Below, in pieces: positions 1 through 32,079 of a DNA stretch of 32,079 bases. The translations under genes and the position numbers were made by a program. Each line of letters begins with the position of its first letter. The first letter of the stretch is position 1. Where the stretch lies: positions 1 to 32,079 of the forward strand of contig JAPLDB010000130.1 of NCBI GenBank assembly GCA_026391975.1. Reading direction: 5' to 3'. The notes under the pieces are model-generated. The model saw only the letters and a list, made by a program, of their open reading frames with translations, was not told the DNA's origin and did not search any database. Source of the stretch: Bacteroidota bacterium (lineage in GTDB: Bacteria > Bacteroidota > Bacteroidia > AKYH767-A > 2013-40CM-41-45).

Positions 1-365
1 AACTGAAAATTGAATTCAAAAAGTGTTTTGGTTTTTGTTTCGTAAAAGTGTTTGAAGGCATCTTCGAAGTATTCAAAGTATGGGGAGTTGCGGTACGAAC
101 TGGTAATCGTCCTCCAGTGTATTTTCTGCCAGTCATCATCGTAGCTGATCTCCTTTTCGCAGATAGGTTTTCGTTCGCCACCGTCATGGCGCACAGGAAT
201 AATCAGCGGATGAAGTCCGTTCGCTCCGTAGATCAGCGCCCTGTTGCGATACGATTGCTTGACATAATGCTCATGCTTTTCCAAAATAATTTTCTCGGCA
301 TGAAGCAAACAGGAAAAGTAACTGACAGGAGGGAGGTAGGCAGTTGAGAGTAAGACGGTCTTCAC
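1..365 (-). CDS. WbqC-like family protein, 3' part truncated by window edge
   Basis: Reverse complement from GTG at 365 reads MKTVLLSTAYLPPVSYFSCLLHAEKIILEKHEHYVKQSYRNRALIYGANGLHPLIIPVRHDGGERKPICEKEISYDDDWQKIHWRTITSSYRNSPYFEYFEDAFKHFYETKTKTLFEFNFQ, open to the edge; resembles WbqC-like proteins. Not in the supplied ORF track. Confidence 0.85.
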   Translation of the reverse strand, partial: MKTVLLSTAYLPPVSYFSCLLHAEKIILEKHEHYVKQSYRNRALIYGANGLHPLIIPVRHDGGERKPICEKEISYDDDWQKIHWRTITSSYRNSPYFEYFEDAFKHFYETKTKTLFEFNFQ

Positions 366-371
366 AAAAAA

Positions 372-1790
372 CTACTGGTTGTCGTCTTCATATGCTCCTG
401 CATCAGGAGAAGTTCCGGCAGCAGGTCTTGTTTTGCCTTCAATGTCGGTGCCAAGTACAGTTGGGTTAGTGTCTGTAATACTTTGAAGTCCGAGGTTTAC
501 TGCTATGGATGTAGAATCGATCTTATAGTAATTGATGTCAATGTTTTTGAAGCGCGGATCGGAGTTTCGTATGGAGCCCGGGTAATGGCTTCCTCCGCTG
601 CCGAAGGTTTCATTGTCCATTTTGAAAAGCGTGTGGTCAAACTTGAAATCAAAATATTCAGGATGCCCGGCAACAGGAAATGAATCCAGCGCTACTTCAT
701 TGTCCTGGTTGCCGTAGATGATACAGTTTCCGAAATATGCATTCAGCGGACGAATGGTTGTAAAGTAGTTTTGAAAATAAAGCGATGGCGTAGTACGGTT
801 TGAATTGCTCCAGTAGTTTGCAAAAGTGCAGTGCAGAAAACTATAGGCACCTCCATAATAAAGTGCACCAAGGTATTCACCACTATTGGCAAAAACACAA
901 TTGTTTGCAGCAACTGACGATCCCTGACCATAAAAGGCAGTGCTTGCAAAATTCTTCAGGATGGTGTTGTTTATTGTAATTGCCGGAAGTACTGAAGGCA
1001 CAAGTGAGTCAGATTGAATTCCAACATATCCATTCTTAATGATTGAATAGTTGATAATGTTTCCACTTGGACCTTTGCCTGTAACAATACCGTCATTGAC
1101 CGGACAAACTGATAGATCAATACTTGTAATAGTTGAAAACCAGATCCTGTCCCATTGTCCGGGAATATCTTTGAATGCTTCACCAAGGCGCGCTCCCTGA
1201 AAAGTGACAGGATCAGCGAGTGTTCCATTCACAATTAATTTTGCAGTGTTCAACACAATCAATCCGGAGTTGGTATTGAAGTGAATACGTACTCCCGGAT
1301 CAACGGTCAACGTGTATCCTGAATCCAGGATTGCATAGCCGTCTATTACATAGGGCTTGTCATTGATCCAATGAAGTGAATTGCTTGTGCCATTGCAATC
1401 CTTCAGTTTGAAAAGTGGAGTACATTGAGATTTCTGTTCGCCACAGTTTGAAGAAGGGTAGAAGTGAGCATCCTGTCCATATGCTGTCAGTGGTAAATTT
1501 TGCACATGACCGTTGGTGTTAAAAATGATTGCATCTTCAACGATCAAAGGCGTATTGATGTTGTTTGGATCAACTGTTACTTCAACAAAGATCCATATGC
1601 TGTCATTTGCACCGATCTCAACATCTGAAAAATATTTTCCGGGTGTGCCATTCACATTTAGTCTGTAATTGGAACCGGAACCGCCTGCAAGATTCAGCGA
1701 AGAAATCCTGAGCGCCTGGTTGTATGTATTTCTGACTGTAAATCCAAAAATATTTTTCTTCGTGAAGTGCAAAGATAGTTTTATGTACAA
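372..1790 (-). CDS. Right-handed parallel beta-helix / choice-of-anchor-like secreted protein, apparently missing its N-terminus
   Basis: 472 aa ORF, TTG start; NPYNQ-like segment (RNTYNQALRISSLNLAGGSGSNYRLNVNG), beta-helix-like tail; no signal peptide or lipobox. Confidence 0.6.
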   Translation of the reverse strand: MYIKLSLHFTKKNIFGFTVRNTYNQALRISSLNLAGGSGSNYRLNVNGTPGKYFSDVEIGANDSIWIFVEVTVDPNNINTPLIVEDAIIFNTNGHVQNLPLTAYGQDAHFYPSSNCGEQKSQCTPLFKLKDCNGTSNSLHWINDKPYVIDGYAILDSGYTLTVDPGVRIHFNTNSGLIVLNTAKLIVNGTLADPVTFQGARLGEAFKDIPGQWDRIWFSTITSIDLSVCPVNDGIVTGKGPSGNIINYSIIKNGYVGIQSDSLVPSVLPAITINNTILKNFASTAFYGQGSSVAANNCVFANSGEYLGALYYGGAYSFLHCTFANYWSNSNRTTPSLYFQNYFTTIRPLNAYFGNCIIYGNQDNEVALDSFPVAGHPEYFDFKFDHTLFKMDNETFGSGGSHYPGSIRNSDPRFKNIDINYYKIDSTSIAVNLGLQSITDTNPTVLGTDIEGKTRPAAGTSPDAGAYEDDNQ

Positions 1791-1908
1791 AACCTGATCA
1801 GTTAATTCGAATGTATTTTAAGCAGTTATCTTAACGAGAATCAACGGATTTTATTTAGGGATATTGACGCTTCATCATGTTGATTATTATTATTGATGTT
1901 TTTTGATA

Positions 1909-1964
1909 CAATGACTTAATGACCTATTGACCTAATGACGGCTGTTCGTTCCCTGTTCATTCCC
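1909..1964. repeat. Repeat related to the downstream tandem array (AATGACTTAATGAC...AATGACGGCTGTTCgTTCCCTGTTC)
   Basis: Shares AATGACTTAATGAC and AATGACGGCTGTTC-TTCCCTGTTC with the 4668-5030 array, same orientation. Confidence 0.7.
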
Positions 1965-2046
1965 AATTCCTTCCTTCTCCCCGACTAAAGGGTGCGCCTG
2001 GTTGTTCCTTAATGACTTATTGACGGCTGCTTTTCAATGAAGGCCG

Positions 2047-2074
2047 TTTCCCCCTTCGGGGGCCAGGGGGCCGG
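2047..2074 (+). repeat. Dispersed hairpin repeat (TTTCCCCCTTCGGGGGCCAGGGGGCCGG)
   Basis: CCCCC-TT-CGGGGG hairpin followed by AGGGGGC; related copies at 4671, 4796, 4922, 18404, 21977 and 27380. Confidence 0.7.
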
Positions 2075-2110
2075 CTGCTCCTTGAACGCGTAAGAAATTC
2101 CTTAAATCGA

Positions 2111-2143
2111 TTTGGCTCAACCCGGACCGTAGGCATACATTTG
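2111..2143 (+). promoter_or_regulatory. Bacteroidota-type promoter TTTG-N21-TACATTTG for the PKD gene
   Basis: Exact TAnnTTTG at 2136-2143 and TTTG at 2111-2114; CDS starts at 2170. Confidence 0.65.
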
Positions 2144-2169
2144 TACCGTCAATTAAAAACAAATAAAAA

Positions 2170-4434
2170 ATGAAAACAATTATTAAACAAAAGGTTTCTC
2201 GCACCATGTGTGTAGTACTTTTCTTCTTCGGCATGTTTGCAACACTTAATTCGCAGGCTTGCACATCCTCTTTTATTTCCGTTCCAGATAGTGCAGGAAG
2301 CGGCGTGACTTTTACCAGTACTTCTACGGGTACCAGTTTTACAACCAGCTATTCCTGGAGTTTCGGAGATGGAACAGGAAGTAATAACATCAACGACTAC
2401 CACCAGTATGCTAACTCCGGCTGGTACCAGGTATGCCTGACGATTTCTGATTCTGCAAATGGTTGTTATTCGATTTCTTGCGATTCAGTTTATGCAGGCA
2501 ACAATGGCGTGAATTGCCTTGCGGCATTTTCTATACAGGCCAACGGATTAGCGGTTACATTCCTGAATCAATCAATTGGAGCAAACCTCAACTACAATTG
2601 GGATTTTGGTGACGGTGCAACATCCAATAACCAAAATGCAACGCATACTTATGCCCTTGCGGGACAGTACCTTGTCTGTCTTACAATATCAAATGGCACA
2701 TGCAGCGATACCGTTTGCAGTTACGTTGTCGTTACATCCGGAGGCGGAAATTGTCAGGCTTCTTTTCTTTCTTTTGATTCATCAGGAACATATTATTTCA
2801 TTAATACTTCCACGGGAACGAATTTCTTTACCAGTTATTTCTGGGATTTCGGAGACGGCACATATGGTTATACCTCAGATCCGACCCATTTTTATAATAC
2901 AGTAGGACCATTTTATGTGTGCCTCACGATCAGTGATTCAGCTGCAGGATGTTATTCTACTTTCTGTGATTCAGTTGGTTTCGGAAATGGAAACGCCTGC
3001 CAGGCGGCATTTTATGCTATTCCTGATTCAATTGGAAATGGATACACTTTTTATGACGCAAGTACAGGAACAAATTTACTGACAACTTACTTATGGACAC
3101 TAAGTGACGGCACTACCGGAACAGGCAGTAACTTCTATCATAATTTTACAACGCAGGGCTGGTACCAGGTTTGTCTGACCATCAATGTTTATGACTCACT
3201 TCAGAATATTGTATGTTCTTCGATTGCATGTGACAGCGTTTATGCCGGCAACGGTGGCGGCGCAACATGCAACGCGTATTGGGGATCACAGAGTAATCTG
3301 TTTACAACCTACTTCGCTGATCTTTCCAGTGGTACAGACACGCTCGTGTCATGGGCGTGGGATTTTGGTGACGGATCAACTTCATCACAACAAAATCCTA
3401 TTCATACATATTCACAAAGCGGTTACTATTATGTATGCCTTACCATCCAAACAGGAGCAAATGGAGCAGTTACATGCAGTGATACATATTGCATGAATAT
3501 TTATGCCGGAAATAACAATACAGGTTGTCAGGCCAATTTCAGCATGTATCCCGACAGTAGCGGTATGGGATTTCAGTTCCAGAATATTTCAACCGGGACT
3601 ACAGGTTCTACAAATTACTACTGGACATTTGGAGATAACCAATCATCCACACAGGAAAATCCATTCCACACTTATGCCAATACAGGATACTATACTGTTT
3701 GTCTGACAATTTCAGATTCTGCTGCAAATTGCACTTCTACTTATTGTGATTCGCTTTCAATTGGTCAAAGCTTTTTCTGCAATCCTTATTTCGTTTGGAA
3801 CGGAGATTCAACCAATGGAGTACAATTCTATGAGTTCAATAACAACCTCCCTGGTATTGTTTACGAATGGAATTTTGGTGATGGTGATTCATCAACGCTC
3901 GCTGACCCATACCATCAGTATGCTGCAGCAGGAACCTACTATGCATGCCTCACTGTATTTCAACTGGATTCAAATGGCTTCGTATTGTGTACAGGTAACT
4001 ATTGTGACTCAATTTATGTTGGCGCCAATGCAGCCTGTGCTCCACAAATCACTGCTGTACCTGACAGCAATGGCTGGGGCAATGGAAATGTGAACTTCAT
4101 TGTTACCTCTCCATGTGGAAATATCACCAATGTTACATGGAATTATGGTGATGGAACCTTTGGTACAGGAAACTATTCTTCACACCAGTATGCAGGCACT
4201 GGATGGTATTGGGTTTGTGTTGATGTGGAAGTTAATGGCATCATTTACACACAGTGCGACAGCATCTTTGCATTGCGACTCATGGGGGTTCAGGAGGCAG
4301 CGAACAATATTTCAGGAATAAATGCTTATCCGAATCCGGCGTCTTCATCAATGAACATCACATATTCGATCAATGACGCACATAACGTTTCTATCAGACT
4401 TTATGATGTAACTGGAAGAGAAGTGAAACAATAG
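2170..4434 (+). CDS. Multi-PKD-domain secreted protein, C-terminal T9SS domain interrupted by frameshift
   Basis: 754 aa with signal peptide and 8 tandem PKD-like units (W.FGDG..., HxYxxxGxYxVCLTI); ends ...YPNPASSSMNITYSINDAHNVSIRLYDVTGREVKQ*, then remaining T9SS residues in another frame to 4540. Confidence 0.85.
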   Translation: MKTIIKQKVSRTMCVVLFFFGMFATLNSQACTSSFISVPDSAGSGVTFTSTSTGTSFTTSYSWSFGDGTGSNNINDYHQYANSGWYQVCLTISDSANGCYSISCDSVYAGNNGVNCLAAFSIQANGLAVTFLNQSIGANLNYNWDFGDGATSNNQNATHTYALAGQYLVCLTISNGTCSDTVCSYVVVTSGGGNCQASFLSFDSSGTYYFINTSTGTNFFTSYFWDFGDGTYGYTSDPTHFYNTVGPFYVCLTISDSAAGCYSTFCDSVGFGNGNACQAAFYAIPDSIGNGYTFYDASTGTNLLTTYLWTLSDGTTGTGSNFYHNFTTQGWYQVCLTINVYDSLQNIVCSSIACDSVYAGNGGGATCNAYWGSQSNLFTTYFADLSSGTDTLVSWAWDFGDGSTSSQQNPIHTYSQSGYYYVCLTIQTGANGAVTCSDTYCMNIYAGNNNTGCQANFSMYPDSSGMGFQFQNISTGTTGSTNYYWTFGDNQSSTQENPFHTYANTGYYTVCLTISDSAANCTSTYCDSLSIGQSFFCNPYFVWNGDSTNGVQFYEFNNNLPGIVYEWNFGDGDSSTLADPYHQYAAAGTYYACLTVFQLDSNGFVLCTGNYCDSIYVGANAACAPQITAVPDSNGWGNGNVNFIVTSPCGNITNVTWNYGDGTFGTGNYSSHQYAGTGWYWVCVDVEVNGIIYTQCDSIFALRLMGVQEAANNISGINAYPNPASSSMNITYSINDAHNVSIRLYDVTGREVKQ

Positions 4435-4540
4435 GTGGAAGAAAGCAATTGATGTAAAAGATATAACTGAGGGAATTTACCTTCTTAAAATAACTGCTGA
4501 TGAATCTTCAGCAACAGCAAGAATAGTAGTGAATCGTTAA
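4430..4540 (+). pseudogene. Out-of-frame remainder of the T9SS sorting domain of the upstream PKD gene
   Basis: Frame with GCA at 4445: ...KKAIDVKDITEGIYLLKITADESSATARIVVNR*, the canonical end of a T9SS type A domain; +1 relative to the 2170 frame. Confidence 0.75.
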
Positions 4541-4561
4541 GTGTTTCTTATGTTTATCCAG

Positions 4562-4598
4562 GCCCACGCTTCCGAAGTTTCGGAGTGTGGGCTTTTTT
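4562..4598 (+). terminator. Rho-independent terminator
   Basis: GCCCACgctTCCGAagttTCGGAgtGTGGGC followed by TTTTTT. Confidence 0.8.
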
Positions 4599-4667
4599 AT
4601 TGGCTGTTGATTGGCATCAGTACAGTCAATGGTTGCCGGTTATCAGTTATCGGTTGTTCCCAATACC

Positions 4668-5030
4668 TTCCCTCACCCCTGACCCCTGAAGGGAGATGCC
4701 GCGCACGCAGCATTGCAAATCAAATTACAGGTGTCATTTTGTTGCATCGAAATGACCCAATGACTTAATGACGGCTGTTCATTCCCTGTTCCTTCCCTCA
4801 CCCCTGACCCCTGAAGGGAGATTCCTGCGCACGCAGCATTGCAAATCAAATTACAGGTGTCAGATTGTTGCATCGAAATGACCCAATGACTTAATGACGG
4901 CTGTTCATTCCCTGTTCCTTCCCTCGCCCCTGACCCCTGAAGGGAGATTCCTGCGCACGCAGCATTGCAAATCAAATTACAGGTGTCATTTTGTTGCATC
5001 GAAATGACCCAATGACTTAATGACGGCTGT
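4668..5030. repeat. Tandem array, three ~125-126-bp units
   Basis: Units start at 4668, 4793 and 4919 (TTCCCTCaCCCCTGACCCCTGAAGGGAGAT...GCACGCAGCATTGCAAATCAAATTACAGGTGTCA...TTGTTGCATCGAAATGACCCAATGACTTAATGACGGCTGTT); nearly identical, third copy truncated. Confidence 0.95.
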
Positions 5031-5121
5031 TAGGCTTAATGGTAGCTTTTGGGTAGCCCCCAATGAATTACTGACTTAATGACTACTGTCAGGCTGCTTC
5101 GAGTGACGGTTTTGGATTTTG

Positions 5122-5484
5122 TTATTCAACATCCCTGAGCTTCCATACGACCCAGGAATAAATTAAAAGGAAACCGGTCAGTACAAAAGGCAAACCGAAA
5201 ATAATGCCCAGAAAGGTTTCGTTTTTTGATTGCATGAAAATGAACATGCAAATTCCACCTGCAACCTGAATCAAAGCGCCGGGTAGCTCCCATTGCCATG
5301 ATGCAACATAACCTCCAACCACAAGAGAGAGGAGGAGAATAAAATAAAGGCTGTTCACGTCGCTATCCTGATTGAAGGTTGGTACAACCTCCCTGACTGC
5401 AAAAAGAAAGAAAAATATACAGACTAAAAGTCCCACTATTCGGGCTGTCCATTTTAACCTTGTCTGTAAAACACGAGGGCTCAT
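5122..5484 (-). CDS. Small multi-pass membrane protein, unknown function
   Basis: 120 aa ORF with about four hydrophobic segments and a charged C-terminus. Confidence 0.65.
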   Translation of the reverse strand: MSPRVLQTRLKWTARIVGLLVCIFFFLFAVREVVPTFNQDSDVNSLYFILLLSLVVGGYVASWQWELPGALIQVAGGICMFIFMQSKNETFLGIIFGLPFVLTGFLLIYSWVVWKLRDVE

Positions 5485-5745
5485 ATTTTATTGTCGGTGG
5501 TAAAATTATGTTTTTTTGTTATTGACTACCTGATTAATGAAAATCATTTGTCAGAATTATGTGAATGATTTCAATCGAGGGACAAACGGCAGTTTTCATT
5601 AGGTGACTATTTTCTGATACGACATCAAGGGAATAAATTATATTCGATTTCTCCTGAAATCTTACAACTTTTAATGATTTGCTGTTCAATGCGTTGAATT
5701 TACATATTCCTGACATATTTTGGACAATATCCCCGGCTAATCGGC

Positions 5746-5775
5746 TTGTAACCAAAGAAAAACCTCTTATCTTCA
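5746..5775 (+). promoter_or_regulatory. Promoter-like TTG-N19-TATCTTCA for the S8 protease gene
   Basis: TTG at 5746-5748 and TATCTTCA at 5768-5775, close to TAnnTTTG; CDS starts at 5802. Confidence 0.4.
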
Positions 5776-5801
5776 CGCTCGCAAAAAAAACCAATTAAAT
5801 T

Positions 5802-8684
5802 ATGAGAAAATTTTCTTTCGGATGTCTTGCAGCTCTTTTCATTTCTATGAACTGTGTTGCTTCTAACCCTTTTAACAAAACCAAGCAGCCACTTAAATTA
5901 AAAGATGGCGATTATGTAAAAGGTACTGTAATTATCAAATTGAAACCAGAGGCAGCTGTTGTTTGCCATGCTTCTTCAATTGACCTTGGCTCTATGAATG
6001 AAAAGCTTGCATTACTTGGAGCAACTGTGAACAAGAGATTTCCAAGAGCGAATGATGTTTCAAATTTGCGCAACCGTCAGAATGAAAAACTGGTTGATAT
6101 TTCACGCATTTACACTGTCAAGTTCAATGAAAATACTTCAGTAGCAGACGCAATTTCAATTTTGCTTACTGATCCATCTGTTGCTTATGCAGAACCCCAG
6201 TACATTAATCGCCTTTGCTATACTCCTTCTGATCCTTCAGGTACGCTTCAATTGCAATATTTCCTTGATAAGATTCAGGCCTATAACGCATGGGACATCT
6301 GGAAGGGTGATACCAATACTGTTATCGGTATTGTAGATAGCGGAACAGACTGGGATCATCCGGATCTGGCAGCCAATGTTGCAAAAAACTGGGCTGATCC
6401 GATCGACGGAATTGATAATGATGCTGACGGATTTACAGATAATTTTCATGGTTGGGATATCAGTGAGAACGATAATGATCCAACCAATGGAAACAGTGAT
6501 CACGGTTCGCATGTATCAGGATGTGCTGCTGAAGTAACTGATAACGGAACCGGCGGAGCTGGGCCTTCTTTCAAATGTCGTTTTATGGGCGTGAAATCTT
6601 CTCTTGATGCAAGTACAACATCTATCGATAATGGATATGACGGAATTGTTTATGCAGCAGATCACGGTTGTAACATCATCAACCTAAGCTGGGGCAGGGG
6701 CGGTGGTTTCAGTCAGTTTGAATCTGACATCATTGATTATGCAGCCATTAACCATGATGTTACTGTTGTTACAGCTGCTGGTAATAGCGGTCTGGATGAG
6801 ACATTTTATCCTACGCAATACGACAATGCAATCAGTGTTGCTTCGACGGGTTCCAACGATGGCAAATCTTCTTTTTCAAACTATGGATTCAAGATTGATG
6901 TTTGTGCACCCGGAGACAATATTTATTCGACTGTAATTAATAATACTTACACGTATATGAGCGGAACAAGTATGGCATCTCCGGTTGCAGCCGGATGTGC
7001 TGCCATGATCAAATCCAGATTCCCTTCTTTTAACCATGAACAGGTAAGGCAGCAACTCCGCAACACAGCTGACAACATTTATGCTGTTTCCGGAAATACC
7101 GTTTATCAGAATAAACTTGGAAAAGGCAGGGTTAACTTATTCAAAGCAATGTCTGATACAACCTCCCCGGGAGTAAGAGCAAACATTGTTTCAATCGTTG
7201 ATAATAACGATGAAGTTTTTGTAGGTAATGATACAATGTCAATTGTGGCCCTCTTCAAAAATCTTCTGCGGCCAACTGCCAACCTCACCTGTAACCTCAC
7301 GGCATCTTCAAATCAGGTTTCGATTCTTCAGAATACATTTACCATTGGCGCACTCAATACACTCGATACGATTTCTAATTTCGCGAGTATGTTCCGTGTT
7401 CGCATCAAGTCAACTGCCCCTATTAATCTTACTGTGCCATTTAAACTTACCATGACTGATGGCGCATGGACTGATTTCCTTTCATTCAATGTTGTTGTCA
7501 ATGTGGATTATATCAACATCGAAAAAAATGACATTTCTACTTCTCAAACAAGTAAGGGCAGAATAGGGTATAATACTTCAGGTCCGGGTGAAGGACTTGG
7601 CTTTCATTACATGGGAGGTCCTTCCAATGTTTATGAAATGGGTCTCATGATCGGTGACGGAACTCATGCAGTGGCCAATGCTGTAAGAAACGAAACCGGT
7701 GCTTATGATGAGGATTTTGGTTATTCAGTTCGTGTAACTGAATCAGCAAATACCGTATCCGACTTTTTCGCAAGCGGCAAATGCAATAACAATGGTCCTT
7801 CTGCCCCGGGAAATAAACTGAGTATTGAGGTGCCGCATTATACATATGCCTGGAATACAAATCCTGACAGAGGTTATATCATTACTGAATATGTGATTCG
7901 AAATATCGGCACTTCAACGATCAGTAACCTTCATGCAGGAATCTTTGCTGACTGGGACGTAAATGACGTTGCTGATACATCTACGAATGCATTTAACTCT
8001 AATCGTGATACAGTTGACCTCGCCAGGAAGATGGGAATAGCTTACAATTCATGGGCTGACGGTTACTATTGCGGCATTAAATTATTAACAAATACGGCTC
8101 CTTTTCACCACTATGGAATTGATAATGTTGCCGGTGGAAATGGTGGTGTTGACATAGCTGATGCAGCAGATTATTTTTCCGATGCTGATAAATTTCTGGT
8201 GTTGTCAACCAACAGGGATGTGGCCGGACATGTGAATCCTGAAGGAAACGACGTATGCGATGTAACTTCAACCGGTCCATATACAATTGCTCCCGGGGAT
8301 TCAATTACAGTAGCTTTTGCGCTTACATGCGGGGAAAACCTATTATCTATTCAAAACAGCGCAGATGCTGCACAGATCAAATACGACAATATTCACCTGG
8401 GAGTAACAGAGAACGTTCCTTCAGACAAGATGCTGCTATCGGTTTATCCAAACCCTGCTTCCTCATCGTCTGCAATCACATTTACTGTAAAGAATGCAGG
8501 ACAGGTAGAACTGTCATTGTTCAATGAATTGGGTGAAAAAGTGCTGACACTGGCTAATAAAAAGATGAATTCAGGACTCCATGCTGCCACGATCAACCTG
8601 ACTGAATTGCCTGCAGGGAACTACTTTGTTCAGTTGCAATCAGAAGGCAAGACAGAAGTACAGAAGTTGCTGATAACAAGATAA
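5802..8684 (+). CDS. S8 (subtilisin-like) serine peptidase with T9SS type A sorting domain
   Basis: 960 aa; catalytic motifs GIVDSGTDWDHPDL, DHGSHVSG, GTSMASPVAAG; C-terminal YPNPASSSSAITFTV...GNYFVQLQSEGKTEVQKLLITR. Confidence 0.95.
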   Translation: MRKFSFGCLAALFISMNCVASNPFNKTKQPLKLKDGDYVKGTVIIKLKPEAAVVCHASSIDLGSMNEKLALLGATVNKRFPRANDVSNLRNRQNEKLVDISRIYTVKFNENTSVADAISILLTDPSVAYAEPQYINRLCYTPSDPSGTLQLQYFLDKIQAYNAWDIWKGDTNTVIGIVDSGTDWDHPDLAANVAKNWADPIDGIDNDADGFTDNFHGWDISENDNDPTNGNSDHGSHVSGCAAEVTDNGTGGAGPSFKCRFMGVKSSLDASTTSIDNGYDGIVYAADHGCNIINLSWGRGGGFSQFESDIIDYAAINHDVTVVTAAGNSGLDETFYPTQYDNAISVASTGSNDGKSSFSNYGFKIDVCAPGDNIYSTVINNTYTYMSGTSMASPVAAGCAAMIKSRFPSFNHEQVRQQLRNTADNIYAVSGNTVYQNKLGKGRVNLFKAMSDTTSPGVRANIVSIVDNNDEVFVGNDTMSIVALFKNLLRPTANLTCNLTASSNQVSILQNTFTIGALNTLDTISNFASMFRVRIKSTAPINLTVPFKLTMTDGAWTDFLSFNVVVNVDYINIEKNDISTSQTSKGRIGYNTSGPGEGLGFHYMGGPSNVYEMGLMIGDGTHAVANAVRNETGAYDEDFGYSVRVTESANTVSDFFASGKCNNNGPSAPGNKLSIEVPHYTYAWNTNPDRGYIITEYVIRNIGTSTISNLHAGIFADWDVNDVADTSTNAFNSNRDTVDLARKMGIAYNSWADGYYCGIKLLTNTAPFHHYGIDNVAGGNGGVDIADAADYFSDADKFLVLSTNRDVAGHVNPEGNDVCDVTSTGPYTIAPGDSITVAFALTCGENLLSIQNSADAAQIKYDNIHLGVTENVPSDKMLLSVYPNPASSSSAITFTVKNAGQVELSLFNELGEKVLTLANKKMNSGLHAATINLTELPAGNYFVQLQSEGKTEVQKLLITR

Positions 8685-8702
8685 ACACACCATTTTTATT
8701 AA

Positions 8703-8731
8703 ATGCCCGGGAAATATTCCGGGCATTTTTT
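8703..8731 (+). terminator. Rho-independent terminator after the S8 protease
   Basis: ATGCCCGG-gaaatatt-CCGGGCAT followed by a T tract. Confidence 0.85.
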
Positions 8732-8759
8732 CATCTAATTACATGAATCATTTTAATTT

Positions 8760-8767
8760 TACCTTTG
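8760..8767 (+). promoter_or_regulatory. -7-like box TACCTTTG
   Basis: Exact TAnnTTTG 30 nt before the 8798 ATG; no clear -33 box. Confidence 0.4.
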
Positions 8768-8797
8768 CAGCGTAAAAAATGACCAACAATTGAATCT

Positions 8798-9319
8798 ATG
8801 AAGTTGAAAGAAATTCTTACTGTACCCGGAATGAGTGGCCTGTATAAAATGATTGCCACAACCAAGACCGGTTTTATCGTTGAATCACTAACCGATGGAA
8901 AACGCATGCCAGTTTCTTCAACCCAGCGTGTAAGTGGCCTGGGCGATATTTTTATTTACCGAAATGATGAAGAGATGCCCCTTGGAGAAGTCTTTTTAAA
9001 GATAAAAGAAACGGACGGGGATAAGTTGACCGTCAACCCGAAGGGAACTGATGATGAACTAAAAAAATATTTTAAGAAAATAATTCCTGATTTTGATGAA
9101 GGAAAGGTGCATGCAAGCCACATTAAGAAAATGCTTTCATGGTACGAGATACTGAAGGACAAAGTTGATTTTGCTCAGAAGGATGACGATGATTCAGATA
9201 TCTCATTGCCGAATAAAGAAGGGAATGACAAACCAGTCGTTAAAAATTTTGAAACCAATGCCCCTAAGGTAGACCAGCATTCGAAAGTAGCCCCTATTAA
9301 AGTAAGAAAGAAAGTCTGA
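8798..9319 (+). CDS. DUF5606 family protein
   Basis: MKLKEILTVPGMSGLYKMIATTKTGFIVESLTDGKR N-terminus typical of a small conserved Bacteroidota family. Confidence 0.85.
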   Translation: MKLKEILTVPGMSGLYKMIATTKTGFIVESLTDGKRMPVSSTQRVSGLGDIFIYRNDEEMPLGEVFLKIKETDGDKLTVNPKGTDDELKKYFKKIIPDFDEGKVHASHIKKMLSWYEILKDKVDFAQKDDDDSDISLPNKEGNDKPVVKNFETNAPKVDQHSKVAPIKVRKKV

Positions 9320-9328
9320 GTAAATTAT

Positions 9329-11059
9329 ATGAGTGGAATTCAAACAACATCAACGGCTGTTCCCGAAAAGAACAGCCGTCATTTTTTGGCAGTGGCCACG
9401 GATATTAATTCGTGGGAAGCACTGAAACCATTTTATGAAGGTCTTAAATCAAGAGATATACAAAGTCTTGAAGACCTGAAAAACTGGTTGGGCGATTTAA
9501 GTGAACTGGATGCAGCGGTGAGCGAACATGTGGGCTGGCTCTACATCCGTATGACATGCAATACACAGGATAAAGACGCCAGTGAAGCGTATACTCGTTT
9601 TGTGAGTGACGTACAGCCAAAGATCGCTGAATTTGATGATGAGTTTAACCGTAAACTCCTTGGTAATAAATTTAAAGGCGAACTTTCTTCCGGGTACCAG
9701 ATACATCTTGCATCTATTCAGAATCAGGTGCGCATATTCCGAAAAGAGAATATCCCCCTAATTGCTGAACTTACAGTTAGCGAGCAAAAATATGGTGAGA
9801 TCGCAGGCGATATGACAGTAGAGGTTCATGGCAAAACGCTGACATTGCAACAGGCGGCGAATTTTTTAAAGCAACAGGATAGAGAGTTAAGAGAGGAAGT
9901 ATATTTTAAGATATGCAACAGGAGGTTACTCGACAGGGAAAAGCTGGATGTGTTATTCAATGAATTGCTGTTGTTGCGTGACAAGATTTCCCGCAATGCC
10001 GGCTTTGATAACTACCGCGACTACAAGTTCGTCGAGCTCGACCGCTTTGATTACACTCCGGCCGATTGCGCTGATTTTCACAACTCTGTTCAAAAGCAAA
10101 TTGTTCCCATTGTAGATGCGATGCTCAGAAAGAGAAAAGAAGAGTTAAAATTGGAAACACTGAATCCCTGGGATCTGGATGTGGATACATCGGGTAAGCC
10201 CGAGCTGAAGGCATTCAAAACGGGTCATGAGCTGACACTGAAAACCATAGAATGTTTTTATGCAATAGATAATTACTTCGGAAAAGTTGTTGAGGCGCTG
10301 CATTCATTACATCACCTTGATCTTGATTCGAGGATTGGCAAAGCGCCGGGCGGATATAACTATCCATTGTATGAAACTGGGGTTCCTTTCATTTTTATGA
10401 ATTCCAGCGGAAGTATGCAGGACGTTGTAACAATGGCACATGAAGGCGGACATGCAATCCATAGCATGCTGACACATGGATTGGAATTTGTCTGCTTTAA
10501 AGAATTGCCAAGTGAAGTTGCTGAACTTGCTTCCATGAGTATGGAACTGATCAGCATGGAACACTGGAGTAATTATTTTGACAACGAAGATGACTTGCGC
10601 AGAGCAAAACGTGAGCAACTGGAAGGTGTTCTCGAAGCATTGCCATGGATTGCATGTATTGATAAATTCCAGCATTGGTTGTACCTCCACCCGGGTCATT
10701 CAACAGAGGAAAGAACAAATGCCTGGAAGGAAATTTACGGTTCATTCAGCAGTCCGGCGATTTCCTGGAGCAGAGCAGAGCAGGCGCGTGAGGCGATTTG
10801 GCAAAAGCAATTGCATTTGTTCGAGGTTCCCTTTTACTATGTTGAATATGGTATGGCACAACTTGGCGCCATAGCAGTCTGGAGAAATTACAAAAAGGAC
10901 CCCAAGCTGGCAATTCAGCAATATAAGGATGCGCTTAGTCTGGGTTCAACTGTTTCAATTCCTGAAGTTTATAAAACTGCCGGAATTCGGTTTGATTTTT
11001 CTGAAAACTACATCAGAGAGCTGGCCGACTTTGTGAAAAGCGAGCTTGAAAAAGTGTAA
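9329..11059 (+). CDS. M3 family oligoendopeptidase (PepF-like)
   Basis: 576 aa with HEGGHAIHSMLTH zinc motif and SEVAELASMSMELIS context. Confidence 0.92.
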   Translation: MSGIQTTSTAVPEKNSRHFLAVATDINSWEALKPFYEGLKSRDIQSLEDLKNWLGDLSELDAAVSEHVGWLYIRMTCNTQDKDASEAYTRFVSDVQPKIAEFDDEFNRKLLGNKFKGELSSGYQIHLASIQNQVRIFRKENIPLIAELTVSEQKYGEIAGDMTVEVHGKTLTLQQAANFLKQQDRELREEVYFKICNRRLLDREKLDVLFNELLLLRDKISRNAGFDNYRDYKFVELDRFDYTPADCADFHNSVQKQIVPIVDAMLRKRKEELKLETLNPWDLDVDTSGKPELKAFKTGHELTLKTIECFYAIDNYFGKVVEALHSLHHLDLDSRIGKAPGGYNYPLYETGVPFIFMNSSGSMQDVVTMAHEGGHAIHSMLTHGLEFVCFKELPSEVAELASMSMELISMEHWSNYFDNEDDLRRAKREQLEGVLEALPWIACIDKFQHWLYLHPGHSTEERTNAWKEIYGSFSSPAISWSRAEQAREAIWQKQLHLFEVPFYYVEYGMAQLGAIAVWRNYKKDPKLAIQQYKDALSLGSTVSIPEVYKTAGIRFDFSENYIRELADFVKSELEKV

Positions 11060-11342
11060 GATTCAGTTGCATTTTTTTTGAAGATTAGCCCTGTTCCGGC
11101 TATTCCTTACATAAGGCACGCCTTTTTTTTTACGGGGATTGTATTGGTATCTTTGTTTTTGGCATACAACCCTTTGTCGGCAAGGGATTCACAGGTTCTT
11201 GTAAAGCATTCCCTATCCCTGAAATTTACTGTTTATTGTATTTATTCGGTTTCCTTTGTCATTAAGTCTTGTAATAAACAATGGAAGATTTGAGCGGTTT
11301 GGTAGCTGGTTCTGAGAACTCTGTCTGCCGGTACTGCATATA

Positions 11343-14300
11343 ATGAAAGCTACAATGAGCCGGATTCCGGTTATGATAGAAACGCCACAACATATCAGCG
11401 CGCAGCGGGGGAAGTTTACCGATCAGGTGATCTTCTATCGTATTCTATTGTTGATGGCTACACTCGCATACGTGTTGTCATTTTCAGCCGATGTTTTTCT
11501 GGGCCTTAAATTCACGACTTTCATAATTTCCTCTGTAGTCATTGCTTTCCTTTTTTTCTCGGTATTCATACTCTCATTTTTCATTGATACCATAAACCGT
11601 TACTTCAACCTGCTTGCCAGGGCGATCATTGTTGCAGTCCATATCCATTTGATCGGGTTGAGCATTGTCAATCACTTTCGCCCGGAATTATTATTTGGTT
11701 TGCTTGCAGCATCATTTGTTGCCAGTTTTATTTTCAGGAAGATCAAAACACTGGTGTTGTTTGACCTTGCCATCTGCTTCATTCTGTTAACAGGGATTTT
11801 CATTGACAGGTATATTTCAAAAGAACTTGAGCTACTCAATGCGCCGTTCATCCGTCCATACATTGATCCGGTCTTCTTCTTACTGAGTGAAGCAGGGGTA
11901 ATGATCCTTGCCGCTCTTTTGAGTACGATCCGGTTCGTTCAGTTTCGTAATTTTGAAAGTACACACATACCCAGCCAGGTTTTTGAATTGTCAGATGATC
12001 CCTCGTTGCTTGTCAATAGTTTTTCAGGACTGATCACCGACTGTAACCTTCAGGCAATTCAGTTATTTGAATCAACAGGAAGGGCTGCCCTTGTTGGACA
12101 GCCATTTGACGTTTTGTTGCGGGAATCATTTTCAGGAGCTTCGTTTTCAGAATTCAGGAACAAACTTGCTGCGCAATCAAAGGCAACAGCTATTGTTGAA
12201 TTCATTTCTCAGGGCGGGAAGGTTTTTACGGGTGTTTTAAATGCAAGAAAAGGGAAAGATAACCTGATTCGGGTTTCTGTTTCAGAAACGATTGATTCAA
12301 TTCCTTTCCACTCACCTCCTGCAGTTGAAAAAGAATCCGATCAGCAGGAAGCAGAAAATTACCTTTTAAGTCAGGCTATTTTGCCGGTGGCAACGCTGGG
12401 ACCTGATTATAAATTCGAAGAAGTCAACGATGCATTTTGTGAACTTTCAGGCTATACTAAATCAGAGCTCAAGGCAATAAAATTTATTCACCTGTTACAT
12501 CAGGAAGATCAGCAGAAGGAGAAAGGCATTTTGTCAAATCTTTTCAGCGGAAAGATTCCATTCAACCGCTCTGAAAAAAGACTGTTGAAGAAAGACAGAC
12601 GGATGGTTTGGGTGAGTATGTCATCCTCCCTGATTCGTGATGACAAAGGATTTCCGCGCTTTGTTGTTTCAATGATTGAGAATATCAGTCAGCAGAAACG
12701 CTATGAAAGAACATTGATCAATGACAAGATAAATTTATCTTCAGTAGTTGATTCGGCGGATTTGTACGTCGTTAATGTTGACAAGAATCATTCAATACTT
12801 TTCCTCAATGAAAAATTGAAAAGTGCCTTTTATGATCTTACTGAGATGATAGTTGAGCCAGGATTTAATTTGAAGAAGATAATCCCTGAAAGTTATTCTT
12901 CACGATACAATGAAATTTATTCGAAAGGCTTAAAGGGAGAAAGTTTCACAACCGACGAGACGATTATTTTATCGGGTGGAGGTAAACTGGATATAGAAAT
13001 TGCTGTGCATCCTTTGAAATCTGCTGAGGGCGTTATTCATACAATATCAATATCTGCCAGGGACATTACGTTGCGCAAGGATGCAGAAAGAGAGCTGATA
13101 CTGAAAAAGGAGCAAGCTGAAAGTGCGACAGAAGCAAAATCAGGATTCCTGGCTACCATGAGCCATGAGATCAGAACACCATTGAACGGGGTGATTGGTC
13201 TTGGAAGGTTACTGGATGAGACCGAATTAAATCCAAAGCAACGGGAATATGTAAATTCAATCTTGTTAAGCGGCGAAGCACTGCTATCGGTGATCAATGA
13301 CATTCTGGATTTTTCTAAAATAGAATCATCAAAGATGGAACTGGAGCAAAAGCCATTTGCAGTCAAGCGCGTTGTAGAGGAGACTTTTGAACTGTTGTCA
13401 TCGAAAGCCATTGAGAAAAACCTTGCTCTGCAGTATACTATTCAGAAGGATGTTCCAAGGTACCTGATGGGAGACATAGCGAGATTGAGGCAAATTCTTT
13501 TGAATTTGGTTTCGAATGCAATTAAGTTCACCGCAAAGGGAAAAATAACCATCCATATATCAAAGCTAAAGGCACTTGATAACTCCGTAGAAATATTATT
13601 TGAAGTGAAAGATACAGGAATCGGAATTCCTTCCGATAAAATAGATCGTCTTTTCAAAGCCTTTTCGCAGGCAGATTCTTCGACATCAAAAAATTACGGA
13701 GGAACAGGACTGGGCTTGGCAATCAGTAAGGAGCTGGTCATCCTGATGGGTGGAGAGGTATGGGTTGAAAGCACTGCCGGAAAAGGGTCTACTTTTTCAT
13801 TCAGCATCATTGCAGAGGTAGCTTCAGCTGATAAAATGCCAGACGGAAAGAGCGGGGTTAATCAGGTGAAAAATGCAAGTGTTCTGATCATCAGCGACGA
13901 CAAGACAGAGATCAATATTTTCACCACTTACTTTTCCAAATGGGGAATGAAGGTGCGTTCAACGGATACTTATGAGCAGGCCATCACATGGATCAGGATG
14001 AAGGAAGCAATTGACCTTGTTGCTGTCGACGCACAAATGATCAGTGCGCGGGCCGGAGATGTGGCAAAGAAAATAAGGTCACTCGTTTCAAAAGATGAAT
14101 TGCCAATTGTATTGTTCAATGCCAATGATGAAGATATTACTGTTGAATTTACCGACAATGTACTTTCCGGAATTATTCCTAAAAATGTTGACCGCTCGAA
14201 ACTGCTGGATATGCTCATTGGTGTTTTTGCACTGGAAGATCACCAGCGTTCACGACAGGAAAATGCATTATCGAAGGAGGACAGGCACCTTGCAAAAGAA

Positions 14301-15062
14301 TTGCCGCTCAAAATTCTGATCGCAGAAGACAATGCTGTGAATCAATTACTCGTAAGGAATTTATTTGATGGCCTTGGTTACAAACCGGATATCGTGGAGA
14401 ACGGATTACTGGTGATCGAAAAGCTCCGTGCTCAGACGTATGACCTTATTTTCATGGATGTACAAATGCCGGAAATGAATGGGTTAGACACCACGCGCTT
14501 CATTATTGGTAAAATGGAGCTTATTAAAAAACCGGCAATTATTGCAATGACTGCTTTTGCACTTGAAGGAGATAAAGAGAAATGTCTGGAGGCGGGAATG
14601 GACGACTACATCAGCAAACCATTTATGATTGAAGAGATCATCTCTAAAATTAAGAAATGGGCCGGTAAGCCGGAAGCGAAGAGCGTCAGCGTGGCTGAAG
14701 CAAGCCCTGTACAGGAAATTAAAATATTAAACCTCGAAGTGCTTCAGCGCCTCAAAGATATTAGTCCGGAGAACGGAGACGATTTTTTACGTGAAGTCAT
14801 AAATATGTTTTTGCAGCAAGCGCCGATTATAGTGGAAGAGATGGGCCGCTTCTGTAAAGAAAGGCGTTACCTTGATATGAGTAATTCCGCACACAAGTTA
14901 AAAGGCTCATCATTGAATATCGGAGCAGTGGCGCTTGGAGATGCATGCCGTATTATTGAACTGAATGGGCGCGATGGTAAAAGTGTTGAATGCGAAGCGA
15001 TGCTTGAAAAACTCCAGTCGGTTTTTGACCTCACGGTACTTGAATTGCGTAAGAGTATCTGA
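11343..15062 (+). CDS. Hybrid sensor histidine kinase (TM-PAS-HisKA-HATPase-REC-REC-HPt)
   Basis: 1239 aa; ~6 TM N-terminus; PAS repeats; [13 protein letters not shown]-box; [12 protein letters not shown]2 box; atypical first [33 protein letters not shown] HPt. Confidence 0.95.
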
Positions 15063-16079
15063 TTACAGGATATTTACTTCCATCTCCAGAAATACATCAA
15101 ATTTACCAAGAACGCTCTGCTGAACTTGCAGGGCATGATCAAATAATTCTTTCCCTGATGCTCCTCCGTAATTTACAAGTACCAGTGCTTGTTGCGTGTG
15201 CATGCCAACATTCCCGGATTTTTTTCCTTTCCAGCCGCATGACTCGATAAGCCATCCAGCTGCAAGCTTAATTTTTCCTTGAGTTGTCTTGTACCCTACC
15301 AGGTCCGGATAGATTTTTTTGAGCTCTGAATATTTATCCTCCGGAACTTCAGGGTTCTTGAAAAAGCTTCCACAGTTGCCGATCACAGCGGGATCAGGAA
15401 GTTTACTTCTCCTGATGTTTATAACGGCCTGCGAAATTGAAGCCACTGTCGGAGTTTGAACATCCATTGCTTTCAGCTCTTGTTCAATGGCTCCGTAGGA
15501 AGTATTGAATCCCGGGTTTTTATGAAGTCTCAATGTGATGGAAGTGATGGCATACTGATTTTTAAACTCGCGCTTAAAAATACTGTCGCGGTATCCGAAC
15601 CTGCAATCTGCTGCTGAGAATATTTTTTTCTCACCTGTTTCAAGGTGAATGGCTTCAAGTTCTGAGAATGTTTCTTTCAACTCTACACCGTATGCGCCAA
15701 TATTCTGAATAGGAGCTGCTCCTACGGATCCGGGTATCAAAGAAAGATTTTCAACGCCACCGTAGTTGTTTTCTACACAATAGATCACCAACTGGTGCCA
15801 TGCTTCGCCACCACCGCTCTTTACCCACACGTACTCTTCATCTTCCCTGATCTTATTGATTCCTTTTATGAGGTTATGTATACACAATGCATTAAGATCA
15901 TGCGTAAATAGAATATTGCTGCCACCGCCAAGTATGAATTTCGGTTTTCCCTTCCATTTCTGTGTTCCGGCAATGCCAATCATTTCACTCTCAGCTGCGA
16001 CTTCGCAGAAAGCCCTGGCTTTTATGTCAAGCCCGAATGTATTCAACCGGCTGAGAGAATAGTTTTCAATAATATTCAT
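15063..16079 (-). CDS. murB: UDP-N-acetylenolpyruvoylglucosamine reductase
   Basis: MNIIENYSLSRLNTFGLDIKA..., PGSVGAAPIQNIGAYG, SKLPDPAVIGNCGSFFKNP; ORF extends to 16109 but MNIIENY is the likelier start. Confidence 0.93.
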   Translation of the reverse strand: MNIIENYSLSRLNTFGLDIKARAFCEVAAESEMIGIAGTQKWKGKPKFILGGGSNILFTHDLNALCIHNLIKGINKIREDEEYVWVKSGGGEAWHQLVIYCVENNYGGVENLSLIPGSVGAAPIQNIGAYGVELKETFSELEAIHLETGEKKIFSAADCRFGYRDSIFKREFKNQYAITSITLRLHKNPGFNTSYGAIEQELKAMDVQTPTVASISQAVINIRRSKLPDPAVIGNCGSFFKNPEVPEDKYSELKKIYPDLVGYKTTQGKIKLAAGWLIESCGWKGKKSGNVGMHTQQALVLVNYGGASGKELFDHALQVQQSVLGKFDVFLEMEVNIL

Positions 16080-16192
16080 ATCGGGGCTAAAATTACATTT
16101 CTTCAACAACTGAAACTGTCGGCAAGCCCGAATTTACTCACAAAGCAAAAGACGCTGTTCACCAAGCATAAGGCCCTGCTTCTGTAATGAAA

Positions 16193-16222
16193 TTGACATT
16201 TACCACTTACAAACCTATTTTG
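16193..16222 (+). promoter_or_regulatory. Promoter-like TTG-N20-TATTTTG
   Basis: TTG at 16193-16195, TATTTTG at 16216-16222 (one deviation from TAnnTTTG). Confidence 0.4.
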
Positions 16223-16226
16223 GCAT

Positions 16227-16314
16227 CCTCATGGTTTAGTTTTTGGTTAAACAATCAATGAGGTGTTTTATTCGAGTTAAGTCAAGAGCCCTGCCGTAAA
16301 GACGCAGGGTTTTT
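16227..16314 (+). ncRNA. Candidate small RNA: stem-loop plus intrinsic terminator
   Basis: Stem CCTCAT-g-GTTTA...TAAAC-aatca-ATGAGG (16227-16263), then CCCTGC-N9-GCAGGG-TTTTT, preceded by a promoter-like element and with no convincing ORF. Confidence 0.35.
16289..16314 (+). terminator. Rho-independent terminator upstream of gmhA
   Basis: CCCTGC (16289-16294) CGTAAAGAC GCAGGG (16304-16309) TTTTT. Confidence 0.7.
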
Positions 16315-16383
16315 GTTTTTGAAAACTCCTGTAACGGGGTGTTTAACTCATCATTATCTTTACCATCTTTAAAAAAAAATACG

Positions 16384-16956
16384 ATGAGTAACCTGGTCAG
16401 GGATGATCTATCGGAATCCCGAAAAGTGCTTGATGCATTTATTGCAGAGGATAGCAATTTAAAAAAAATTGAAGCAGCAGGAAATTTACTTGTGAGTGCC
16501 TTCAAGAGTGGCAATAAGGCCATTAGTTGTGGAAACGGCGGGAGCATGTGTGATGCAATGCATTTTGCGGAAGAACTAAGCGGGCGTTTTCGTGATGACA
16601 GACCGGCTTTGCCTGCAGTTTCGATCTCTGATCCATCTCATATTACGTGTACAGCCAACGATTATGGATTTGATAAAGTATTTTCCCGGTACATTGAGGC
16701 AATCGGTAATGCCGGTGATGTACTTCTGGCAATTTCAACAAGCGGAAATTCAAAGAATGTCATTGAAGCAATTCAGGCAGCAAAAAGAAAGGGGATGAAA
16801 GTAATTGGGCTTACCGGTAAAGACGGAGGAGTTATGAAATCATTGTGCGATGTGGAGATTCGTGCTCCGCATTCGGCATACGCTGACAGGGCCCAGGAGA
16901 TCCACATTAAAGTAATTCACGCATTGATCCATCTTGTTGAAGAAGGAATGAAATAA
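16384..16956 (+). CDS. gmhA: D-sedoheptulose 7-phosphate isomerase
   Basis: [68 protein letters not shown] closely match GmhA; ATG at 16384 favoured over the 16339 ORF start. Confidence 0.93.
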
Positions 16957-16975
16957 TTTAATTGGAATAATTTTC

Positions 16976-18367
16976 GTGGTAAGTTTTATCCTCAATGAAA
17001 ACGAAGTATCAACTGCATTGCCACCGGGCATGTTGTTGCTTGATTTTATTCGGTATCGGCAACATTTAAAAGGTACAAAGATCGGTTGCAGGGAAGGTGA
17101 TTGTGGAGCATGCACCATTCTTGTTGGGGAAATTGCAGGGGAAAAGATGCGCTATCGTACTGCCACATCCTGCCTCATGCCGATTGGAAATGCCAATGGA
17201 AAACACATCGTAACCATTGAAGGAATAAATTCCGTTGGACTCAATGCGATTCAGCAGGCAATGGTTGATGAAGGAGCGACGCAATGTGGATTCTGCACTC
17301 CCGGTTTTGTGATGTCATTTGCCGGCCATTGTATGAGCGGCAATGAACCCACAAAAAAAAATGCCATAGCTTCTATTGATGGAAATATTTGCAGGTGTAC
17401 CGGTTATAAATCAATTGAGCGAGCAGCGACCAGGATAAATGACCTCTTGATTGATAGGAGAGAAGGATCCCCTTCAAAATTTGCAGTTGAGAATAAAATA
17501 TTGCCGGAATATTTTTCTCAGATTGAAGCCAGATTAAAGTTGCTGAATGGTGAATTGGTTATTTTAAAAACTGACCGAGCAATAAACTTTCTTGCCGGAG
17601 GAACTGATCTGTATGTGCAGAAGCACGATTCAATGACCAATTCAGATATCAGGTTCCTTTCTGAAAAGAGTTTTTTGAAAGGGATTTCAAAGGAGGGAAA
17701 TCGGTGTAGGATGGGTGCATCAACCACTGTAACTGACCTTTGTGAGTCAGAAATTATCTTAGCACATTTTCCTCATTTTACAAAATTTGCCAAACTTGTT
17801 TCCTCAACCCAGATCAGAAACATGGCAACTTTGGCAGGTAATTTTGTGAATGCTTCGCCAATCGGAGACTTTACAGTTTACTTTCTGGCTTTGGATGCAG
17901 TTTTGGTTTTGTCGGATGGAGATAAAATGAGGGAACTCCCACTCCGAAATTTCTACAAAGGATATAAGGTACTTGATAAAAAGCCTGAAGAGTTTCTTGA
18001 AAAAATTTATTTTGAATTGCCTGAAGAGCATTCAAAATTCAATTTTGAAAAAGTCAGCAAGCGTACACACCTCGATATAGCGAGTGTGAATACTGCTATG
18101 AAGCTTACTATGAGCGGCAATATGATCACGAAAGCGAATGTGTCAGCAGGTGGAGTAGCTCCGGTTCCATTATTTCTTACAAAGGCTTCAGCGTTTCTTT
18201 CCGGGAAGTCAGTATCTCCCGAAACTGTTGAAGAAGCAATTCATATAGCTCAAACCGAGATATCTCCAATCAGTGATACAAGAGGTAGCGAGGAATATAA
18301 AAGACTACTCCTGTCACAACTGATAAAAGCGCATTTTATTGAATTGTTTCCTGAATTAGAATCCTGA
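16976..18367 (+). CDS. xdhA: Xanthine dehydrogenase small subunit (2Fe-2S + FAD)
   Basis: GTG start; GCREGDCGACT, QCGFCTPGFVMS and CRCTGYKSIERA clusters; FAD domain. Confidence 0.95.
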   Translation: MVSFILNENEVSTALPPGMLLLDFIRYRQHLKGTKIGCREGDCGACTILVGEIAGEKMRYRTATSCLMPIGNANGKHIVTIEGINSVGLNAIQQAMVDEGATQCGFCTPGFVMSFAGHCMSGNEPTKKNAIASIDGNICRCTGYKSIERAATRINDLLIDRREGSPSKFAVENKILPEYFSQIEARLKLLNGELVILKTDRAINFLAGGTDLYVQKHDSMTNSDIRFLSEKSFLKGISKEGNRCRMGASTTVTDLCESEIILAHFPHFTKFAKLVSSTQIRNMATLAGNFVNASPIGDFTVYFLALDAVLVLSDGDKMRELPLRNFYKGYKVLDKKPEEFLEKIYFELPEEHSKFNFEKVSKRTHLDIASVNTAMKLTMSGNMITKANVSAGGVAPVPLFLTKASAFLSGKSVSPETVEEAIHIAQTEISPISDTRGSEEYKRLLLSQLIKAHFIELFPELES

Positions 18368-18385
18368 AAAATGTAAAATGACAAA

Positions 18386-20677
18386 ATGAATTTGCATGTA
18401 AAGTTCCCCTCTGGGGGATTTAGGGGGCTCATTGACTCTTACACACATACAAGAGGTGAATCCATTTACCTCGACGACATTCCTGAGATTTCAGGGACGT
18501 TGTTTGGCGCTTGCTTTGATTCTCCTATTGCACATGGAGTCATCAAAGATCTTGATTATTCTGAAGCGTTAAAGTCTGAAGGAGTTGTAAGGATATTTAC
18601 TTCTCAGGATATTCCCGGAAGGAATCAGATAGGGGGAATTGTTGAAGATGAAGAATTGCTTGCCGAAAGTAAAGTCCATTTCTGTGGAATGCCTATTGCG
18701 CTTATTGTAGCAACATCTGAAGAGTCAGCCAGGCTTGCTGTTAAGAAAGTAAAAGTAAAAATAGATCCCCTGCCTGTCATCACCGATCCGCGTGAAGCAA
18801 AAGAGAAAAACGAACTGATCATTCCACCACGCACTTTTAAAATCGGAGATACCGCTTCTTCTTTTGAGAAATGCGCTTATGTATTTGAAGGGCGGGCAGA
18901 TTCAAATGGACAGGAACACCTCTACATTGAAACGCAGGGAGCATATGCAGTACCTTCAGAGAATGGTTCGCTAAAAATTTATTCTTCCACCCAGGGACCA
19001 ACAGCCGTACAACGCGCTTGCAGCAAGGTGTTGGGAATACCGATGCACCAGCTAGAAGTTGACGTAACCCGGTTGGGTGGTGGATTTGGCGGCAAGGAAG
19101 ATCAGGCAAATGCGTGGGCAGCTCTTTGTGCTTTGGCTGCATTCCATCTGAAACGTCCGGTGAAATATGCTCTTCATCGCATGGAAGACATGCGTATGAC
19201 TGGCAAACGCCATCCGTATTCTTCAGATTTTAAGATCGGACTAAGTAAGGAGTTCAAGATCCTTGCATACGAGGCAACCTTTTATCAGAATGCAGGAGCT
19301 GCTGCTGATCTGTCGCCTGCAGTTTTGGAAAGAACACTGTTTCACTGTACCAATTCATATTTCATTCCGAACGTGAAGGCAACTGCATATAGCTGCAGAA
19401 CAAACCTGCCGCCCAATACTGCTTTCAGGGGTTTCGGCGGACCTCAGGGAATGTTTGTGATCGAAAGCGCCATTGCAAAAGCTGCTGAAGAACTAAAAGT
19501 GAATGCTTCTGAAATTCAGAAAAGAAATCTGATCAGGACTGGAGAGGAATTTCCTTATGGACAAATTGCAGTCAGCGAAGCGAATGAATGCTGGGTAAAA
19601 GCTGAAGAGCTGTATGAATTGAACAAAGCGACACAAGAAGTAAGGAATTTTAATGCTGAAAATAAATTCCTGAAGAAGGGAATAGCCCTGATGCCCATTT
19701 GTTTTGGGATTTCGTTTACGAAGACCCTCATGAATCAGGCACGGTCGCTTGTGCATGTGTACAGCGATGGAAGTGTGAATATCAGTACCGGCGCAGTAGA
19801 AATGGGGCAGGGGGTGAATACAAAAATATTGCAGGTGGCAGCAAATGTTTTTTCCATAAGTCCGGATAAAGTAAAGATCAATTCCGCCAATACATTCCGC
19901 ATTGCCAATACATCGCCTACTGCTGCAAGTGCTGCTGCAGATCTCAATGGACGGGCTACTATGATGGCCTGCAATGAAATTCTTGGTCGCCTAAAGATTG
20001 TTGGAGCGAAAGAGTTGGGTTGTAAGCCCGATGAAATTGAAATCAGAGAAGAATGCGTTTACGCGAACGACGGTAAATCTAAACTTGACTGGAAGCAACT
20101 GGTAATGCTCGCCTACACGAAACGCGTTAGTTTGAGTGAACATGCACATTATGCAACGCCGGATATTCATTTTGATCTGAAAGCGGAAAAAGGACATCCG
20201 TTTTCATACCATGTTTACGGAACAGGAATTGTAACCGTTACCCTTGATTGTATTCGGGGTATTTATGAATTTGATTCAGTGAAAGTGGTGCATGACTTCG
20301 GCCAAAGCATGAATCCCGTTATAGACAAAGGGCAATGTGAAGGAGGTATAGTACAAGGTATTGGGTGGATGACAATGGAGGAAATAATTTATGACAAGGA
20401 AGGAAAGTTGAAATCGAATGCATTGAGTACATACAAGGTTCCTGATGTTTATTCAGCTCCAAAGCAAATAGATGTTCATTTCCTTGAAACGAAAAATAAC
20501 AGCCTCGCCTTATTCAATTCAAAGGCTGTGGGAGAGCCACCATTAATGTATGGCATTGGTGCATACTTTGCGTTAAGGAATGCAGTGAAGGCTTTCAATG
20601 CTGGATCCCTAATCTCTTTTGATGCGCCTTTAACACCGGAGAAAGTATTGATGGCGCTTTATTCCGGTAAATCGTGA
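18386..20677 (+). CDS. xdhB: Xanthine dehydrogenase molybdenum-binding subunit
   Basis: RGESIYLDDIPE, GGGFGGKED, RTNLPPNTAFRGFGGPQG, AVGEPPLMYG active-site motifs. N-terminal residues overlap a dispersed repeat. Confidence 0.95.
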   Translation: MNLHVKFPSGGFRGLIDSYTHTRGESIYLDDIPEISGTLFGACFDSPIAHGVIKDLDYSEALKSEGVVRIFTSQDIPGRNQIGGIVEDEELLAESKVHFCGMPIALIVATSEESARLAVKKVKVKIDPLPVITDPREAKEKNELIIPPRTFKIGDTASSFEKCAYVFEGRADSNGQEHLYIETQGAYAVPSENGSLKIYSSTQGPTAVQRACSKVLGIPMHQLEVDVTRLGGGFGGKEDQANAWAALCALAAFHLKRPVKYALHRMEDMRMTGKRHPYSSDFKIGLSKEFKILAYEATFYQNAGAAADLSPAVLERTLFHCTNSYFIPNVKATAYSCRTNLPPNTAFRGFGGPQGMFVIESAIAKAAEELKVNASEIQKRNLIRTGEEFPYGQIAVSEANECWVKAEELYELNKATQEVRNFNAENKFLKKGIALMPICFGISFTKTLMNQARSLVHVYSDGSVNISTGAVEMGQGVNTKILQVAANVFSISPDKVKINSANTFRIANTSPTAASAAADLNGRATMMACNEILGRLKIVGAKELGCKPDEIEIREECVYANDGKSKLDWKQLVMLAYTKRVSLSEHAHYATPDIHFDLKAEKGHPFSYHVYGTGIVTVTLDCIRGIYEFDSVKVVHDFGQSMNPVIDKGQCEGGIVQGIGWMTMEEIIYDKEGKLKSNALSTYKVPDVYSAPKQIDVHFLETKNNSLALFNSKAVGEPPLMYGIGAYFALRNAVKAFNAGSLISFDAPLTPEKVLMALYSGKS
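18404..18430 (+). repeat. Dispersed hairpin repeat copy (TTCCCCTCTGGGGGATTTAGGGGGCTC) inside the xdhB 5' end
   Basis: Same architecture as 2047 and 27380 copies; encodes FPSGGFRGL. Confidence 0.75.
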
Positions 20678-20747
20678 AGAGTAAAAACAAGAAATTTAAC
20701 TGAACATTCTTATCTATTCGTTACTTTCACCAATCAAAACACCGAAA

Positions 20748-21335
20748 ATGAAAAAAATAATTACTTCTTGCTTATTTATTGTTGGATTGAATGTGTCTCA
20801 GGCACAGATTTGTACTGTAGGGATTTCTCATATCATTAATGGAAATTCAGTGCAGTATTTTGGATCCAGTCCGGATAATCCATCTGCATGGTCATGGTTT
20901 TTCAATGGAGGAACTCCGTTAACATCCAGTATGCAGAATCAAACAGTAACTTATGCTATGCCGGGAACTTATATTTGCGCCTTAACGGTTTCGGGGGGGC
21001 CAAACAATTGTTCTTCTTCGTTGTCTTCTGCAATTGATTCCGTAACCATTACTTCAACCGGTATCGAGAATCAATTGTCAAAAACTGATGCCATTGAAAT
21101 TGTGTATTTGGGTTCCCGAAAATTTCAGATTATTAATTCAGTTGCACAAAATGTGACTATTGAGTTGCTTGACATGACAGGAAGAAAGGCTGCTGTTGTT
21201 TTCAGAGGAAGACTGGAAAGCGGAATTAACAAACTTGGTTTTTATACGCCTGATTTAAATTCCGGCTATTATCTTTTGCAAGTGATTGGTGACAATACAA
21301 CCAGGTCCGGGAAATTTTACATGCAGAATCAATAA
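20748..21335 (+). CDS. Small secreted PKD-like protein with T9SS type A sorting domain
   Basis: 195 aa; signal peptide MKKIITSCLFIVGLNVSQAQ; SWFFNGGTP...YAMPGTYICALTVSG; C-terminal VTIELLDMTGRKA...SGYYLLQVIGDNTTRSGKFYMQNQ. Confidence 0.8.
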   Translation: MKKIITSCLFIVGLNVSQAQICTVGISHIINGNSVQYFGSSPDNPSAWSWFFNGGTPLTSSMQNQTVTYAMPGTYICALTVSGGPNNCSSSLSSAIDSVTITSTGIENQLSKTDAIEIVYLGSRKFQIINSVAQNVTIELLDMTGRKAAVVFRGRLESGINKLGFYTPDLNSGYYLLQVIGDNTTRSGKFYMQNQ

Positions 21336-21364
21336 TTTACTCTTATTGAATCAGGGTAGTAGAA

Positions 21365-21943
21365 CTATTCTGACAAGGCCTTTTCTATATTTTTATCAGG
21401 AATCAGCCAAAGCACAGCAACAGTTGCAATCGCCAGTCCTGCCATCCAGGGGTAATATAGTGATGAGAGAAGTGCAATAATATAGAGCACCGTCGAGATT
21501 ACACCTTTCTTCTCCTGCTTCTTAAGGGCTTCAATCAATTTTGTACTATGGGTATAATGGGCCATGATTGTTTTTTGGAGAATGAAAAATGAAATGCCGC
21601 AAATCAACAAGTTGGCTGAATATGCTGCAAGCGGAATTTTTTCGAAATGACTTTCTCCCATCCATGCTGTTGTAAACGGAACAACAGATAGCGTGAGCAG
21701 CAATCCCATATTGGCCCAGATGATCTTGCTGTTGACGTGGTGTACCGTATGCAACAGGTGATGATGATTGCCCCAGTAAATCCCAATAAATATAAAACTC
21801 ATAAGGTAACTGAGAAAAGTATTTTGTAATTCCATCAGTGCATGTAAAGTATGTTCTTCTGGGACTTTTAATTCCAGTACCATGATCGTAATGATGATGG
21901 CAAGTACGCCATCGCTGAATGCTTCAAGTCTTGTTTTATTCAT
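21365..21943 (-). CDS. TMEM175-like (DUF1211) potassium channel family protein
   Basis: RLEAFSDGVLAIIITIMVLELKVP N-terminal motif, six hydrophobic segments, 192 aa. Confidence 0.9.
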   Translation of the reverse strand: MNKTRLEAFSDGVLAIIITIMVLELKVPEEHTLHALMELQNTFLSYLMSFIFIGIYWGNHHHLLHTVHHVNSKIIWANMGLLLTLSVVPFTTAWMGESHFEKIPLAAYSANLLICGISFFILQKTIMAHYTHSTKLIEALKKQEKKGVISTVLYIIALLSSLYYPWMAGLAIATVAVLWLIPDKNIEKALSE

Positions 21944-21976
21944 AAGAGTCTAATAAATATTTTCGTACATATTTCA

Positions 21977-22005
21977 GTTCCTCCTTTAGGGTGTTAGGGG
22001 GCTTC
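21977..22005 (+). repeat. Dispersed hairpin repeat copy (GTTCCTCCTTTAGGGTGTTAGGGGGCTTC) overlapping the puuD stop codon
   Basis: Same CCTCCTTtAGGG-TGTT-AGGGGGC architecture; spans the GSPLTP* end of the 21986 CDS. Confidence 0.6.
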
Positions 22006-23413
22006 CCTGCTCAATCCACACCCTCAGCATCTCTCTTTCCTCCTCGGTCATTTCCGTTTTATTTCCCTGAGGCATTGTTTTCGTTTGCACTGCACGCACC
22101 AGGATTCTGTCTGCATGTGATTTAATTTCTTCCGGAGTGTCGAACTTGAGCCCACTCGGGGCTATTTTATTAATGTCGTCTGTCGGATTTGATGAATGGC
22201 AAGTTATGCAACGTTTTTGAATTATCAGTTGAACTGAAGAAAATGCAACAGGAGGCATTTCCTTTGCTGACTTTTTTGGCACCGGCGCCGTTACAATTAC
22301 CAAAGCAATCAGTGCAATGGCAGCAAACGGGATAAGCCAGAATAAACTTTGTCCTTTTTCATAGAGGTTAATGTAATGCCTGACAGCAACGCTTGCGATG
22401 ATCAGTCCGGAAAGCACTGCCCAGTTAAACATATTTCCGAAAGTAGTCGGGAAATGATTGCTGATCATGATAAATACCACCGGCAATGTGATGTAGTTGT
22501 TATGCAATGAACGAAGGCCTGCAATTTTTCCAAGATCAGGATTCACAGGCTTGTTTGCTTTCGCAGCTGCAACAAGTGCCTTCTGTGAGGGAATAATGCA
22601 GAAGAAAACATTTCCGGCCATGATCGTTCCGAGAAGACCACCAACGAGCATAAAGGCAGCACGACCGCTCAGGAAATGTGAAAGGAAAAATGAAATTGCT
22701 GCAACAATTATAAATCCGATAGCCCCGAAGAGTTGTTTTTTCTGTAGCAGGGATGTGCGACACAAGGCATCATAAACAAACCAACCGAAGAACATGGTGC
22801 CACTGCCGATTAGAATTGCCGTGAGTGAGCTAATATCCCTCACTGATTTATCGATCATCACCGCTTTGGCATTCGCAAAATAAACAAGTGTAAGCAGGAT
22901 CATTCCTGTGAGCCATGTGAAATAGGCTTCATATTTAAACCAGTGAAGGTGCTTTGGTAGAACGCCCGGTGCTGTTTTGTATTTCTCTACATAATAAAAT
23001 CCTCCGCCGTGAATTGCCCATAGATTTCCTGCCAGTTCATCCCGAAGATTTTCTGTCCTATTCAGGCTATTCTCAAGGAATATGAAGTAGAATGAAGCAC
23101 CTATCCAGGCAATGCCTAAAACTACATGGGCCCAGCGAATAATGAGGTTCAGCCATTCCATGATGTGAGAGCCCATACCTGTTTCTATGGCAATGTGATA
23201 CAAAGCATAAATAATAATGGTGCAGATAAAGGAAATCGAAAGTCCTTTTTTGGATATGTTAAGTTCATGCGCTGAATCTATAAGATCTTCTGCATTTTCT
23301 TTTTCTTCCCCGGAGATTGATAAAGCAGTTTGCGCACGATTAAGGACAACTATGATGAAAAAGAGAAGCAGGATGATGATTGAAAAAACAATGTCAATTG
23401 ATTCGAATATCAT
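21986..23413 (-). CDS. puuD: PuuD-type membrane urate hydroxylase with C-terminal cytochrome c domain
   Basis: MEWLNLIIRWAHVVLGIAWIGASFYFIFLEN, WAIHGGGFYYVEKYK, multiple TMs, CITCH heme motif; purine locus context. Confidence 0.9.
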   Translation of the reverse strand: MIFESIDIVFSIIILLLFFIIVVLNRAQTALSISGEEKENAEDLIDSAHELNISKKGLSISFICTIIIYALYHIAIETGMGSHIMEWLNLIIRWAHVVLGIAWIGASFYFIFLENSLNRTENLRDELAGNLWAIHGGGFYYVEKYKTAPGVLPKHLHWFKYEAYFTWLTGMILLTLVYFANAKAVMIDKSVRDISSLTAILIGSGTMFFGWFVYDALCRTSLLQKKQLFGAIGFIIVAAISFFLSHFLSGRAAFMLVGGLLGTIMAGNVFFCIIPSQKALVAAAKANKPVNPDLGKIAGLRSLHNNYITLPVVFIMISNHFPTTFGNMFNWAVLSGLIIASVAVRHYINLYEKGQSLFWLIPFAAIALIALVIVTAPVPKKSAKEMPPVAFSSVQLIIQKRCITCHSSNPTDDINKIAPSGLKFDTPEEIKSHADRILVRAVQTKTMPQGNKTEMTEEEREMLRVWIEQGSPLTP

Positions 23414-23450
23414 ACTGTCTGTTGATGCTGATTCGTAAAATTGGCGGTTT

Positions 23451-24881
23451 CTATTTCTTCCTTCTTCCTTTCAGAATTGTATAAAACGAACGGCTTCTGA
23501 TCTCTTCCAGTGTAAGACCTGTTGCAAGTGCTTCTTCTTCCGATATCGCTCCGCAGTTCAATGCCTTTAAAAAATAATTCAGCAAACCCTGTCCTGTTGC
23601 TGCATCATCAAAAATATCTCCGCTCAATGTTGCTTGCGCAGATCGTTCAACGAAATTTTTCAAACGGGCTGCTGCATCTTCATAGCTTTCCAGAAAGAAC
23701 GTATAGGTTGCTGCATATCGCATTGGCAACTGTGCAGGATTTAAATCCCAACCCTGGTAAAAGCCGTTGATCAAAGAATGCATGGTGTGTTCATAAGCCA
23801 TTTTCCAGGCATTGTGCACGACATCCCGGTTTTCTTTTTCCTGTTCGGGAGTAAGGTTGTCGCCACGGTGAGGACCAACGGGCATTACATTGGTTGCGCC
23901 ATCGCTGAGCATGATACCTGTTCCACCCAAAGCCACGCGCGTCATATGATGTGCGAAGTCACAAACGGGATGACCCATGGTCTGGTATTTTGCTGTGATG
24001 TTGCATGAGGCAGTGTAATCGTATGTTCCGAAATGAGCAGCAATGCACCTGCCTTTTCCGGCATGAATGAATTTGAGCAATGGATTTTTTCCCTCCGCAT
24101 CCATTACTGCTTGCGTTGCTTCCACCATCATTTCCATTTTCAAAGTCCCCGCAGAAAGCTGATTTTTCTTTTCAATGATTTCAAAAAGCTTTACCAATGC
24201 CTCGATCTGCTCCGGAATTGTAACCTTGGGAAGCATTACAACGAAGTTATCAGGAAGCTTTCCTTTTGTTTTTTCAAGCAAGGTTGTGAGGAAAATATCG
24301 AGTGTGCGAACGCCCCTGTATTTCAGGTCTTCTGTAAAAGGTTTGATGCGTATGCCAATGAAAGGAGGAAGCGAGTTGTTTTTCATTCCCAGGGCGACTT
24401 CTCCTGCTGCCTGAACTGCTGTATTGTCTTCTTCATTATCGGGCCGGTTTCCAAAGCCGTCTTCGAAATCAATTCTGAAATCTTCAATGGCTTCAGTTTT
24501 TAGCTTCCTGAGTACTTTATTGTATACGGAATAGGATAGCCATGCATAATGTTTCTTCCTTTCTGCTTCAGTCATGCCATCAAGCATTGCAATGATCGAA
24601 GCAATGTCTTTTTGAGAAGAGGGGAGATGCTGATGCCCGGTATGACCGAGTATCCTTGCTAATACTGTGAAGTCAGGGGAGTAGGTGATCAGGTTTTTTA
24701 CAGCGACTTTCGACATTTTTTCTGCTGTATCATGTGAGAAAAGATTGGCACCTCCATATACTGTATGCACCGGTTGTCTGTCGGGCTTGTCTCCCGGATA
24801 TGTTTTTTGAAACGCAAGATTAGAAACCTTCAGTTCATTCAGTATCGCATCCTGCTCTTGTTGTGGTATTGATAATTCCAT
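23451..24881 (-). CDS. DUF6986-like protein (CitE/HpcH/malate-synthase superfamily)
   Basis: 476 aa with DFRIDFEDGFGNRPDNEED, IGIRIKPF, MLPKVTIPEQIEAL, KMEMMVEATQAV, HFGTYDYTAS. Confidence 0.75.
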   Translation of the reverse strand: MELSIPQQEQDAILNELKVSNLAFQKTYPGDKPDRQPVHTVYGGANLFSHDTAEKMSKVAVKNLITYSPDFTVLARILGHTGHQHLPSSQKDIASIIAMLDGMTEAERKKHYAWLSYSVYNKVLRKLKTEAIEDFRIDFEDGFGNRPDNEEDNTAVQAAGEVALGMKNNSLPPFIGIRIKPFTEDLKYRGVRTLDIFLTTLLEKTKGKLPDNFVVMLPKVTIPEQIEALVKLFEIIEKKNQLSAGTLKMEMMVEATQAVMDAEGKNPLLKFIHAGKGRCIAAHFGTYDYTASCNITAKYQTMGHPVCDFAHHMTRVALGGTGIMLSDGATNVMPVGPHRGDNLTPEQEKENRDVVHNAWKMAYEHTMHSLINGFYQGWDLNPAQLPMRYAATYTFFLESYEDAAARLKNFVERSAQATLSGDIFDDAATGQGLLNYFLKALNCGAISEEEALATGLTLEEIRSRSFYTILKGRRKK

Positions 24882-25046
24882 TCTTGTTGTACTGTTGTTT
24901 GTTTATTGGTTTATTGGTAATTGGTGCATTTGTAATAATTGGTATTTAGTAATTTGCACCTCCTGAAATATGGTGAATATATACTTCCTTCAGCTAAATT
25001 ACTGTTTCTTCAGTTCCTTTTTTTGTCAATAGAATTATTTTGTATC

Positions 25047-27269
25047 CTACTCGGCGCCGACAGTTTTCCGCTTAAAGCTCAAATGATTCACCACCATCCG
25101 CAGATCATTGTAATCAAACTCATGCCCAATTTCTGTTTTAAAGGCAGCATAGTTATCATGTCCATTCTTCAAAACAAACTTTTCCAGGCGGACAATGTTT
25201 TCGGAATTCATGACTTTGTTGATGTCTATATCTCCCGTCAGTATCCATTTTGCAAAATGCGATTTAATGGTAGATGCTTTAAGCGAACGGATGGTCGAGA
25301 TCTCTGCAATGGTTTTCCCTTCTTTATATAACGTTAGGGTATCGTTGAAAGTACTTCCTTTTTCCTTTTTAGCTGTTGTGTTTGACGTTTTCGCAGTCTT
25401 CAGCATTTCTTTTTTGAAGACAATTTCTCCGGTATGTATTTTTTCATTGAGAAACCGTGCATTGTAAAGATGATTAATTTTGATCCAGAAAAAGTCTTCA
25501 ATTTCCTGTACCAACTTTACGTATTTTTTGACCTTGGCTTTGAATGCGAAAGACTGGATGTGACCGTGTAAAGGAGTGATAAGTGAGGTGAAAATGGCCT
25601 CTGTGAAATAATCAATTGCTTTATTGCACCGTTCTTTTAGTGCAGCGATCTTTTCGGAATCATTTGTAAAATCATAGAGCAGGTTTTGCAACTGGTTTTC
25701 GAATTTCAGAGAGGTTTCCAGCAAGGACCTTGACTGCTCTTGTAATTTTTCATTCAAATCCAATACAGATTCTTTTCCGGGGATTTCTTTGTCAAGGATG
25801 TTTTCTTTCCACTCAATTAGTTTGGCTGGAAATTTTTCAAAATTGAAAAGCCGCTTGAGCAATTCGTTTGCATATCGTGTCCTGGCTGCTTCAAGTGCAG
25901 TTTGCAATGCCGATGTTTTGTGATGGGACTGGGAAAAAGAATTTATTTTTTCATCTGTGAATAATGCGCTCTGTGTAATGCGCGAATGGAGTATGATTCC
26001 TTCAAGTGTCCTGCAGCGGCTCAGCGCAACATAAACCTGTCCTGCCGCAAACGATTGACCTGCATCAATGATGACTTTATCAAAGGTTAGTCCCTGGCTT
26101 TTATGAATGGTAATGGCCCATGAAAGGCGCAAAGGATATTGATTGTATGTTCCGAGAAGTTGCTTTTCGATCTTGCCTGTTTCTTTGTCAACATTGTAAT
26201 TGATGTTTTCCCACCTTTCACGGAAGAGTTCAAAATCTTCCTTTGTATCGTTGAAGGTTACCGTGATCGTATCTCCAAAAATGCTTTTTACTTTGGCCAG
26301 CTTGCCGTTAAAATATTTTCCACTCTCAACATCATTCTTGATGAACATCACCTGAGCGCCTTCTTTTAATTGAAGATTCGGATCGCACGGGAACATGCTT
26401 TCTGGAAACTCACCTTCTATCGATGCAGGAAATGAATGCATTTTTCCTTTCAGCTGTTGCAACTCGTGCTGATTTACACTATCTGCCTTGCGGTTATGTG
26501 TTGTAAGTAAAACATATCCTTCTTCATCCGGTTTGAAGCCGGGCTTGTACCTTTTTTCAAGTTGTTCAAAATCTTCCTCTTCAAGCTGTTTGTCACGTAT
26601 ATTGTTCAGGACGGAAACAAATTTTTCATCCTGCTGCCTGTAGATTTTTTTAAGTTCAATCTGTACGGCTTCCAGTCGTTGCCAGACAAGTGAATCAAAA
26701 AAGTAGGGACTCCTGTAATGGGATTTCAATAATTCCCATTCATGATCTCTGGTAACCGGAGGTAACTGGTGCATATCACCAATCAATAAAACCTGCACTC
26801 CGCCAAAAGGTCGTTTATTTCTGCGGACAAATTGCAATGCGAAATCAACACCATCAAGAATATCAGCGCGAACCATACTTACTTCATCAATGATGAGCAA
26901 TTCCAGTTCCTCAAGTACTTTTTTCTTCTCTTTGCTGAAACGTAGATGACTTACCAGCAAGCCTCTGTTCGCTGCTATATTTGCATCAACATAATCATGT
27001 GAAGGAATCAGGCAGGTTAATGGGAGATGAAATATGGAATGAATCGTAACTCCGCCGGCATTGATTGCTGCAACTCCTGTTGGAGCTGCAATCACAAAAT
27101 TCTTTGTGGTCTTCTCTGCAATTTGTTTCAACAGCGTTGTCTTCCCGGATCCTGCCTTTCCCGTTAGAAAAATCGGCTGATCAGTCTCCAATGCAAATGA
27201 CAAAGCAAATGAATGCTCATCCATTCTTTCGGCTTGAATTTTATTTTCCGGAAGTAATTGCGAATTCAT
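25047..27269 (-). CDS. PIF1-like ATP-dependent helicase with C-terminal helix-turn-helix
   Basis: TGKAGSGKTTLLKQIA Walker A, LLIIDEVSMVRADILDGVD, AITIHKSQGLTFDKVIID, VYVALSRCRTLEG; C-terminal HTH ETAEIS-like segment (TLTLYKEGKTIAEISTIRSLKASTIKSHFAKWI). Confidence 0.92.
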   Translation of the reverse strand: MNSQLLPENKIQAERMDEHSFALSFALETDQPIFLTGKAGSGKTTLLKQIAEKTTKNFVIAAPTGVAAINAGGVTIHSIFHLPLTCLIPSHDYVDANIAANRGLLVSHLRFSKEKKKVLEELELLIIDEVSMVRADILDGVDFALQFVRRNKRPFGGVQVLLIGDMHQLPPVTRDHEWELLKSHYRSPYFFDSLVWQRLEAVQIELKKIYRQQDEKFVSVLNNIRDKQLEEEDFEQLEKRYKPGFKPDEEGYVLLTTHNRKADSVNQHELQQLKGKMHSFPASIEGEFPESMFPCDPNLQLKEGAQVMFIKNDVESGKYFNGKLAKVKSIFGDTITVTFNDTKEDFELFRERWENINYNVDKETGKIEKQLLGTYNQYPLRLSWAITIHKSQGLTFDKVIIDAGQSFAAGQVYVALSRCRTLEGIILHSRITQSALFTDEKINSFSQSHHKTSALQTALEAARTRYANELLKRLFNFEKFPAKLIEWKENILDKEIPGKESVLDLNEKLQEQSRSLLETSLKFENQLQNLLYDFTNDSEKIAALKERCNKAIDYFTEAIFTSLITPLHGHIQSFAFKAKVKKYVKLVQEIEDFFWIKINHLYNARFLNEKIHTGEIVFKKEMLKTAKTSNTTAKKEKGSTFNDTLTLYKEGKTIAEISTIRSLKASTIKSHFAKWILTGDIDINKVMNSENIVRLEKFVLKNGHDNYAAFKTEIGHEFDYNDLRMVVNHLSFKRKTVGAE

Positions 27270-27379
27270 TTTACTCTTTTGTATATAGTTTTAATAATGG
27301 TTTATTTAATCTAAGTACCCTGTCTTTGGGATTTCTCCGATTTGTTCGCTCCACCAGCATCTTCACCTTCACTTCTCTC

Positions 27380-27408
27380 TCTTCCCCCTTCGGGGTCCAG
27401 GGGGCATG
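27380..27408 (+). repeat. Dispersed hairpin repeat copy (CTTCCCCCTTCGGGGTCCAGGGGGCATG)
   Basis: Near-identical core to the 2047 copy. Confidence 0.7.
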
Positions 27409-27428
27409 GTTTCGCCTGCTCCACTTAC

Positions 27429-27767
27429 TCAGCTACCTCTATAAGTAGAATATCCAAATGGATTCAGTAAAAGCGGAACATGGTAATGACTGCCATCAGA
27501 AATTTCAAATTCAATGGACACATGTGGATAAAATGTTTTTTTATCCTGCGCTTTAAAATATGCGGCGCTGTCAAAATTCAAACGGTAAATACCTGTTTGC
27601 ATTGGATTGCCTGTGACGAGCAGATCGGTGATGCGTCCGTCGGCATTGGTAACCCCTTCGGCTATTTTTTTCCATATGCCTGAATTATAAAATTCAAGCG
27701 TAACGCTGACACCTTGCGCCGGCTTTCCGATGGAGGTGTCGAGGATGTGTGTGGTGAGCTGACTCAT
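27429..27767 (-). CDS. uraH: 5-hydroxyisourate hydrolase
   Basis: THILDTSIGKPAQGV, HYHVPLLLNPFGYSTYRGS C-terminal tetrapeptide. Confidence 0.96.
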   Translation of the reverse strand: MSQLTTHILDTSIGKPAQGVSVTLEFYNSGIWKKIAEGVTNADGRITDLLVTGNPMQTGIYRLNFDSAAYFKAQDKKTFYPHVSIEFEISDGSHYHVPLLLNPFGYSTYRGS

Positions 27768-28249
27768 GTAAATAATTTTTCGAGGCGAAGGTGCGTAATT
27801 TTATTCTGTTCTTTAGCAGCAACCCGTATTTCAAAAGCAGGATTATTTATCATCCTTGATTTAAGCAAAGCCAGCATTTCAGCTGCAGATTTACCTGTTG
27901 CACATACAATAAAAATATAGCCGAACTTTTTTTCATAGTCTTCATTTCCTTTTTGAAGAGCTTTAAGCACTTGTTCGTTTGCTGCTTTAACCCCCGATTG
28001 TTCCCCTTCAGCCAATGTTGCTGTACCTGCGAATTTTTCTTTAAGATTTCCCACATCGCCAATTTTAGGGTGGTGAGAGAATGCTTCCTTCCAGTCAATC
28101 TCACTCAATGAAAACCAGATCCTGTCTGATGCTTTTTTCAAGTCAGAGATGGTATTGAATGGAAATAATCCAAATAACTGATTAGCCCATGCAGCACTTC
28201 CGCAGCATTTGGACAATTCTTCTTTAGTAATAGGATTGATCAATTTCAT
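27764..28249 (-). CDS. uraD: OHCU decarboxylase
   Basis: 161 aa, FSHHPKIGDVGNLKEKF motif, FGYIFIVCATGKSAAEML; ATGA overlap with uraH. Confidence 0.93.
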   Translation of the reverse strand: MKLINPITKEELSKCCGSAAWANQLFGLFPFNTISDLKKASDRIWFSLSEIDWKEAFSHHPKIGDVGNLKEKFAGTATLAEGEQSGVKAANEQVLKALQKGNEDYEKKFGYIFIVCATGKSAAEMLALLKSRMINNPAFEIRVAAKEQNKITHLRLEKLFT

Positions 28250-28320
28250 TGAATGCTGGTTATCCTTCTGGATTTGATTCCTTTAAACAAAATCATTTTT
28301 TATCATAACAATCATGAAGA

Positions 28321-29337
28321 TCAGCGTTCCATTTTAACTTTTCCAAACAACCGCATCCTGCTTATCCCTCCATCAGGAAAAATAGATAGCCTCACATGTG
28401 TGAATGGTTCCTTATTTTCAATTTCCTTGTCAAAGAAATGCTCGTTATCAGCTTTCAGTTTTGATTGAGGAAGAATCGTTTTCCAATTCATTGCAGGGGA
28501 GTTGATTTTGTTCTCATCTGCAAGTAAAATATTACAGCCTTCGATGAGACATGAATCGGGATAATTGCCTTTGAAGTGACAGGTATCGATCAGCACTTTT
28601 TCAATTACCCCTTCATGTGCAAGACGAACAATTACCCAATCACGATTGCCGGGTGTACGGTTGCGTTTTGTTTCCCATCCGTCACCCATGTTTACGCCGC
28701 GCTCCGGCATCAGTAGGTTTTCCATGTGGGAGAAAAACATGTCATTGCATAAAATGGATTTGGCGCCGTTGATTGCAGCGGCAAGATCAACGGTTTCGTC
28801 ATTGTTAATTGCATTCCAGTTTTTAAAAACTTCACCATAAACTTTCAGTCTTGCAACGCCACCATCGGGATAAATGTTAAGTTTCAGGTGTGTATACAGG
28901 TTATGATCGGTAATCTCGAAAAAATTCTGAGAGCCGGGTTGCAATGCTGTTTTAGGAAGGATCTCTTTCCAGGTTATTTTATCAAAATCAGTTCTTGCGA
29001 CGGATGAGATATTGCATGCGCCAATGGATGCATGTGGCGGATGATTTCCCAGGAAATGATTGGTGTCGATGTCTACACCATAAATTTTTCCTGATGTTGC
29101 CAGTTGAATAATACACCAGTCATGACCCGGAGTCCGCTTCCTTCGTGATTCCCATCCATCCATCCACTTGCCACGGTCTGTATATTTATCCGGGATAAAA
29201 ATACCCCTGCCGGGTTTTAAAAGATTTTCTTTCGGCGCAAAGAAATCATCACTGCACAAAATTGCTTTCCCCCCTAAACGTTCTGCAGCAAGGTCGGTGA
29301 GTGTGGTAAAGGAAGGTATTGTATTGCTTTCAACCAT
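28321..29337 (-). CDS. alc: Allantoicase
   Basis: Duplicated allantoicase repeats (LGGKAILCSDDFFAPKENLL / INGAKSILCNDMFFSHMENLL; GWESRRKRTPGHDWCII / GWETKRNRTPGNRDWVIV). Confidence 0.96.
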   Translation of the reverse strand: MVESNTIPSFTTLTDLAAERLGGKAILCSDDFFAPKENLLKPGRGIFIPDKYTDRGKWMDGWESRRKRTPGHDWCIIQLATSGKIYGVDIDTNHFLGNHPPHASIGACNISSVARTDFDKITWKEILPKTALQPGSQNFFEITDHNLYTHLKLNIYPDGGVARLKVYGEVFKNWNAINNDETVDLAAAINGAKSILCNDMFFSHMENLLMPERGVNMGDGWETKRNRTPGNRDWVIVRLAHEGVIEKVLIDTCHFKGNYPDSCLIEGCNILLADENKINSPAMNWKTILPQSKLKADNEHFFDKEIENKEPFTHVRLSIFPDGGISRMRLFGKVKMER

Positions 29338-29338
29338 A

Positions 29339-30709
29339 TCAGTTTTTAAGAATGATGTTTCCCCTGTTTAAATTATAAAACAATCCGTCTCCATAAATTT
29401 TATTTCCCGATAAATAGGTTTGCTTTACAATGCCATATAGCTCCTGATCCATATAAGGTGTAATTTTATGACGGTGGTGGATCATTTCTTCTTTTAGTAT
29501 AAAATTATTTGCCGGCATCCAGATGCACAGGTCTGCATCAAATCCTTTTGCAATTTTCCCCTTGTGGGAATCAAGTTTTAAAAATTTTGCCGGATTTTCA
29601 CAAAGCCATTTGGAAATATCAGTTACAGAATAATTTCTTTCAAGTGCGCCTGTCCATAAAGCAGGCAATGCAAATTGTAATCCTGCAATGCCACCCCAGG
29701 CCTGATGCAGATTTCCCGAAGTAATTTCTTTTAACACGGGCGGAGCAGGGGAGTGGTCGGTGGCAACAAAGTCTATGGTACCATTGCCCAGTGCTTCCCA
29801 AAGTTTCTCCCTGTTTGCTTTATCGCGGATGGGCGGCGCGCATTTGTAGCGTGTATCTCCATCAGGAATAGATTCTGAATCGAAAAATAAATAATGCTGT
29901 GCCGTTTCAACAGTCAATGGCAATCCTTCTGCTTTTGCTTTTTGGATTTGTTCAATGGAGTTTGCCGAGGATAAATGAACAATATGAATGTGTGCTCCCG
30001 TTTCCCTGCAAAGCCCGATCATCATTTTGATCGCTTCATCTTCCATGGCATTGGGTCTTGAATTGAGCCATGCAGCATAGCTATGCGGATTTTCCAGTAG
30101 CTGCTTTTCGCCATGATGCGCGACATCCAATTCGCAATGCACAAGCAATGGCTTGTCAGACTTTTTGAGAATTTTCAACGCATGTCGTAAATGTTCCGCA
30201 TTTGTATTCGGGAAATCATCAATGCCTGAATGTGTGAGAAATGCCTTCAGTCCAAGGGCACCGGTGCTGAGTAATTCCTCCAGTTCATTTTCATTGTCGG
30301 GAATTACGCCACCCCAGAAACCACAATGCACATGCATTTTATTTGTTGCAGCATCCAGCTTCAATTGAAAATTGTTTTTATTCGTTGTTACAGGAGAAGA
30401 ATTCAGCGGCATATCCACCAGTGTTGTAATTCCTCCGGCAGCAGCAGCTTTGGTTGCCGTATCAAATCCTTCCCATTCTGTACGGCCGGGTTCATTGATG
30501 TGCACATGAGGGTCAATGATGCCCGGCATCACTACATGATCACCAACATCTTCAATGGGGAAATCAAGCAGGACGGTTTCTTTCTCTTCACCGTAAGAAA
30601 CAGATGAAATGATGTCCACGATTTTGCCATCACTGATCAGGATCATTCCGTCAATGATCTCCAGTGGTGTGACAATGTTTTTACTTTTTATAGCGAGATC
30701 TACCTGCAC
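29339..30709 (-). CDS. allB: Allantoinase
   Basis: GIIDPHVHINEPGRTEWEGF, FVATDHSPAPP; 456 aa; GTG start; adjacent to allantoicase. Confidence 0.95.
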   Translation of the reverse strand: MQVDLAIKSKNIVTPLEIIDGMILISDGKIVDIISSVSYGEEKETVLLDFPIEDVGDHVVMPGIIDPHVHINEPGRTEWEGFDTATKAAAAGGITTLVDMPLNSSPVTTNKNNFQLKLDAATNKMHVHCGFWGGVIPDNENELEELLSTGALGLKAFLTHSGIDDFPNTNAEHLRHALKILKKSDKPLLVHCELDVAHHGEKQLLENPHSYAAWLNSRPNAMEDEAIKMMIGLCRETGAHIHIVHLSSANSIEQIQKAKAEGLPLTVETAQHYLFFDSESIPDGDTRYKCAPPIRDKANREKLWEALGNGTIDFVATDHSPAPPVLKEITSGNLHQAWGGIAGLQFALPALWTGALERNYSVTDISKWLCENPAKFLKLDSHKGKIAKGFDADLCIWMPANNFILKEEMIHHRHKITPYMDQELYGIVKQTYLSGNKIYGDGLFYNLNRGNIILKN

Positions 30710-30714
30710 GGTAA

Positions 30715-30722
30715 CAAAGATA
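30715..30722 (-). promoter_or_regulatory. -7-like box TATCTTTG upstream of allB
   Basis: Reverse complement of CAAAGATA, exact TAnnTTTG, 5 nt before the allB GTG. Confidence 0.4.
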
Positions 30723-30866
30723 CAATTGTAGGTATTCTTCCTGCATTTTGTAAATTAATTTATACCACCATACCGTGCGTTGCGAAGAACTCGCTGAAGG
30801 TTGTAAAATTTGGGGAGAGGAGCACCAACTGTGTGGCAGAAGGCTTCTGATTATTATCTTCGCTCC

Positions 30867-31862
30867 ATGCACCAGCTTTCTCTCTGGAAATTCATTGTCC
30901 AAAAATTAACCTTCCATCACCCTGTCATCCTCTTGTGCGTGGTGGAAAGCAATGGCAGCAGTCCGGGCAGACAAGGTTTTAAAATGGCAGTTTCGGAAAA
31001 TGAAATGGTTGGTTCCATCGGCGGTGGCATCATGGAACATAAGTTTGTGGAGCTCGCAAAAGAAAGACTACAGCAGGGTTCTTCTGCTTCATTCATCAGA
31101 AAACAATTTCATCAAAAATCGGCTGCAAAAGATCAGAGCGGAATGATCTGTTCAGGTGAGCAAACGGTTTTACTTTATCTTCTTGCTGAAAAAGACCTTC
31201 CTGTTATTCATCGAATAGTTTCGGCACTTGAAAATAACAATACCGGACTTTTGAAAATTACTTTTTCTGAGTTTGAATTTGTTGATTCAAATTATCAGGA
31301 AGATGATCATGGTTTTAATATGCGATCTGAAACCGATTTTACATATACAGAACGGATCGGTTTCAAAAACCACCTGTACATCATCGGTGGCGGCCACTGT
31401 GCCTCGGCGCTTTCAGAGCTGATGAGCGGAATGGGTTTTTATATTCATCTCTTTGAGGAGCGCGAAAACCTCAATACCATGATTGAAAATAATTTTGTAC
31501 ATGAAAAAATAATGGTGAATGACTATTCCGAATTAGCTGCTTTAATTCCTGATGGTAATTCCCACCCGGCGGGTCGCGCAGCACCCGCTGGGTGGGATAG
31601 ATACCTAGCCGTCATGACCTTCGGTTACAGAACCGACGACATAGCGGTACGTGCGCTTGCTGATAAAAAGCTCAGATACCTCGGTGTGCTTGGAAGCGAA
31701 TCAAAAATGAAACAGCTTTTTAATGATTGGAGAAAAGATGGAATTTCTGAATCATGGTTGAGTACCATTCATGCTCCAATCGGCATTCGAATTAAAAGTG
31801 AAACTCCTGAAGAAATTGCTGTCAGTATTGCAGCGCAGATCATTAATATAAAAAATGCCTAA
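30867..31862 (+). CDS. xdhC: XdhC family xanthine dehydrogenase accessory protein
   Basis: MVGSIGGGIMEHKFVE, HLYIIGGGHCASALSELMSGMGF, RYLGVLGSESKMKQLF; ATG at 30867 (MHQLSLWKF) more likely than 30810. Confidence 0.93.
   Translation: MHQLSLWKFIVQKLTFHHPVILLCVVESNGSSPGRQGFKMAVSENEMVGSIGGGIMEHKFVELAKERLQQGSSASFIRKQFHQKSAAKDQSGMICSGEQTVLLYLLAEKDLPVIHRIVSALENNNTGLLKITFSEFEFVDSNYQEDDHGFNMRSETDFTYTERIGFKNHLYIIGGGHCASALSELMSGMGFYIHLFEERENLNTMIENNFVHEKIMVNDYSELAALIPDGNSHPAGRAAPAGWDRYLAVMTFGYRTDDIAVRALADKKLRYLGVLGSESKMKQLFNDWRKDGISESWLSTIHAPIGIRIKSETPEEIAVSIAAQIINIKNA
31560..31597. repeat. 38-bp near-perfect palindrome inside xdhC
   Basis: TCCCACCCGGCGGGT (31560-31574) - CGCGCAGC - ACCCGCTGGGTGGGA (31583-31597): 14 of 15 arm positions pair. 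Confidence 0.9.
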
Positions 31863-31865
31863 AGC

Positions 31866-32079
31866 CTACTTTTTCTTTGGATCCTCTCCGTAATTGATAT
31901 CCATGGATTGCTTCACCTTACCTGTGGCATCATAAAAAATGGCCTTGCCATCCATGTTATTGTTCTTCATTCCAACCTGCATTTTCTTGATCGCTGTTTC
32001 ATAATAAGAAACCATCATCCCGGTGGCTTGCCCATTGTGGAATTGTGTTTCTGTCATCAATGCACCGCTTGGGTAAAAT
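31866..32079 (-). CDS. MORN-repeat / YwqK-like protein, N-terminal part beyond window edge
   Basis: Reverse strand reads ...YPSGALMTETQFHNGQATGMMVSYYETAIKKMQVGMKNNNMDGKAIFYDATGKVKQ...KKK*; frame open to the edge, so the supplied TTG start is not the real start. Confidence 0.75.
   Translation of the reverse strand, partial: FYPSGALMTETQFHNGQATGMMVSYYETAIKKMQVGMKNNNMDGKAIFYDATGKVKQSMDINYGEDPKKK

Follow-up and report, generated by a model that had tools for sequence, protein, structure and literature searches.

The nearest known system to the element analyzed here is REP/RAYT (REPtron), specifically RAYT group 4, which corresponds to tnpA-Y1 subclass 2.4 (PMC6006769, PMC8266576). REPs located inside genes have already been described (PMC3733652), REPs in frame within the tnpA-REP gene itself characterize subclass 2.4 (PMC6006769), and the TnpA-REP of E. 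coli cuts and rejoins hairpin single-stranded DNA in vitro (PMC8266576). A palindrome within the gene xdhC, in a window of 32,079 nucleotides (the whole stretch of DNA that was analyzed), was compared with these systems. It is highly probable that this palindrome is a low-copy REP-like element that was mobilized by the genome's own RAYT and came to lie, with the frame kept, in a surface loop of XdhC.

The host gene, xdhC (30867..31862, forward strand), encodes a maturation factor of xanthine dehydrogenase/aldehyde oxidoreductase and was identified by the Pfam domains XdhC_C and XdhC_CoxI (PF13478, 1e-30; PF02625, 3e-13), with additional NCBIfam matches to NF045664 and TIGR02964 that were both below the curated cut-offs. 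The ORF was listed from a TTG at 30810, the earliest in-frame ATG is at 30867, and residue numbers were counted from the W at 30834. In an alignment with homologs, all family-invariant XdhC residues were present and the gene was intact except for the insert; judged by these retained residues, xdhC looks functional. The subunits of a xanthine dehydrogenase (2Fe-2S/FAD and molybdopterin, assigned by Pfam), which is presumed to be the client of XdhC, are encoded on the same contig (16976..20677, forward strand) as part of a purine-catabolism set that also includes a urate oxidase-like protein, HIU hydrolase, OHCU decarboxylase, allantoicase, and an amidohydrolase resembling allantoinase. A DUF6986/HpcH-like protein (3e-187) is encoded at 23454-24881 of the window, amid the genes for urate and allantoin degradation.

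The REP-like palindromic element (31560..31597, forward strand) lies in frame within xdhC and was recognized as a hairpin, as an insertion absent from homologs, and by two sister copies. Its 38 bases read TCCCACCCGGCGGGT-CGCGCAGC-ACCCGCTGGGTGGGA and form a left arm (31560..31574), an 8-nt loop (31575..31582), and a right arm (31583..31597), all on the forward strand; the 15-bp arms contain one mismatch, a G.T wobble that is conserved in every copy of the palindrome. The outer TCCC of the left arm is specific to this copy and the inner ACCCGGCGGGT is common to the other copies, the inner ACCCGCTGGG of the right arm is identical across all three copies in the genome, and the loop is the same in the copy next to msrB and in all three hairpins flanking the RAYT gene of genome G002 (see below). 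An earlier note had reported a 15-bp/15-bp inverted repeat with an 8-nt loop, far richer in GC than its surroundings; the coordinates and sequence that it gave proved exact, and the GC content was 79% in the 38-nt hairpin versus 40% for the remainder of xdhC. The folding energy of this strand was -38.3 kcal/mol (z = -5.05), and none of 200 shuffled sequences was equally stable. No other hairpin in the 32-kb window combined arms of 15 bp or more with one mismatch or none, and no such hairpin occurred in 12 first-order Markov replicas of the window. A search for repeats using exact seeds missed the element, in which exact seeds do not exceed 8 nt, and an Rfam search of the window gave no match. 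There are no stop codons in any of its six reading frames.

Codons 31560-31595 read SHPAGRAAPAGW, placed between ...IPDGN and DRYLAVMTFGYRTD. In the alignment, the insert accounted for a net gain of exactly 12 aa just ahead of the (V/A)VMTFGY strand, and it was absent from all 14 subfamily members compared (39-54% identity) and from all 19 more distant homologs; the closest XdhC compared was 54% identical, the genus being represented by a single genome. Removal of the 12 residues gives the loop length of most homologs. An insertion of approximately 12-13 aa relative to related XdhC proteins was thus correctly anticipated in the earlier note, and a loop of equal length, which would have spoken against an insertion, was found in none of the 33 homologs, all of which have a loop shorter by 12 aa. 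The AlphaFold2 model places the insert (residues 243-254) in a loop region of the Rossmann domain (31555..31616, forward strand), between a helix at 231-237 and the AVMTFGY strand at 255-261, in agreement with the previous proposal that the palindrome had landed in a loop with the frame kept. The pLDDT was 55 for residues 241-250 versus a mean of 83 overall, a low value of the kind that a surface loop would be expected to give.

The genome to which the window belongs (G000) is a 3.6-Mb draft of 239 contigs. A BLAST search of this genome identified a copy at C198:16195-16224 (forward orientation, E = 1e-7) that matches the xdhC copy at 29 of its 30 core bases, among them the whole loop, and begins at the stop codon of msrB. 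Approximately 155 nt beyond this copy is the start of an ORF of 209 aa (G000:C198:16379-17008), the only RAYT gene found in the genome, and 132 nt past its stop is a third, inverted copy (C198:17141-17191, reverse strand) in which the loop has been swapped for a longer one with a small hairpin of its own. Two of the three copies thus flank the RAYT gene in opposite orientations, and the xdhC copy is the only one inside a gene. Because the RAYT gene sits between two inverted copies, the palindrome belongs with RAYT/REP. By inference, the location of two of three copies within 160 nt of the sole RAYT gene of a 3.6-Mb genome is not due to chance (order 1e-8). The earlier note had stated that the absence of any other copy in the genome, together with conservation of the residues, would count against a mobile palindrome; the two further copies are both at the RAYT gene. 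The msrB copy (L054:4189-4232) was observed to be a hairpin of 18 bp that carries A- and T-tracts and lies right on the stop codon of msrB, and it may double as a bidirectional terminator of msrB.

The pattern CCCRGYGGGT-N-ACCCRCYGGG, with both loop sizes allowed, gave three copies in the genome, that of msrB at C198:16196-16223 (forward strand), and none for the reversed control, and in 60 relatives it gave one match (G049), which has an unrelated loop and was put down to chance. A strict pattern including the outer CCC/GGG gave no matches across the genome contigs, and a looser arm pattern gave little or no excess over the control in the same genome and no comparable hairpins. A 20-mer around the loop was also tried against genome contigs; its scattered matches, nearly all in GC-rich genomes among the matches listed, were judged to be chance. 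The RAYT protein was identified by matches to NF047646 REP_Tyr_transpos (2.3e-15; 56.7 of the 80 bits required by the curated family model) and PF01797 (5.7e-4; 20.4 of 23 bits), both below cut-off, and by the HUH motif NHYH and the motif YVHQNP. The HUH-Y spacing of 89 aa and the similarity of YVHQNP to the 2.6 motif are pointers to subclass 2.4 or 2.6. Full-length homologs of this protein were found across the class.

The nearest RAYT homolog (53% identity) is encoded in G002, a genome of the same family and another genus, where two direct hairpins upstream and one inverted hairpin downstream of the gene read CACCCGGCAGGT-CGCGCAGC-ACCTGCTGGGTG. Compared with the hairpin described here, the loop and the G.T wobble are the same and one G-C pair has been replaced by a compensatory A-T pair; therefore, RAYT and hairpin travel and change together. 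Six exact and two degenerate copies were present in G002, none of them within a recognizable host gene, and several have 30-40 nt of tail in common. RAYTs more distant than that of G002 have other palindromes. At the G002 loci (L189-L196), the hairpin was seen to lie within a longer unit, with a conserved CCACCA/CTGCCA before it and the shared tail after it, and one pair of hairpins brackets an apparent truncated Y1 transposase of a second type.

Among the RAYT loci of the class, an internal hairpin was present at a near-constant position in 19 of 33, and it shared at least 9 nt with a flanking hairpin in 9 of these 19 loci versus 103 of 462 cross-locus comparisons. No internal REP was detected in the RAYT gene of the xdhC-bearing genome, unlike in these 19 relatives. 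In-frame palindromes after the HUH motif were observed in the RAYT genes at L184, L205, L207, L208, L211, L215, L221, and others, and they are frequently cognates of the palindromes that border their own gene, though the stems vary among loci. In G036 (L181:56-1008), seven hairpins of the form CCGCGAGGTC-TTA-GACCTCGCGG, set at even distances of approximately 156 nt from one another, adjoin a RAYT homolog.

The proposed origin is a single insertion of one copy into xdhC on this lineage. A REP-like single-stranded DNA hairpin would have been recognized by the RAYT encoded on C198, a TnpA-REP-type HUH transposase, and, by analogy with TnpA-REP in vitro (PMC8266576), this enzyme would have cut and rejoined the hairpin, with the RAYT locus as the likely source and xdhC as the recipient. 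The net gain of 36 nt without visible target duplication is consistent with transfer of hairpin single-stranded DNA and would account for the retention of the frame. An element that is stop-free in six frames would be tolerable on landing in a gene and, with a site in a surface loop, would probably leave XdhC able to fold and work, so that the insertion may have been near-neutral. Several observations weigh against this proposal: the closest XdhC compared is only 54% identical, the RAYT scores fall below the family cut-offs, the GT[AG]G foot is missing, the copy number is low, and the genome is a draft. In the outermost 4 bp of the stem, moreover, the xdhC copy diverges from its sister copies, and the comparison therefore does not fix where the element ends. 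These outer extensions pair, and are unrelated in sequence (TCCC/GGGA in xdhC and AAAAGTA/TACTTTT at msrB). It is conceivable, if rather unlikely, that on landing the REP core favors, or itself generates, inverted repeats in its flanks; this would imply either that it inserts into hairpin loops that already exist or that the flank is copied by fold-back, and such a rule was not found described for RAYTs in the REP/RAYT literature surveyed.

Other explanations were considered for the same observations. A classical MITE or an IS200/IS605 element could have left the palindrome as a relic; it would then have been mobilized by some other transposase encoded in the genome, and the RAYT would be a bystander. 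The genome does encode a second Y1 transposase, an IS200-like TnpA at C209:218-541, and a hairpin without visible target duplication also fits IS200 behavior, but the hairpin at the border of the C209 transposase is a different one (CCCACGGT-TTAA-ACCGTGGG), and the proximity of two of the three copies to the RAYT gene, together with the same loop around the homologous RAYT gene of G002, makes such a relic quite improbable. A further alternative is an origin within xdhC itself, by template switching or by snap-back synthesis, where the likeness to the other copies would be due to convergence or recombination: 29 of 30 bases shared with another locus, including a non-palindromic loop of 8 nt, are very unlikely to have arisen in place, and this origin was given almost no credence, although some local extension is possible given that the outer pairs TCCC/GGGA are not in the other copies.

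The hairpin might also have been retained for a function in xdhC, either in the mRNA, as a hairpin that adjusts translation, or in the protein, as a peptide loop used by XdhC. Its great stability in the message (-38 kcal/mol) and the intactness of xdhC within a purine-catabolism cluster would suit this explanation, which was nevertheless considered very doubtful given the absence of the insert in all 33 homologs compared, the low-confidence, floppy loop in the AlphaFold2 model, and the lack of a T-run for termination. A role of the xdhC copy as a terminator was rejected based on its mid-gene position and the sequence after the hairpin, which contains no T-run. Insertion of a RAYT-mobilized, REP-like element remains the preferred reading.

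The xdhC insertion is a clear and rarely documented case in which a normally 'extragenic' and putatively mobile repeat has turned protein-coding. It connects an in-frame coding palindrome with a RAYT that can be identified in the same genome and with a family of cognate hairpins in a second genus, so that a single enzyme and a single DNA hairpin would suffice to test the old question of how such palindromes get into genes and leave them intact. REP palindromes can supply new protein sequence in small pieces that leave the frame undisturbed, which has been little documented in this lineage.

Like the REPtron, the element is a short imperfect hairpin with a conserved mispaired base (a 15-bp stem with a G.T wobble), inverted copies flank the RAYT gene, the hairpin family is specific to its RAYT, and an in-frame insertion occurs in a coding loop. 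The transposase belongs to the HUH/Y1 TnpA-REP family and has a variable stretch (89 aa) between the HUH and Y motifs, and palindrome and RAYT co-vary between genomes. Unlike the REPtron, the copy number is low (three in 3.6 Mb; six exact and two degenerate in G002), the hairpin is GC-rich with an 8-nt loop, and its own RAYT has no detected internal REP. Unlike canonical GTAG/CGTC-tagged REPs, the 5' foot has neither GT[AG]G nor CGTC (flanks AATTCCCACCCGG, AAAAGTAACCCGG, and TAACGAACCCGG); the GT[AG]G foot is also absent around nearly all related RAYTs, and the element is therefore REP-like by architecture and enzyme rather than by tag. Intragenic GTAG/CGTC REPs (PMC3733652) similarly consist of a whole REP in an ORF, with the frame kept and approximately a dozen residues added to an unrelated protein, but here the tag is absent, the host is xdhC, and a cognate RAYT was identified in a Bacteroidia-type genome. 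The analogy with Rickettsia palindromic elements (RPE, per PMC3733652) drawn in the earlier note is apt for an in-frame palindrome in a housekeeping protein; it does not extend to family kinship, since the other copies point to RAYT/REP, and no sequence relation is claimed. RPE families have many members inside genes, whereas here a single copy lies in a gene and the other two are at the RAYT gene. There are published examples both of intragenic REPs and of REPs in frame within RAYT genes, and the xdhC case adds a further one.
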